This document shows positions 1-64,000 of a DNA stretch of 64,000 nt, piece by piece. The notes under the pieces were generated by a model, which worked only from the letters and a program-made list of their open reading frames with translations, searched no databases and had not been told where the DNA came from. The DNA is taken from contig RXJJ01000003.1 in assembly GCA_003963145.1 (NCBI GenBank), positions 300,146-364,145 on the forward strand, in the 5' to 3' direction. Position 1 is the stretch's first letter; each line of letters starts with the position of its first letter. Made by a program: the position numbers and the translations under genes. Source of the stretch: Bradyrhizobiaceae bacterium (GTDB taxonomy: Bacteria; Pseudomonadota; Alphaproteobacteria; Rhizobiales; Xanthobacteraceae).

Positions 1-1077
1 CCGCGAGGGGTCCACCTTCTTGCCGCGATGGGTCATGGTGCCGAGCGGCAGCGCGTGCTTGATGAACACGGTGTCGACCGTTTGCAGATAAAATTCTGCG
101 GTCAGATCCATCACCGCCAGATACTCATCATAAAAATCCCGATGCTTGTCGACCAGATCGCCGTCGCCCTTCACCAGATTGGCAAAAAGCTTCTTGTGGG
201 CTTCCAGATGGCGATCGAGATTCATGCTGACAAAGCCGGTGAGCTGCAGGAAGCCCGGATAGACGTCCCGCATGAAACCGGGATGCGGAAACGGCACCTT
301 GGTGATGACGTGGCTCTGAAACCAGTTGAGGCCCTTGTCGCCTGCCAGCTGATTAACGGCGGTGGGGTTGCGGCGCGTGTCGATCGGACCGCCCATCAGC
401 GTCATCGACACCGGGATGTAGGGATCGTTCTCCGCTTCCATCCGCGACACCGCGGCCAGAACCGGCACAGAGGGCTGACACACCGCGACGATATGGATGT
501 TGCCGCCGAGCGCATGCAGCATCTCGATGACATAATCGACATAGTCCTCAAGATCGAAGCGCCCCGCCGCAAGCGGGACCATGCGGGCGTCGCTCCAGTC
601 GGTGATATAGACCTCGTGATTGGGTAGGAACGCTTCGACCGTGCCGCGCAGAAGCGTCGCGTAGTGGCCAGACATCGGCGCGACGATCAGCACGCGCGGC
701 TGCGGTTCGCGCAGCGGGCGCACGAAATGGCGCTGAAAATAAAGCAGGCGGCAGAATGGTTTTTCCCACACCGACTTGGTCTCGACAGGCGTGCGCACGC
801 CCTGCACCTGGGTGTCGGTGATACGCCATTCCGGTTTGCCATAACGGCGGGTGGTGCGCTCGAACACCTCGCAGCTGGCCGCAACCGATTTGCCGAATTC
901 AGTATTGGTGAGCGGGTTGAGCGGATTCTGGAACATCAGCCGCGTGGCATCCGCAAACGCCCGGGCCGGATTGAGCGAGGCCTGGCCCATCTCGTACATC
1001 CAGTACATCGGAGACGTGGCAGGTGAACTGGTTTCGACCGGCGATTCCGGTAAACGTGCAAATTCTCCGATGGGCAT
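1..1077 (-). CDS. phaZ: Intracellular polyhydroxyalkanoate depolymerase, 3' end cut by window edge
   Basis: The first 359 codons are present and the reading frame is still open at base 1, so the C-terminus lies outside the window. The family hydrolyses stored poly-3-hydroxybutyrate on granules in the cytoplasm. A lipase-box-like segment reads VAVCQPSVP with Cys at about residue 200; intracellular depolymerases of the Ralstonia PhaZ1 type use a cysteine nucleophile at this site, in place of serine. The ATG at 1077 is preceded by GAGGAAC. There is no signal peptide, which fits an intracellular enzyme. The catalytic Asp and His expected further downstream cannot be checked. The gene is divergent from regB. 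Confidence 0.88.
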   Translation of the reverse strand, partial: MPIGEFARLPESPVETSSPATSPMYWMYEMGQASLNPARAFADATRLMFQNPLNPLTNTEFGKSVAASCEVFERTTRRYGKPEWRITDTQVQGVRTPVETKSVWEKPFCRLLYFQRHFVRPLREPQPRVLIVAPMSGHYATLLRGTVEAFLPNHEVYITDWSDARMVPLAAGRFDLEDYVDYVIEMLHALGGNIHIVAVCQPSVPVLAAVSRMEAENDPYIPVSMTLMGGPIDTRRNPTAVNQLAGDKGLNWFQSHVITKVPFPHPGFMRDVYPGFLQLTGFVSMNLDRHLEAHKKLFANLVKGDGDLVDKHRDFYDEYLAVMDLTAEFYLQTVDTVFIKHALPLGTMTHRGKKVDPSR

Positions 1078-1113
1078 TTGCGTTCCTCGATCTGTTCCGC
1101 GCCGCAACATAGT

Positions 1114-1127
1114 GTCGCATATGCGGC
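1114..1127. promoter_or_regulatory. Palindromic site between phaZ and regB, possible RegA-type box
   Basis: The bases form GTCGC-N4-GCGGC with a perfect 10-bp core palindrome (CGCATATGCG, 1116-1125). The site lies about 110 bases before regB and about 37 bases before the phaZ start. RegA/RegR family sites contain GCGAC/GCGGC-like half-sites, so autoregulation of regB is conceivable. This is inference from a short motif only. Confidence 0.25.
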
Positions 1128-1237
1128 AGTCAATCCGGCTATCAGATCAGGTCTGCCTTGCATTCCGCTTAAAGGCCTATCTTCATGGTGGAACTTGATA
1201 TTCTTTCCTGCTGAGGCCCGGTTATAGTGGTGACGCC

Positions 1238-2593
1238 ATGAGCGATCTTGCGCAGCCCGGCCTGTATCATTCGCACCGAGCTGTGCGTCTCGACACGATT
1301 CTCCGGTTTCGCTGGCTGGCGGCGCTTGGACAGCTGGTAGCGATTTTCATTGTCGCGCAGGGACTGGATTTCGAAGTTCCAATCATTCCTTGCCTGACGG
1401 TGGTCGGAATTTCCGCCGCGCTTAACCTGACGCTGCAAACAGTCTTCAGCCCGGTGCACCGTCTCGATCCGCCGTTCGCAGCTCTCCTGCTGGCGATCAA
1501 CATCGCCGAACTCGCCGCCTTGTTGTTCCTGACCGGCGGCTTGCAGAATCCGTTTTCGTTTCTGTTCCTCGCGCCGGTGCTGATCTCAGCGACAGCCTTG
1601 CCGACCCGGTACACCATCGCTCTCGGTCTGCTCGCGGCGCTTTGCGCATTGGTGCTTGGATTTTTCCATTTGCCGCTGCCATGGGACAACGACGATCCTC
1701 TGGTGCTGCCGCGCACATACATGATCGGCGTGTGGCTCTCGATTGTCCTGGCGCTCGGCGTGACCAGCCTGTACGCCTTTCAGGTCACCGAGGAATCCCG
1801 CAAGCTATCGGATGCGCTCGCCGCCACCGAACTCGTTCTGACGCGCGAGCAGCATCTGACGCAGATCGACGGGCTTGCCGCCGCCGCCGCGCACGAACTT
1901 GGCACCCCGCTGTCGACCATCTTTCTGATCTCGCGCGAACTCGAGAAGCTGACGCAGGGCGTCGATCAGGGAGGCCCGCATCTGGATGAACACGTCGTCG
2001 CGGATCTGAAGACGCTGCGCGAACAGGCGCAGCGCTGCCGCGATATTTTGAGTAAAATCACGCAGCTGTCGTCCAGCGGCGCGCCGATTGACCGGATGCC
2101 GCTGTCGCTTCTGATCGAGGAAAGCGTTGCCCCGCATCGCGAGTTTGGCATTGCGATCAAGATTCGTATTGCCGTCACTGGCTCGGCGGAGCCGGTCGGA
2201 ATGCGCAATCCCGCGATCCTTTATGGCGTGGGAAATATTCTGGAGAACGCGGTCGATTTTGCGAAATCAGCCGTCGAGGTGAACGCCTGGTGGAATGACG
2301 AACGCGTGGAAATCGTCATTTCCGATGATGGCCCGGGCATTCCGCCGGATCTGCTGAAACGGATCGGGGAACCCTATCTGTCACGCCGCCCTCCAGGCGA
2401 GGAGGGCGCCGGTGAACATCGCGGCCTTGGCCTCGGCGTGTTCATCGCCCGAACATTACTCGAACGGACGGGCGCGAAAGTGCTGTTCAACAATCTTGTT
2501 TTCCCCGATCATGGCGCCGTGGTCAGCATTGTCTGGCCGCGCGAACGCTTTGAAAGGCGCGAAGAACAAGGCCTTTCGGGCACGGGTACGTAA
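1238..2593 (+). CDS. regB: Redox-sensing membrane histidine kinase of the RegB/PrrB/ActS family
   Basis: The 451-residue protein begins with six or so membrane helices (about residues 20-185), followed by a kinase core. The RegB hallmark GGLQNPF sits at residues 100-106, a region tied to quinone sensing in the family. The H-box AAHELGTPLSTI has the phosphorylated His at residue 219. Cys267 in QRCRDIL matches the redox-active cysteine of Rhodobacter RegB (Cys265). The ATP-binding part has N (ILENAVDFA) and G boxes (DDGPGIP, GLGLGVFIA). RegB phosphorylates RegA to control respiration, carbon and nitrogen fixation genes. regA follows 93 bases downstream, so the two are probably co-transcribed. 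Confidence 0.93.
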   Translation: MSDLAQPGLYHSHRAVRLDTILRFRWLAALGQLVAIFIVAQGLDFEVPIIPCLTVVGISAALNLTLQTVFSPVHRLDPPFAALLLAINIAELAALLFLTGGLQNPFSFLFLAPVLISATALPTRYTIALGLLAALCALVLGFFHLPLPWDNDDPLVLPRTYMIGVWLSIVLALGVTSLYAFQVTEESRKLSDALAATELVLTREQHLTQIDGLAAAAAHELGTPLSTIFLISRELEKLTQGVDQGGPHLDEHVVADLKTLREQAQRCRDILSKITQLSSSGAPIDRMPLSLLIEESVAPHREFGIAIKIRIAVTGSAEPVGMRNPAILYGVGNILENAVDFAKSAVEVNAWWNDERVEIVISDDGPGIPPDLLKRIGEPYLSRRPPGEEGAGEHRGLGLGVFIARTLLERTGAKVLFNNLVFPDHGAVVSIVWPRERFERREEQGLSGTGT

Positions 2594-2686
2594 ACACGCG
2601 ACATTGCGTCGCACCTCGCTTTGGCGGACTTCTACGAAGTCCACTTGGTGGCGCCACAATGCCCCTCCATCTTCCCCGAGGATAAA

Positions 2687-3280
2687 ATGAAAGGGCCCAA
2701 CGTGAACGTGACATTGCAAACGTCCTCCTCAGCCGACGCCTCCATCGCCGCGATGGCCGATCGTTCTCTCCTGATCGTGGAAGATGATAAGGCGTTTCTC
2801 GAACGGCTGTCGCGGGCGATGGAAGCGCGCGGCTTTCTTGTGACGAGTTGCGACAATGTTCCCGAGGGTCTCGCCTTCATCGACAAGACACCGCCCGCGT
2901 TCGCCGTGGTGGATCTCCGCCTCGGTGATGGGAACGGTCTCGATGTGGTCGGCGCCTTGCAGAACAAGCGGCCCGACGCACGCGCCATCGTGCTGACCGG
3001 CTACGGCAACATCGCCACCGCCGTCACCGCCGTGAAGCTTGGCGCTGTCGACTATCTCGCCAAGCCTGCGGATGCCGACGATGTCGTCGCGGCGCTCCTC
3101 GCCATCGGCCGCGACAAGGCCGATTTGCCTGCGAACCCGATGTCGGCGGATCGCGTGCGCTGGGAACACATTCAGCGCATTTACGAAATGTGCGACCGCA
3201 ACGTTTCCGAAACCGCACGGCGGCTCAATATGCATCGCCGTACGCTGCAGCGCATTCTCGCCAAACGCGCTCCGCGCTGA
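2687..3280 (+). CDS. regA: Response regulator of the RegA/PrrA/ActR family
   Basis: The receiver domain (about residues 22-140) carries the acidic pair in IVEDD, the phospho-acceptor Asp76 in AVVDLRLGDG, and the conserved Lys in LAKPAD. A Fis-type helix-turn-helix closes the protein (VSETARRLNMHRRTLQRIL), nearly invariant in RegA orthologues. The frame is open from 2621, but the ATG at 2687 has GAGG seven bases upstream and gives 197 residues, close to the usual 180-200. A later ATG at 2753 is also possible. The partner kinase gene regB lies immediately upstream. Confidence 0.92.
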   Translation: MKGPNVNVTLQTSSSADASIAAMADRSLLIVEDDKAFLERLSRAMEARGFLVTSCDNVPEGLAFIDKTPPAFAVVDLRLGDGNGLDVVGALQNKRPDARAIVLTGYGNIATAVTAVKLGAVDYLAKPADADDVVAALLAIGRDKADLPANPMSADRVRWEHIQRIYEMCDRNVSETARRLNMHRRTLQRILAKRAPR

Positions 3281-3699
3281 CGGTTACGCCAATAGCCGCG
3301 GCGCGTATGGCGCCGCGGAACAATCCCTGTCCGGGCGCGTTGGTCGCGGGAAGTTGGATCAGGGAGCGCGGTCTCCGCGTAAGACCATGCGCAAGGCACG
3401 CCATATTGATATTTCCACCCGCCTCGAAGCCACCAAACGGCTGGGTCTGGTTGAGGATTATCAAATCGACTGGCGCTCCAAATCGCTTTGCGCGCCCCGT
3501 GTCACGATCTGCGCACGAGCGCAAACTCCCCGGCAAGTGACCAAGAATTATGTGTCTATCCTGCTCGAACAGCTTGTGCCCACCCGTGAAATCGTGGTGA
3601 CACGAAGAATGAAGATTTCGTAACGGCCGGACGCGTCGGGTCGCGTCCTGAAATCTGATCACATTCGAAACAAGCACATTCATACAGCGGTGGCAGGCC
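3281..3699. other. Intergenic region with one weak open frame
   Basis: These 419 bases between regA and the heme-oxygenase-like gene hold no convincing gene. An open frame at 3387-3623 (78 codons, plus strand, ATG start) reads MRKARHIDISTRLEATKRLG at its start. Its third codon positions are visibly less GC-rich than in neighbouring genes and no clear ribosome binding site precedes it. It matches nothing I recognise and may be chance. An FNR-like box lies inside it (separate entry). Confidence 0.4.
3451..3464. promoter_or_regulatory. FNR/FixK-like box upstream of heme oxygenase
   Basis: The bases TTGAGGATTATCAA match the FNR/FixK consensus TTGAT-N4-ATCAA at nine of ten positions (G in place of T at position 5). 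The site is 236 bases upstream of the heme-oxygenase-like start, rather far for a class II promoter unless the transcript has a long leader. It lies inside the weak frame 3387-3623, so chance cannot be excluded. Confidence 0.3.
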
Positions 3700-4266
3700 A
3701 TGAGCCTTCTTATTCAGGATACGATCCGCGAGGCCACGCATCATTCGCACCGTCGGCTCGATCTGGCGCTGTCCTGGCTCGATCTTAAGCAACCCCGTTA
3801 TTATGCGGGCTTTCTTCGCAGCCAGGCCGAAGCCCTGCTTCCGCTCGAAAGCGCGCTCGAGGCGGGTGGCATCCCGGACATCCTGAGTGACTGGCCGCTC
3901 CGTGCGCGCTCTGCCGCACTCCAGCTTGACCTCGATGTGATGAACATCTCGCCGGTGCCGTTGCCGACACCGGATATTGGCAGTGCCGCGCAGATGCTGG
4001 GCGCGGTCTATGTTCTCGAGGCTTCTCGCATGGGCGCACGCGTGATGCTTGCGCGCCTGGCTCAGCATCCCGAGTCGATGTCCATCGAAGCGACGAAATA
4101 TCTCAAGCACGGTTTCGGCAAGCGCTTCTGGCCGACATTCCTCGACGTGCTGGAAAACCACCCCGCAGCGAAGTCGGATGTTTCAGGCGTGCTGCTGGGC
4201 GCGCAAACAGCCTTCAGCATGTTTGAAACCGCACTGGCGCCCGTGGTCAGCGTCGAGGCGGCCTGA
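3700..4266 (+). CDS. Biliverdin-producing heme oxygenase-like protein (BphO type)
   Basis: At 188 residues the protein has the length of bacterial heme oxygenases, which open heme to biliverdin, iron and CO. The N-terminal segment IREATHHSHRRLD holds the region of the proximal heme histidine. The distal helix reads GAVYVLEASRMGARV, aligning with the family pattern LYVLEGSxLGG, but two glycines that normally lie against heme are alanine here. In many relatives such a gene sits beside a bacteriophytochrome; no phytochrome is seen in this window, so iron release or a remote photoreceptor are both possible roles. It follows regA on the same strand. Confidence 0.75.
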   Translation: MSLLIQDTIREATHHSHRRLDLALSWLDLKQPRYYAGFLRSQAEALLPLESALEAGGIPDILSDWPLRARSAALQLDLDVMNISPVPLPTPDIGSAAQMLGAVYVLEASRMGARVMLARLAQHPESMSIEATKYLKHGFGKRFWPTFLDVLENHPAAKSDVSGVLLGAQTAFSMFETALAPVVSVEAA

Positions 4267-4269
4267 TCG

Positions 4270-4761
4270 TTATTCGTCGATCATGCCGTGACCCTGCGGG
4301 TCGATCATTCTGTTGATCCGCCGCGCCGCGACCAGCCCGAACCGCAAGAGCATCAGCTTGCGCGTTGCCGCCGGAATACGATGTTCGGGCGCGTCGCAAT
4401 GCAGATACGCGCCATAGGAATCCGCGACAATCAGGCCGGTATCGTCGGGAAAAATCTCGCACGGCAGATCCTGCGTGAAGGCGAAAAACAGCCGGTCGCA
4501 ATGCATCCGGTAGTCCTGCCATTTCTGATCGGCTCGCAAATCCTCCAGTGACGATTTGATTTCCACGATCCAGACATCGCCGCGCTCATTGATGGCGACG
4601 AGATCGGCGCGGCGGCCGGACGGCAGCGGCAATTCGCTAATGCATGAAAAACCGAGCGAGGCGAGCAGCCGCGACGTGCCGCGCGCGATCGCCAGCGCGG
4701 TCTCCGACTGGCGGCGGTCGGCGGGGAACTGGACCATCAAAGAGGGGCCGGGCGGGCTCAT
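4270..4761 (-). CDS. mmcB: MmcB-family DNA repair protein (PD-(D/E)xK-like nuclease fold)
   Basis: The protein has about 163 residues from the ATG at 4761; a GTG at 4770 would add three. The core GRRADLVAINERGDVWIVEIKSS matches the Asp...Glu-x-Lys arrangement of restriction-endonuclease-like folds, followed by KWQDYRMHCDRLFFAF. MmcB is an SOS-linked mitomycin C resistance protein described in Caulobacter and is widespread in alphaproteobacteria. No LexA-type repeat was found upstream. Its 3' end meets the heme-oxygenase-like gene tail to tail (3-base gap), and its promoter region is shared with the divergent hydrolase gene. Confidence 0.8.
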   Translation of the reverse strand: MSPPGPSLMVQFPADRRQSETALAIARGTSRLLASLGFSCISELPLPSGRRADLVAINERGDVWIVEIKSSLEDLRADQKWQDYRMHCDRLFFAFTQDLPCEIFPDDTGLIVADSYGAYLHCDAPEHRIPAATRKLMLLRFGLVAARRINRMIDPQGHGMIDE

Positions 4762-4895
4762 GAACTGCACATTAAAATGGCGTGAAGTGTCATCCTAGCA
4801 GACGGACTGATTCCGGCACGCGAAAATCTCTCAAAGCGGCGTGACCCGTCCGACAAATGGCTTGGCGCGGTTCTAAAAATCGGCAATGTGCGCGC

Positions 4896-5585
4896 ATGAG
4901 CAATGAACCCGACACCGCCAACGAAACTTCCGCCGGACCTTCGAAGGCGCAAGCCGTCATCATTCCCGTCACGCCGTTTCAGCAGAATTGCACGCTGATA
5001 TGGTGCACGGCGACCAGCAAGGCGGTGGTGATCGATCCCGGCGGTGACCTGCAGCAAATCTCCAAAGCCATCACGCAGGCGGGCGTTACTGTCGACCAGA
5101 TCTGGCTGACGCACGGCCATATCGATCATGTCGGCGCCGCGGCGGACTTGCGCGACGCGCTCAAGGTCGGGATCACCGGACCGCACATGGCGGACAAATA
5201 TCTTCTCGACCATGTCGTGGAAAGCGGCATGCGCTTCGGCATGACCGGCGTGCGCAACTTCACGCCCGACCGCTGGCTCAATGAAGGCGACACGGTCAGC
5301 GTCGGCGAATTGACGTTCGAGATTTTCCACTGTCCCGGCCACTCGCCCGGCAGCGTGGTCTATTTCAACAAGGAAATGCGCTTCGCCCATGTCGGCGACG
5401 TGCTGTTCAACGGCTCGGTCGGCCGCAGCGACCTGCCGGGCGGCGACCACGCCACCCTCATCAAATCGATCACGGACAAGCTGCTGCCGCTCGGCGACGA
5501 TGTCGGCTTCATTTGCGGGCATGGTCCGGGCTCAAGCATCGGCCATGAGCGCATGACCAACCCGTTCCTGAACGGGCTGGCCTGA
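4896..5585 (+). CDS. Metallo-beta-lactamase-fold hydrolase (glyoxalase II-like)
   Basis: The protein has 229 residues from the ATG at 4896; an in-frame ATG at 4857 gives an unlikely 13-residue extension. Metal ligands are visible in LTHGHIDHVGA (HxHxDH), HCPGHSPGS and FAHVGDVLF, and the C-terminal CGHGPGSSIGHE supplies the last His. The layout matches the short YcbL/GloB-like thioesterases that bind one or two zinc or iron ions. The substrate cannot be named. The gene stands alone, divergent from mmcB and 47 bases before an NTF2-like gene. Confidence 0.85.
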   Translation: MSNEPDTANETSAGPSKAQAVIIPVTPFQQNCTLIWCTATSKAVVIDPGGDLQQISKAITQAGVTVDQIWLTHGHIDHVGAAADLRDALKVGITGPHMADKYLLDHVVESGMRFGMTGVRNFTPDRWLNEGDTVSVGELTFEIFHCPGHSPGSVVYFNKEMRFAHVGDVLFNGSVGRSDLPGGDHATLIKSITDKLLPLGDDVGFICGHGPGSSIGHERMTNPFLNGLA

Positions 5586-5632
5586 GGTATGACTTGATGA
5601 AAGAGGCCTGATGCCCTGAAAGGGAGGCTGCG

Positions 5633-6013
5633 ATGGACGATCGGGCCGTGCGGGCGGCGCTGGAGCGCCATTGGGAGGCTTCGGACGCCAACGATTTCCG
5701 GGCCGAGCATGAAATCTATCGCGAGGATGCCGTTCTTTATTATCCGCAATCGGGTGAACGGATTCGCGGCCGCCGCAACATTGAAGAGAGCCGCTTCGTT
5801 CAGCCAAACAAGAAACGCTTCACGCTGAAGCGAATTATCGGAAACGGCAATCTCTGGGTCTCGGAATTCATACTCAGCTACGACGGCGTTCCCTCTTATG
5901 CCGTGAGCATCATGGAATTTCGCGAAGGCCTGGTCGCCAGCGAAACGCAATATTTCGCAGCCTCCTTCGATCCCGCGCCGTCGCGCGCGCATCTTGTCGA
6001 ACCGACGCGCTGA
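5633..6013 (+). CDS. NTF2/SnoaL-like fold protein of unknown function
   Basis: This 126-residue protein starts with an amphipathic helix (VRAALERHWEASDAND) followed by YREDAVLYYPQSGERIRGRRNIEES, the typical pattern of a SnoaL-like cone-fold domain that shields a small hydrophobic pocket. There is no signal peptide. An AGGGAGG ribosome binding site lies just before the ATG. Members include steroid isomerase-like enzymes and polyketide cyclases, but nothing here selects a substrate. It may be co-transcribed with the upstream hydrolase, 47 bases away. Confidence 0.8.
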   Translation: MDDRAVRAALERHWEASDANDFRAEHEIYREDAVLYYPQSGERIRGRRNIEESRFVQPNKKRFTLKRIIGNGNLWVSEFILSYDGVPSYAVSIMEFREGLVASETQYFAASFDPAPSRAHLVEPTR

Positions 6014-6032
6014 ACTCGACATTTCATCGCGT

Positions 6033-7205
6033 CTAGTTCAGCGACGCCTTCAGCGCGGAGGCCGCCGAGGCATAGCCGCCCCGCGCGCCATCGACGAAAT
6101 GAAAATGATCGGGCTTGTTGGACTGCGTGAAGCAGGTGATGAGCGCGGCATCCTGCCGGTGAACGCCATACCGCAGCGATCCCGCTTTCGTCGCCTCGGC
6201 GAGGCGCGCCTCGATTGCGTCGGCGACCTGCGGCGTGCAGTCGATCACCATGCGCAGGCCGTCGTCATATTTGCGGAAGTCGGAATTCTCCACCAGCTGC
6301 CGCATGTAATTTCCCGGCACGAAACCGCCACGCACGATGCCGTAGCGGAATGTCAGATGCGAGGCCAGCGAACGGCCCATCACGCGCAGATGACGCAGCA
6401 CCAACGGGCCCTTGTTGCGAACCCGCGCCATGTAGTCGATGCCGGGCGGTGGCCATTTCATCGGCGGCCCCGTCAACGGCACCGGCCGCCCGCCGGCCGG
6501 CGTCTTTTCGACGATCGCCAGAACGTCATCGACGGCGGCGCGAAAAGCCGGCATGTCGGCGCGGCTCGCGGGCACCATCAGGATTGAAAAGATGATGCCC
6601 TGCTTTGCCGGAATTTCCGAGAAGTGGCACGACAGGCCGGAGAGATCGGGCAGCGACCCCGGCGGCGCCGGCGCAATCGCGAACTCGCCGCGCTTCATCG
6701 CCGCATCCGCCCATGCGAGTCCGCCGCCGCCGAACATCGCATACGACACGTAGGGCGAAGGCGCATAGCGCGCGATTCGTACATCGACGCCCGCCGCGCG
6801 GATCGCATCGACCGGTATTATCGCAATCCGCATGGTCAGATCGAGCGCGTCCTTCACCCAGGCGGCGGTGGCGGCCAAAGCGTCCCGCGCCAGCTCGGCC
6901 TCATGCGGCGCGATCGCAAAGCTCGCGCCGTCGCCGCCGAACACGAACGGAAATTCGCGCTTCTCCAGCGCATTGGTGACAGCGGCGATCACCGCCGCGC
7001 CCGCCATGTTTACCGCCTTGTAGCGGTTGCTGGCGATCGCCTTCGTCGATTGCACGATATCCGAGATGCCGATCAGCCAGCCGTCCGGGACAGGCTGATA
7101 CAGGGAGGGGTCGGTCAGCTGGCTGAAGCGGTCGAAAACCGGCAGGCCGCTGTAAAACGCACCCGCATCCTTCTCTTCCCCGCTGCCGTGATTGGACGAA
7201 TTCAT
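6033..7205 (-). CDS. DUF3095 family protein with nucleotide-cyclase-like N-terminus
   Basis: The 390-residue protein opens with DGWLIGISDIVQSTKAI and, some 45 residues on, FPFVFGGDGASFAI. The pairing of a D-(I/V)-x-x-S/T segment with a GGDGA loop resembles the two metal-binding strands of class III cyclases and GGDEF-like palms. A second domain holds FRYGIVRGGFVPGNYMRQLVENSDFRKYDDGLRM. DUF3095 members have no assigned biochemical role as far as I know. AAGG stands four bases before the start. The gene stands alone, tail to tail with the NTF2-like gene. Confidence 0.8.
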   Translation of the reverse strand: MNSSNHGSGEEKDAGAFYSGLPVFDRFSQLTDPSLYQPVPDGWLIGISDIVQSTKAIASNRYKAVNMAGAAVIAAVTNALEKREFPFVFGGDGASFAIAPHEAELARDALAATAAWVKDALDLTMRIAIIPVDAIRAAGVDVRIARYAPSPYVSYAMFGGGGLAWADAAMKRGEFAIAPAPPGSLPDLSGLSCHFSEIPAKQGIIFSILMVPASRADMPAFRAAVDDVLAIVEKTPAGGRPVPLTGPPMKWPPPGIDYMARVRNKGPLVLRHLRVMGRSLASHLTFRYGIVRGGFVPGNYMRQLVENSDFRKYDDGLRMVIDCTPQVADAIEARLAEATKAGSLRYGVHRQDAALITCFTQSNKPDHFHFVDGARGGYASAASALKASLN

Positions 7206-7393
7206 AATGCCTTGGAATTCATAACGCCTTGAAACTTATAAAGCCCCGCCGCACGCGCCTCGCAACGCCAATACCAGCGTTTCAGAAATAGTGCAGCCAA
7301 ACAATACGCTGATTATGATTCCCTTTTGTGTGAGGCTGGTGCCCTGTGCCGAAACCGGCACTTTTCCCGGCGTCGGGAGTTCCCGGACTGCCC

Positions 7394-8539
7394 TCAGGAC
7401 ACGTATTGCACCCTGGCCGGAATCTTTGACAACGGCTCCGCGCCGCTTTCACCGATCAAGACCGGATATTCGAGACGCATGCCGGCCACGCCCGGCTGAT
7501 AGAAGTGCGTGCCGAGCGCAATCACCATGCCCGCAGCCAACACGTCGTTGCTATTCGCGTTCATGAAAGGCCGCGTGCGCGCGCATGTGCCAAGCCCATG
7601 ACCAAACAGCGGCAGGCCAAATTCCTCAAGACCGTGGCGCTTGTAGGCTTCCACTCCCATCGCGACGCAGTCACGCACCGCGCGCCCGGGACGGATCGCC
7701 GAAAGCATCGTCGCGGCGACGTCCTCCCAACAGGCGATGGCCCGCTTCTGTGCGTCGTTCGGTGTGCCGAAGAACACCGGGATCGACAGGTCCGACATGT
7801 AGAGATCGATCAGCGGATGCAGATCGATCACGACGAATTCGTCGCGCCTGATCTTGCGCTCGGTGCTTTGCTGGGTCACGCCCCGGAAAAACGATGTGCG
7901 CTCGCCAGCACCGACCTCCGTGCCGCCCGTCACGGACCACGACCACATTGACCCATGATCGCGGATCGCCGATTCCACCACTCCCGCGACGTGATTTTCC
8001 GTTACGCCCTCGCGCACAGCCGCAACCCCCGCTGTCAATCCTGCATCGGCGGCCGCAGCCGCCATGCGCAAGCGCTCGATTTCTGCCGCCGACTTGATGA
8101 TCATGCACTCGTCGATCCACTGCACGCCATTGACGAGGCGGGTATCGGGGAGCCGTTGCGCAAGGTCGAGATATTCGCCGGCGGTCAGCATGCCCGGAGC
8201 CACCTGCGCAGCGCCGGGATGACTGATGTCGAGTCCGACCGGACCGCTCACGCCGCGCGCCTTCAGGCGCTCGACAATCGCGTCGGCCATTCCCGACCCC
8301 GTGAAGGTGAAGAGATTGCCGTGGCATCCCTCGTGCTTCACCCGTTCGGCGTCCATCGCCCAGTACACCACATCGCAGTCCCCGCGGGCCGTGACGATCA
8401 CGGCACCGCGCCAGCACATGAAAGTGCCGCACAGATAGTGCAGTGAAGCCTGACGCGTGCCGACATACGCGCCGATATCGTCCTTGCTCAGACGCGCTGC
8501 GAGCGCGGCGACGCGCGCGGAAAAGTCGATCGGTTGCAT
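7394..8539 (-). CDS. M24 'pita-bread' family hydrolase, creatinase/ectoine-hydrolase-like
   Basis: The 381 residues comprise an N-terminal creatinase domain (1 to about 145) and a C-terminal pita-bread domain. Of the usual dinuclear metal ligands, Asp239, Asp250 (IDLHPLIDLYMSDLS), His314 (FGHGLGT) and Glu357 (RLEY) are present. The expected Glu in the 'IEPGIY' position is Gly343 (ALGTHFY), and the second active-site His region reads CARTRP. This suggests a metal-independent C-N hydrolase such as creatinase or ectoine hydrolase, not a true aminopeptidase. The gene starts 18 bases after the Bug-protein gene and is probably its operon partner. Confidence 0.82.
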   Translation of the reverse strand: MQPIDFSARVAALAARLSKDDIGAYVGTRQASLHYLCGTFMCWRGAVIVTARGDCDVVYWAMDAERVKHEGCHGNLFTFTGSGMADAIVERLKARGVSGPVGLDISHPGAAQVAPGMLTAGEYLDLAQRLPDTRLVNGVQWIDECMIIKSAAEIERLRMAAAAADAGLTAGVAAVREGVTENHVAGVVESAIRDHGSMWSWSVTGGTEVGAGERTSFFRGVTQQSTERKIRRDEFVVIDLHPLIDLYMSDLSIPVFFGTPNDAQKRAIACWEDVAATMLSAIRPGRAVRDCVAMGVEAYKRHGLEEFGLPLFGHGLGTCARTRPFMNANSNDVLAAGMVIALGTHFYQPGVAGMRLEYPVLIGESGAEPLSKIPARVQYVS

Positions 8540-8557
8540 GATAGGCCCTACGTGACG

Positions 8558-9538
8558 TTATTCGACGCTGATGTTGGCGGCGCGAATGGTCTTCGCCCAC
8601 TTCTCGGTTTCGCTGCGGATAAAGGCCGCGAATTCTTCGGGCGACGAGCCGACAGGCTCAGCGGCCTGCTTGTCGAACGCCGCCTTGACGGCCGGATCCT
8701 TCAGCGCCTCGACCACCGCATTGTTGAGTTTGGCGATCACATCCTTCGGAGTACCGGCGGGCACGACAATGCCGGTCCAGCCATACGCCTCGTAGTCCGG
8801 CAGGCCGCTTTCCGCGAGAGTGGGAACATTCGGCAACAACGGCGAGCGTGTCTTGCCGGTCACCGCCAGCGCGCGCAACTTTCCGCTCTCGACCTGAGGA
8901 ACTGTCGTGATCATGGAGTCGAACATGAAGTCCACGTGGTTGCCGAGCAGATCGTTCAGCGCGGGCGCACTTCCCTTGTAGGGAATGTGAGGCGCCTGGA
9001 TTCCCGCCTGGATCACGAACAGTTCGCCGGACAGATGCATCGACGTCCCGTTGCCGCCCGAAGCGCGGTTCAGCTTGCCGGGATTCTTTTTTGCAAAATC
9101 GATGAGGTCCTTCACCGTCTTGAACGGAGAATCGGAATTGACCACAAGCAGCAGCGGATACCGCACGACCAGCGACACCGGATCGAAATCCTTGATCGGA
9201 TCGAAGGGCAGCTTTTTGAACAGCGTCTGGTTGATTGAATGCGTGCCGATGGTGGCGAGCAGCATGGTGTAGCCGTCCGGGGCGCTCTTGGCGACGAAAT
9301 CGGCGCCAAGATTGTTGCCGGCGCCAGGGTGCGTTTCGACGACCACAGGCTGACCGAGAATGGTCTGCATCTTGTCCGCCAGAATCTGCGCCGTGATGTG
9401 GGTCGGCCCTCCGGCGGCTGCAGGCACAACGAATTTGATCGGACGCGTCGGAAAATCATCCGCTGAAGCCGGAAGCGCGATTGCCATGCCCAGAACTGCC
9501 GCCAGGCCCGCCTTCCACAGGTATCCCGATATTTTCAC
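8558..9538 (-). CDS. Bug-family periplasmic binding protein (tripartite tricarboxylate transporter type)
   Basis: I chose the GTG at 9538: it is preceded by GGGAGGG and gives a clean signal peptide (KISGYLWKAGLAAVLGMAIALPASA). The frame stays open to 9640, but that extension runs across the operator. The mature part begins DDFPTRPIKFVVPAAAGGPTH, the Bug signature, and has the usual GGxGTxxHLSGELF and VNNHVDFMFDS-like segments. Bug proteins bind carboxylates and similar small molecules for TctAB-type permeases; no permease genes are in the window. It pairs with the M24 hydrolase gene downstream and the divergent IclR regulator. Confidence 0.88.
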   Translation of the reverse strand: MKISGYLWKAGLAAVLGMAIALPASADDFPTRPIKFVVPAAAGGPTHITAQILADKMQTILGQPVVVETHPGAGNNLGADFVAKSAPDGYTMLLATIGTHSINQTLFKKLPFDPIKDFDPVSLVVRYPLLLVVNSDSPFKTVKDLIDFAKKNPGKLNRASGGNGTSMHLSGELFVIQAGIQAPHIPYKGSAPALNDLLGNHVDFMFDSMITTVPQVESGKLRALAVTGKTRSPLLPNVPTLAESGLPDYEAYGWTGIVVPAGTPKDVIAKLNNAVVEALKDPAVKAAFDKQAAEPVGSSPEEFAAFIRSETEKWAKTIRAANISVE

Positions 9539-9558
9539 TGGTGTGACCCTCCCGATTG

Positions 9559-9596
9559 TTGTTCGTTTATCGAACATATGATCTATTAACGAACAA
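9559..9596. promoter_or_regulatory. 38-bp near-palindromic operator between bug and iclR
   Basis: The outer arms TTGTTCGTT (9559-9567) and AACGAACAA (9588-9596) are a perfect 9-bp inverted repeat, centred on CATATG (9575-9580). Counting inward, 16 of 19 base pairs of the dyad match. It lies 20 bases upstream of the Bug GTG start and 28 bases upstream of the iclR ATG, exactly where an IclR-type repressor or activator would control both directions. Confidence 0.7.
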
Positions 9597-9624
9597 ATTA
9601 TCCGCCCTCGGGAGCACTGGCAAG

Positions 9625-10467
9625 ATGCCGCCAGCTTCATCGCATACGGCAGTCAGCGGGATTTCGGCGCACGTGCAGCGGGAAAGCTGGACGCACATGG
9701 CGGCGTGGCCGGTGAGCGGCGACACGTTCGTGGAGTCCTTCGCCAAGGGATTGTCGGTCATCGCCGCCTTCGGTCATGAGCGGGCGCTCAATCTCACCCA
9801 GATCGCGCGGCGCACCGGCCTGACCCGCGCCACCGCGCGGCGGCTATTGCACACCCTCGTTGCGCTCGGCTTCGCACGCCACGACGAAGACCTTTTCATG
9901 CTGACACCGCGCGTGCTGCAGCTCGGCTTCGCCTATCTCTCGACGCTATCGCTGCGCGATGTCGCCCAGCCGGTGATCGAATCGCTGTCGCGTGCGGCGG
10001 ATGAAGTGGTGGGGCTTTCCGTGCTCGACGATCTCGATGCCGTTTATATCGCGCGCGCCGAAGTCACGAGCGTATTACGCAGACCTCTCACCGTCGGAAG
10101 CGGCGTTCCTGCATTCTGCACATCGATGGGCCGGGTCCTGCTCGCAGGACTCGATCCCGACGAATGCGCAAGCCGTCTTGCCCGCGCGGAACGGCGCGCA
10201 TGGACGCGCCATACGGTGACCGATGCCGATGCGCTGATGGATGAAATCGCCAGGGTGCGCGGCCAGGGCTGGAGCCTTGCGACCGAGCAGCTCGAGCTCG
10301 GGGCCTGCGGCCTGGCGGTCGCGGTGGTCGACAACGGCGGCAAGGTGATCGCGGCGCTCAATCTCTCCACCAATCTCGCGCGTCACACACCCGACATCCT
10401 GATCAAGACGTTTTTGCCGCGCCTGCGCGAGGCGGCCGATGAGATCGCGCGGCAACTTCCCGTTTAA
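9625..10467 (+). CDS. IclR-family transcriptional regulator
   Basis: From the ATG at 9625 the protein has 280 residues; the longer frame from 9556 would overlap the operator and is unlikely. The winged helix-turn-helix covers about residues 25-85 (ALNLTQIARRTGLTRATARRLLHTLVALGF), followed by the effector domain with SRAADEVVGLSVLDDLDAVYIAR and SMGRVLLAGLDPDE. Members near PcaR/PobR control aromatic catabolism, but here the divergent target is a Bug/M24 pair, so the effector is probably the substrate of that pathway. The GGGAG upstream of the start is rather distant. Confidence 0.88.
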   Translation: MPPASSHTAVSGISAHVQRESWTHMAAWPVSGDTFVESFAKGLSVIAAFGHERALNLTQIARRTGLTRATARRLLHTLVALGFARHDEDLFMLTPRVLQLGFAYLSTLSLRDVAQPVIESLSRAADEVVGLSVLDDLDAVYIARAEVTSVLRRPLTVGSGVPAFCTSMGRVLLAGLDPDECASRLARAERRAWTRHTVTDADALMDEIARVRGQGWSLATEQLELGACGLAVAVVDNGGKVIAALNLSTNLARHTPDILIKTFLPRLREAADEIARQLPV

Positions 10468-10651
10468 AGGCAAACGAGCCGCTGAAAGACAGGCAAGGCG
10501 CACGCGGCATCAGCCTAACGGATAGGATTGAAGACAAAAAGCCGTGACACAACATCATGGCAACTGGGTGGACGACATCCCACCTGCTAACCGTTTCGCC
10601 ACGCCGGTCCCCGACGTCTGTCCCCGATCTTTCCAAGAAAGAACCCCCGAT

Positions 10652-11752
10652 ATGAGTGAACTTTTCAAGCCCTGGAAGCTGGGCTCCCTCGATTTGCCCA
10701 ATCGCATCATGATCGCGCCGATGTGCGAATATTCGGCCGAGGACGGCAGCGCCACCGACTGGCACATGATTCATCTCGGCCATCTGGCCCTGTCGGGCTC
10801 CGGCATTCTGGTGACCGAAGCCACCGCCGTTTCGCCGGAGGGGCGCATTTCGCCGAAGGACCTCGGGCTTTATTCGGACGCCAATGAAGCGGCGCTGGCA
10901 AAGGTGCTGAAAGCCGTCCGCACCTATTCGCCGATCAAGGTCGCGGTGCAGCTCGCCCATGCCGGACGCAAGGCATCCACCAGGGTGCCGTGGGAAGGCG
11001 GCGCGCAGATTCCGCCAAAGGCGCAGGATGGCTGGCAGACTGTTGCGCCTTCGGCGCTTCCTTTCGCCGACGGCGAAAATCCGCCCGTCGCCCTTGATGC
11101 CGCAGGTCTTGCGAAGGTGAAGGCCGATTTCGTCGCCGCCGCCAAACGCGCCGCCAGCCTCGGCTTCGACGGTATCGAATTGCACGGCGCGCATGGCTAT
11201 CTGCTGCATGAGTTCCTCTCGCCGATCTCGAATGTCCGCACCGACAATTACGGCGGCAGTCTCGAAAACAGGTTGCGGTTTCCGCTGGAAATTTACGACG
11301 CGGTGCGCGCGGCCTTCCCCGCCGACAAGCCGGTTTGGTTTCGCGTCTCCGCATCGGACTGGGTCGACGGCGGCTGGGGCGTCGAGGGTACCGTTGCCTT
11401 CGCCAAGGAATTGAAGAAGCGCGGCTCTCCGATCATCCACGTCTCGAGCGGCGGACTGACGCCGCGCCAGCAGATCAAGATCAAGCCCGGCTATCAGGTG
11501 GACTTTTCCGAGCGGGTGAAAAAGGAAGCCGGCATCGAGACAGTCGCGGTCGGGCTGATCACCGAACCCGATCAGGCCGAGGAGATCGTCCGCGACGGCA
11601 AGGCCGACGCCATCGCGCTGGCCCGCGCGATGCTCTACGATCCGCGCTGGCCCTGGCACGCAGCGGCGAAACTCGGCGCTCATGTCAAAGCGCCGAACCA
11701 GTATCTGCGCTCGCAGCCGCACGATCATCCGAATCTGTTCAAGACGGCCTGA
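10652..11752 (+). CDS. NADH:flavin oxidoreductase of the Old Yellow Enzyme family (YqjM/XenA type)
   Basis: The 366 residues from the ATG at 10652 form a TIM barrel with FMN. IMIAPMCEYSAEDG carries the Cys typical of the YqjM/XenA class that tunes the flavin, ELHGAHGYLLHEFLSP gives the substrate-binding His pair, and NYGGSLENRLRF is the family signature. The C-terminal PNQYLRSQPH provides the arginine-finger region seen in YqjM-like dimers. The enzyme reduces activated C=C bonds with NAD(P)H. A GTG at 10544 would add 36 residues unlike the family N-terminus. Confidence 0.9.
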   Translation: MSELFKPWKLGSLDLPNRIMIAPMCEYSAEDGSATDWHMIHLGHLALSGSGILVTEATAVSPEGRISPKDLGLYSDANEAALAKVLKAVRTYSPIKVAVQLAHAGRKASTRVPWEGGAQIPPKAQDGWQTVAPSALPFADGENPPVALDAAGLAKVKADFVAAAKRAASLGFDGIELHGAHGYLLHEFLSPISNVRTDNYGGSLENRLRFPLEIYDAVRAAFPADKPVWFRVSASDWVDGGWGVEGTVAFAKELKKRGSPIIHVSSGGLTPRQQIKIKPGYQVDFSERVKKEAGIETVAVGLITEPDQAEEIVRDGKADAIALARAMLYDPRWPWHAAAKLGAHVKAPNQYLRSQPHDHPNLFKTA

Positions 11753-11862
11753 ACGCCGGCGGAGCGAATTCCCTTCTTCTGTGTTATGCTCGACATGAGA
11801 ATTGAACTACAATGGTCCGGCGGCAGCCGCCGCCGGATCGAAAACACAGAGGCCGAAACGCG

Positions 11863-12267
11863 ATGTCGCCCGTCTCCCTTTTTCTCAACATTCTGTGGAT
11901 CGTGCTCGGCGGGTTCTGGATGGCCTTCGCCTGGATGATCGCCGCAATCATCATGGCCATAACCATCATCGGCCTGCCATGGGCGCGCGCGGCCTGGACC
12001 ATTGCCGGCTACACGCTGTTTCCGTTCGGTCAGAAAGCGGTGTCGCGCGATGTCCATACCGGCCGCGAGGACATCGGCACCGGACCGCTCGGCGTGATCG
12101 GCAACATCATCTGGTTCATCCTGGCCGGCTGGTGGCTGGCGCTCGGCCATGTCTGCACGGCGGTGCTGCTCGCCATCACCATCGTCGGCATTCCGTTCGC
12201 CTGGGCGCATCTCAAGCTCGCCGGCATCGCGCTGTGGCCGATCGGCAAGATCATCGTGCCGGCGTAA
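11863..12267 (+). CDS. YccF-domain inner membrane protein
   Basis: The 134 residues hold two copies of a hydrophobic repeat: WIVLGGFWMAFAWMIAAIIM...ITIIGLPWARAAWTIA near the start and IWFILAGWWLALGHVCTAVLL...ITIVGIPFAWAHLKLA near the end. The repeated TI(I/V)GxP motif defines the YccF domain, so about four membrane helices are expected. Function is unknown. GAGG lies before the ATG at 11863; the in-frame ATG at 11812 lacks a comparable site. No operon partner: the following LysR gene is convergent. Confidence 0.87.
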   Translation: MSPVSLFLNILWIVLGGFWMAFAWMIAAIIMAITIIGLPWARAAWTIAGYTLFPFGQKAVSRDVHTGREDIGTGPLGVIGNIIWFILAGWWLALGHVCTAVLLAITIVGIPFAWAHLKLAGIALWPIGKIIVPA

Positions 12268-12292
12268 TCGCGCTCCACGGGGCGAGAAGAAC

Positions 12293-13189
12293 TCATTTCA
12301 ACTGCGACAAAAACCGCTCGATCATCCACGCCGCGGCGGGACCGGGCGGATTGTCGGTGCGGTAGATCGCGTTGAGGGTGTAAATGCCCGCCTGCCACTC
12401 GGGCAGCTTCAGCCGCTTCAGGCGTCCGGCTTTCAGATCGTCTCTGACCATCGGCTCGGGCATGTTGCCCCAGCCTATCCCCGCGAGCAGCAGCGCATGC
12501 TTGGCGCCGAGATCGGCAAGCCGCCACGACTTGACGGCGATGACGCCGAAATCCTGACCCTCGGTCAAAGTCGAACGGTCGGTCAATACAAGCTGGATGT
12601 GATTGCGCGCTTCTCCCGGCGCAATTCTCTTCAATCGCGCCAGGGGATGCGAGGGCGCAGCGACCGGCACGAGATCGACGCCGCCGATATTGATGTGTTC
12701 GATCCCCGCGACATCGGTCAGGATCGGTCCGCACACGCCGATACGCGCAACGCCGATGTCGACGAGCTGCCTCGTCGCCCCGAGCGCCTCGACATGCAAG
12801 CGCAGCGGCACGGTCGGAAACCTCGACTCGAACGCCTGCATCGCATCGACCAGCCGCGCGGTCGGCAGCATCACATCGACAACCAGAGCGACCTCGGCCT
12901 CGAGGCCCTCGATCATGCCTTTGACCTTGGCGCGCAGATTGTCGACGCTCATCGAGAGCGTGCGCGCCTCCGACAGAACGGCGGTCCCCGCTTCCGTCAG
13001 CACCGGCTTGCGCGTCTGCTCGCGGTCAAACAGCAGAACGCCGAGCTGGGATTCGAGATTGGCGATGGCGTAGGAAATCGCCGAGGTCGCGCGGTGCAGC
13101 CGGCGGCCCGCCGCGGCGAAACTGCCGGTTTCGACAACGGTCAGAAAGACCTGAAGCTGATCGAGGCTCGGAACGCCCGGTCCCTGCAT
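12293..13189 (-). CDS. LysR-family transcriptional regulator
   Basis: From the ATG at 13189 the protein has 298 residues. The N-terminal helix-turn-helix reads LDQLQVFLTVVETGSFAAAGRRLHRATSAISYAIANLESQLG, then LFDRE, as in all LysR proteins; a two-lobe effector domain follows. AGGAAG sits just ahead of the start. A 15-bp tandem duplication covers the start region and extends the open frame upstream to 13252 (separate entry). The divergent wrbA-doxX genes are its likely targets, as quinone reductase and DoxX genes are often under LysR control. Confidence 0.9.
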   Translation of the reverse strand: MQGPGVPSLDQLQVFLTVVETGSFAAAGRRLHRATSAISYAIANLESQLGVLLFDREQTRKPVLTEAGTAVLSEARTLSMSVDNLRAKVKGMIEGLEAEVALVVDVMLPTARLVDAMQAFESRFPTVPLRLHVEALGATRQLVDIGVARIGVCGPILTDVAGIEHINIGGVDLVPVAAPSHPLARLKRIAPGEARNHIQLVLTDRSTLTEGQDFGVIAVKSWRLADLGAKHALLLAGIGWGNMPEPMVRDDLKAGRLKRLKLPEWQAGIYTLNAIYRTDNPPGPAAAWMIERFLSQLK

Positions 13190-13217
13190 ATCCAACTTCC
13201 TGATATCTAATTTCCTG
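13188..13217 (-). repeat. 15-bp tandem duplication over the LysR gene start
   Basis: Two adjacent 15-base units (13188-13202 and 13203-13217) match at 13 of 15 positions. On the coding strand each has AGGAA followed by TT(A/G)GATAT, so the Shine-Dalgarno and start region are duplicated. Only the inner copy ends in ATG; the outer reads ATC. In frame the units encode RKLDI and RKLDM. Confidence 0.75.
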
Positions 13218-13231
13218 AACGTTATCTTCAG
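13215..13231. promoter_or_regulatory. Inverted repeat in the LysR-wrbA intergenic region
   Basis: CTGAA-N7-TTCAG is a perfect 5-bp dyad with the spacing typical of LysR-type binding sites. It lies about 26 bases upstream of the LysR start and 117 bases upstream of wrbA. Assignment as an operator is inference. Confidence 0.35.
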
Positions 13232-13347
13232 AACTTTACGGGTTTTTTGCAAGAAGCAAAACGCCTATGTCTTCCCTGCCGCCGGATCATCGCGGGCGAT
13301 TTCAGCCCGGCGAGCCGGCCCCGTATTCAGATTCGAAGGAGCGTGCG

Positions 13348-13947
13348 ATGCCCAAGGTTCTCGTTCTTTATTATTCCAGCTACGGCCATATCGAGACGAT
13401 GGCGAACGCCGTCGCGGAAGGCGCGCGCGCGGCGGGCGCGAGCGTCGATATCAAGCGCGTGCCCGAAACCGCGCCGCTTGAAGTCGCCAAGGCCGCCTAT
13501 TTCAAGCTTGATCAGGCCGCGCCGGTGGCGGCGATCGAGGATCTCGCCAATTACGACGCCATTATCGTCGGCGCGCCGACCCGCTTCGGCCGCCTCGCCT
13601 CGCAGATGGCGAGCTTTCTCGATCAGGCCGGGGGCCTGTGGATGCGCGGCGCGCTGAACGGCAAGGTCGGCGCGGCGTTCACGTCCACCGCGACCCAGCA
13701 TGGCGGACAGGAAACCACGCTATTCTCGCTGATCACCAACCTCCTGCATTTCGGCCTCATCATCGTCGGCCTGCCCTACAGCTTTCAGGGCCAGATGAAA
13801 CTCGACGAAGTGACAGGCGGCAGCCCTTACGGCGCGACCACCATTTCCGGCGGCGACGGTTCGCGCCAGCCGAGCGAGAACGAACTCGCCGGTGCGCGGC
13901 ACCAGGGCGAACTCGTCGCCCGCACCGCCGCCAAGCTGTTCGGCTGA
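13348..13947 (+). CDS. wrbA: NAD(P)H:quinone oxidoreductase, WrbA type
   Basis: The 199-residue length equals the WrbA family norm. [17 protein letters not shown] is the FMN-phosphate loop of flavodoxin-like proteins, [16 protein letters not shown] the second flavin loop, and [13 protein letters not shown] the third. WrbA forms tetramers and reduces quinones by two electrons, avoiding semiquinone radicals. AAGGAG lies before the ATG at 13348; the longer frame from 13267 is not supported. A doxX gene follows 59 bases later, probably in one transcript, and a LysR regulator is divergent. Confidence 0.95.
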
Positions 13948-14006
13948 CCCTCACTCACGGCCGACGCGAGCGCCTCGCGCCGGCCTTTCATGTCGGGAGA
14001 CATCCA

Positions 14007-14402
14007 ATGAATCCATCGTTTCGCTATCTGCCCTTTATCGGGCGCGTCCTGATCGCCATCATCTTCGTGCTCAGCGGCCTGTCCAAGATCGGCAATCCCG
14101 CCGGCACGCAGGCCTATATCGCCGCCGCGGGACTGCCGCTGCCCGAACTCGCCCTCTGGATCTCGGTGGTGATCGAGACGCTCGGCGGTGTTCTGCTGAT
14201 TGTCGGTTACCAGACCCGCGCCGTCGCCGCCGTGGTGGCGCTGTTCACGCTCGCCGCCGCGTTCGCGTTTCACACCAACTTCGCCGACCAGAACCAGATG
14301 ATCCATTTCCTGAAAAACATCTGCATGACCGGCGGACTGCTGCAGGTGGTTGCGTTCGGCGCTGGCCCGTTCAGCCTCGATGCGCGCTTCGGCAAGGCAT
14401 AA
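14007..14402 (+). CDS. DoxX-family membrane protein
   Basis: The protein has 131 residues and four predicted membrane helices (about 8-25, 45-65, 72-90 and 103-122). The N-terminal IGRVLIAIIFVLSGLSKI is the DoxX signature. GGGAG precedes the ATG. DoxX proteins are small membrane proteins linked to quinone or thiosulfate redox chemistry and stress protection; the neighbouring WrbA quinone reductase fits such a role, but the partner here is unproven. Confidence 0.88.
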   Translation: MNPSFRYLPFIGRVLIAIIFVLSGLSKIGNPAGTQAYIAAAGLPLPELALWISVVIETLGGVLLIVGYQTRAVAAVVALFTLAAAFAFHTNFADQNQMIHFLKNICMTGGLLQVVAFGAGPFSLDARFGKA

Positions 14403-14437
14403 CGTGGCCAAGCATAAACGCATAAAACGGCGGCGTC

Positions 14438-15184
14438 TTACGATGCCGTCTTGCCGCCATTGACGCGAATGATTTGTCCGGTGATGAACGATGCCTTGTC
14501 CGAGGCAAGGAATATGATGGCGTCCGCGATTTCCTCGGGCGTGCCGGCGCGCTTGAGCGGTACGCCGGCGACGAGGCCGGCTTTTCGTTCGGCCGTTCCG
14601 GTGAATCGTTTCAGCATTTCGGTTTCGGTCGGCCCCGGCGCAACCGCATTGACGCGCACGCCGGACGCAGCGGCTTCCAGCGCCGCCGACTTGGTCAGAC
14701 CCTCCACCGCATGCTTACTCGCGACATACAGCGAGGCGTTCGGCGCGCCGCGCTCGCCCATGGTCGACGACAGGTTGACGATGCTGCCGCTGCCCTGCGG
14801 CAGCATGACACGCAGTTCGTGCTTCAGGCTTAGCAGCACGCCCAGCACGTTGGTGTCGAAGGTCGCCGCGTAATTCTCCGCGCTCAGCCCGGTGATCGGT
14901 CCCGGCACACCCTCGGTGCCGGCATTGTTGACGGCGACATCGAGACGCCCGAACCGCTTCACGGTGCCGTCGACGAGATTGCGGACGTCGTCCTCGTGGC
15001 GGACATCGGCACGAATGAATTCGGCTTCCGCACCGAGAGCGTGAAGCTCCTTGAGCAACGCGGCTCCCTCGGTCTCGCGCCGGCCCGAGACAACGAGCCG
15101 CGCACCCTCGCGGGCGAAGGCCAGCGCGGTGGCGCGGCCGATGCCTGCCAGCGCGCCTGTAATCAGAACAACCGGGCCTGCCAT
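14438..15184 (-). CDS. Short-chain dehydrogenase/reductase (classical SDR)
   Basis: From the ATG at 15184, behind AAAGGAG, the protein has 248 residues. It shows the Rossmann motif TGALAGIGRA, NNAG at the fourth strand, the catalytic Ser in NLSSTMGE and the YVASK catalytic pair, then VNAVAPGPTETEM and a C-terminal FITGQIIRVNGG. This is the arrangement of NAD(P)H-dependent 3-oxoacyl-ACP reductase or glucose-dehydrogenase-like SDRs; the substrate cannot be deduced. An Arg residue after the second strand (SGRRE) favours NADP. The in-frame start at 15241 lacks family similarity upstream of residue 20. Confidence 0.9.
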   Translation of the reverse strand: MAGPVVLITGALAGIGRATALAFAREGARLVVSGRRETEGAALLKELHALGAEAEFIRADVRHEDDVRNLVDGTVKRFGRLDVAVNNAGTEGVPGPITGLSAENYAATFDTNVLGVLLSLKHELRVMLPQGSGSIVNLSSTMGERGAPNASLYVASKHAVEGLTKSAALEAAASGVRVNAVAPGPTETEMLKRFTGTAERKAGLVAGVPLKRAGTPEEIADAIIFLASDKASFITGQIIRVNGGKTAS

Positions 15185-15334
15185 GACGATCGTCTCCTTT
15201 ATCGGTGCGATTGGCGCCGGTTCGAGAGTAACCCGGACCATCGCAGGCGGCCGTCACATTTCCATGATGGCCGCAATCCGGGACAGCCCGTCGCCGTTGC
15301 CCGCGCCCCGCCAATCAGCTACAAAAACGCTGTT

Positions 15335-15411
15335 GCACCCGTAGCTCAGCTGGATAGAGCGTTGCCCTCCGAAGGCAAAGGTCACACGTTCGAATCGTGT
15401 CGGGTGCGCCA
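15335..15411 (+). tRNA. tRNA-Arg, anticodon CCG
   Basis: The cloverleaf folds fully: acceptor GCACCCG (15335-15341) pairs with CGGGTGC (15401-15407), the D arm contains AGCTCAGCTGGATAGAGC, the anticodon loop is CTCCGAA between TTGCC and GGCAA, and the T arm contains GTTCGAATC. CCA is encoded at 15409-15411. The anticodon CCG reads CGG. No direct copy of the tRNA 3' end was noticed nearby, so no integration event is evident. Confidence 0.97.
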
Positions 15412-16078
15412 TTCCCATAAATCGCGGAATTACCCAACACGCGTTTGCGTAGCGGACCCACGGCGACGACCGTTAAAACTCATCTCAACTGCATTTGTGA
15501 AGACAAGCGGCGCGCCGGTCCGGTGAAGCCGTTCGCAAACCTCACCGCGCCTCTGCGACTTAAGGACTAGCGCCGTTCAATTCAAAGTGACCGCAATTCA
15601 TCCGGCGGGAGGATGTCGCCCGCATTCGATGCATATATGCGGCCGCACACTCATCATCGACTCCGGACTGCCACTTATGACTTTACGCTCGCTGTTACTC
15701 GTCTTCGCATGTTCCTTGATTTTTGCGCTCGGCTGGGCGTCTTTCGTCGCGGGCGAAGCCAATTCAAGGGAAGGTCAGGAGATTATCGATCTGCTTGACG
15801 AGTAATCCTCTCGAATACAGGCGTCACGAAGGACCTGATCCCGGAACGGCAGCATTTGAAGACGGCCGCGGCGAATCATCGCCGGCGACAATGCGCGCCG
15901 CTCGCAAGACTTCGTCTTTCCGGTTTCAGAATACGCGTCATGCTTCGTCGTAACGAGCAGCGCGTGATATGCCAGCGCCCTGCATCAGCTCCGCGTATGG
16001 ACAGAGCGCTTGGAATGAGTCTAATGTTTCCAATTGATGTGGCGCCGCCTTGATGAAGATGGCGTCCCGGAGTTTGCG
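15412..16078. other. Intergenic region downstream of tRNA-Arg
   Basis: About 670 bases separate tRNA-Arg from the molybdenum hydroxylase operon. Apart from one possible 42-residue frame (15677-15805, own entry) I see no gene, terminator or repeat. The promoter of the iorA-like operon must lie in its distal part. Confidence 0.5.
15677..15805 (+). CDS. Possible small single-span membrane or exported peptide
   Basis: The 42 residues start MTLRSLLLVFACSLIFALGW, a positively charged end then a hydrophobic helix, and finish in an acidic tail (EGQEIIDLLDE). That topology fits a small inner-membrane protein or a signal-anchored peptide. No clear Shine-Dalgarno stands before the ATG, and longer in-frame starts (15587, 15632) give unlikely sequence. 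No family recognised. Confidence 0.35.
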   Translation: MTLRSLLLVFACSLIFALGWASFVAGEANSREGQEIIDLLDE

Positions 16079-16537
16079 ATGGCGAACCTTCTTATCAACG
16101 GCGCGGCCTATCAGGTCGACGCTCCCGACGACATGCCGCTGCTCTGGGTTTTGCGCGACATGCTCGGCCTCACCGGCACAAAATTCGGCTGCGGGATCGC
16201 GCAATGCGGCGCGTGCACTGTCCATGTCGATGGACGGCCGCTGCGGTCCTGCGTGCTTCCGGTCGGCTCGATCGGCAATCGCGCGGTCACAACCATCGAA
16301 GGCGTCGGGGCGACGCCGGCGGGCGAAAAAATCCAGAAAGCCTGGCTCGATCTCGAAGTCATCCAGTGCGGCTACTGCCAGTCCGGCCAGATCATGTCGG
16401 CGGCGGCGCTGCTCGCCTCGACGCCGCATCCCGAGGATTCGGACATCGACGCCGCGATGGCGGGAAACATCTGCCGCTGCGGCACCTATGTGCGTATCCG
16501 CGAGGCGATCCATCAGGCCGCATCGGACAAGGCGTAG
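16079..16537 (+). CDS. 2Fe-2S subunit of a molybdenum hydroxylase (IorA-like)
   Basis: The 152 residues have both iron-sulfur sites of this family: the plant-type cluster (Cys38, Cys43, Cys46, Cys58) and the helical cluster (Cys97, Cys100, Cys132, Cys134, in QCGYCQSGQ and CRCGTY). It would pass electrons from the molybdopterin subunit next door to the cytochrome. Similar small subunits serve isoquinoline 1-oxidoreductase and membrane aldehyde dehydrogenases. The ATG at 16079 follows GGAG; an ATG at 16034 would add 15 residues. The next gene starts eight bases downstream. Confidence 0.92.
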
Positions 16538-16545
16538 GAGCCGCC

Positions 16546-18720
16546 ATGAGGACAGCCGACAAAATTCTCTCCGGACCTTCGCGGCGGGAAGTGCTGACGA
16601 GCGCGCTCGCCGGCGGTTTCGTGCTGGCCTTCCATCTTCCGGTTGAGGCCGCGGTCAACGAGCCGCAACAGCCGCCGGATTCCACCGCCGGCAAATTTGC
16701 GCCGAATGCTTTCATCCGGATTGCCCCGTCAGGTGAAACAACTTTCGTGATGCCTCAGGTCGAGATGGGACAAGGCGTCTACACCTCGATCTCGATGATC
16801 ATCGCCGAAGAACTCGATGCGGATTTCTCCAGGCTGACGCTGGAGCATGCTCCTCCCAGCGACAAACTCTATGGCAATCCGCTGTTCGGCATTCAGGCCA
16901 CGGGCAACTCCAATTCCATTCGCGCGTTCTGGAAACCGCTGCGCACGGCGAGCGCCACCGCCCGCGCCATGCTGGTGCAGGCAGCGGCGCAGCAATGGCA
17001 GGTCGATCCGTCGAGCTGCACCGCCTCGAACAGCGTCGTCTCCCATAAAGACAGCGGTCGCTCGCTGTCCTACGGCGCGCTGGCCGACGCTGCCCAGCAG
17101 CAGAGCCCGCCGAGCGACGTGAAACTGAAAGATCCAAAGGATTTCACCCTGATCGGCAAGCCGCTGCCGCGCCTGGATACGCCGGACAAGGTCAATGGCA
17201 AGGTCGTGTACGGCATCGATGCAATTCTGCCCGGCATGAAATTCGCCACCATCAAGGCCTGCCCGGTCTTCGGCGGCAGAGTCGCCAAGGTCGACGATCG
17301 CGCCGCGAAGAAAATTCCCGGCGTACGCAATGTCGTCGTGCTCGAAAGCGCGGTCGCCGTGGTTGGCGATCACATGTGGGCCGCGCAGCAGGGTCTGGAC
17401 GCGCTCGACATCACCTGGAATGAAGGTCCGAATGTCAGCATCGGCTCGAAGGAAATCTGGGACAATCTTCGCGCCGTGAGTGAAAAAGACGGCGCTGTCG
17501 CCAAGTCGACCGGCGATCTCGCAAAAGCTTTCGCGTCGGGTGAGCGGATCGACGCCGTTTTTGAGCTTCCTTTTCTCGCTCACGCCACGATGGAGCCGAT
17601 GAACTGCACGGCTCAGGTCACGCCGGACGGATGTGAATTGTGGCTCGGCACCCAGATCATGTCGCGCGTGCAGTCCGAAGTTGCGAAGGCGCTCGCGCTG
17701 CCCCCCGAAAAAGTCACCGTGAACAATCATTATATCGGTGGCGGCTTCGGTCGAAGGCTCGAACCGGACATGGCAATTTCCGCCGCGCTCGTGGCAAAGC
17801 AGGCTGGCGCGCCCGTCAAGGTCGTCTGGAGCCGTGAAGAAGACATCCGGCACGACGTCTACCGGCCGGTCTACCGCAACACGATTTCGGCAACGCTGGC
17901 CGATGGCAGGATCGCCGCCTGGAAGCATCGCATCGCCGGATCGTCGGTGATGGCGCGCTGGTTTCCTCCCGGTTTCCAGAATGGCGTCGACATCGATGGC
18001 GTCGATTGCGCGATCGACATGCCTTACGACATTCCAAACTTTCGTGTTGAATTTGCCCGGGCCGAGCCGCCCGCCGTGCCGACGGGCTTCTGGCGCGGCG
18101 TCGGGCCGAACAACAACGTCTTCGCCATCGAATGCTTCATGGATGAGCTGGCGCGCAAGGCCGGCAAGGATCCGATCGCGTTTCGCCGCCCGATGCTGCC
18201 GCCGCGCCTGCAGGCGGCGCTCGACTTCGTGGCGGAAAAATCGGACTGGGGCAAACCGTTGCCGCCGCGCACCGGACGCGGCGTGAGCGTGCAGCCCGCT
18301 TTCGCCAGCTTCATCGCAACGGTGGTGGAAGCTTTCGTCGACGATTTCGGCGAACCGCATCTGCGCCGGGTGACCTGCGTCGTGGATACCGGCATCGCCA
18401 TCAATCCCAACACGGTAATGGCCCAGCTTCAGGGCGGCCTGATTTTCGGCTTCACCGCGGCACTCTATGGCGAAGTCACCATCGACAAGGGCCGCGTGCA
18501 GCAGTCCAATTTCAACGATTACCGCATGCTTCGGATCAACCAGACTCCTCCGATCGAGGTGCATGTCGTCAAAAGCGGCGAAAGCCCCGGCGGTATCGGC
18601 GAGACCGGCGTCGCGGCGGGACCGCCTGCTCTGCGTAACGCGATCTACGCCGCAACCGGCGTGCCGCTGCGGCGTTTGCCGATCGACCGCTCTCTGCTCG
18701 CCGTGGGGAAGAAAACATGA
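16546..18720 (+). CDS. Molybdopterin-binding large subunit of a xanthine-dehydrogenase-family hydroxylase (IorB-like)
   Basis: From the ATG at 16546 (behind TAGGAG) the protein has 724 residues. A twin-arginine signal (SRREVLTSALAGGFVLAF, Arg13-Arg14) predicts export of the folded cofactor enzyme to the periplasm. Cofactor-contact segments include QVEMGQGVYTS, GGGFGRRLEPD and the C-terminal GGIGETGVAAGPPAL, whose Glu is the expected catalytic base. The family hydroxylates N-heterocycles or oxidises aldehydes using water; the real substrate is unknown. The upstream in-frame extension to 16204 lies inside the 2Fe-2S gene and is not real. Its stop overlaps the cytochrome start (ATGA). Confidence 0.9.
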   Translation: MRTADKILSGPSRREVLTSALAGGFVLAFHLPVEAAVNEPQQPPDSTAGKFAPNAFIRIAPSGETTFVMPQVEMGQGVYTSISMIIAEELDADFSRLTLEHAPPSDKLYGNPLFGIQATGNSNSIRAFWKPLRTASATARAMLVQAAAQQWQVDPSSCTASNSVVSHKDSGRSLSYGALADAAQQQSPPSDVKLKDPKDFTLIGKPLPRLDTPDKVNGKVVYGIDAILPGMKFATIKACPVFGGRVAKVDDRAAKKIPGVRNVVVLESAVAVVGDHMWAAQQGLDALDITWNEGPNVSIGSKEIWDNLRAVSEKDGAVAKSTGDLAKAFASGERIDAVFELPFLAHATMEPMNCTAQVTPDGCELWLGTQIMSRVQSEVAKALALPPEKVTVNNHYIGGGFGRRLEPDMAISAALVAKQAGAPVKVVWSREEDIRHDVYRPVYRNTISATLADGRIAAWKHRIAGSSVMARWFPPGFQNGVDIDGVDCAIDMPYDIPNFRVEFARAEPPAVPTGFWRGVGPNNNVFAIECFMDELARKAGKDPIAFRRPMLPPRLQAALDFVAEKSDWGKPLPPRTGRGVSVQPAFASFIATVVEAFVDDFGEPHLRRVTCVVDTGIAINPNTVMAQLQGGLIFGFTAALYGEVTIDKGRVQQSNFNDYRMLRINQTPPIEVHVVKSGESPGGIGETGVAAGPPALRNAIYAATGVPLRRLPIDRSLLAVGKKT

Positions 18721-20054
18721 GCGGCGGCGCGCGTATTGTCGGCAGCCTTGTCGTGATCGGCGTGGTGGCGGCTGCATCCGCCGCCTGGTATGTGCGCGGT
18801 CCAGGTCCGATGGATTTCAGCGGCGGAAGCAAGGTCGCGCTCGCCGATTATAAAGAGGCGAAGCCCACCGGCGTTCCGGCGAAGCTGGCGCAGGCGAGCC
18901 TGATCGAGCGCGGCGCCTATCTGGCGCGCGCGGCCGACTGCATGGTCTGCCACACCGCGCAGGGCGGGCGGGACTACGCCGGCGGCCTGCCCTTCAAACT
19001 GGCGTTCGGTACGCTCTATTCGACCAACATCACGCCCGACAAGGAAACCGGAATCGGCAATTACACCGATGAGGATTTTCTCAACGCCATGCATCGCGGC
19101 ATCCGCCGCGACGGCCAGCGGCTCTATCCGGCGATGCCGTTCGCGGCCTACACCTATATGAGCGACGACGACGCACTCGCGATAAAGGCCTATCTGTTCA
19201 GCCTCGATCCGGTCCGCAACGAGACGCCCGGCAACACGCTGACATTCCCGTTCAACCAGCGCTGGGGCATGGCGTTCTGGTCGGCGCTGTTCAATCCCGA
19301 TACACGTTTCGCGCCCGACACCAGCCAGAGCGCCGAATGGAACCGGGGCGCCTACCTCGCCGAGGCGCTGGCGCATTGCGGCGATTGCCACACTCCGCGC
19401 AATCTGGCCTTCGCGCTCGACAACCGCAAAAAATTCGGCGGCGCGCTGACGGCCGGCTGGCGCGCCTACAACATCTCCTCCGACAAGAGCACCGGCGTCG
19501 GCGGATGGAGCAAGGACGACCTGATCTCCTATCTGTCGACCGGACACGTCACCGGCCATGGCACGGCGTCGGGGCCGATGGGCGAAGCGGTGCTGCACAG
19601 TTTCAGCAAGATGGCCCCCGAGGACATTGCCGCGCTGGTCACCTATCTGCGCAGCGTTCCGGCAGTCGCCTCGAACGATCCTTCGACGTTCGCACCGCCC
19701 GCGCCGGCATCCTACAAGGAAGGCGGCGGATCGGCGAATGCAGCAGGCCAGAAGATATTTGAAGGCTCCTGCGTCAGTTGTCACGGCTGGAGCGGCGAGA
19801 GCGGATTGTCGCCCTTCGCGACACTGACCGGCTCGCGCAGCGTCAACGATCCAAGCGGCACCAACGTGGTGCAGGTGATCCTCAACGGGACGAAGACGAC
19901 AGCAGGCGCCTTGTCGATGCCCGCCTTCGGCAGTTCGCATTCCGATGAGGAAATCGCGGCGGTCGCCAATTACGTCACCGCGCGCTTCGGCACCAAGGGT
20001 GCGCAACTGACCGCGCAGGACGTGGCGCAGCTGCGGGCGCAAACCGCGCAGTAG
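18717..20054 (+). CDS. Membrane-anchored triheme cytochrome c
   Basis: The 445 residues begin with one hydrophobic segment (about 7-25) that anchors or exports the protein, followed by three CxxCH heme sites: CMVCH (75-79), CGDCH (221-225) and CVSCH (352-356). The layout matches the cytochrome subunits of membrane alcohol and aldehyde dehydrogenases, which feed ubiquinone or a terminal oxidase. Starting within the stop of the large-subunit gene, it is translationally coupled and is the likely electron acceptor of the IorAB-like enzyme. Confidence 0.93.
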   Translation: MSGGARIVGSLVVIGVVAAASAAWYVRGPGPMDFSGGSKVALADYKEAKPTGVPAKLAQASLIERGAYLARAADCMVCHTAQGGRDYAGGLPFKLAFGTLYSTNITPDKETGIGNYTDEDFLNAMHRGIRRDGQRLYPAMPFAAYTYMSDDDALAIKAYLFSLDPVRNETPGNTLTFPFNQRWGMAFWSALFNPDTRFAPDTSQSAEWNRGAYLAEALAHCGDCHTPRNLAFALDNRKKFGGALTAGWRAYNISSDKSTGVGGWSKDDLISYLSTGHVTGHGTASGPMGEAVLHSFSKMAPEDIAALVTYLRSVPAVASNDPSTFAPPAPASYKEGGGSANAAGQKIFEGSCVSCHGWSGESGLSPFATLTGSRSVNDPSGTNVVQVILNGTKTTAGALSMPAFGSSHSDEEIAAVANYVTARFGTKGAQLTAQDVAQLRAQTAQ

Positions 20055-20084
20055 GACCGCGCGGCGCTTCATGCAGGTGCGGGT

Positions 20085-20609
20085 CTATCGGCCCATGACG
20101 TAGGCGTTGAGCTGGCGCATCTGTCCCACGATCATGGTGGAGTGATCCTCGCCCGCGCGCGGCACGAGATAGACGAAGCGCCGCACATTGGGTGAGCGGC
20201 TTGCACCGCCCGGCGGATCCATGCTGACGACGAGCTGCACCGGCACGCCGGCCTGACCGAGCGTCGCCGCCATGTCGGATGCCGCGCCGCCGCCGAGCGA
20301 ATGGCCGACGATCTTGATCGAACTGGTGCGGCCGCTCTTGTATTCCTCGATCGCCTGCGCCGCGAGCGAAGGCTCATCGCCGTGATTGGCGACGGTGGTG
20401 CGAATACCCGCGCGCTGCATGCGATAGCCCCACTCCGCCAGCCCCGGAGAATTGTTGCCGAGGCCGAGAAAGACATAGAGATGCGTGCCGCCGCGCGCAT
20501 GCGCCGAACGGTGATGCGCATGGGATCTGGCGTGACCGGTTTCCGGCAAGGCGAGAGCGGCACAGGCCGCAAGCGCCGCACACCCGGCGGCAATACGGAA
20601 CAGGATCAT
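20085..20609 (-). CDS. Exported alpha/beta-hydrolase-like protein
   Basis: The 174-residue product has a signal peptide (residues 1 to about 27) and then a histidine-rich stretch. IVGHSLGGGAA supplies a nucleophile elbow with Ser104; Asp131 (SMDPPG) and His156 (EDHSTM) are well placed to complete a catalytic triad. At this length it is a minimal lipase/esterase fold. No oxyanion partner, lid or substrate is evident. It is convergent with the cytochrome gene and stands alone. Confidence 0.72.
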   Translation of the reverse strand: MILFRIAAGCAALAACAALALPETGHARSHAHHRSAHARGGTHLYVFLGLGNNSPGLAEWGYRMQRAGIRTTVANHGDEPSLAAQAIEEYKSGRTSSIKIVGHSLGGGAASDMAATLGQAGVPVQLVVSMDPPGGASRSPNVRRFVYLVPRAGEDHSTMIVGQMRQLNAYVMGR

Positions 20610-20783
20610 GCGAAAAAGCCCCCGAAATCAATTCCGATCTATAATTTCGGCGAATGCCGCGAACACCGGCGCCGCCATCATGCGCGGACAGCTAACAGGG
20701 GCAACGGGATATTGGCAAGCTGTCAGACTATCGCGCCAGCAGACTGCAATGCGTTTACAATTTCCGCGCGATGAAAAGGCCTT

Positions 20784-21635
20784 CTACTCCTTGCGAGGCG
20801 TCAGTTCCCGGCGCAGCGCAACATCCACCAGCCGATCGGGCGTCAGCGCACGGCCGATCGGACCGAATTGCGCATAAAGCCCGACACTGTAGCGCGCTCG
20901 CGGATGCGTCGCCGTCGCCGCCTTGAGGATGGCCCGCGCGACCCGCTCGGGCGTGAGCACGCCGAACCGGCCCGGCCGCAGGAACTCGCGCATCTTGCGT
21001 TCGAGATTGATCTTGAAATCGCGATACGGGCTTTGCGCGCCGGTGTCGGGAATGGATTTCACCAAGGTCGCTTCGAAATGCGTGGCGATCGGCCCGGGCA
21101 GGATGTTGACGACATCGATGCCGAACGGCTGAACTTCCGGCCGCAACGCATCCGCCAGCGCCTCGATCGCGAATTTGGTGGCGTGATAGGCGCCGCCGCC
21201 GGGAATGGACACGCGCCCGGCCACCGAGCTGACGTTGACGATACGCCCACGACCGGCGCTGCGCATCGCGGGCAAGACCAGCTGCGCAAGCCGCAGTCCG
21301 CCGAACACGTTGGTCTCGAACTGCTTGCGAATCGCCTCCGGCGAAATTTCCTCGAGCGGACCGTATTGGCCGTAACCGGCATTGTTGACCAGAATGCCCA
21401 CCGCTCCGAATTCGGCCTCGACGGCATTTACGGCGGCGATCCGGGCGGATTCGTCGGTGACGTCGAGCGCCAGCGTGCGGCAGCCGGCCTCACGCAAGGG
21501 ATCGAGTTGCGACGGATCGCGCGCGGTGGCGAAGGTCGTGAAGCCCGCGCGGCAAAACGCCAGCGCCGCGGCACGCCCCACTCCGGTGGAGCATCCGGTC
21601 ACAAGAACAGGCCCGGGATCGCTCGGCTTTGGCAC
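20784..21635 (-). CDS. Short-chain dehydrogenase/reductase (17-beta-HSD-like SDR)
   Basis: The 283 residues start at a GTG behind GAGGTGA. Motifs are TGCSTGVGRA (cofactor loop), NNAGYGQYG, NVSSVAGRVSIPGGGAYHATK (Ser, Tyr and Lys of the catalytic triad) and LPGPIATHF. The C-terminal 60 residues, with RFGVLTPERVARAILKA, resemble the extended tail of oxidoreductases close to 17-beta-hydroxysteroid dehydrogenase. ATARD after the second strand suggests NADP use. Substrate unknown. Confidence 0.88.
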   Translation of the reverse strand: MPKPSDPGPVLVTGCSTGVGRAAALAFCRAGFTTFATARDPSQLDPLREAGCRTLALDVTDESARIAAVNAVEAEFGAVGILVNNAGYGQYGPLEEISPEAIRKQFETNVFGGLRLAQLVLPAMRSAGRGRIVNVSSVAGRVSIPGGGAYHATKFAIEALADALRPEVQPFGIDVVNILPGPIATHFEATLVKSIPDTGAQSPYRDFKINLERKMREFLRPGRFGVLTPERVARAILKAATATHPRARYSVGLYAQFGPIGRALTPDRLVDVALRRELTPRKE

Positions 21636-21737
21636 GGCTCACCTCATCCACGCCACATCGGTAACGGACCAATCCTGTCGCCGCAATGACCCCATGACGA
21701 CAATGGACCTTTGCCGGCCGAAAGCGGTTAGCGGTGA

Positions 21738-22472
21738 ATGGATTTCCCGCTCCGAACCGGAACAGCCGGGTGGACTGTTCCCGCGCAATTCAAGGCCGAC
21801 ATTCCCGGCGGCGGCAGTCATCTGGAACGCTACGCGCGGCGTCTCAATGCGGTTGAGATCAACTCGTCGTTTTACCGACCGCACCAGAGAAAAACCTATG
21901 AACGCTGGGCCGGGGCCACTCCAGACGGCTTTCGTTTTTCCGTGAAGATGCCGAAAGCGATTTCGCACGAACACCGGCTGAAGGATTGTGTCGCGCTGAT
22001 CGACCGCTTTCTTGAGGAGATCGCGGGCCTCGGCGACAAGCTCGGCGTGCTGCTGCTGCAACTGCCGCCGACATTCTCTTTCGACGAGTCGCGCGCGACG
22101 CAATTTTTCGAGAGCCTGGCGGCCCGCACCGGCACGCCGATCGCGCTCGAACCCCGCCATGCGAGCTGGTTCGGCCCGCAGATGGATCGCTGGCTCGCGG
22201 AGCGGCATGTCGCGCGCGTGGCTGCCGATCCCGCCCCCGTACAGGGTGCCGGTGCGCCGGGCGGCTGGCCCGGGCTTGCCTATTATCGCTGGCACGGCTC
22301 GCCGAAAATCTATTATTCCGATTACGGCGAGGATGCGCTCGCCGCGCTCGGCCGTCGGCTTTACGAGAGTCGGGCACAGGGCGAGACATGGTGCATTTTC
22401 GACAACACCGCACTCGGCGCAGCATTCGGCAACGCGCTGTCATTAAAAGAGCGTGACAACACCATTTTGTGA
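21738..22472 (+). CDS. DUF72 family protein (YecE-like)
   Basis: The 244 residues open with RTGTAGWTVP and continue with VEINSSFYRPHQRKTYERWA, FRFSVKMPKAISHEHRL and LLLQLPPTF, all DUF72 hallmarks; AYYRWHGSPKIYYSDY and CIFDNTALGAAFGNAL finish the TIM-barrel-like domain. The fold recalls sugar isomerases or nucleases, but function is not settled. The protein is cytoplasmic. It is divergent from the SDR, with about 100 bases between the starts. Confidence 0.88.
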   Translation: MDFPLRTGTAGWTVPAQFKADIPGGGSHLERYARRLNAVEINSSFYRPHQRKTYERWAGATPDGFRFSVKMPKAISHEHRLKDCVALIDRFLEEIAGLGDKLGVLLLQLPPTFSFDESRATQFFESLAARTGTPIALEPRHASWFGPQMDRWLAERHVARVAADPAPVQGAGAPGGWPGLAYYRWHGSPKIYYSDYGEDALAALGRRLYESRAQGETWCIFDNTALGAAFGNALSLKERDNTIL

Positions 22473-22517
22473 GGCCCGGCCCTTGCAATGCCGTTTTGGC
22501 TAGCGACAATCGCGGCG

Positions 22518-22874
22518 ATGAAAACTCCTCATTATATTGCCGCGACTGTTTTCGCCGTGGCACTTCAGGCAGCCGTTCCTGCGCTGGCGCAGGATGCGCC
22601 GGTCCGCCGTCCCTTCACTTCGACATTGTCGAACAATGTTCCGCTCGCATTCGGCATGGATACCAGCGAAGCCTCGCGCGCGCTCGGCGGCCTGCCGCTG
22701 ACTTATGTGAGCGGCAGACCGGGCGACGAGCTTTTCATGGTGGTGCAGCCGGTCAACGGCGACGGCTTCATGTGGCGCAACGATCCCCTGTATCTGCAGT
22801 TCCGTCGCGGACGTCTCACCGGCTGGAAAGGCGACTGGTCGCGCGGCTGGATGTGGCGCTCGCCCTTCGGCTGA
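22518..22874 (+). CDS. Small secreted protein of unknown function
   Basis: From the ATG at 22518 the product has 118 residues, with a signal peptide (MKTPHYIAATVFAVALQ... ending ALAQDA). The mature part is about 95 residues with a repeated pattern of short strands (LTYVSGRPGDELFMVV and YLQFRRGRLTGWKGDW), and ends in tryptophan-rich GWMWRSPFG. I do not recognise the family. It follows the DUF72 gene by 45 bases and is convergent with the export lipoprotein gene. Confidence 0.6.
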   Translation: MKTPHYIAATVFAVALQAAVPALAQDAPVRRPFTSTLSNNVPLAFGMDTSEASRALGGLPLTYVSGRPGDELFMVVQPVNGDGFMWRNDPLYLQFRRGRLTGWKGDWSRGWMWRSPFG

Positions 22875-22904
22875 CCCGAACAACAGCCGGCAGGTGCTGA
22901 CCGA

Positions 22905-23546
22905 TCAGAACCAGCGTTCGCTGACCTGAATCGTATCGCCGGGCCGCAACAGCGTCCCCATCGGCGCGGCAACGCGCGAGGCGCCCGAAGCGTCGGTGCG
23001 GGTGATCGTGACATTGGTGCGGAAGGCGCGCGGGGTGAACCCGCCGGCGATGGCGATCGCGCTTTCCACCGTCATGTTCGGCACGAAGGGATATTGGCCG
23101 GGCGCGGTGACTTCGCCGAGGATGAAGAAGGGACGATAGGTCTCCACCTCCACCGCGACATAGGGCTCGCGCAGATAACCCTTCTTGAGTTTGGCGGTGA
23201 TGACGGCGGCGACCTCGGGCGGCGTCAGGCCCCGCGCGCGAACCGCGCCGATCAGTGGCATGGTGATCGCGCCGCCCGCATCGACGGCGTAAGTGTTGGT
23301 GAGGCCTTCCTGACCGAACACGACGATGCGCAGCTTGTCGCCCGCATCCAGCCGGTACGGACCGTCACTCGTCGAGAAGGTGTAGGGAACGGGGCCGGCG
23401 AGATTCGGCTTGATATTATAGGCGAGCATGTCGAGATCGCCGCCGCCGGCCACCGTGCCTGTCGGCAGCACCGGCGTGTGCATGCAGCCCGACACGGCAA
23501 GTGCGAGAAACAAGGCGGCAATCAGCGGTAATCGAAACGCGCGCAC
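22905..23546 (-). CDS. Polysaccharide export outer-membrane lipoprotein (Wza-like)
   Basis: The 213 residues start at a GTG behind GGAG. The signal ends in a lipobox (AVSGC, Cys about 21). The Poly_export domain follows (YRLDAGDKLRIVVFGQEGLTNTYAVDAGGAITMPLIGAV) and then one SLBB-like domain (FFILGEVTAPGQYPFVPNMTVESAIAIAGGF). Wza proteins are about 380 residues; this short form lacks the extra C-terminal domain and the membrane-spanning helix. No glycosyltransferase or Wzc gene lies nearby, so its export partner is elsewhere. Confidence 0.88.
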   Translation of the reverse strand: MRAFRLPLIAALFLALAVSGCMHTPVLPTGTVAGGGDLDMLAYNIKPNLAGPVPYTFSTSDGPYRLDAGDKLRIVVFGQEGLTNTYAVDAGGAITMPLIGAVRARGLTPPEVAAVITAKLKKGYLREPYVAVEVETYRPFFILGEVTAPGQYPFVPNMTVESAIAIAGGFTPRAFRTNVTITRTDASGASRVAAPMGTLLRPGDTIQVSERWF

Positions 23547-23659
23547 GAAACGCTCCGGGCCTGCCTCCAGATAAAGAGACAGACCCGGTTTGCAGCATTT
23601 ATGGTTAACAAAGGGTATTCACGGCCCGGATTTGGCGAATCCCGCCTTCCGGACTGGGC

Positions 23660-24319
23660 TCAGGCGGCGTTGACGCCGACCCCGATCGGGCAGGACACGC
23701 CGGTGCCGCCCAGCCCGCAATAGCCGGCAGGATTTTTGGCCAGATATTGCTGGTGATAGTCCTCGGCGTAATAGAAGTCTTTCAGCGGCGCGATTTCCGT
23801 GGTGATCGGCCCGAAACCCTTGGCGGCGAGCGCCTGGTTGTAGTCCGTCTGCGACGCCAGAGCCGCCTTCATCTGCGCCTCCGATGTGGTGTAGATCGCC
23901 GAACGATATTGCGTGCCGATATCGTTGCCCTGCCGCATGCCCTGGGTGGGATCATGATTTTCCCAGAACACCTTCAGAAGCTTCTCATAGGAGATCTTCT
24001 TGGGATCGTAGACGACCATCACCACTTCGGTGTGGCCGGTGCGGCCCGTGCAGGTCTCTTCATAGGTCGGGTTTGGCGTCGAGCCTCCGGCATAACCGAC
24101 GGCGGTGACATAAACATCGTCGCCGAGCTCCCAGAATTTGCGCTCCGCGCCCCAGAAACAGCCGAGGGCGAACACGGCGGTTTCCATGCCGGCGGGGAAA
24201 GGCGACTTCAGATTATGGCCGTTGACGAAATGGGTCCGCGCCGTCGGCAGCGGGGTGGAGCGGCCCGGCAGGGCCTCGGCGGCGGTCGGAATCGTGAGCG
24301 GCTTGCGTGAGAAAAGCAT
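23660..24319 (-). CDS. msrA: Peptide methionine sulfoxide reductase A
   Basis: The 219 residues carry the catalytic Cys54 in [13 protein letters not shown], the substrate pocket residues in HTEVV and NHDPTQ, and two C-terminal recycling cysteines (Cys201 and Cys210 in [12 protein letters not shown]). MsrA reduces the S-form of methionine sulfoxide in proteins, using thioredoxin. Strong AAGGAG precedes the ATG at 24319. The first 45 residues are an extension common in the long MsrA type. Monocistronic as far as can be seen. Confidence 0.95.
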
Positions 24320-24402
24320 TAAGCGTCTCCTTCACTTTGCTGCGGGGGATATATGTATTTACGCGCAGAATGTCAGAGTGTTACGGCGCCCGCCGCGCAG
24401 TT

Positions 24403-24720
24403 TCAGTCGCGTCCATAGCCGATCAGCGGACGGGGAGGACGGAACAACACCAGCAGTAAAATTCCGACAATGCCGAGAACTGCCCAAGTGGGCTGGTTGA
24501 GAATGACCTTTACGACATTGTCCCAGAGAAACACGGAGACGCCTTCCACAGTCTTCTGGAATGAGCGCTGACTGGCCTGATTGATGTCGTTCCAGAACTC
24601 ACCAAGTTTGGTGAGCCTCAAGGTCTGGTCCGCGATCGAGCGGGCGCCATCGTAAACCAGGAAAATGAAGGCTCCGGCGAGCAGCAGCAGGCCGATCAGC
24701 CGGAAAAAACCACGGATCAT
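24403..24720 (-). CDS. Small two-span membrane protein of unknown function
   Basis: From the ATG at 24720 (AAAGGG upstream) the product has 105 residues. One helix lies at about 5-24 (FFRLIGLLLLAGAFIFLVYD) and another at 78-97 (AVLGIVGILLLVLF), joined by a polar loop of about 50 residues. The tail PPRPLIGYGRD is short and basic. I recognise no characterised domain; homologous short membrane proteins seem usual in related genomes. It is divergent from rpsT. Confidence 0.6.
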   Translation of the reverse strand: MIRGFFRLIGLLLLAGAFIFLVYDGARSIADQTLRLTKLGEFWNDINQASQRSFQKTVEGVSVFLWDNVVKVILNQPTWAVLGIVGILLLVLFRPPRPLIGYGRD

Positions 24721-25049
24721 GAGGCACCCTTTATATTGCAGCCGCAATAGCCTCCCGACCGCCAAAATTCAATCGGAACGGGGGATTTTGGCCAATTTGA
24801 TCGCTCTGGAGCGCCCCGAAGTCCGTTGACGGTCAGGTCCGGCCATCTTATAAGGTCCCCAAAAGGCGGCGGAGCGATCCGGCCGCCCTGTTCTTTTGGA
24901 CTTCGGCGTTGCAGCTGTTTTGCTTGCTGCCGACTTGCTTGCCACCGGCGTCCGCGGAACATCCATCATTCAAGCACCGGCCGATTATCGTCAGCCGATC
25001 GAAGTCAGGCCGGCGGACGCCGCCGCCGCCGCTGAAGGACCGAGAGCAC
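24721..25049. other. rpsT upstream region
   Basis: These 329 bases separate the divergent membrane-protein gene from rpsT and must hold the promoters of both. A minus-strand frame at 24769-24969 (66 codons, rich in Ala, Ser and Lys) is open, but it has no ribosome binding site and uses codons rare in the neighbouring genes, so I do not call it. Confidence 0.45.
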
Positions 25050-25316
25050 ATGGCCAATACCACTTCCGCCAAGAAGGCGACGCGCAAGATTGCCCGCCGG
25101 ACCATCGTCAACAAGTCCCGCCGCACCCAGATGCGCGGCGCGGTTCGCTCCGTCGAGGACGCGATCAAGGAGGGCGATCGCTCGGCGGCGCTGGAAGCTT
25201 TCAAGAAAGCCGAGCCGGAACTGATGCAGGCGGCGCAGCGCAATATCATTCACAAGAACAACGCCAGCCGGAAGGTGTCGCGTCTCGCGCACCAGATCGC
25301 CAAGCTCGCGAAGTAA
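25050..25316 (+). CDS. rpsT: 30S ribosomal protein S20
   Basis: The 88 residues have the S20 composition and order: [30 protein letters not shown] then a three-helix bundle ending [10 protein letters not shown]20 binds 16S rRNA in the body of the small subunit early in assembly. The ATG at 25050 is the family start; the open frame continues upstream without family similarity. A strong terminator follows 38 bases after the stop, so the gene is probably transcribed alone. Confidence 0.98.
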
Positions 25317-25354
25317 TTCGCCGCGCGAAAATCTCCAGCGATTCAAGATGTGAT

Positions 25355-25384
25355 AAAAGCCCGGCGATTGCCGGGCTTTTCTTT
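25355..25384 (+). terminator. Rho-independent terminator of rpsT
   Basis: An 11-bp perfect stem, AAAAGCCCGGC (25355-25365) with GCCGGGCTTTT (25370-25380), closes a GATT loop and runs into CTTTT. Confidence 0.93.
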
Positions 25385-26240
25385 TGACCGATCGTTCCGA
25401 TTTCGCGGCGCAGTTCGCCTTCCCGTGCACGAATTCGCGCAAGTTTCTTCTGCTCCGTGCGCAAACGCCGCACGACGAGCGTCACCTCGTCCCCTGCATC
25501 GCACGTGCGCTCTCGTCAACGAGATTCAGAAGCGGAACGGCGCGTGTGCGATCACCATTTAAAAAGTTACCCTGTTCCGACGATCATGAAAAAACGCGCT
25601 TCGATAATCACTTATCGGCATAGCGGTGCGCGGTACTTGCAAAACGCTTTCGCCCGCGGAGCGAACGTAAACAATTTATGAATTTATTTTATGCGGCGCC
25701 GAGATTTGTGACACTTGCATCACGGTTCGATTCTGCGCGCAGATTCAAAACCTTGCCACTTTCGAGCGAACTGCCCTGCCTGGCGAGCGTGCCGCCAAGT
25801 TGAAAAAGCGGCACTCACCGCAAAATCAAATGCGTTGCGGAGAATTCGGCCTCGTGTATTTCTTAAAGCCGTCGCGGTGCCCGCGGCTTGAGGATCAGAA
25901 CGATCAGCAAAACCGGGGCAAAACGTACAGATCAGCGACGGTGTGTACGCCGGCGATGCTTTCCAAGCGATGACGAATTCGCTCTCACGCGATTTGTGAG
26001 AACGGCTTTTTGCGTCGAAATTCCTCTTCGGTCCGGCACGTCGCCGGGCAACGAAGGGGACGCGCATCGAGCAGGCTTCGTGATCCGCGGCAAGCAGGAA
26101 TGATGTGGGTTGGACAGGCAAAACAAGATTGGGCGGCGTACACCGGACAGACGATCGGCCGGGTAACGCAAAAAAGACTTGAAACAGACCAAGCGACATC
26201 AACTTGCCGTGTGACAGCGCACGGTGAGAGGGGGAGTTCT
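25385..26240. other. Gene-poor region upstream of dnaA
   Basis: About 860 bases hold no convincing gene on either strand. The open frames present lack ribosome binding sites and family resemblance. A markedly AT-rich patch occurs at 25668-25693 (23 of 26 bases A or T). I found no DnaA box close to TTATCCACA and no CtrA-type TTAA-N7-TTAA site, so an origin cannot be claimed despite the position before dnaA. Confidence 0.5.
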
Positions 26241-26504
26241 ATGTCTATTGATCGGGAAACGAACCGTACTCCGGCTTATGTTTCTTTTCGTGACGTCTCT
26301 TTTCGCAGCCGGACCAGTCTTTCCGGCCTGCTCGCCACGAAGGCAATGACGTCAGGCACCAACCCATCGAACGCAGCGACGGCTGACGTGTTTCTCTCCG
26401 CCGCACGCGCCGACACGCGCGTTCCATGCGAGTCCGATCGCGATCTGCATCCGCCGAGTTACCTTTCGAGCTATTCGCCAAGTCCGCACGTCAACACGCG
26501 CTGA
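26241..26504 (+). CDS. Hypothetical 87-residue protein upstream of dnaA
   Basis: An ATG at 26241 follows a very strong Shine-Dalgarno (GAGGGGGAG). The product MSIDRETNRTPAYVSFRDVS... is rich in Ser, Thr and Arg, has no membrane segment, and ends PSYLSSYSPSPHVNTR. The first 20 codons are AT-richer than the rest. No family is recognised. It lies 171 bases before dnaA on the same strand and could be a leader peptide of the dnaA transcript or a real small protein. Confidence 0.4.
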   Translation: MSIDRETNRTPAYVSFRDVSFRSRTSLSGLLATKAMTSGTNPSNAATADVFLSAARADTRVPCESDRDLHPPSYLSSYSPSPHVNTR

Positions 26505-26675
26505 CGGCGAAGGCGGCTCTCCTCTTTCTTCCTCAAGGCATCGACAGGCCACCGGCGCGGTTCGCCGATCGGGAATCTGTCGGCGGAATTGTCCGCATCG
26601 CTCGCCAGGAGGGGCTGAGGAGTCCGCGCCGCAGGATCAAGAACCCAATCAGAAACTCCAACCAGAAAAGTAAAA

Positions 26676-28115
26676 ATGACCATGACAATCGCGGAAGGCA
26701 CGGAACAGGATCGTTGGGCCCGGGTGAAGGGGCGTCTGCGTTCGAGCGTTGGCGAGGACGTCTATTCGAGCTGGTTTGCGCGCATGGATCTGGAACGCGT
26801 GCAGGATGAGAGCGTGCACCTGTCGGTGCCGACGCGCTTTCTCAAGAGCTGGATTCAAACCCATTATGCCGAACGCGTGCTGACCTGCTGGCAGGCCGAA
26901 CTGCCGGAAGTTCACCGCATCGACCTGACGGTGCGCAGCCCGCTGCGCAACACAGCTCCGGTGAAGGAGAACAAGGCGGCGGAAGAGCGCGTCAACGATC
27001 GCAGCGAGCGCGGCGCAGCCGAACTGCGCGCGGTGGCGACCGTTCCGGTCTCCGCAAATCACGAGGCGCTCGGCGGCTCGCCGCTCGATCCGCGCCTGAC
27101 GTTCGCGAGCTTCATTTCCGGACGCTCCAACACACTGGCGCTCGCAGCCGCGCGACAGGTCGCCGAAGGCCGCCGCGGCGATCCGGTGATGTTCAATCCG
27201 CTTTACATCCATGCCGGCGTCGGCCTCGGCAAGACGCATCTGCTGCAGGCCGTGACCTGGGCCGGCAATTCCGGCACTGAGCGCAAGGTGCTGTATCTGA
27301 CCGCCGAGAAATTCATGTACGGCTTCGTCGCGGCGCTGAAAACCCAGACCGCCCTCGCCTTCAAGGAAGCGCTGCGCGGCATCGACGTGCTGGTGATCGA
27401 CGATCTGCAGTTCCTGCAGGGCAAATCGACACAGGCCGAGTTCTGCCACACGCTCAACGCGCTGATCGACGCCGGCCGCCAGGTCGTGATCGCCGCGGAC
27501 CGTCCGCCGTCCGATCTCGAAAGCCTCGACGATCGCGTGCGCTCGCGTCTTGCCGGCGGTCTCGTCGTCGAGATGGGCCAGCTCGGCGAGGAATTGCGGC
27601 TCGATATTCTCAGATCGCGCGTCGCAGCCGCCAAGGTGCATCACGCCAGTTTCGACGTGCCGCTGCCGGTGCTCGAATATCTGGCCAAGGCGATCACCCA
27701 CAATGGCCGCGACCTCGAAGGCGCGATCAATCGTCTGCTCGCCCATTCCAAGCTCAACGCCCAGCCGGTGACGCTGGAAATGGCCGAGCGCGAGGTGCGC
27801 GACCTGATCCGCCCGCAGGAACCGCGCCGGGTCAAGATCGAGGACATTCAGCGGGTCGTCGCGCGGCAGTACAATGTCAGCCGCTCCGACCTTTTGTCCT
27901 CGCGCCGCACCGCCAATGTCGTGCGTCCGCGTCAGGTGGCGATGTATCTGGCCAAGACCCTGACACTGCGCTCGCTGCCCGAGATCGGACGCCGGTTCGG
28001 CGGGCGCGATCACACCACCGTGCTGCACGCCGTCCGCAAGATCGAGGCGCTGGTTGCCAAGGATATCTCCTTGTCCGACGAGGTCGAGCTTCTGAAGCGC
28101 CAGCTTCAGGAATAG
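26676..28115 (+). CDS. dnaA: Chromosomal replication initiator DnaA
   Basis: The 479 residues show all four DnaA domains. Domain I is [22 protein letters not shown]; domain II is the variable linker to about residue 135. Domain III is AAA+ with Walker [13 protein letters not shown], Walker [13 protein letters not shown] and the sensor region [13 protein letters not shown]. Domain IV has the DNA-binding signature [11 protein letters not shown]. DnaA-ATP melts the origin. dnaN, recF and gyrB follow in the same orientation. The DUF559 cassette lies further down this cluster. Confidence 0.98.
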
Positions 28116-28195
28116 GACGGAAATAGCCGAAAACCGCGCAAAAGCGCAGCCATGGCCTCTTGCGAAACGGCTCCATCCGCGTCACTTTACCCGCC

Positions 28196-28232
28196 CCGCG
28201 CTCGGCCGGACCCTGATCCGGCTTGAGCGCGG
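28196..28232 (+). other. Strong hairpin between dnaA and dnaN
   Basis: Outer arms CCGCGCTC and GAGCGCGG (8 bp) enclose inner arms GCCGGA and TCCGGC (6 bp) around a CCCTGA loop. No T-run follows, so it is not a classical terminator; it could be an RNA processing or pausing site. Confidence 0.6.
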
Positions 28233-28279
28233 AATCATCTGCCGCGGCGCCATCGGCGACCCGGCTCATGCACGTATCT

Positions 28280-28313
28280 CCGCAAAAAGTGGACTTTTCC
28301 GCAAAAGTGGACT
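28280..28313. repeat. Short direct repeat before dnaN
   Basis: Two near copies of CCGCAAAAGTGGACT (28280-28295 with one extra A, and 28299-28313) lie in tandem. The first overlaps the small palindrome AAAAGTGGACTTTT. It resembles fragments of dispersed intergenic repeats of this bacterial family; a regulatory role is not shown. Confidence 0.55.
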
Positions 28314-28388
28314 GGACCGCGGCCTGCGGGCCGACTACGCGCAACAGGAATGGTTGGGACAAGAACGGTTGGGGATCGGGCGGAAGTC

Positions 28389-29507
28389 ATGAAAGTTACG
28401 GTCGAACGGGCGCAACTCCTGAAATCACTGGGTCACGTCCACCGCGTGGTCGAGCGGCGCAACACCATTCCGATATTGGGCAACGTGCTGATCCGCGCCG
28501 AAAACGCGCGCCTCAGCCTCAAGGCCACCGACCTCGATCTCGAAGTCACGGAAACCTTGCCTGCCGAGGTCGCGACCAGCGGCGCGACCACCGTGCCCGC
28601 GCACATGTTCTACGACATCGTGCGCAAACTGCCCGACGGCTCGCAAATCGTGCTCGAAGGTGACGGCGATCGCTCGGTGCTGGCGATCCGCGCCGGCCGC
28701 TCGCGCTTCACGCTGCAGACGCTGCCCGAGAGCGACTTCCCCGATCTCGCCGCCAGCGACATGACACATTCCTTCTCGCTGTCGGCGGCGGACGTGAAGC
28801 GCCTGATCGACCGCACGCAGTTCGCGATCTCGACCGAGGAAACCCGCTACTACCTCAACGGCATCTATCTGCACAGCGCCGGCACGGCGAAGGCGGCGAC
28901 GCTGCGGGCGGTCGCGACCGACGGCCATCGCCTCGCGCAGTTCGATCTGCCGTTGCCGAAGACCGCGGCGAACATGCCGGGCGTGATCGTGCCGCGCAAG
29001 ACGGTCGGCGAAGTCCAGCGCCTGATCGAGGATGCCGAGGCCGAGGTCGGCATCGAGCTGTCGCAGGGCAAGATCCGTTTCACCATCGCCAATGTTGTGC
29101 TGACGTCCAAGCTGATCGACGGCACCTTCCCCGATTACGCCCGCGTCATTCCGCAGAACAACGACAAGGAACTGATCGTCGACAAGAAGGATTTCGAGGC
29201 GGCGGTGGATCGTGTCTCCACGATCTCGAGCGAACGCGGCCGCGCGGTGAAGCTGGCGCTGTCCGGCGGCAAGCTTACGCTGTCGGTGACCAATCCCGAT
29301 TCCGGCAGCGCGACCGAAGAACTCGAGGTCGAATACGCCGCCGATCCGCTCGATATCGGTTTCAACTCGCGCTATCTGCTCGACATCGCCGCGCAGATCG
29401 AGGGCGAGGTCGCCGTGCTGCGTCTGGCCGATCCCGGCTCGCCGACGCTGATCCAGGACAAGGACGCCAAGAACGCGCTCTATGTGCTGATGCCGATGCG
29501 GGTGTGA
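28389..29507 (+). CDS. dnaN: DNA polymerase III beta subunit (sliding clamp)
   Basis: The 372 residues start MKVTVERAQLLKSLGHVHRVVERRNTIPIL, run through three clamp domains (VATDGHRLA near the middle of the chain is diagnostic) and end with ALYVLMPMRV, the usual clamp C-terminus near the partner-binding pocket. The ring tethers polymerase III to DNA. The in-frame start at 28350 is not supported. The gene comes 273 bases after dnaA and 37 bases before the left repeat of the DUF559 cassette. Confidence 0.98.
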   Translation: MKVTVERAQLLKSLGHVHRVVERRNTIPILGNVLIRAENARLSLKATDLDLEVTETLPAEVATSGATTVPAHMFYDIVRKLPDGSQIVLEGDGDRSVLAIRAGRSRFTLQTLPESDFPDLAASDMTHSFSLSAADVKRLIDRTQFAISTEETRYYLNGIYLHSAGTAKAATLRAVATDGHRLAQFDLPLPKTAANMPGVIVPRKTVGEVQRLIEDAEAEVGIELSQGKIRFTIANVVLTSKLIDGTFPDYARVIPQNNDKELIVDKKDFEAAVDRVSTISSERGRAVKLALSGGKLTLSVTNPDSGSATEELEVEYAADPLDIGFNSRYLLDIAAQIEGEVAVLRLADPGSPTLIQDKDAKNALYVLMPMRV

Positions 29508-29544
29508 AGCTATCCCGCCACGGCATGATTGCGAGACTTGCTTT

Positions 29545-29600
29545 TTCCCTCTCCCCCTGTGGGAGAGGGTGCCCGAGTGAAACGAGGGCGGGTGAGGGGT
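29545..29600 (+). repeat. Left palindromic repeat of the DUF559 cassette
   Basis: It contains the hairpin CCCTCTCCC / GGGAGAGGG (29547-29555 with 29561-29569) closing a five-base loop, a variable middle, and ends GGGTGAGGGGT. That end provides GAGGGG, five bases before the ATG of the enclosed gene. Confidence 0.85.
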
Positions 29601-29604
29601 GCAA

Positions 29605-29976
29605 ATGGCACGAGAACCGCATCATCGTCCGGTCTCAATATCCACTCGCAGCTTTGCAAAACGCATGCGGCGCGAACCGACAGACGCAGAGGCGGCTATG
29701 TGGCGGCTCTTGCGCCATCGACAACTCGCTCATTTGAAGTTTCGCCGACAGGCACCGTTTCGAAGCTACATTCTGGACTTCGTTTGTTTCGAGGAACGCC
29801 TTGTCATCGAGATCGACGGCAGCCAGCACCTGTCCTCCGACCGAGATGGAGTGAGAGACGCCCTGCTGGTCTCCGAAGGATTCAGAACGGTTCGTTACTG
29901 GAATAACGACGTACTTGAGAAGCCTGCTTCCGTTCTTGAAGATATTCTTGCCAATCTTGACCGGGATGCCAGATAA
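29605..29976 (+). CDS. DUF559 (VSR/PD-(D/E)xK-fold) putative endonuclease
   Basis: The 123 residues match DUF559: RRPTDAEAAMW-like start (RREPTDAEAAMWRLLRHR), then FRRQAPFRSYILDFVCFE and LVIEIDGSQH. Asp58, Glu69 and Asp71 form the acidic cluster of a very-short-patch-repair-like nuclease fold, and FRTVRYWNNDVL is the conserved C-terminal block. Activity is not proven for most members. Translation probably starts at 29605, using GAGGGG of the left repeat; a GTG at 29599 lies inside that repeat. The stop (29974-29976) touches the right repeat. The gene lies inside the replication cluster but probably has no part in replication. Confidence 0.88.
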   Translation: MAREPHHRPVSISTRSFAKRMRREPTDAEAAMWRLLRHRQLAHLKFRRQAPFRSYILDFVCFEERLVIEIDGSQHLSSDRDGVRDALLVSEGFRTVRYWNNDVLEKPASVLEDILANLDRDAR

Positions 29977-30035
29977 CCCCTCACCCGGCTCGGGTTTTCA
30001 ACCCTCGCCACCCTCTCCCACAAGGGGAGAGGGAA
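29976..30035 (-). repeat. Right palindromic repeat of the DUF559 cassette (inverted copy)
   Basis: Read on the minus strand it repeats the left copy: CCCTCTCCC and GGGAGAGGG around CTTGT, then a different middle of about 20 bases, then GGGTGAGGGGT. It overlaps the last base of the DUF559 stop codon and ends 19 bases before the recF start. Confidence 0.85.
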
Positions 30036-30054
30036 GTACGTCAGCGTCTTCCCC

Positions 30055-31191
30055 ATGACCGTCTCCCGAATCCTGCGCCTTGGCCTGACGCATTTCCGCA
30101 ATTATCGCGCGGCGTCGCTGCAGACACCCACCGATCTTGTCGTGCTGGTGGGGCCGAACGGCGCGGGCAAGACGAACTGTCTCGAAGCCATCTCGTTTCT
30201 CTCGCCAGGACGCGGGTTGCGCCGCGCCACGCTGGAGGACGTCGCCGACAATCAGGGCGACGGCTCGTGGGCGGTGTCGGCCGAGGTCGAGGGCGAGGTC
30301 GGGCTCGCCACGCTTGGCACCGGCATCGACGCGCCGCAGGAGGGTGCATCCACGGCCCGCCGCGCACGGATCGACCGCGAGCCGGTCTCGTCGCCTGCCG
30401 CGTTCGGCGATTATCTGCGCATGGTCTGGCTCACGCCGTCGATGGACGGACTGTTCATGGGACCCGCCTCCGAGCGGCGGCGCTTTTTCGATCGCCTCGT
30501 GCTCGCCATCGACAAGGATCATTCCGGCCGCGTCTCCGCGCTTGAGCGATCGCTGCGCTCGCGCAACCGTCTTCTCGAAGAACGCAATTTCGATTCGCAC
30601 TGGGCCGACGCCATCGAGCGCGAGACCGCGGAGCTCGCCGTCGCCGTCGCCGCGCAGCGCGGCCACACCGTGCAGCGCCTTGCGGCGGCGCTCGCCGCGC
30701 GCGGCGCGGGATCGCCTTTTCCGTCGGCGCAGATTGCACTCGACGGCTGGATGGAAAACGCGCTTCTGACCGAAACCGCCACCGCGGTCGAGGATCGCTA
30801 CCGCGACATCCTGCGTGAGGGGCGCGCACGCGATGCCGCCGCGGGGCGCACGCTGGACGGACCGCATTTGACCGACCTTAACGTCGTCTATGCGCCGAAA
30901 AACATGCCGGCGCGCGACGCCTCGACCGGCGAGCAGAAAGCGCTGCTGATCGGTCTGGTGCTCGCGCATGCCGGCCTTGTCGCGCAGATGACCAGCATCG
31001 CGCCGTTGCTGCTGCTCGACGAGGTGGTCGCCCATCTCGATCCCGGCAGGCGCAGCGCCCTGTTCGGCGAACTGGAGCGTCTCGGCACCCAGGTCTGGAT
31101 GACCGGCGCCGACCCCGCCGCGTTTGCGGACCTCGGTTCACGCGCCGATATATTCGACGTCGATGGCGGCAAAATCGCACGGCGGACATGA
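30055..31191 (+). CDS. recF: DNA replication and repair ATPase RecF
   Basis: The 378 residues contain an SMC-like ATPase head: Walker A GPNGAGKTNCLEA, RRRFFDRLVLAID, the ABC-type signature STGEQKALLIGL and Walker B LLLLDEVVAHLD. RecF helps load RecA at gaps with RecO and RecR. The ATG at 30055 is close behind the right repeat of the cassette and has no evident Shine-Dalgarno, so insertion of the cassette may have altered its translation or transcript. gyrB follows after 287 bases. Confidence 0.97.
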   Translation: MTVSRILRLGLTHFRNYRAASLQTPTDLVVLVGPNGAGKTNCLEAISFLSPGRGLRRATLEDVADNQGDGSWAVSAEVEGEVGLATLGTGIDAPQEGASTARRARIDREPVSSPAAFGDYLRMVWLTPSMDGLFMGPASERRRFFDRLVLAIDKDHSGRVSALERSLRSRNRLLEERNFDSHWADAIERETAELAVAVAAQRGHTVQRLAAALAARGAGSPFPSAQIALDGWMENALLTETATAVEDRYRDILREGRARDAAAGRTLDGPHLTDLNVVYAPKNMPARDASTGEQKALLIGLVLAHAGLVAQMTSIAPLLLLDEVVAHLDPGRRSALFGELERLGTQVWMTGADPAAFADLGSRADIFDVDGGKIARRT

Positions 31192-31469
31192 ATTAAGCCT
31201 CCCGCAAACGGGAAGAGGCGGCGGATCGGCACGGGAATCGTGGTTCCAAACACCCGCGAATCGCTCTTTTCCACAGCCCCGAAAACGCCGTTTCAGCGCC
31301 TTGAAAATCGGCAAGAAAATCCCATTTATTCAACAGCTTGATGGGCCTCACTTTGTCCTAGGCGCTGCCCCGATTTCATGTCACAAATTGAAAAATGGGT
31401 GCGCGTTTTACGCGGCCTTTTCCGGTCCATTGGCAGACCCGCGATTTCCTCTTTTCTGACTGTTCCTAA

Positions 31470-33920
<2,451 letters not shown>

Positions 33921-34103
33921 GCCAGTCCGCCGCGTCATCCACGATTTGCCTTGCAGGCGTTCCGTGCGGCCGATCCGGTTAATCCGGTCGCAAATATTTG
34001 ACCTTGCGGCGTTAAGATAGATTGCAGTTGATCGGCAGGCGCGCGCATCCTTATCATCGGTGCGATTAGAGTAGCCGCAGGCCGCAGCCGGAAAGTCTCG
34101 CCG

Positions 34104-34427
34104 ATGATGCTCTCGAAAACGATGCTCTCGAAAACGATCCAGTTCACCGCCGCCGTCCTGCTTCTGGCGAGCGCAAGCACCGCTCACGCCACGCAGGCCC
34201 AGTATGTCTGCGATGGCGGCGCGCGGCTGACCGCGCAATTCTCCCCGCCCGGCGTGCCGAACGGCCGCGCGACCCTGATCTTCGGATCGGGCCGCAAGGT
34301 CGTTCTGCCGCAGGCCATGTCGGCGGATGGCGGCCGCTACACCAACGGCAACATCGAGTTCTGGATCAAGGGCAGGGGTGCGACCCTGACGCGCGGCGGC
34401 AAGAGTCAGAGCTGCACCACGCAGTAA
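34104..34427 (+). CDS. MliC-like periplasmic protein (C-type lysozyme inhibitor family)
   Basis: The 107 residues have a signal peptide cleaved near ASTAHA and a mature domain with the MliC pattern: QYVCDGGARLTAQF, ATLIFGSGRKVVLPQAMSADGGRY, EFWIKGRGATL and a final Cys in SQSC. The two cysteines probably form the family disulfide. Relatives block lysozyme at the cell envelope. There is no lipobox, so it is likely soluble. Its N-terminus contains MLSKT twice, from a 15-bp tandem duplication, so ATGs at 34104, 34107 and 34122 could all serve as starts. Confidence 0.78.
   Translation: MMLSKTMLSKTIQFTAAVLLLASASTAHATQAQYVCDGGARLTAQFSPPGVPNGRATLIFGSGRKVVLPQAMSADGGRYTNGNIEFWIKGRGATLTRGGKSQSCTTQ
34107..34136 (+). 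repeat. Perfect 15-bp tandem duplication at the MliC-like gene start
   Basis: ATGCTCTCGAAAACG occurs twice in direct succession (34107-34121 and 34122-34136), in frame, repeating MLSKT and duplicating a start codon. The perfect identity suggests a recent slippage event. Confidence 0.92.
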
Positions 34428-34456
34428 TGACAGCGCGGGATTGAAGAATCAGCACG

Positions 34457-35461
34457 ATGTCCGATTCCGCCGAAAACATTCCAGCGCCGCCGCAAAAGCG
34501 CAATCGTATGCCCTGGATCGTCACCGCTGCGGCAGCGATCGTCGCTTTCCTTTATTTCACGCCGGGCCTGTTCGTCGCCTATACCGAGGACGCCTATGTC
34601 CGCTCCGACTTCGTGGAGGTCGCGCCGGAAGTCGCCGGCGTCGTCGATCGGGTGGATATCGCGGACAACCAGAAAGTTGACGTCGGCACGGCACTTGCCG
34701 GCATCGACCCGCAGCCGTTCAAGCTCGCGGTCGATCTGAGCCAGAAGCGTATCGACGGCGCACAGTCCGCCGCCAATGTGAAGCAGGACGAGGCGCGCAC
34801 GCTTGCCGCCGAACTCGACTCCGCCCAGGCCGCCGTCACTCTCGCGCAGAAGGAATACGACCGGGCCGCCGCGCTGGTGAAGGACCAGAGCGTCTCGCAG
34901 GCGGCGATGGACCGCGCCGTGGACGACAGGCAGAAGGCTCTCGACGAAGTCGCCAAGCAGGAGGCCAAGGTCCGCGTCAATGCAGGCGAAGTGGCCGCGG
35001 CGCTGGCCGAGGTGGATGTCGCCAAGGCGGAATTGGCGCTCGCCCAATACAATCTCTCCCGCACCAATCTCGTCGCCCCCGTGCCGGGATACGTCACCAA
35101 TCTGTCGCTGCGGCCCGGCGCCTATGCCAAGGCCGGCGTGCCCATCGTCGGTCTCGTCGACGACACGCAATGGCGGGTGGTCGCCAATTTCAAGGAATAC
35201 GTCGCCTCGCGGCTCGAGCCGGGCATGCGCGCATGGGTCTGGCTCGACAGCCACCCCTGGCGGCTGTTTCCCGCTCGCGTGACTGGAATCGGGCGCGGCA
35301 TCTCGCGCGATGAAACAGCGGGACGGCTGTTGCCCTACGTCGCGCCGACCACGGACTGGATTCGCCTCTCCCGCCGGATGCAGGTGACGCTGGTGCTCGA
35401 TCCCAAGCCGGACATTCCTCTTTTCATGGGCGCTGACGCGCGCGTCCTGCTGTTTCCGTGA
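34457..35461 (+). CDS. HlyD/EmrA-type periplasmic adaptor of an efflux pump
   Basis: The 334 residues begin with a cytoplasmic tail and one membrane helix (WIVTAAAAIVAFLYF), then a biotinyl-lipoyl half motif (DAYVRSDFVEVAPEVAGVVDRVDIADNQKVDVGT). A long coiled-coil hairpin follows (about residues 95-205, with many Ala, Lys, Glu and Gln), then the second lipoyl half (LSRTNLVAPVPGYVTNLSLRPGAYAKAG) and a beta-barrel. It would link the FUSC permease gene, eight bases downstream, to an outer membrane channel. Confidence 0.9.
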   Translation: MSDSAENIPAPPQKRNRMPWIVTAAAAIVAFLYFTPGLFVAYTEDAYVRSDFVEVAPEVAGVVDRVDIADNQKVDVGTALAGIDPQPFKLAVDLSQKRIDGAQSAANVKQDEARTLAAELDSAQAAVTLAQKEYDRAAALVKDQSVSQAAMDRAVDDRQKALDEVAKQEAKVRVNAGEVAAALAEVDVAKAELALAQYNLSRTNLVAPVPGYVTNLSLRPGAYAKAGVPIVGLVDDTQWRVVANFKEYVASRLEPGMRAWVWLDSHPWRLFPARVTGIGRGISRDETAGRLLPYVAPTTDWIRLSRRMQVTLVLDPKPDIPLFMGADARVLLFP

Positions 35462-35469
35462 GGCTGTGA

Positions 35470-36570
35470 ATGTCGCAGCAGGCCTATCATCTCCGGCTGA
35501 CTGCGGCGCTAAAGCGCGAACTCGGCGGTCTTTCCCTGTCGGGCCCCACCGCCGCACTGGCTTTCCGCACCGCGCTTGCGAGCGTGCTGTCGATGCTTCT
35601 GGCGATGATCCTGCATCTCGACAATCCCTATTGGGCCGCGATCACCGCCGTCGCCATCATCCAGCCGGATATTCCAAGCTCGCTTCTGCGCAGCGTCGAT
35701 CGCTGTCTCGGCACCATCGCCGGGGCGGCTGTCGGCTATTTCGGCGCGCACTTTGTCGCGGACCATCTGATTTTTCAGCTCATCTGCGCAGCCGCCGTCA
35801 CCTTCGGCATTTACGGCATGGCGCGCAGCACTCATGGCTACGCGGTGCTGCTCGGCGCGGTCACGGTGATCCTTGTGATGTTCGGCGCGCTGGAAAAGCC
35901 GGATGCGGCGCTCAATCTTGCGGTCTATCGCTCGCTGGAGATCATGGTCGGTGTCGGCGTGGCCTATCTCGTCGAGCTCGCTTTCGCGCCCGTGAGCGAA
36001 GGCGGCCCCGCGGCTCCGAAACCCGGCATCTTCACCGGTCCGCTGGATGAAGGCCTGCTCGTGACCGGCATCACCGGCGGCATCGCCACCGCCAGCATTC
36101 CGGTGATCTGGAACGCGCTCGAATTGCCCGGCCTCGGCCAGACGCCGATCACCGCTTTCGTGATTCTGGTCGCGATGCAGCGCGAACCCGCATGGACCGC
36201 CGTCAACCGTCTCGCCGGATGCGTGATGGGCGGAATCTACGGCCTGCTCTGCATGCGCTTTGTCGACGACGATATCGTGGTCTGGCTCGCGCTGCTGTTT
36301 GCCGGCCTCTACGTCTCCAGTCATGTCAAACACGGCAATGGCGAAGCGGCTTACAGCGGCCATCAGGCGAGCGTCGCGATCATCCTGTCCATGGTGCAGG
36401 GACTGGGGCCGTCCCCCGATATCCTGCCCGCCATCAGCCGTCTTGTCGGCATCATCGGCGGCATCGTTGTCGTGATGCTCGCGCATGTCGTGCTGGCACC
36501 GCTCGTCGCGCGCGCCGTATCGTTCGTTCTCCATCGCAGAAGAATCGTGCCATCCAAGGCGGGAGAGTAA
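35470..36570 (+). CDS. FUSC-family inner membrane transporter
   Basis: The 366 residues carry about ten membrane helices. SVLSMLLAMILHLDNPYWAAITAVAIIQP and GTIAGAAVGYFGAH are typical of the fusaric acid resistance (FUSC) family, and the pattern repeats in the second half (GCVMGGIYGL). Full FUSC pumps such as AaeB have over 600 residues with a cytoplasmic domain; this is the short form. With the adjoining HlyD adaptor it probably exports aromatic acids or similar weak acids. GAGG precedes the ATG. Confidence 0.87.
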   Translation: MSQQAYHLRLTAALKRELGGLSLSGPTAALAFRTALASVLSMLLAMILHLDNPYWAAITAVAIIQPDIPSSLLRSVDRCLGTIAGAAVGYFGAHFVADHLIFQLICAAAVTFGIYGMARSTHGYAVLLGAVTVILVMFGALEKPDAALNLAVYRSLEIMVGVGVAYLVELAFAPVSEGGPAAPKPGIFTGPLDEGLLVTGITGGIATASIPVIWNALELPGLGQTPITAFVILVAMQREPAWTAVNRLAGCVMGGIYGLLCMRFVDDDIVVWLALLFAGLYVSSHVKHGNGEAAYSGHQASVAIILSMVQGLGPSPDILPAISRLVGIIGGIVVVMLAHVVLAPLVARAVSFVLHRRRIVPSKAGE

Positions 36571-36585
36571 CGGCGGCGCGCAGTC

Positions 36586-37338
36586 TCAGGGCTTCATCTG
36601 AGAAAGTGCCTGTTCCATCGGCGCTTTCGAAACGTGGATATATCCGGCGAACGGATGATCCATGTCGACGATCAGATTGAGCGCAGCCGATACCGAGAAG
36701 GATGCGACAACGAGAGCGACGACGACCGTTGCATTGGACGGCGCGAACAGCGCGAAACTCAGAAACAGCGCGCTCAGCCAGAAGACGATGACGAACCAGA
36801 ACGCACGCGGCGTGCGATTGTCCTGCTGCACGGCGAGAAGCCGGCTGTTCAGTTTCAGGTCCGCGACCAGCCGCAAGGCCGCCTTGCGCGCCAGTTTGTC
36901 GGCGTCGCTCTGCACGCTGAACGCACGCAGCCGTTCCTGAATATCGTCGAGCATCGCAACTGTCCGCAAATGATCGGCGATGGTGTTGGCGCTCGTTCCC
37001 CAGGTCTGCGCGATCTTTTCCTCGGTAAAGAGCCGCAGCAGATCGCGAATGGGCGCCGTCTCGGCGCCGAAATGCGCGGCTTCCCGATCCAGAAGAATCA
37101 GGCCGGAGCTGAATTGCTCGACCTCCCTCGCCGCCGTATCGAGATTGCTTTTGGCGCTTGCGACCATCAGTCCCAGGACCAGCGCCGCTAGAAGGCCGAC
37201 AATGCTCATGACCGCCTGCACGGTCTTCTGGGTCGGCCTCTCGTGATGGTCCCGGGGCAAAAGCCGGCCCAGAAACAGCCCGGCAACGGAGGCTCCGAAA
37301 ATACAGCAGAAAGCAACCAGTCCTATTCCAGTGAACAT
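36586..37338 (-). CDS. DUF4239 (bestrophin-like) membrane protein
   Basis: The 250 residues show four membrane helices in two pairs: about 5-25 and 44-62 at the start, and about 180-200 and 205-225 near the end. Between them lies a helical soluble part (EVEQFSSGLILLDREAAHFG, DKLARKAALRLVADLKLNSRLL). The tail DMDHPFAGYIHVSKAPMEQAL is a conserved DUF4239 feature. Channel activity is suggested by distant bestrophin likeness but not shown. Its 3' end is 15 bases from that of the FUSC gene, so the two converge. Confidence 0.82.
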   Translation of the reverse strand: MFTGIGLVAFCCIFGASVAGLFLGRLLPRDHHERPTQKTVQAVMSIVGLLAALVLGLMVASAKSNLDTAAREVEQFSSGLILLDREAAHFGAETAPIRDLLRLFTEEKIAQTWGTSANTIADHLRTVAMLDDIQERLRAFSVQSDADKLARKAALRLVADLKLNSRLLAVQQDNRTPRAFWFVIVFWLSALFLSFALFAPSNATVVVALVVASFSVSAALNLIVDMDHPFAGYIHVSKAPMEQALSQMKP

Positions 37339-37488
37339 TGTGCTGGCCCGAAGCGTTACGAACGGACGGCACGATCAGGGGCGGGCTGTTTGATGTCAAG
37401 GCAAGGGGGCCATGGAGCCATAAAATGGACCGGGTTGCGCCGTCATCTGGGGCCCGTAAAATGCAGCCGAACTGAACCGAGGTGAACG

Positions 37489-38406
37489 ATGAGCTGGATG
37501 CCTTCCAACGATCCCCTCCTCGGCGACGCGCCGTCCTGCGACGCCCTTGAACTCGACATCGTGCCGCGCACCCGCGACCTCGGCGACGGCTTTCAGGTCC
37601 GCCGCGCGCTGCCGCACGGCAAGCGGCAGATGGTGGGACCTTTCATCTTCTTCGATCATTTCGGGCCGGTGCAGTTTATCGCGGGCAAGGGCATGGACGT
37701 GCGCCCGCATCCCCATATCGGGCTTGCCACCGTCACCTATCTGTTCGACGGCGCCATCATGCATCGCGACAGCGAAGGCAATGTGCAGGAGATCCAGCCC
37801 GGCGCGATGAATTTGATGACCGCCGGACGCGGCATCGCGCATTCGGAGCGTACGCCCGACGTCCAGCGCGCGAACGGCCAGAGCATGCTGGGTCTGCAAA
37901 GCTGGATCGCGTTGCCCGCCGCGCGCGAGGAGATCGCGCCGTCGTTCCAGCATTATGGCGCGGCGAGCCTGCCGACCATCGAGGACACAGGCCTGAAAGT
38001 GCGCGTGATCGCGGGCTCGGCGTTCGGCGCAACCTCGCCGGTCGAGATGGTGTCACCGTGGTTCTACGCTGAAATCAATCTCGACGCCGGGATGAGCGCG
38101 CCGCTCGACCCGGACCATGAGGAGCGCGCGGTCTATATCGTCGAGGGCGAGATCGATGTCGCCGGCGACAAATTCCAGGGGCCGCGTCTTTTGATCTTCC
38201 GCCCCGGCGACCGCATCACCATCAAGGCGATCACGCCGGTGCGCATGATGTTCCTCGGCGGCACCGCGCTTGAAGGACCGCGCTATATCTGGTGGAATTT
38301 CGTCTCATCGAGCCGCGAGCGAATCGAGCAGGCGAAGGACGACTGGAAGAGCGGGCGTTTCGCCCATGTGCCGAACGAGCACGAATTCATACCGCTGCCC
38401 GAATGA
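37489..38406 (+). CDS. Pirin-family protein
   Basis: The 305 residues form a double cupin. The metal site is visible: VRPHPHIGLATVTYLFDG (two His), a His in MHRDSEGN and a Glu in GRGIAHSERTP. The C-terminal cupin ends IWWNFVSSSRERIEQAKDDWKSGRF, a pirin hallmark. Bacterial pirins may act as quercetinases or regulators of central metabolism; nothing here decides. GAGGTGA lies before the ATG. The malonyl-CoA decarboxylase gene follows after 40 bases. Confidence 0.92.
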   Translation: MSWMPSNDPLLGDAPSCDALELDIVPRTRDLGDGFQVRRALPHGKRQMVGPFIFFDHFGPVQFIAGKGMDVRPHPHIGLATVTYLFDGAIMHRDSEGNVQEIQPGAMNLMTAGRGIAHSERTPDVQRANGQSMLGLQSWIALPAAREEIAPSFQHYGAASLPTIEDTGLKVRVIAGSAFGATSPVEMVSPWFYAEINLDAGMSAPLDPDHEERAVYIVEGEIDVAGDKFQGPRLLIFRPGDRITIKAITPVRMMFLGGTALEGPRYIWWNFVSSSRERIEQAKDDWKSGRFAHVPNEHEFIPLPE

Positions 38407-38446
38407 CAGGTTGCCGTTCGCTGCGGAATAAAGCTGGGAGACAAAG

Positions 38447-39832
38447 ATGCCGACACTGGGATTTGATCGCGCGCCGGAGTTCCTGAGCAATCTGCTCGGC
38501 ACCCTGACCGAGCGCGGACGGTACTTGCTGCGCGGCCTGACCCAATCTTCCGCACCACACGCGCTGAGCGACGGCGAACTGATCGAGCTTGGCGAGGCGC
38601 TGTTGTCGCGGCGCGGCGAAGCCACCGGCGTCGCATTGGCGCAGACCCTGCTCGCCGGCTACGACGCCGCCGCCCCGGAGGAGCGCATCGCTTTTCTCAA
38701 GGCACTCGCCGACATGTTCGGGCCCGATCAGCGGGAAATCGAGAAAGCGATGGACGACGTCCGCAAGGACGATTTCAGTCCGGCCGCCGTCAGCGCGCTT
38801 CACAACGCGGCCGAGCCGCGGCGGCAGGAGCTGATCCGCCGGCTCAATCTCGCCCCCGGCGGCACCGCCGCGCTGGTGCGCATGCGCGAGGCGCTGCTGG
38901 CCAATATGGGTGAGCACCCGCAATTGCAACCGGTGGACAGCGATTTCATGCACCTCTTTGCTTCGTGGTTCAATCGCGGATTCCTCGTGCTGCACCGGAT
39001 CGACTGGACCACGCCAGCCAACATTCTGGAAAAGATCATCCGCTACGAGGCGGTGCATGCCATCCGCAACTGGGACGATCTGCGCAACCGCCTCGCGCCG
39101 AGCGACCGGCGCTGTTACGGCTTTTTTCATCCCCAGCTTGTCGATGAGCCGCTGATCTTTGTCGAAGTCGCGCTGACGCGCGATACGCCATCCAGCATCG
39201 CGCCGCTGCTGGAGGACAACCGCACGCCGATCGCCGCGGCGCAGGCCACGACCGCCGTGTTCTATTCGATCTCGAACACGCAGCGGGGTCTCGGCGGCAT
39301 TTCCTTCGGCAACTTCCTGATCAAGCAGGTCGTGGAAGACCTGAAGCGCGAACTGCCGAACCTCCACACCTTCGTCACTCTCTCGCCCGTGCCGGGTTTC
39401 GCCACGTGGCTGGGGCGCGAACGCGCGGCGGAGGATTCGGCGTTTCTCGATGCCGCGGACAAGGACACGTTATCGGTTCTCGACCAGCCGGGCTGGCAGA
39501 ACGATGCGATAATCGCCGAGCGCGTGCGTCCTGTACTGCTTGGGGCCGCCGCTCATTATTTTCTGGAAGCGAAAGACCGGCGCGGACGACAGATCGACCC
39601 GGTCGCGCGCTTCCATCTCGGCAACGGCGCGCGGCTGGAGCGGCTGAACTTCCTCGGCGACATGTCGGACAAGGGCCTGAAGCAATCGCACGGCCTGATG
39701 GTGAATTATTGCTACGCCCTCGACGAGATCGAAAGCAATCACGAAGCCTTCGTCGAGAAGGGCACGGTGGCAGCGTCGGCAGCGGTCCGCAAGCTGCTGC
39801 GCACGCGAGCCAGTTCGACCCACGCAGCCTGA
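38447..39832 (+). CDS. Malonyl-CoA decarboxylase
   Basis: The 461 residues fit the bacterial enzyme, which converts malonyl-CoA to acetyl-CoA and CO2. The helical N-terminal domain carries the oligomer contacts, and the catalytic domain has RCYGFFHPQLVDEPLIFVEVAL, STQRGLGGISFGNFLIKQV-like and VARFHLGNGARLERLNFLGD, the last holding the catalytic His region. It ends with KGLKQSHGLMVNYCYAL. GGGAG precedes the ATG. The enzyme may serve malonate use or remove inhibitory malonyl-CoA; no mat transporter or synthetase genes lie nearby. Confidence 0.93.
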   Translation: MPTLGFDRAPEFLSNLLGTLTERGRYLLRGLTQSSAPHALSDGELIELGEALLSRRGEATGVALAQTLLAGYDAAAPEERIAFLKALADMFGPDQREIEKAMDDVRKDDFSPAAVSALHNAAEPRRQELIRRLNLAPGGTAALVRMREALLANMGEHPQLQPVDSDFMHLFASWFNRGFLVLHRIDWTTPANILEKIIRYEAVHAIRNWDDLRNRLAPSDRRCYGFFHPQLVDEPLIFVEVALTRDTPSSIAPLLEDNRTPIAAAQATTAVFYSISNTQRGLGGISFGNFLIKQVVEDLKRELPNLHTFVTLSPVPGFATWLGRERAAEDSAFLDAADKDTLSVLDQPGWQNDAIIAERVRPVLLGAAAHYFLEAKDRRGRQIDPVARFHLGNGARLERLNFLGDMSDKGLKQSHGLMVNYCYALDEIESNHEAFVEKGTVAASAAVRKLLRTRASSTHAA

Positions 39833-39900
39833 TTGTTTGGAATCTGAATAAGCGGCAAGAAAAGCGATAAGAGCGGCGCGGCTCAGGCCGCGCCCGCGAA

Positions 39901-40230
39901 TCAGGCCGCGCCGGCGAGAAACGCCTCGCGGCGTCCGATCATGCGCTCTGCGGCGATCTTCGCCTGCGCCTTGGTATCGGTTGCGCAGGTGCGATATTCG
40001 AGATCGGGCAGATGCGCTTCACGTTTGATGAAGAATGTCGCCAGCGAGCGCGACGGGGCACCGATGCGAGCCAGCGCCTCGGCCAGACTGTCGACCGCGC
40101 CGAAGGCATAAAGCGCGCCGGTGCTGGCGTTACGCACCTCGTAAATGCCGGGACCGATGGGGGCCTCAAGCCTGTCGCCCGGAACGCCTTTGGGATAGCT
40201 CTTCCATTCACCCCATGTCGCGATCATCAT
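39901..40230 (-). CDS. Hypothetical protein with degenerate GIY-YIG-like segment
   Basis: From the ATG at 40230 (GAGG just before; ATG at 40227 equally possible) the product has 109 residues. The middle reads GPGIYEVRNASTGALYAFGAV, with the spacing of the two GIY-YIG strands but YAFG in place of YIG. The catalytic Arg and Glu of true nucleases are not clear, so it may be an inactive relative or a coincidence. The tail contains RMIGRREAFLAGAA. The open frame runs up to 40437 but without coding character. Confidence 0.55.
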   Translation of the reverse strand: MMIATWGEWKSYPKGVPGDRLEAPIGPGIYEVRNASTGALYAFGAVDSLAEALARIGAPSRSLATFFIKREAHLPDLEYRTCATDTKAQAKIAAERMIGRREAFLAGAA

Positions 40231-40378
40231 AGCCTCGATTTCTGTAAACGTTGAAATGAAACGCGCACACGTTTGTGTCTGATGAACGCCAACAGGTTCA
40301 TTTCGTTCCAAGTACCGCCGAGCTAATCGCGTCCGGCGATCAAAACAAGGCAATCGCCAAGCGTTTAAAGCATGGCTG

Positions 40379-41380
40379 CTAGACGGATAACCCGTGCTGC
40401 TGTGCGAGAACCTTGAGCGACGTCTGGGGCCGCGCACCGATATGCTGGATCACCTCGGCCGCCGCGAGCGCGCCGAGCCGTCCCGCCTCTTCGTGGGTAA
40501 AGCCGCGCACGAGGCCAAACAGGAAGCCTGCGGCGAACAGGTCGCCCGCACCTGTGGTATCGACAACTTGACTCACCGGAAACGCCGGCACCGGCGTGAC
40601 GCTGTCCCTTGTGGCGACGACGCAGCCCTTTTCGCTGCGCGTCACGACGCCGAGCGTGGCATCGTCGCGAAGCTGGGTCAGCGCCTTGTCGAAATCCTGC
40701 GTTTCGTAGAGCGACGTGAGTTCAGCCTCGTTGGCGAAAATCAGATCGACTGTCCTGCCGCGCATCAGATCAAGGAATTCGGCGCGATACCGCCCGACAC
40801 AGAAGGCATCCGACAGTGTCAGCGCCACCATGCGTCCATTGTCATGCGCGATCTTCGCCGCCTTGACGAAAGCCTCCTTCGCGCTTTTGGGGTCCCACAG
40901 ATAGCCCTCCAGATAGACGATCTTCGACGCCGCGATCTTCGCTTCGTCGATGTCAGCGGGGGTCAAATCCTGCGCCGCGCCGAGATAGGTGTTCATGGTG
41001 CGCTCGCCATCCGGCGTCACCAGAATGTAGGAGCATCCGGTCGCTGGTCCGCTCGCGGCCGGCGGTGTGTCGAACGCCACTTTCGCCGCGCGGATGTCGT
41101 GGGTGTAGAGATTGCCGATCTGGTCGTTCTTGACCTTGCCGATATAGGCTGCACGCGCGCCGAAATCGGCGACCCCGACGATGGTGTTGGCCGCCGAGCC
41201 GCCGGAAATTTCCGTCGCCGGACCCATCGCCTGATAGACTGCGCTCGCCCGCGCCTCGTCGATCAGTGCCATCGCGCCTTTGGACATGCCATGGGCTGCC
41301 AGGAAGGCGTCGTCGGTTTTCACCAGAATGTCGAAAATGGCATTGCCGATTCCGAGCACGTCATATTGGGCGGTGGTCAT
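40379..41380 (-). CDS. Adenosine kinase (PfkB family sugar kinase)
   Basis: The 333 residues start with YDVLGIGNAIFDILVKTDD, have the GG motif in EISGGSAANTIVGVADFGA, and close with DTTGAGDLFAAGFLFG, the anion-hole and catalytic Asp segment of ribokinases. The long inserts and the ATGCSYILVTPDGERTMNTYLG segment match the group annotated as adenosine kinase in alphaproteobacteria. It would phosphorylate adenosine to AMP. It is divergent from murJ. AGGA stands upstream of the ATG. Confidence 0.88.
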   Translation of the reverse strand: MTTAQYDVLGIGNAIFDILVKTDDAFLAAHGMSKGAMALIDEARASAVYQAMGPATEISGGSAANTIVGVADFGARAAYIGKVKNDQIGNLYTHDIRAAKVAFDTPPAASGPATGCSYILVTPDGERTMNTYLGAAQDLTPADIDEAKIAASKIVYLEGYLWDPKSAKEAFVKAAKIAHDNGRMVALTLSDAFCVGRYRAEFLDLMRGRTVDLIFANEAELTSLYETQDFDKALTQLRDDATLGVVTRSEKGCVVATRDSVTPVPAFPVSQVVDTTGAGDLFAAGFLFGLVRGFTHEEAGRLGALAAAEVIQHIGARPQTSLKVLAQQHGLSV

Positions 41381-41529
41381 TAAGATTAATCCTGCTGGAA
41401 GGGCGAGAGAGCGGACGAAATCCGCTATGAATGACTATGAATGGCTGCGCCCGCGACCTATCAGACACCGTGTCCGCCAGCAAGCCAGCGTCTTTCAAAC
41501 ATCCCGATAAATAGCGCTAGAATAAGTCC

Positions 41530-43086
41530 ATGATCCGGCACCTTCTCACCGTTTCCTGCGGCACGCTGGTCTCCCGTATTCTGGGATTTATCCGCGATTC
41601 GCTGATCGCGGCGCTGCTCGGCGCGGGACCGGTCGCGGACGCGTTTCTGGTCGCGTTCCAGTTCATCAATGTGGCGCGGCGCTCGCTGGCGGAAGGCTCT
41701 CTCAACGCCGCGCTGGTGCCGGGGTATCTGCGGCTGCGCGGAACCGAGGGCACGACCGCCGCCGCGGCCTTCGCGGGCCGCGTGCTCGGCAGCGTCAGCG
41801 TCGTTCTCATCGCGATCGCTGCGGGTCTGTTCGCGCTGATGCCGCTCGTGATCTCGCTGCTCGCGCCGGGTTTCATCGGCAGCGACACGCTGCACCTCGC
41901 GGTCGACAACGCACGGCTGATGATGCCGTATTTCGCCTTCGTCGGCCCGGTCACGGTAATGATGGGCGTGCTGAACGCCGAGCACCGCTTCCTGCTCACC
42001 GCCTTCGCGCCCGTGCTGTTCAATCTGACATTGATCGCGGCGCTGGTCGTGCTTCTGGTCTGGCAGCACGATCCGCTGTTTTCCGCCACCGTGATCGCGG
42101 CCACCGTCGGCATCGCGGGCCTGTTCCAGACCCTGATCCTGATCCAGCGCCGTCCCGGACGTCCGGGCATCGCCACGCCGGTGCGAGTGTCGTTCGATCC
42201 GCAGATACGCGGCTTCTACCGCAAGGGCATTCCCGGCATGATCGCCAATGCCTGCCCGCAATTCCTGATCGTCGGCGGCGCGATCATCGCATCCGCCTCC
42301 CCCGCCGCGGTGTCGTGGCTCTATTTCGCAAATCGCCTGATCGAACTGCCGCTCGGCATGGTCGGCGTCGCGATGGGCGCGGTGCTGATGCCCGAACTCA
42401 CCCGCGCGATTCAGGGCAACGATCACGCCGCGCTGACACACGCCGAATCCCGCGCCTTCGAGCTTGCGACCGCGCTCGCGGTTCCCGCGACCATTGCCCT
42501 CATCGTGCTGAACCAGCCGATCGTCCGTATCCTGTTCGAGCACGGCGCATTCACCGCGCAGGATACCCAGTCCACCGCGCAGGCGCTGGCGCTGCTCGCC
42601 ATCGGCCTGCCGGCGCATGTCCTCATCAAGATATTGTCGGCGGCCTTCTTCGCCCGCGACGATACCAGAACGCCACTCTACGCCACGCTGGCAGGCATCG
42701 GCACGGCCGTGATGACAGGCCTTGCCCTGCATCGTGTGTCCGGTGCAAGCGGTGTCGCCATCGGCGTGTCACTGGGCGCGTGGTTCTGCGCCGTGCTGTT
42801 GCTCTGGCGCGGCGCGACCACTTTCGGATTTTCGCTCGACGCCACCGCGCGCCAGCGCCTGCCGCGCATCTTGCTCTGCGCCATCATCATGGGCGCAACG
42901 CTGCTCACCTCGGACATTTTCGTCGCTCCCGTGATGGAAAATGCCGCCTTGATCGCGCAGCTCACGATTCTCGGCGGACTGGTGGCGGCCGGTATCTCGC
43001 TTTACGGCCTGCTGCTCGATCTGTTCGGCGTGGTGAGCTGGGGCGAGGCCATTGTCGGCTTGCGCGAACGCGATCCGAAAGATTAA
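41530..43086 (+). CDS. murJ: Lipid II flippase MurJ (MviN)
   Basis: The 518 residues carry about 14 membrane helices. The N-terminal TVSCGTLVSRILGFIRDSLIAALLGAGPVADAFLVAF is the MurJ signature including the conserved arginines of the cavity, and SLAEGSLNAALVPGY follows. MurJ moves lipid II across the inner membrane for peptidoglycan synthesis. The gene opens a long plus-strand run; trpS follows about 100 bases later. The start has no strong ribosome binding site but agrees with family length. Confidence 0.96.
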   Translation: MIRHLLTVSCGTLVSRILGFIRDSLIAALLGAGPVADAFLVAFQFINVARRSLAEGSLNAALVPGYLRLRGTEGTTAAAAFAGRVLGSVSVVLIAIAAGLFALMPLVISLLAPGFIGSDTLHLAVDNARLMMPYFAFVGPVTVMMGVLNAEHRFLLTAFAPVLFNLTLIAALVVLLVWQHDPLFSATVIAATVGIAGLFQTLILIQRRPGRPGIATPVRVSFDPQIRGFYRKGIPGMIANACPQFLIVGGAIIASASPAAVSWLYFANRLIELPLGMVGVAMGAVLMPELTRAIQGNDHAALTHAESRAFELATALAVPATIALIVLNQPIVRILFEHGAFTAQDTQSTAQALALLAIGLPAHVLIKILSAAFFARDDTRTPLYATLAGIGTAVMTGLALHRVSGASGVAIGVSLGAWFCAVLLLWRGATTFGFSLDATARQRLPRILLCAIIMGATLLTSDIFVAPVMENAALIAQLTILGGLVAAGISLYGLLLDLFGVVSWGEAIVGLRERDPKD

Positions 43087-43186
43087 TCCGCAGAATTGAT
43101 GCCGGGTTGCGCTCGCAGGCATATTGCGAACTTGCGAACCCCACACTAAACAGGCCGCCAAACAGCGCTCTTTCCGGGACCATTCC

Positions 43187-44221
43187 ATGCCGACCGAACG
43201 GGTTTTTTCAGGCGTCCAGCCGACGGGCAATCTGCACCTCGGCAATTACCTCGGCGCCATCGTCAATTTCGTCAAACTGCAGGACAGATACGACTGCATC
43301 TATTGCGTGGTCGATCTGCACGCCATCACGGTGTGGCAGGATCCCGTTGAGCTGACCCGCAACATCCGCGAGGTCACCGCCGCCTTCATCGCCGCCGGCG
43401 TCGATCCGAAGAAGCACATCGTCTTCAACCAGAGCCAGGTCGCCGAACACGCCGAGCTGGCCTGGGTGTTCAACTGCGTGGCGCGGCTCGGCTGGCTCAA
43501 CCGCATGACCCAGTTCAAGGAGAAGGCGGGCAAGGATCGCGAGAACGCCTCGGTCGGCCTTTACGCCTATCCGAACCTGATGGCCGCCGACATTCTGGTG
43601 TATCGCGCCACCCATGTGCCGGTCGGCGAGGACCAGAAGCAGCATCTGGAACTGGCGCGCGACATCGCGCAGAAATTCAACAACGATTTTTCGGATTCCA
43701 TCCGCGCGCATGGATTTGCCGAAAAATTCTTTCCGCAGCCCGAGCCGCTGATCACCGGCCCGGCGACGCGCGTGATGTCGCTGCGCGACGGCTCGAAGAA
43801 AATGTCGAAATCCGACCCTTCGGATTATTCGCGCATCAACCTGACCGACGACGCGGACACGATCGCGCAGAAGATCCGCAAGGCGAAGACAGATCCGGAA
43901 CCGCTGCCGTCCGAGGAAAAAGGTCTCGAGACGCGGCCCGAAGCGGACAATCTGGTCGGCATCTATGCCGCGCTGTCGGGCCGCAGCAAGGCGGATATCC
44001 TGCATGAATTCGGCGGCGGACAATTCTCCAGCTTCAAATCGACGCTGGTCGATCTTTCGGTCGACAAGCTCGGACCGATCGGGGCAGAGATGAAGCGGCT
44101 GACGGCGGATACCGCCTATGTCGATTCCGTGCTGGCGGATGGCGCCGACCGCGCCCGCGTCATTGCCGCAGAAACGATGAACGCCGTGAAGGATATCGTC
44201 GGTTTCATCCGGAAGCCGTGA
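43187..44221 (+). CDS. trpS: Tryptophanyl-tRNA synthetase
   Basis: From the ATG at 43187 the protein has 344 residues, a class I synthetase. The HIGH-like motif is [12 protein letters not shown] and the KMSKS loop is [49 protein letters not shown] is the conserved tryptophan and ATP site. It charges tRNA-Trp. An in-frame start at 43124 would add 21 residues of non-family sequence. A possible terminator lies about 55 bases downstream. Confidence 0.97.
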
Positions 44222-44276
44222 TGCCGCATGGCTCGTCATGTCCCCGGACATGCCAAGGTAATTACCGCCAAACCCT

Positions 44277-44304
44277 CGATCATGTCACTTGATCGTGCTT
44301 TTTT
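44277..44304 (+). terminator. Possible terminator after trpS
   Basis: CGATCA (44277-44282) pairs with TGATCG (44290-44295) over a seven-base loop, followed by TGC and six T. The stem is short. A second small hairpin (CATGTC / GACATG, 44237-44252) lies just before it. Confidence 0.45.
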
Positions 44305-44382
44305 CGCCGCCATCTGTTAGAAGCGACAGCACTTTTAACCCGAACGCGCCGGCCTTGAACCGGCGATGAGCCGGAGACCACA

Positions 44383-44943
44383 ATGTTCATCCAGACCGAA
44401 GCCACCCCCAATCCCGCCACGCTGAAATTCATCCCCGGACGCACCGTGCTCGACAGCGGCACGATGGAGTTCGTCGATCGCGAAAGCGCAGCGCGCTCGC
44501 CGCTCGCCGCCAAGCTGTTCGAGGTGCCGGGCGTGACCGGCGTGTTCTACGGTTCCGATTTCGTGACCGTCACCAAGACCGACGGCGACTGGCAGCACCT
44601 CAAGCCGTCGATCCTCGGCGTCATCATGGAACACTACATGTCCGGCGCGCCGCTGCTGGCGGACGGCGAAGCCGCCGATGGCGCGCACAAGGACGAGTTC
44701 TTCAGCGAAGCCGACGCCGAGACCGTCGAAATCATCAAGGACCTGATCGAGACGCGCGTGCGCCCGGCTGTCGCGCAGGACGGCGGCGACATCACCTTCC
44801 GCGGCTTCAAGGAAGGCGTGGTCTATCTCGACATGAAGGGCTCCTGCGCGGGCTGTCCCTCCTCCACCGCAACGCTCCAGCACGGCATCCAGAACCTCCT
44901 GAAACATTTCGTGCCGGATGTGGTCGAAGTCCGGCCGATGTGA
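44383..44943 (+). CDS. NifU-type iron-sulfur scaffold/carrier (NfuA-like)
   Basis: The 186 residues have an N-terminal Nfu domain (FIQTEATPNPATLKFIPG) and a C-terminal NifU domain with the cluster-binding pair CAGCPSS and the RPAVAQDGGDITF motif. Such proteins pass Fe-S clusters from the assembly machinery to enzymes; MiaB, encoded 2 kb downstream, is a known kind of client. GGAG precedes the ATG. A terminator-like hairpin follows. Confidence 0.94.
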   Translation: MFIQTEATPNPATLKFIPGRTVLDSGTMEFVDRESAARSPLAAKLFEVPGVTGVFYGSDFVTVTKTDGDWQHLKPSILGVIMEHYMSGAPLLADGEAADGAHKDEFFSEADAETVEIIKDLIETRVRPAVAQDGGDITFRGFKEGVVYLDMKGSCAGCPSSTATLQHGIQNLLKHFVPDVVEVRPM

Positions 44944-45001
44944 CGGCCCTTGATTTGCAAAACGGCCGGCACTGGCCGCCGACAATTCGTCTAAAAACAG
45001 C

Positions 45002-45031
45002 AGGGGCAGCGCCGAAACGCTTGCCCCTTTT
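45002..45031 (+). terminator. Rho-independent terminator after the nfuA-like gene
   Basis: AGGGGCAGCG (45002-45011) pairs with CGCTTGCCCCT (45018-45028, one bulged T) across a CCGAAA loop, followed by TTT. Confidence 0.7.
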
Positions 45032-45090
45032 GCATTTGCGCGGCAGTTTGCGGGCGATTTCATAAACCTTGCGTATCCGGTGCTTTTCGC

Positions 45091-45798
45091 ATGCTCGTGC
45101 TCGCCATCGATACCGCGCTTGGATATTGCGCCGCTGCGGTGGTCGACACTGACAGCAAGACGCTTCGCGCGTCGGAAACGCTGGAGATGCAGCGCGGACA
45201 TGCCGAGGCGCTGATGCCGCTGATCGGCCGCGTCATGGAAAAATTCGGCGGCGGCTTCGATGCGCTCGACAGGATCGCGGTGACCACCGGCCCCGGCAGC
45301 TTCACGGGATTGCGTGTCGGGATTTCCGCGGCGCGCGGGCTCGCGCTCGCAGCCGGCAAGGATGTCGTCGGTGTCAGCACGCTGTCGGCCTATGCCGCGC
45401 CCCTCGTCAATGACAAGGCCGCCGGCCCGATCGTCGTCGCCATCGATGCGCGCCACGATCATGTTTATTGCCAGGTCTTTTCCGGCAATGGAGCGACCCT
45501 CATCAAGCCGTGCGTGGTGCCGGTCGACGAAGTCACCCGCGCCGCGCGCTTCGGCAGGCCGCGCCTTGCCGGCAACGCGGCAAACATCCTTGCCACGCGC
45601 TGGCCGGATCAGCTGGTAAAGCCACTCACGTCTGCTTCGCAGCCGGGCCCGGATATTTCGTGGGTGGCGTGGGTCGGCGCCGTGGCCGATCCCCTCACCG
45701 CGCCAGCGCGTCCATTTTATCTGCGCGCTCCCGACGCAAAGCCGAAGGCGCCGTCAGCCGTTCGCGCGGACGATCCTCGCAACATGTTGCCGGATTGA
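45091..45798 (+). CDS. tsaB: tRNA threonylcarbamoyladenosine synthesis protein TsaB
   Basis: The 235 residues begin LVLAIDTALGYCAAAVVD and include ITVTTGPGSFTGLRVGISAARGLAL-like segment (AVTTGPGSFTGLRVGIS), the ASKHA-fold hallmark of TsaB. It partners TsaD and TsaE to make t6A at position 37 of ANN-decoding tRNAs. The C-terminus is shortened relative to its open frame only by the rimI start, five bases after its stop. tsaB-rimI is a common pairing. Confidence 0.94.
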   Translation: MLVLAIDTALGYCAAAVVDTDSKTLRASETLEMQRGHAEALMPLIGRVMEKFGGGFDALDRIAVTTGPGSFTGLRVGISAARGLALAAGKDVVGVSTLSAYAAPLVNDKAAGPIVVAIDARHDHVYCQVFSGNGATLIKPCVVPVDEVTRAARFGRPRLAGNAANILATRWPDQLVKPLTSASQPGPDISWVAWVGAVADPLTAPARPFYLRAPDAKPKAPSAVRADDPRNMLPD

Positions 45799-45803
45799 TC
45801 GCG

Positions 45804-46304
45804 ATGCCGCCCGTATTCTTCATGCGCCTTTTCCCGAATCTTCTGACGGCAGGAACGCCGTCCGTCGAACCGGCGACGCCGCGCGATGTGGAAACGTTGT
45901 CCCGCCTTCATCGCGCGTCGTTTCATCGCGGCTGGAGCACGGGGGAATTCCGCCAGATGCTGACGGAACGCAACGTGCTGGCGCATCGGCTGCGGCTCGG
46001 CAAACGCACGGCAGGCTTCATCATCTCACGCATCGCGGCCGATGAAGCGGAAATTCTTTCCGTCGCGATCGACGCCAACCATCGCGGGCGCGGCCTGTCG
46101 CGCGATCTGCTGCGCACGCATCTCGGTTATCTCGCCGGCCATGGTCTCAAGACGGTTTTTCTCGAAGTCGAGGAAAACAACCGTCCGGCACGCGCGCTTT
46201 ATGAAAAAGCAGGCTTCCGCACGGTCGGACGCCGCGAGCGTTACTACAAGGATTCAAGCGGCGAACATTTGAACGCGCTGGTGATGCAGCGCAGCTTGTC
46301 CTAG
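45804..46304 (+). CDS. rimI: GNAT N-acetyltransferase, RimI type
   Basis: From the ATG at 45804 the product has 166 residues; the ATG at 45822 is also possible. The GNAT core is clear: VETLSRLHRASFHRGWSTGEF, ILSVAIDANHRGRGLSRDLL (acetyl-CoA loop R-G-x-G) and VEENNRPARALYEKAGFRTVGRRERYY. RimI acetylates the N-terminus of ribosomal protein S18 in enteric bacteria. Position directly after tsaB supports the name, though the alpha-proteobacterial substrate is not certain. Confidence 0.88.
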   Translation: MPPVFFMRLFPNLLTAGTPSVEPATPRDVETLSRLHRASFHRGWSTGEFRQMLTERNVLAHRLRLGKRTAGFIISRIAADEAEILSVAIDANHRGRGLSRDLLRTHLGYLAGHGLKTVFLEVEENNRPARALYEKAGFRTVGRRERYYKDSSGEHLNALVMQRSLS

Positions 46305-46381
46305 AATTCCCGTTCTCATCTGTGCTAGCCGAAACGGGGAGCGAATGTTAGAATTGGACCACCCGTTGGCAAAATAACATC

Positions 46382-46831
46382 ATGACAGCCCTGAAATCGG
46401 TATCCGAGCCCCATCCGACAGATATAGAGCGCCGCTGCGCTGCGACCGGCATGCGGATGACGGAACAGCGGCGTGTCATCGCGCGCGTGCTTGCCGAATC
46501 GTCTGATCATCCCGATGTCGAGGAACTCTATCGGCGCTGTGTCGCGGTCGACGACAAGATTTCCATCTCGACCGTCTATCGCACCGTGAAGCTGTTCGAG
46601 GACGCCGGCATCATCGAGCGTCATGATTTTCGCGAAGGCCGCGCGCGTTACGAGCAGGTCCAGGAAAACCATCACGACCACCTCATCAATCTGCGCGACG
46701 GCAAGGTCATCGAATTCACCTCCGAGGAAATCGAGAAATTGCAGGCCGAGATCGCCCGGAAGCTCGGCTACAAGCTGGTTGACCACCGGCTGGAACTGTA
46801 TTGCGTTCCGCTGGATGACGATAAAACCTGA
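46382..46831 (+). CDS. Fur-family metalloregulator (Fur/Mur)
   Basis: The 149 residues have the winged helix (MRMTEQRRVIARVLAES, ISISTVYRTVKLFEDAGII) and the sensor metal site (RYEQVQENHHDHLINLRDG). The usual CxxC after HHDH in classical Fur is absent: the sequence reads LINLRDGKVIEF. That is typical of the rhizobial Fur branch, which answers mainly to manganese and is called Mur in several species. It is not Irr, which has a different N-terminus. It lies between rimI and miaB. Confidence 0.9.
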   Translation: MTALKSVSEPHPTDIERRCAATGMRMTEQRRVIARVLAESSDHPDVEELYRRCVAVDDKISISTVYRTVKLFEDAGIIERHDFREGRARYEQVQENHHDHLINLRDGKVIEFTSEEIEKLQAEIARKLGYKLVDHRLELYCVPLDDDKT

Positions 46832-46928
46832 TATTTTCAATGACTTCAGTGGTTTTTGAGCCGCGCGGCGCTGGATTTGACGCCAGTTGGGCTATATCTG
46901 GGTCCCATTAGCTGATTACCGGAACCGA

Positions 46929-48359
46929 ATGACCGCGCCGCGCAAGCTGCACATCAAGTCCTATGGCTGCCAGATGAACGTCTACGATGCCCAGCGCATG
47001 GTGGATACGCTGGCGGGCGAGGGATTCGTCGAGACGGCGAATGCCGAAGACGCGGACCTTGTCATTCTCAACACCTGTCACATTCGCGAAAAGGCATCGG
47101 AGAAGGTTTACTCCGAACTCGGCCGTCTCCGCCTCGCCAAGATTGAGGCCGCGCGCAGCGGCCGCACCATGAATATCGCGGTTGCGGGCTGCGTGGCGCA
47201 GGCCGAGGGCGACGAGATCATCCGCCGCGCGCCAGTTGTTGACGTGGTGGTCGGGCCGCAAAGCTATCATCACCTGCCGCAGCTTCTGAAGCGCGCGCGC
47301 AGCGAAGGCCGCGCGATCGAAACCGAATTTCCGGTCGAGGACAAGTTCGGCGCATTGCCGCAGCCGAAACCCGCCGCGATCCGCGCGCGCGGCATTTCCT
47401 CCTTCGTCACGGTGCAGGAAGGCTGCGACAAATTCTGCACCTTCTGCGTGGTGCCCTATACGCGCGGCATGGAAGTCTCGCGTCCGGTCGCGCGGATCGT
47501 GGAAGATGTACAGCGCCTCACCGAAAACGGCGTGCGCGAAATCACGCTGATCGGGCAGAACGTCAACGCCTATCATGGCGAGGGACCCGGCGGCGCGCCG
47601 TGGACGCTCGGCCAGTTGCTGCATCATCTCGCGAAAATTCCGGGTGTGCTGCGTCTGCGCTATTCGACCAGCCATCCGCGCGATGTGGATGACGCACTGA
47701 TCGCGGCGCATCGCGACATTCCCGCCGTGATGCCTTTCGTGCATCTGCCGGTGCAGTCGGGCTCGGACCGGATTCTGGCCGCGATGAACCGCAAACATAC
47801 CGCAAGCGATTATCGGCGTATTGTCGATAAATTCCGCAATGTGCGCGAAGACATTGCATTTTCATCGGATTTTATCGTGGGCTTCCCCGGTGAAACGGAG
47901 GAAGATTTCGCCGCCACACTCGCGCTGGTCACACAAATCAGTTACGCTGCGGCATATTCGTTCAAATACTCGCCCCGCCCCGGCACGCCCGCGGCGGACA
48001 TGCAGGAGATGGTTGCAACCCCGGTGATGGACGAGCGATTGGCGCGGCTTCAGGAGTTGATCGACAGCCAGCAGGCGGCGTTCAACGCGGCTGCCATCGG
48101 ACGGACGGTGGATGTGCTGTTCGAACGCGACGCGCGCAATCCGGGCCAGATCGTCGGACGCACCGCTTACCTGCAACCCGCGCATGTGATGGCGTCTCCC
48201 GACATCATCGGACAGGTGCTCCCCGTCGAAATCGAGAGTCTCGAGCGCTACAGTCTCAAGGGCAAGCTCGCCGGTAAACTTCCGGGTTCGACGCTTCATG
48301 CGGAGCGATCCGCCTTTCCGTCCCGCGCCGCTTTGTCTCCCACCATCATTGGAGCCTGA
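46929..48359 (+). CDS. miaB: tRNA-2-methylthio-N6-dimethylallyladenosine synthase MiaB
   Basis: From the ATG at 46929 the protein has 476 residues. The N-terminal UPF0004 domain supplies three cysteines for one 4Fe-4S cluster (SYGCQMN, NTCHIRE, AGCVAQ); the radical SAM motif [12 protein letters not shown] holds the other; a TRAM domain ends the chain. MiaB adds the methylthio group at A37 of tRNAs reading UNN codons. A TTG at 46887 would extend the frame and is less likely. phoH follows within five bases. Confidence 0.96.
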
Positions 48360-48363
48360 ACCC

Positions 48364-49413
48364 TTGCCGAAAAGCGCATCGGATTCGCCTTCACTCGCTC
48401 CCGGCCGCAAAGCCGATCTTCCTCCGCAGCCCGAAACCCACATCGTCGTGACCTTTGACGACAATCGCGCCGCATCGGCGGTGGTCGGTCCCTACGGCCA
48501 GCACCTCGCGCTGATCGAACGCCGCCTCGGCGTCGTCGCGGATTCGCGCGGCAACCAGGTCACCATCGGCGGTTCGCGCGACACCTGCGACGCGGCAAGG
48601 CGCGTTCTGGAAATGCTCTACGGTCAGGCGCTCGAAGACAGCGATATTTCGCAAGGCGATGTCGAGGGCGCGATCCGCGCCATTCTCGCGCAGGGCTCGT
48701 TGTTCGATTTCGATCCCAAGAGCGCGAAATCCTCCTTCGAGGAAATCAATCTGCGAAAACGGCCTGTGCGCGCACGCACCGCCGCGCAGGACGCCTATAT
48801 CCGCGCGCTCAAACGTAACGAACTGGTATTCGGCATCGGGCCCGCGGGCACCGGCAAGACCTGGCTCGCGGTCGCGCAGGCCTGCATGCTGTTCGAACGC
48901 AAGGAAGTCGATCGCATCATTCTCTCGCGTCCCGCAGTCGAAGCCGGCGAGCGGCTGGGCTTTCTGCCCGGCGACATGCGCGAGAAGGTCGATCCGTATC
49001 TGCGGCCGATCTACGACGCGCTCTATGACCTGATGGATTCACGCATCGTCGAACGGGCGCTGCAAAGCGGCGAGATCGAGATCGCGCCGCTCGCCTTCAT
49101 GCGCGGCCGCACGCTGACCAATGCCGCGATCATTCTCGACGAGGCGCAGAACACGACCTCCATGCAGATGAAGATGTTCCTGACGCGTCTTGGCGAAAAC
49201 AGCCGGATGATCATCACTGGCGATCCCAGCCAGGTCGATCTGCCCAATGGCCAGACGTCCGGCCTTGCCGAAGCCTCGCGTCTCCTGTCCGGCGTCGAGG
49301 GTATCGCGCAGGTCACGTTTGCCGCCGAGGACGTGATCCGGCACGAACTCGTGGCGCGCATCGTCTCCGCTTACGAGGGCGCGCAGCCGCGCACGGCTCC
49401 AGCCAAGTTCTGA
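48364..49413 (+). CDS. PhoH-like ATPase (PhoL type)
   Basis: I place the start at TTG 48364, preceded by GGAG and just after the miaB stop; the ATG at 48298 would overlap miaB by 62 bases. The resulting 349 residues have a KH-like N-terminal region and the PhoH domain: Walker A GIGPAGTGKTWLA, ILSRPAVEAGERLGFLPGDM and Walker B-like IILDEAQNTTSMQMKMFLTR. The gene order miaB-phoH-ybeY-corC-lnt is widely conserved and points to RNA or ribosome metabolism. Confidence 0.92.
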   Translation: MPKSASDSPSLAPGRKADLPPQPETHIVVTFDDNRAASAVVGPYGQHLALIERRLGVVADSRGNQVTIGGSRDTCDAARRVLEMLYGQALEDSDISQGDVEGAIRAILAQGSLFDFDPKSAKSSFEEINLRKRPVRARTAAQDAYIRALKRNELVFGIGPAGTGKTWLAVAQACMLFERKEVDRIILSRPAVEAGERLGFLPGDMREKVDPYLRPIYDALYDLMDSRIVERALQSGEIEIAPLAFMRGRTLTNAAIILDEAQNTTSMQMKMFLTRLGENSRMIITGDPSQVDLPNGQTSGLAEASRLLSGVEGIAQVTFAAEDVIRHELVARIVSAYEGAQPRTAPAKF

Positions 49414-49442
49414 CCAAGTTCTGAGCTTTCAAGACTCAAACC

Positions 49443-49955
49443 ATGTCGACGACCGCCATACCCGAAACCGACATCCTGATCGAAGCCGCGTGCTGGCAGG
49501 ACGAAAAGGACGCCGAGGCGATTGTCCGGCGCGCCATCGCCGCCGCCGCCGCGACGGTCGAAATGCCCGACGGTGACACCGAGCTTGCCGTGCTGCTCAC
49601 GGACGATGGCGGCGTGCAGGCGCTGAACAAGACATGGCGCGGTATCGACGCGCCAACCAACGTGCTGTCCTTCCCTGCCGTCTGGCGTGACGATGAAGTC
49701 TCGGAGACAGATGGCGCGCCGCGCATGCTCGGCGATATCGCGATCGCCTATCAAACCACGCGCAGGGAAGCGCAGGACGAATCCAAATCATTCGAGAATC
49801 ATCTGGCGCATCTGACCATCCATGGCTTCCTGCATCTTCTGGGCTACGATCACACCACCGACGACGAGGCCGAGATCATGGAAGGCCTCGAACGCAAAAT
49901 TCTGGCGCAGCTCGGAATTCCCGATCCTTACGCGCATCACGGCCAGGCGGACTAA
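49443..49955 (+). CDS. ybeY: Endoribonuclease YbeY
   Basis: The 170 residues contain the zinc site HLTIHGFLHLLGYDH with three histidines in HxxxHxxxxxH spacing, and TWRGIDAPTNVLSFPA earlier, both diagnostic. The linker with DEVSETDGAPRMLGDIAIAY is typical of alphaproteobacteria. YbeY acts in 16S rRNA 3' maturation and ribosome quality control. Its stop codon is followed at once by the GTG start of the corC-like gene. Confidence 0.95.
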   Translation: MSTTAIPETDILIEAACWQDEKDAEAIVRRAIAAAAATVEMPDGDTELAVLLTDDGGVQALNKTWRGIDAPTNVLSFPAVWRDDEVSETDGAPRMLGDIAIAYQTTRREAQDESKSFENHLAHLTIHGFLHLLGYDHTTDDEAEIMEGLERKILAQLGIPDPYAHHGQAD

Positions 49956-51061
<1,106 letters not shown>

Positions 51062-51062
<1 letters not shown>

Positions 51063-52687
51063 TGGCAAACCGGTCCGCTCTGTTGTCCGCAGGACGCGCC
51101 ATTCTTCTCGCCTGGGGATGGAAGCGCGCGGCGCTGGCCTTCGTGGCGGGCGCGCTGTCCGCGCTGGCGATGGCCCCTTTCAATGCATGGCCCGTTCTGT
51201 TCATCACACTGCCGGTCGCGATCTGGCTGATCGACGGCGCGGGCGCCGGACGTCTCAACGGCGTTCCGGCCGCAGCATTGTCGGGCTGGTGGTTCGGTTT
51301 CGGCTATTTCGTCGCGGGGCTTTACTGGATCGGCTACGCCTTCCTCGTCGACGCGCAAACCTTCGCCTGGCTGCTGCCCGCCGCGGTCGCCGGATTGCCG
51401 GCCTTTCTTGCGCTGTTCATGGCCTTCGGCTTCGCTCTCGCGCGCGTCATGTGGACACGGGACGCCTCGCGTATCCTCGCCTTCGCCGCCGCGGTGACGA
51501 TCAGCGAATGGCTGCGGGGACATATCCTCACGGGCTTTCCGTGGAATCTGTTCGGCTATGCGCTGACCGAACCTCTGGCGCTGGCGCAGATCACATCGCT
51601 GATCGGCATCTGGGGTTTGACATTTCTGTCGCTCGCGATTTTCGCAAGCCCCGCGACCCTGATCGACGAGCGCGTGGCGACGCGGCGGCCGACACTCAGA
51701 CACTGGTTGCCGCTGGCTCTTTCCATCGTGCTGCTTGCCGGGATGGGAGGCTATGGCGCCTGGCGGCTGAACGATCATCCGACCAAACTCGTACCCGGCG
51801 TCAAACTGCGTCTGATGCAGCCGAACCTGCAGCAGGACGCAAAATTCAACTATTCCGCCAAGAAGGCGGTGATGGAGCGCTACCTCTCGCTGTCGGATCG
51901 CTCCACAGGACCGCAATCGACCGGCGTGCGCGACGCCACGATCCTCATTTGGCCGGAATCGGCGTTTCCCTTTTTCCTGACGCGCGAAGCCGACGTGCTG
52001 GCGCAGATCGCAGACTTTCTGCCGCCCACAACCACGCTGATCACCGGCTCGGTGCGGCCGCCGGATGTCCCGCCGGGCGTGAAGGTGACGCAGGCCTATA
52101 ACTCGATCTACGTCATCGATCAGAACGCCAGTGTGCTTGACGTCTACGACAAGCTGCATCTCGTGCCGTTCGGCGAGTATCTGCCGTTCCAGAGCGCGAT
52201 GGAAAAACTCGGCTTCATGCAACTCACCAAGGTGATCGGCGGATTCATTCCGGGCGAACGCCGGCGCACGATGGATATTCCCGGTGCGCCGCGCGTGCTG
52301 CCGCTGATCTGTTACGAGGTTGCCTTTTCCGGCGCCGTCGTCCCGCCGGGCGAACGTCCGGGCTGGATCGTGAATCTCACCAATGACGGGTGGTTCGGCA
52401 TTTCAACCGGTCCCTACCAGCATCTTCAGCTGGCCCGCACACGCGCCATCGAGGAAGGATTGCCCATCGTGCGTGTCGCCAATACCGGCATTTCCGCCGT
52501 GATCGATCCTGTCGGCCGCACCATCGCGCGTCTCGAGCTCGGCCGCGAAGGCGTGCTGGATTCGGCGCTGCCGGCTCCCATATCGCCGACGCTGTTCTCG
52601 CGGATCGGCGACATTCCGCTCGCCGTGATGCTCGTGCTCTCGCTGCTTTACGTGCTGCGCCGGCGCGCAATGACACGGAATACTTAA
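51062..52687 (+). CDS. lnt: Apolipoprotein N-acyltransferase
   Basis: From the ATG at 51062 the protein has 541 residues. An N-terminal part of six to seven membrane helices is followed by a nitrilase-like periplasmic domain with the catalytic triad Glu299 (IWPESAFPF), Lys364 (YDKLHLVPFGEY) and Cys417 (LICYEVAF), and ends in one more helix. Lnt adds the third acyl chain to lipoproteins in the inner membrane; the Wza-like and other lipoproteins are substrates. A GTG three bases earlier is an alternative start. Confidence 0.96.
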
Positions 52688-52868
52688 CGTCCGGAAAGAG
52701 TTCGGAATCGTTCCAAACTGCGAAATGCCAGCGCAATCTGTCTTCGATTTAACCTAAATTCTTTATCACAATGACCGGTCGCATTTGACGATCTTTGCTT
52801 AAACGGCTTATTTCGGCCCAAAGCGCAAGCACCGGTTGAATGTGCGGAGTTCTGAAGAAGGTCCGAGT

Positions 52869-53285
52869 ATGTCGGCGAAAACGCCAAATCCCGTGGACAA
52901 GCATGTCGGCAGCCGCGTGCGGATGCGCCGGATCATGCTCGGCATGAGCCAGGAAAAACTCGGCGAGGCGCTTGGCCTGACCTTCCAGCAAATCCAGAAA
53001 TACGAAAAAGGCACCAACCGCATCGGTGCCAGCCGCGTTCAGCAGATCGGCGACGTGCTGCAGGTGCCGGTGTCTTTTTTCTTTGAGGGCGGCCCGACAA
53101 GTTCTGTTGCCGCTGACGGATTTTCCGAAGCGCCTTCGCCCGCCTATGTTTCGGACTTTCTTGCCACGTCCGAAGGTCTCGCGCTGATACGGGCCTTCAC
53201 CCGTATCCATGACGCAAAGCTTCGCCGCAGCATCGTCGATCTGGTCGAACAGATGGCCGCGCGGGAAACATCCGAACAGCGCTGA
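52869..53285 (+). CDS. XRE-family helix-turn-helix regulator
   Basis: The 138 residues from the ATG at 52869 hold a Cro/CI helix-turn-helix (VGSRVRMRRIMLGMSQEKLGEALGLTFQQIQKYEKGTNRIGASR) and a C-terminal tail with TSEGLALIRAFTRIHDAKLRRSIVDLVEQMA. This single-domain type is very conserved in Rhizobiales beside lnt. GAAGG precedes the start; the ATG at 52836 is less likely. Its target is unknown. trmB follows by ten bases. Confidence 0.9.
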   Translation: MSAKTPNPVDKHVGSRVRMRRIMLGMSQEKLGEALGLTFQQIQKYEKGTNRIGASRVQQIGDVLQVPVSFFFEGGPTSSVAADGFSEAPSPAYVSDFLATSEGLALIRAFTRIHDAKLRRSIVDLVEQMAARETSEQR

Positions 53286-53295
53286 CCCCTCTGCC

Positions 53296-54039
53296 ATGAG
53301 CGCGCGTGACAAGACCGGCGAGGACGACGCGGACCGTGCTCTCGCCGGGCACGGGTCATTTTTCGGCCGGCGCAAGGGCCACAAACTGCGTGCGCACCAT
53401 GCCGATCTGATTGCGCATCTTTTGCCGCGTCTATCGCTCGATATCTCACAGTCGGCGCCGGATGATCTGACCTCGCTGTTCGATACAGGCATCCGCAATG
53501 TACGGCTGGAGATCGGTTTCGGCGGCGGCGAGCATCTCGTTGCCGAGGCGCTGGCACATCCGGACACCGGCTTCATCGGCTGCGAGCCCTATGTCAACGG
53601 CATGGCCAAGATTCTGGCGCAGATCGAGGCGCGTGGCATTTCCAACATTCGTTTGTTCGCCGGCGACGCGGCGGAGCTTGTCGCATGGGCGCCGACACAC
53701 GCGTTGTCGCGGATCGACCTGATCCATCCCGATCCCTGGCCGAAGCGCCGCCACTGGAAGCGCCGCTTCGTGCAGGATGCGACGGTGGAAGCGATGGCGC
53801 GCGTGCTTCGCGACAATGGCGAATTCCGATTCGTCTGCGACATCGACGATTACAGCGCCTGGACGCTGGCGCATCTGACGCGGTCGCCGGATTTTAAGTG
53901 GACCGCCGAGCGCGCGGACGACTGGCGCAATCCCTGGCCCGGTTACACCATGACCCGCTACGGCGCCAAGGCGACGCGCGAAGGCCGCAAGGCGATCTAT
54001 CTGACGTTCCGGAGATTCAGCGCCACGCTGGCGGCTTAG
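53296..54039 (+). CDS. trmB: tRNA (guanine-N7-)-methyltransferase
   Basis: The product has 247 residues from the ATG at 53296. LEIGFGGGEHLVAEA is the SAM-binding loop; IDLIHPDPWPKRRHWKRRFVQ is the hallmark catalytic segment of TrmB, and FRFVCDIDDYS and NPWPGYTMTRYGAKATREGRKAIYLTFRR complete it. TrmB methylates G46 in the variable loop of tRNAs. The stop codon TAG overlaps the opposite-strand stop of the DUF2336 gene. metK, which often separates the XRE gene from trmB in related genomes, is absent. Confidence 0.95.
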   Translation: MSARDKTGEDDADRALAGHGSFFGRRKGHKLRAHHADLIAHLLPRLSLDISQSAPDDLTSLFDTGIRNVRLEIGFGGGEHLVAEALAHPDTGFIGCEPYVNGMAKILAQIEARGISNIRLFAGDAAELVAWAPTHALSRIDLIHPDPWPKRRHWKRRFVQDATVEAMARVLRDNGEFRFVCDIDDYSAWTLAHLTRSPDFKWTAERADDWRNPWPGYTMTRYGAKATREGRKAIYLTFRRFSATLAA

Positions 54040-55127
54040 GCGGATTTGCTGGCTTCGCGCGCGCGCCAGAACACCAGCACGCGCTGCGCCGTCGAGGTCG
54101 ACAGACGCTCGAAATTCACCCGCGCTTCCTCAATATCGGGCGGCGAGGGCACCTTGCCCGGACCCAGCCGAAGCACGATCAGCGCCCGCACCGTCGCCCA
54201 TTCCAGACCGATGCCGCGCCCCAGAATCAGGATCGGATCGTAACGGTCGCCGACCACCAGACGATCCACGGTCCCGATCCGCACGCCGGACAAGGCCGCA
54301 ACAGCAGCGACCGTTTCCTCGTATTTGTGGCTTTTGGCGAAATCGAGAATCGCCGCCTCGGTCAGTTGCCCCTTGCGATGCAGAGCCAGAACGGCGCGCT
54401 GGGCGGGAACAAAATCGCGCTTCACCAGCTGGGCATTCGGCGCGGAGGAAATCTCGATCATCGCCATGTTGATCGCGGCGCGCTGCCGGGGCTTGGCGAC
54501 GTCGAACAGACGGCGGCGGACGATATCCACCGATCTGCTGAGCAGTTCCTTCAGCGAATGCGAGGAAATGTCCTCGCGCTGGCCGACAGCGAGCGCCAGC
54601 ATGCCGTCATCGGCGGCGCGTTTGACAAGACCCGAATAGCCGCTCTCGGAAAATTTCGCGCCTCCATTGCGTGCCACGGCGCGAACCACCTCGCGGTCGC
54701 CGCGTCGCAGGATCACATCGGTCAGCGAAGGCGATAACGTGTCCCGCTCCGATATCGCGGCGAGATGCGATTGTCCTTTCGCGCGCGCAATGCCGATCAG
54801 GGTCGACTCGTCGATCATCGGCGAATGAGAGAGGATCGGACCGGCAATCCTGATCTCGTCTTCTTGCGCGAGCTGATGGACGATTGTCGGCGGAGCATTG
54901 CTGAGCGGCGCCAGACGTTCGGCAAGGGTGGCGCGCGTACCGACTTCCGTCGAAACGATCAGGCCGGTCAGGATGTCGTCGAACAGAGCGATGTGCTGGG
55001 ACTCGAAGTGCCCGGCACCCTGCAGAAAAAGATCGGAGATACGCGAGATCGCTTCCGCCCGCTTCTGGGCGGTGCCGTTTTTGACGATATCGTCAAGCTC
55101 GGGAATGAGGGATGGAGCGGTTGCCAT
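54036..55127 (-). CDS. DUF2336 family protein
   Basis: The 363 residues are mainly helical, HEAT-like: SEVGTRATLAERLAPLSNAPPTIVHQLAQEDEIRIAGPILSHS-type repeats (visible as TRATLAERLAPLSNAPP and EIRIAGPILSHSPMIDE) and TLIGIARAKGQSHLAAISER. DUF2336 proteins are common in alphaproteobacteria, and function is unknown to me. There is no membrane segment or signal. It is convergent with trmB and divergent from rimP, so it stands alone. Confidence 0.82.
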   Translation of the reverse strand: MATAPSLIPELDDIVKNGTAQKRAEAISRISDLFLQGAGHFESQHIALFDDILTGLIVSTEVGTRATLAERLAPLSNAPPTIVHQLAQEDEIRIAGPILSHSPMIDESTLIGIARAKGQSHLAAISERDTLSPSLTDVILRRGDREVVRAVARNGGAKFSESGYSGLVKRAADDGMLALAVGQREDISSHSLKELLSRSVDIVRRRLFDVAKPRQRAAINMAMIEISSAPNAQLVKRDFVPAQRAVLALHRKGQLTEAAILDFAKSHKYEETVAAVAALSGVRIGTVDRLVVGDRYDPILILGRGIGLEWATVRALIVLRLGPGKVPSPPDIEEARVNFERLSTSTAQRVLVFWRAREASKSA

Positions 55128-55445
55128 GTTCAGCCGGGTGCCTCGGCTCGCAACTTACCGGTGCCCTGATGAATGAAGGGTTAGTTCCAGATCGATAAAC
55201 GCTGCAATTCGTCTCTTTCTGGCGGGGCGTGCGGCCTTGCCGGAACCGTTCCAAGCGGCTATATTCGCGGCAACAATCAATTCTCATACGATCGCGTAGG
55301 AGAGTGGGCCCCTCGGGACCCGCTCTTTTTTGTTAGCCAGCCGTGTGTAGCAACCTGACCGGTTTGTTCGCTGCTCGATTGGCTTTTGCGCGCTCGCCAC
55401 AGACCGGTGAAATTCACCGGCCACGTTAAAGACCTCGCGCCGGAT
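55128..55445 (+). ncRNA. rimP-nusA operon leader with internal terminator
   Basis: The 318 bases between the DUF2336 start and rimP hold no gene. Their chief feature is a strong terminator-like hairpin (55301-55331) lying upstream of the first gene of the operon, in the position of an attenuator. A conserved rimP leader with a premature terminator has been described for bacteria including Rhizobiales; this region fits that description by position and by its terminator, but the full fold was not tested. Confidence 0.55.
55301..55331 (+). terminator. Attenuator-like terminator in the rimP leader
   Basis: AGAGTGGG (55301-55308) pairs with CCCGCTCT (55319-55326; one G-T pair) around a CCCCTCGGGA loop, followed by T6. 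The stem is GC-rich and the T-run is clear. It would end transcripts about 115 bases before the rimP ATG unless prevented. Confidence 0.85.
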
Positions 55446-56240
55446 ATGACAGAGCCAGTTGCCGCATATGACGCTGCCGATCTCGTCTCCGAACCACGTC
55501 TTGTGGTCGAGCCGGGCGTCGGCGCGCGTGTCGCCGCCGTTGCCGCGCCGGTGCTGGAAGGCATGGGCTATCGACTCGTGCGCATCCGCATCACCGGCGA
55601 AGCAGGCTGCACCGTGCAGATCATGGCTGAGCGTCCCGACGGCACCATGCAGATCGAGGATTGCGAGGCGATCTCGAATGCGCTGTCACCGGTGATGGAC
55701 GTGGCCGACCCGATCCAGCGCGCCTATCGCCTCGAAATTTCATCGCCCGGCATCGACCGTCCGCTGGTGCGCCGCTCGGACTTCGAGCGTTACACCGGGC
55801 ATCTGGTCAAGGTCGAAATGGCCGCACCCCATGACGGGCGCAAGCGTTTCCGTGGATTGCTGCAGGGAATCGAGGACGGCCATATCCGCGTGGTTCGCGA
55901 AGACGCCAAGCCCGATCACAAGGGCGCGCAGGAGCTGGATGTGCTGCTTCCCATCGAGGACATCGCGGACGCGCACCTCGTGCTGACCAACCAGTTGATC
56001 GCCGAATCCATGCGGCGCGGACGCGACGCCGAGCGCGAGCGGCTTGAGCAGGAAGGCGTTCTTCCGCCGCCGCCGCCGCACGCCAAAAAAGCTCGCGAAA
56101 AGCGCGATCTTTCAAAAACGAACAAACCCAAAGAAAAAGCGGCAAAGAAATCCAAACCCGTGCCGCAGAACACCAAAGCCCACCGGCTCGCCGCACAGAA
56201 CAAGCGCGCTGCCGCATCTCATTCCACCGAAGGAGAGTAA
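55446..56240 (+). CDS. rimP: Ribosome maturation factor RimP
   Basis: From the ATG at 55446 the protein has 264 residues. The N-terminal domain contains [26 protein letters not shown] and [32 protein letters not shown], and the Sm-like C-terminal domain [17 protein letters not shown] Lys- and Pro-rich tail ([15 protein letters not shown] and further repeats of KK) of about 75 residues extends beyond the usual ending, as in some alphaproteobacteria. RimP assists 30S assembly. nusA follows after two bases. Confidence 0.95.
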
Positions 56241-56242
56241 CC

Positions 56243-57844
<1,602 letters not shown>

Positions 57845-57851
57845 GACAATG

Positions 57852-57888
57852 CCGAAAAGTGTGAAGCGGTTTTCGGACCACATGGTCC
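57852..57888. repeat. REP-like double palindrome between nusA and ylxR
   Basis: Two hairpins overlap by two bases: CCGAAAA...TTTTCGG (57852-57876, 7-bp stem) and GGACCA-CA-TGGTCC (57875-57888). Elements of this type recur in intergenic DNA of Bradyrhizobium-like genomes. No T-run follows, so readthrough in the operon is expected. Confidence 0.7.
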
Positions 57889-57914
57889 AAGGTTGAAAGG
57901 ACGATGCCCCACGC

Positions 57915-58607
57915 ATGCTTGCCATCGCCGACACAGCGGACCTTGACGACGGCCCCCGGAGCAAATCCGGGACCGAGCGCATGTGCGTGGTCACGCGGCA
58001 GGTCAGGCCGGTCGGCGATCTGATCCGCTTCGTGCGTGCGCCCTCGGGCGAGGCCGTGGCCGACCTGAAACGCAAGCTGCCGGGGCGCGGTCTGTGGGTT
58101 TCGCTCTCCCGGGATGCCGTGACCGAGGCCGCAAAGCGTGGCCTGTTCGCCAAAGGCTTCAAAAACGCCGTCACGAATTCGGCGGCGCTGGCGGCCGAAA
58201 CCGAGACTTTGCTGGTGCGCGCCGCTATCGAGGCCCTGGCGATGGCCGCCAAGGCCGGGCAGGTTCTGTCCGGCTTTGCCAAGACCGAGGAAGCGATCAG
58301 GGCCGGCCGGACCGCCGCCCTGCTCCATGCCAGCGACGGCGCGGCAGACGGAATCCGCAAGCTGGATGCGGTTTTGCGGCAAAGAACAGCGAATTTGACC
58401 GATATTCCGGTCATAAATGATCTGACCGGCGACGAATTGGATTTGGCGCTCGGCCGGTCAAATGTGATACATGCTGCCCTGCTTGCAGGACCGGCAGCCA
58501 GGACTTTTCTCGCCCGTTGTCAGACGCTTCACCGATTTCGGCACAATGATGCTGCCGGAGCGGCTGGCCAGATGGGCGCGGATCAACGAAGCGAGCCGAA
58601 CGCCTGA
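57915..58607 (+). CDS. YlxR-type RNA-binding protein with L7Ae-like domain
   Basis: The 230 residues combine a YlxR/DUF448 domain (ERMCVVTRQVRPVGDLIRFVRAPSG, LPGRGLWVSLSRDAVTEAAKRG) with an L7Ae-like second half (ALAMAAKAGQVLSGFAKTEEAIRAGRTAALLHASDGAADG). This fused form between nusA and infB is usual in alphaproteobacteria. The role is probably in ribosome assembly or RNase P/RNA binding. The last 40 residues are of low complexity. The ribosome site AAGGA is rather far upstream. Confidence 0.9.
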   Translation: MLAIADTADLDDGPRSKSGTERMCVVTRQVRPVGDLIRFVRAPSGEAVADLKRKLPGRGLWVSLSRDAVTEAAKRGLFAKGFKNAVTNSAALAAETETLLVRAAIEALAMAAKAGQVLSGFAKTEEAIRAGRTAALLHASDGAADGIRKLDAVLRQRTANLTDIPVINDLTGDELDLALGRSNVIHAALLAGPAARTFLARCQTLHRFRHNDAAGAAGQMGADQRSEPNA

Positions 58608-58651
58608 CATCGCGGACGCCCGCAAGCACATGAACGAGATTGGACTGTTGA

Positions 58652-61243
58652 ATGGCTGATACGAAAAATCCTGGCGATAAAACGCTGAGCGTCGGTACCA
58701 AAACTCTGTCGCTGAAAGGGCGAACGGAGACCGGCGTCGTGCGCCAGAGCTTCAGCCATGGCCGTACCAAATCGGTCGTGGTGGAAAAGAAAACCAAGCG
58801 CCGCCTCGCCGGAGAGCCCGCCGAGGCAGTGGCGCCCGCACCTGCTGCTGCTCCCGCACCCGCCAAGCCAGCGGCGCCGGTTCGCGCCGAAGCCAAGCCT
58901 GCCCCGGCCCGCAATTCCGGCGTCGTGCTGCGCACCCTGACCGAAGACGAGCAAAGCGCGCGCGCCAGTGCTCTCGCCGACGCGAAAGTCCGCGAGGAGG
59001 AGGAGCGCCGCGTCGCTGAGGCCGAAGCCGCCCGCCGCAACACCAAGGAATACAAGGAACAGCAGGAGCGCGAGGCCGCCGAGGCCCGCAAGAAGGCCGA
59101 GGAAGAGCGCCATCGCGCCGAACAGGAAGCCAAGGCGAAGGCTGAGCGAGAGGCCAAGCGCCGCTTCGGCGAGGAGAACAAGCCAGCAGCAGCAGCGGCC
59201 AAACCCGTAGCCACCGCGGCTCGGCCCGCCGCAGTTGCCGCCGACGGATCCGACGATGACGAAGGCCCGCGAATGATCCGCCGTCCCGGCGGGGCCGCGC
59301 GTCCCGTGGTCGCGGCGAAACCTGCCGCAAAGCCCGGACCCGCAAAGCAGCGCGGCCGCCTCACACTGTCCACGGCGCTGAATGCCGACGACGTGCGTGA
59401 GCGTTCGATCGCCTCGTTCCGCCGCCGCACCCAGCGCCTCAAGGGTCATGCCTCGAACGAGCCGAAGGAAAAGCTGATCCGCGAGGTCACGATTCCCGAA
59501 GCCATCACGATTCAGGAACTCGCCAACCGCATGGCCGAGCGCGCGGTCGACGTCATTCGCCTGCTGATGAAGCAGGGCGCGATGCACAAGATCACCGACG
59601 TGATCGACGCCGACACCGCGCAGCTGATTGCCGAGGAACTCGGCCACAGCGTCAAGCGCGTCGCCGCCTCCGACGTCGAGGAAGGCCTGTTCGACGTCGC
59701 CGAGGATCACGCCGCGGATACCACACCGCGCCCGCCGGTCGTCACCGTGATGGGCCATGTCGATCACGGCAAGACCTCGCTGCTCGATGCGCTGCGTCAC
59801 GCCAATGTGGTCAGCGGCGAGGCCGGCGGCATCACCCAGCATATCGGCGCCTATCAGGTCACCTCGCCTGAAAGCGGCAAGAAGATCACCTTCATCGATA
59901 CGCCCGGTCACGCCGCGTTCACCGCGATGCGCGCGCGCGGCGCCAAGGTTACCGACATCGTCGTGCTGGTCGTGGCCGCCGACGACGGCGTGATGCCGCA
60001 GACCATTGAAGCGATCAATCACGCCAAGGCCGCACGGGTGCCGATCATTGTTGCGATCAACAAGATCGACAAGCCGGACGCCAAGCCCGAGCGCGTGCGC
60101 ACCGAGCTGTTGCAACACGAGGTTCAGGTCGAATCCTTCGGCGGCGATGTCGTCGACGTCGAAGTCTCGGCCAAGAACAAGACCAACCTCGACAAGCTGC
60201 TCGAAATGATCGCACTGCAGGCCGAACTGCTCGACCTGAAAACCAACCCGGACCGTCCGGCCGAAGGCACCGTGATCGAAGCCAAGCTCGATCGCGGCCG
60301 CGGTCCGGTGGCCACCGTTCTGGTTCAGCGCGGCACCTTGCGCGTCGGTGACATCATCGTGGCCGGCGCAGAAATGGGCCGCGTCCGCGCGCTGATCAAC
60401 GATCAGGGCGAAACCGTGCAGGAAGCCGGCCCCTCGGTGCCAGTCGAGGTGCTCGGCTTCAACGGACCGCCGGAAGCCGGCGACCGTCTTGCCGTGGTCG
60501 AAAACGAAGCTCGCGCCCGCCAGGTTACGGATTATCGCGCGCATCAGAAACGCGAGAAATCGGCCGCCACTTCGGCAGGCATGCGCGGCTCGCTCGAGCA
60601 GATGATGAGCCAGCTCAAGACCACGGGCCGCAAGGAATTCCCGCTGGTGGTGAAGGCCGACGTGCAGGGTTCGCTCGAAGCCATTATCGGCTCGCTGGAG
60701 AAACTCGGCACCGACGAAGTCGCCGCGCGCATTCTTCATGCGGGCGTCGGCGGCATCTCCGAGTCCGACGTCACGCTGGCGGAGGGCTTCAACGCCGCAA
60801 TCATCGGCTTCTCCGTGCGCGCCAACAAGGAAGCGGCGGCGCTGGCCAAGCGCGACGGCATCGAAATCCGCTATTACAACATCATCTACGATCTCGTGGA
60901 TGATGTGAAAAAGGCGATGTCCGGCCTGCTCGCCCCGACACTGCGCGAGACCATGCTCGGCAACGCGCAGATCCTCGAAGTGTTCAACATTTCGAAGGTC
61001 GGCAAGATCGCCGGCTGCCGCGTCACCGACGGCAGCGTGGAACGCGGCGCCAATGTGCGCCTGATCCGCGACAACGTCGTGGTTCACGAAGGCAAGCTCT
61101 CGACGCTGAAACGCTTCAAGGACGAAGTGAAGGAAGTGCAGGCCGGCCAGGAGTGCGGCATGGCCTTCGAGAACTACCAGGACATGCGCGTCGGCGACGT
61201 GATCGAGTGTTACCGCGTGGAGACCATTCAGCGCTCTCTGTAA
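58652..61243 (+). CDS. infB: Translation initiation factor IF-2
   Basis: The 863 residues begin with an IF2-associated segment ([31 protein letters not shown]) and a charged Ala/Glu/Lys-rich coiled stretch to about residue 230. The GTPase domain has G1 [15 protein letters not shown]3 DTPGHAAF and G4 NKIDKP, followed by domains II-IV ([22 protein letters not shown]). IF-2 places fMet-tRNA on the 30S subunit. The gene begins 44 bases after the ylxR stop. Confidence 0.98.
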
Positions 61244-61283
61244 GTCCAAGTCTTACGAGTTCGCTGGAATTAACGAGCTAGGA

Positions 61284-61371
61284 CGTCATGGCCGGACTTG
61301 TTCCGGCCATCCACGTCTCGCCAGCAATATCAGAAAAGACGTGGATGCCCGCGACAAGCGCGGGCATGACG
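61284..61371. repeat. 88-bp dispersed-type inverted repeat between infB and rbfA
   Basis: Arms of 35 bases (61284-61318 and 61337-61371) face each other across 18 bases. The ends CGTCATG/CATGACG and CCACGTCT/AGACGTGG pair perfectly, while each arm also contains its own small hairpin (GCCGGA/TCCGGC-like and GCCCGCG/CGCGGGC). This compound structure is typical of abundant intergenic palindromes in Bradyrhizobiaceae. Confidence 0.85.
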
Positions 61372-61395
61372 ATTTGAGTTTTGACAGGGACGACA

Positions 61396-61809
61396 ATGGC
61401 CACTCGAAAGAACAGCAGTTCGCACAGCGGCGGCTCGCAGCGCCAGCTCCGCGTCGGCGAACTCATTCGTCACGCGGTGTCCGATATCCTTTCGCAAGGC
61501 GGCGTGCATGACGACACGCTCGCCGGCCACATCATCACCGTGCCCGAAGTGAAGATGTCGCCCGACCTCAAGCTCGCAACCGTCTATGTCATGCCGCTCG
61601 GCGGGCGTGATACCGGCGAGGTGCTCGAGGCACTCGACCGCAACAGGAAGTTCTTGCGGGGCGAGGTTGCTCACCGCGTTAACCTGAAATTCGCACCTGA
61701 TCTTCGCTTTCGCGCCGACGAGCGATTCGACGAAGCGGAACGTATCGAGAAATTACTGCGAACACCCGCAGTCCAGCGCGACCTCAAACACGATTCGGAC
61801 GACGAATGA
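61396..61809 (+). CDS. rbfA: Ribosome-binding factor A
   Basis: From the ATG at 61396 the product has 137 residues. [21 protein letters not shown] and [24 protein letters not shown] show the KH-like fold, and [34 protein letters not shown] ends it. RbfA helps 16S rRNA maturation in late 30S assembly. The start codon of truB overlaps its stop (ATGA), so the two are translationally coupled. The preceding repeat separates it from infB. Confidence 0.96.
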
Positions 61810-62879
61810 CGACAGTGACAGCCCCTTCCACGGAACACCGGATGCAAAACGACGAATTTCGCGTCGTCCCTGAAAAAAAATTTTCGGACGATGCCCGGCG
61901 TCAGCCGCGCCCGAGCAAACAGCAGAAACGCGAGCGGCGGGACGTTCACGGCTGGATCGTGCTCGACAAGCCGGTCGGCATGACCTCGACCCAGGCGGTT
62001 GCGGCGCTCAAGCGCATGTTCAACGCCAAGCGCGTCGGCCATGCCGGCACGCTCGATCCCCTGGCTTCGGGCGGCCTGCCGATCGCTCTTGGCGAAGCCA
62101 CCAAGACGGTTCCCTTCGTGATGGACGGCCGCAAGCGCTATCGCTTCACCGTGAGCTGGGGCGCCGAGCGCGACACCGACGACACCGAAGGCCGCGTCAC
62201 CGCGACCAGCGAGGCCCGCCCTTCGGTGGACGCCATCCGGGCACTGCTGCCGCAATTCACCGGGACCATCGCGCAGGTGCCGCCCCAGTTCTCGGCCATC
62301 AAGATCGCCGGCGAGCGGGCCTACGACCTTGCCCGCGACGGCGAAACCGTCGATCTACAACCCCGGCCGGTCGAAATTCACGAATTAGTGCTTTTGGAAC
62401 ATGCTGATAACGGCCACTCGGTGTTCGAGGCCGAGTGCGGCAAGGGAACCTATGTCCGGGCGCTGGCCCGCGATATGGGCCGGATTCTGGGCTGTTACGG
62501 GCATATTTCGGCCCTCCGGCGCACTTTATGCGGCCCTTTCACCGAAGCGGACATGATTCCGCTGGCAGAATTGGAGGCTTTGTGCGATAGAGCCGCGTCT
62601 GGCGAGGGTAGCCTCGCCGACGCGCTATTACCCGTTGAGACCGCGCTGGACGACATCCCGGCACTGGCCGTCACACGGGCTGATGCCGCAAGGCTCGCAA
62701 GAGGCCAGGCGGTTTTGTTGCGCGGACGGGATGCGCCCCAATTTAGCGGCACAGTCTATGTCACCGTCGGCGGAAGGCTTTTAGCCCTCGCCGAGACTGG
62801 CAATGGCGAACTCATCCCCAAGCGCGTGTTCAACCTGACCGGACTGACTGCCAGCTCCGGACGCCAAGAGGAAGTTTGA
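61806..62879 (+). CDS. truB: tRNA pseudouridine-55 synthase
   Basis: The 357 residues carry the catalytic Asp in [25 protein letters not shown], plus [18 protein letters not shown] and [20 protein letters not shown], all TruB hallmarks; the C-terminus has a small PUA-like domain ([26 protein letters not shown]). TruB makes pseudouridine at U55 of the T arm. An N-terminal extension of about 45 polar residues precedes the core. The start overlaps the rbfA stop by four bases. Confidence 0.96.
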
Positions 62880-62881
62880 CG

Positions 62882-63151
62882 ATGTCGATTACCGCAGAAC
62901 GCAAGGCGGAAGTCATCAAGACGAGTGCCAAGAAGGCCGGCGACACCGGTTCGCCGGAAGTCCAGGTCGCGATCCTTTCGGAACGCATCAACAATCTGAC
63001 CGAGCACTTCAAGACCCACAGCAAGGACAATCACTCCCGCCGTGGTCTTCTCAAGCTCGTGTCGACGCGCCGCTCTCTTCTCGATTACGTGAAGAAGAAG
63101 GACGAGGCGCGCTACAAGGCGCTGCTCGAGAAGCACAACATCCGCCGCTAA
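62882..63151 (+). CDS. rpsO: 30S ribosomal protein S15
   Basis: The 89 residues are the family length: [65 protein letters not shown]15 nucleates the central domain of 16S rRNA. The ATG at 62882 lies two bases after the truB stop; a TTG six bases earlier also lies in frame. A strong terminator follows, and pnp comes next, as is usual. Confidence 0.98.
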
Positions 63152-63158
63152 CGAATTC

Positions 63159-63187
63159 ACGCGCGCAGTCATCTGCGCGCGTTTTTG
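63159..63187 (+). terminator. Rho-independent terminator between rpsO and pnp
   Basis: ACGCGCGCAG (63159-63168) pairs with CTGCGCGCGT (63173-63182) across TCAT, followed by TTTT. Confidence 0.92.
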
Positions 63188-63460
63188 CATGATCCATACG
63201 ATTGTGTTTGCGATCATGTTTTGACCAGCGCGTGGACCGAAGAAAGATCCACGCGGCGTGTCCAGCGGCAATCCGGCCTCTGGGCGATAACGGGTGAAAT
63301 GCCCGTACCATCGAAAGGATGGACGCCATACGAAGTTCAGAAACCATGGCAGGATCGCAGGACGCCGCGCGCGCAGATCGCGTTTCGGCGTCCCGCAATC
63401 TTGCGCATGGTTTTTGTTTTTCGGGCGTTCGCCGTTTCGCGAACCTGAAAGAAAAATAGA
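63188..63460 (+). promoter_or_regulatory. pnp leader region with hairpin
   Basis: The 273 bases before pnp contain no convincing gene. CGCGTGGA (63229-63236) pairs perfectly with TCCACGCG (63248-63255) over an 11-base purine-rich loop. In enteric bacteria a leader hairpin cut by RNase III allows PNPase to autoregulate; this hairpin sits in a comparable place, but similarity of mechanism is inference. Confidence 0.45.
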
Positions 63461-64000
63461 ATGTTCAAGACTCATAGCGTTGAGATCGATTGGGGCGGAC
63501 GTCCGCTCAAGCTCGAGACCGGCAAGATCGCCCGCCAGGCCGACGGCGCGGTGATCGCCACCTACGGCGAGACCGTGGTGATGGCGACCGTGGTATCCGC
63601 CAAGACGCCGAAGGAAGGCATCGACTTCCTGCCGCTGACCGTCAACTATCAGGAGAAGGCGTTCGCTGCGGGGCGCATTCCCGGCGGCTATTTCAAGCGC
63701 GAAGGCCGTCCGAGCGAAAAGGAAACGCTGGTTTCCCGCCTGATCGACCGTCCGATCCGCCCGCTGTTCGCGGACGGTTATCGCTGCGACACCCAGGTGA
63801 TCGTCACCACCCTCTCCCACGACATGGAGAACGATCCGGATATCGTGGCGATGGTCGCGGCCTCCGCCGCGCTCACGCTGTCGGGCGTGCCGTTCATGGG
63901 TCCGGTCGGCGCCGCGCGCGTCGCCTTCGCCAATAACGAGTTCATCCTTAATCCTTCGCTCGATGAAATGACCGAGAGCCAGCTCGATCTTGTGGTCGCA
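63461..64000 (+). CDS. pnp: Polynucleotide phosphorylase, 5' part
   Basis: The first 180 codons are present and the gene runs off the right edge. [35 protein letters not shown] starts the first RNase PH domain; [43 protein letters not shown] is the strongly conserved PNPase block with the FFRR-like loop. PNPase degrades RNA 3' to 5' using phosphate and is part of the degradosome. The position after rpsO is conserved across proteobacteria. Confidence 0.97.

Follow-up and report, generated by a model that had tools for sequence, protein, structure and literature searches.

Between dnaN and recF, the stretch of 64,000 nucleotides analysed here (the window) carries a single DUF559 gene enclosed by two inverted palindromic arms, and stand-alone DUF559 genes are bracketed in this way in other genomes as well. 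As read from their sequence, the window arms are intrastrand triplex motifs (TM, also BoxC or PIT), a point that a first-pass annotation of the window had missed. The association between DUF559 genes and arms is in our judgement practically certain and a partnership between the two is well supported; stand-alone DUF559 is probably the missing partner of the BoxC/PIT/TM repeats. In the open-access literature (PMC), judged mostly by title-level match, no paper joining DUF559 with these repeats was found.

The DUF559 unit between dnaN and recF

The features of the unit are given in Table 1. Its outer arms (29545-29571 and 30009-30035) are 96% complementary over 27 nt and its inner arms (29589-29600 and 29976-29987) 100% complementary over 12 nt. 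This bears out the inverted, near-identical repeats around a single putative nuclease gene that had been described in the first-pass annotation, including the identity of the inner bases, which extends over 12 nt and not 11. The hairpin made of CCCTCTCCC, a loop and GGGAGAGGG has exactly two copies in the 64 kb, both at the arms of the unit, and appeared in none of 100 dinucleotide shuffles of the window. Treated as single-stranded DNA, both arms fold better than their own shuffles (z -3.0 and -3.7). X' and X'' are separated by a small hairpin, and the inner stems of the two arms are unlike each other.

Table 1. Positions of the unit, its parts and its neighbours in the window.
Feature	Position	Strand	Basis
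Left arm, putative triplex motif: X, loop, X', small stem, X''	29547..29600	+	sequence reading, complementarity, folding
Left X, CCCTCTCCC, pairs with X'	29547..29555	+	
Left X', GGGAGAGGG	29561..29569	+	
Left X'', GGGTGAGGGG, mirrors X' except for one A-to-T change	29590..29599	+	
DUF559 (PF04480) gene, Vsr/EDxHD-type fold, conserved D, E, D, H	29605..29976	+	
Right arm, same plan as left arm, inverted	29977..30033	-	
Right X''	29977..29986	-	
Right X'	30011..30019	-	
Right X	30025..30033	-	
dnaN, left neighbour, context outside the unit	28350..29507	+	
recF, right neighbour, context outside the unit	30055..31191	+	position and SMC_N match

Between the arms lies one open reading frame, from the ATG at 29605 to the stop at 29976, which matches PF04480 with 122 bits; the left arm stops 4 nt upstream of its start codon and the right arm starts at its stop codon. 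The sole gene between the arms being DUF559, the unit lacks the transposase of an insertion sequence or transposon, in agreement with the annotation, which had seen no transposase. A defence system was rejected, PADLOC having given only a weak DpdF match (16 bits), and an Rfam scan of 29400-30200 returned no family match up to an E-value of 1.

The DUF559 protein matches the Vsr fold and belongs by fold to the Vsr/EDxHD-type PD-(D/E)XK nucleases. Residues D58, E69, D71 and H75 are invariant across 35 sequences, and the D, E, D and H are kept in all 48 stand-alone proteins of the genus, which was taken as Afipia. We take these four residues to be the catalytic residues of Vsr/EDxHD-type nucleases. 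The gene is under purifying selection (median dN/dS 0.109 for 299 pairs from 36 units).

The order dnaN-DUF559-recF was found in 57 of the 80 nearest named relatives, many of them Bradyrhizobium records. Among the 27 genus genomes in which both neighbours are readable, DUF559 lies at dnaN-recF in four, one of which (G019) has an in-frame stop; remnants of the arms were recognised by eye in the spacers of G015 and G017, the other spacers having neither gene nor remnant. The statement of the annotation that dnaN and recF normally adjoin is therefore correct for most readable genomes of the genus and not for the many Bradyrhizobium records that carry the unit there. The unit had appeared inserted in the annotation; a recent insertion at this site is rejected on the address common to 57 of the 80 relatives together with the purifying selection, and the dnaN-recF copy is better described as an old resident. 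A palindromic repeat with the core GTCATGGCCGGGCTTGTCCCGGCCAT is present in the dnaN-recF spacers of G010, G013, G018 and G041, species without the DUF559 unit.

Units are also present or absent at other addresses. At a second address, G013 has a unit that is missing in G042, whose flanks are 94-95% identical, and in G043, both flanks continuing; in G018 the unit is absent from the same address and the right flank also differs. The slots in this comparison hold other short repeats, so that the junction is unreadable, and neither a target-site duplication nor a clean empty site was found in the compared slots. The slots around G013:C1:2330260 and 2332088 (L269-L279) contain different repeat families in sister species, namely a type A pair, a CCCTCCCC-type pair or unrelated MITE-like repeats. 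No clean empty site for the S. meliloti, Sphingomonas and Azospirillum units was found among the plasmid-collection matches listed.

Bracketing of stand-alone DUF559 genes and divergence of their arms

The genome of the window has four DUF559 matches. Three are bracketed by inverted arms, each with a different arm variant, and the fourth (L004), unbracketed, forms the C-terminal portion of a SpoU-type methyltransferase. Gene-less copies of the window arms exist as well: 15 arm matches in this genome include four gene-less inverted pairs spaced by 17-24 nt, and gene-less close inverted pairs of palindromic repeats, about 20 nt apart, were found both here and in relatives. At L261 (G020:C1:481823-481956) and similar loci, gene-less pairs of one arm variant come in two arrangements, each made of one left-type and one right-type arm: in one the hairpins face inward, about 20 nt apart, and in the other outward, about 35 nt apart. 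The outward arrangement resembles abutted ends.

In the survey of 29 genus genomes, DUF559 was present in 28. The matches fall into a stand-alone class of 49 loci (113-148 bits and between none and five per genome) and a low-scoring class of 27 loci in long frames (50-73 bits, at most one per genome), three partial matches of 34-42 bits having been left out of these counts. An inverted-repeat score of at least 34 in the 220-nt flanks, a cut-off chosen after first results had been seen, was obtained for 43 of the 48 stand-alone loci scored (L142 was left out), and all but two (L163 and L174), that is 46 of 48, beat every control window of their own locus. The same score was reached by none of 65 other ORFs of these loci and by none of the 24 low-scoring loci examined out of 27, whose fusion was read from frame length except for L004, which was scanned directly; three of the 24 exceed their own control windows. 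All 24 have lost two of the active-site residues, the second D and the H.

Among the 80 nearest named relatives, the arm hairpin flanks the gene on both sides in 65 and on a single side in the other 15, none being without it, against 1 of 523 control windows; these relatives are those nearest to the DUF559 protein of the window, so that the sample favours its own orthologues. Of 54 loci that belong to other genera within the phylum, taken from the better-scoring listed matches, 49 have a generic TM on one flank or more and 25 have it on both; 29 lack it on one or both sides, five of these on both. Counted by flank, this is 74 of 108 against 7 of 416 control windows. Under a stricter rule (score of at least 34 and above control), 20 of 29 and 13 of 25 loci remain in the two sets that form these 54, the latter figure counted by hand. 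DUF559 genes elsewhere with no association to the repeat had been named in the annotation as the outcome that would speak against its proposal; this outcome is contradicted by the 46 of 48 genus loci and by these 49 of 54. Bracketing inverted repeats were also seen in Deinococcus, Sphingomonas (between sufB and sufC), Azospirillum and a Sinorhizobium record; a cyanobacterial case is weak, and no bracketing was detected in E. coli by the inverted-repeat score.

Genes and repeats also co-occur across genomes. Among 200 genomes of the phylum, strong DUF559 (best E below 1e-15, 22 weaker genomes being counted as without it) is present in 46 and the TM pattern in 43; the two occur together in 32 genomes and are both missing from 143 (p=4e-17). 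The TM pattern is missing from 14 of the 46 DUF559 genomes and is present, without strong DUF559, in 11 of the 200, one of them with 123 copies. The co-occurrence holds by family (17/21 vs 4/35, p 2e-7) and within families (z 4.3). G329, G350, G247 and G387 have 38-123 TM repeats without strong DUF559; a different or lost partner is possible there.

E. coli K-12 carries a DUF559 gene, ycjD, between sapF and fabI, and 23 TM motifs in its genome. A full TM lies about 165 nt beyond the 3' end of ycjD, a decayed hairpin at the 3' end and a different palindrome upstream; compared with the window gene, the bracketing is only partial. This would be expected of a decayed unit, yet it counts against strict bracketing. 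At L259:4325-4466, part of the 3' end of ycjD, GAATATTCTCCAGCACCGTCTCC, recurs immediately downstream, as if left over from a second copy. The sapF-ycjD-fabI stretch was found in 3362 of 5426 genomes at 80% of the query or more. One E. coli strain examined has an efflux operon in place of ycjD, also described at this site in a 2026 paper (PMC12907096 or PMC12817139), and the site is thus not a simple empty one.

The 48 genus loci occupy 11 synteny clusters and 5 singleton positions, 16 addresses in all. For 44 loci and 857 pairs at different addresses, protein distance correlates with arm distance (r 0.553, p 0.0005; best of 2000 permutations 0.192) in a Mantel test that ignores the species tree. 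Arm sequence thus co-diverges with the DUF559 protein, and the DUF559 subfamilies have their own arm variants, which had not been seen in the annotation. Since several variants coexist within one genome, host base composition is not the cause. A single chromosomal address of the genus holds three DUF559 subfamilies, each with its own arm type (L003, L143, L147, L148, L165, L175, L178-L181).

The four genus genomes with the gene at dnaN-recF contain 12-18 arms of its type, those of the unit included. Of the 25 others, fifteen have no such arm, eight have 1-6, and two have type-A arms (16 in G013, 21 in G018) but no type-A gene at dnaN-recF (Mann-Whitney p 0.0012). Full type A/B arm pairs that are consecutive, inward and 100-3000 nt apart number five, read by hand in five genomes (G000, G013, G014, G020 and G021), and all five enclose a DUF559 match; one gene-sized pair noted outside the genus (G059, C1138) also does.

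Triplex plan of the arms

Holder et al. (2015; PMC4666352) describe the BoxC repeat of E. coli, later named PIT and TM, as a purine-motif intrastrand triplex. According to the references given there, BoxC dates from the 1990s and PIT from 2000; TM repeats were reported in more than 260 genomes. The E. coli motif formed a stable triplex in vitro and none that was stable in vivo by footprinting. The authors describe instability at TM sites, E. coli TM loci being more variable than controls, and write of never having found genetic mobility activities close to such motifs. The main text of that paper contains none of the words DUF559, Vsr and endonuclease.

In a TM, a pyrimidine-rich X is followed by a complementary X' and by an X'' able to form antiparallel G*GC, A*AT and T*AT triads on X'. 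Read directly from their sequence, the window arms follow this plan. Of the 102 units that we examined, 80 reach an arm score of 33 or more, and 79 of these yielded 151 parsed arms. In 114 arms X'' is able to make L-1 or more antiparallel triads; the other 37 fall short. For 64 distinct asymmetric X'/X'' pairs, X'' agreed more closely with the mirror of X' than with X' itself in 36 cases and less closely in 4, the remaining 24 showing no difference (p 1.9e-7), and X'' as a direct repeat of X' was therefore rejected. The triad fit was 0.917 with the arm's own X', 0.831 with the X' of other arms and 0.713 with the shuffled region. X'' thus tends to change as the mirror of X', a covariation compatible with a triplex, as expected of a third strand and not of a protein reading duplex DNA. 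A G-quadruplex would be an alternative form for the many arms that contain four G-runs; the mirror relation does not follow from it, however, and is still kept in variants with a GG run (L215).

Proposed working of the unit, rival explanations and known systems

We propose that the natural substrate of DUF559, a predicted Vsr/EDxHD-type nuclease, would be its own flanking triplex arms. In a single-stranded arm, for example on the lagging strand, X would pair with X', and X'' would join them as a third strand of the purine motif, antiparallel to X'. The folded arm, or the inverted arm pair, would be recognised and cut or nicked by the nuclease, and repair or replication would then spread the bracketed segment in a form that carries the gene or as gene-less inverted pairs; the latter would be non-autonomous and REPIN-like. 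Each DUF559 subfamily would work with its own arm variants. The nuclease quite probably acts on the arms; as to whether it mobilises them, we see the matter as finely balanced, perhaps tilted in favour. That the unit is a repeat-partner element, made of a Vsr-type nuclease and triplex arms and working like REPIN/RAYT, seems to us rather probable. Against it count the age of the dnaN-recF copy, the failure to find a target-site duplication or clean empty site, the arms of G013 and G018 without their gene at dnaN-recF, the genomes with only one of DUF559 and the TM pattern, the 37 arms short of triads, the loci of other genera that lack a TM on one or both sides, the partial bracketing of ycjD, the lack of a stable triplex in vivo in the footprinting of Holder et al. 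and the mismatch-repair role proposed for a Caulobacter DUF559 protein. A broader proposal, to which we incline slightly less than to its contrary, is that BoxC/PIT/TM repeats and stand-alone DUF559 form one widespread, previously unrecognised class of mobile elements, whose nuclease would recognise single-stranded triplexes and not duplex sequence and would spread the gene and the gene-less pairs without a transposase.

The main rival to this repeat-partner reading is a homing-type drive, in which the nuclease would cut an allele or repeat lacking the unit and gene conversion would copy the whole arm-gene-arm cassette. The arms would then mark self or block self-cutting, and spread would be mainly allelic or from slot to slot, not by transposition. 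This is unlikely in our view, as allelic homing alone leaves the gene-less pairs at many addresses unexplained and the window ORFs around the gene offer no intron or intein context. DUF559 might otherwise police the repeats, as a structure-specific nuclease that removes or resolves folded triplexes stalling replication; the cell would keep the gene because of its repeats, and the flanking arms would serve as regulation or as a sensor. The variability of TM loci in E. coli (PMC4666352), the co-occurrence of gene and repeats across genomes and the purifying selection on the protein all agree with such a role. It gives, however, no account of a gene placed between two inverted arms in so many lineages or of subfamily-specific arm variants, and arms of the matching type are more numerous in carriers and not less so, which makes it quite unlikely.

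An ordinary host repair gene, with a function like very-short-patch mismatch repair, could also lie beside unrelated intergenic repeats that gather where insertion is harmless. The match to the Vsr fold and the DUF559 domain of Caulobacter VsrA, linked to a solitary cytosine methyltransferase, point that way. We nevertheless hold this explanation to be very improbable: such flanks are absent from the other ORFs (0/65) and from the fused DUF559 loci (0/24 at score 34), protein and arm co-diverge, and the stand-alone copies vary from none to five per genus genome.

A partner nuclease would provide a testable object for repeats known since the 1990s without a known partner, and E. coli K-12 has both members, ycjD and TM motifs. 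Were a triplex indeed what the protein recognises, the enzyme would be specialised for this form of DNA; to our knowledge such enzymes are rare. DUF559, a family of unknown function, is scattered across several bacterial phyla, and the proposed partnership, if true, would give the reason.

Among known systems, the homing endonuclease I-Bth0305I sits in an intron context. The window unit differs from this EDxHD/Vsr-fold enzyme (PDB 3r3p) in having no intron context and in having inverted palindromic borders. E. coli YcjD and Caulobacter VsrA belong to the same DUF559 family as the window gene. YcjD was placed among PD-(D/E)XK members in 2005, its profile finding Vsr (PMC1189080). VsrA, whose DUF559 domain is functionally linked to a solitary cytosine methyltransferase, has been proposed to act in mismatch repair (PMC12907096 or PMC12817139), a role unlike the one that we propose for the window protein. 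The window arms resemble the TM/BoxC/PIT repeats in their X-X'-X'' purine-motif plan, their intergenic position, their many copies and the occurrence of some inverted pairs. In each of the five close TM pairs of E. coli K-12, one motif is of type A and the other of type B (PMC4666352), and the window arms likewise differ in their inner stems. In contrast to the loops of 1-6 nt taken by the ITxF search of that study, they have about 20 nt, with a small hairpin, between X' and X'', and would thus be a long-loop TM variant; several other arm types have 3-4 nt there.

In REPIN/RAYT systems (PMC3116915, 2011), short palindromes form inverted doublets, the partner gene lies beside its own repeat variant and co-evolves with it, and non-autonomous doublets exist. 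Close inverted palindromes, a partner beside its own variant, co-evolution and gene-less doublets are all found here too. RAYT, however, is a Y1 tyrosine transposase related to IS200/IS605, whereas the present units combine a Vsr/EDxHD-type fold with a triplex repeat. The likeness to REP and RAYT drawn in the annotation therefore stands in that a gene family travels with inverted palindromic borders in a RAYT-like partner role; membership does not, as the partner is DUF559, with a Vsr/EDxHD-type fold, and not a Y1/HUH tyrosine transposase. The unit therefore stands outside the RAYT systems but may function in a similar way.
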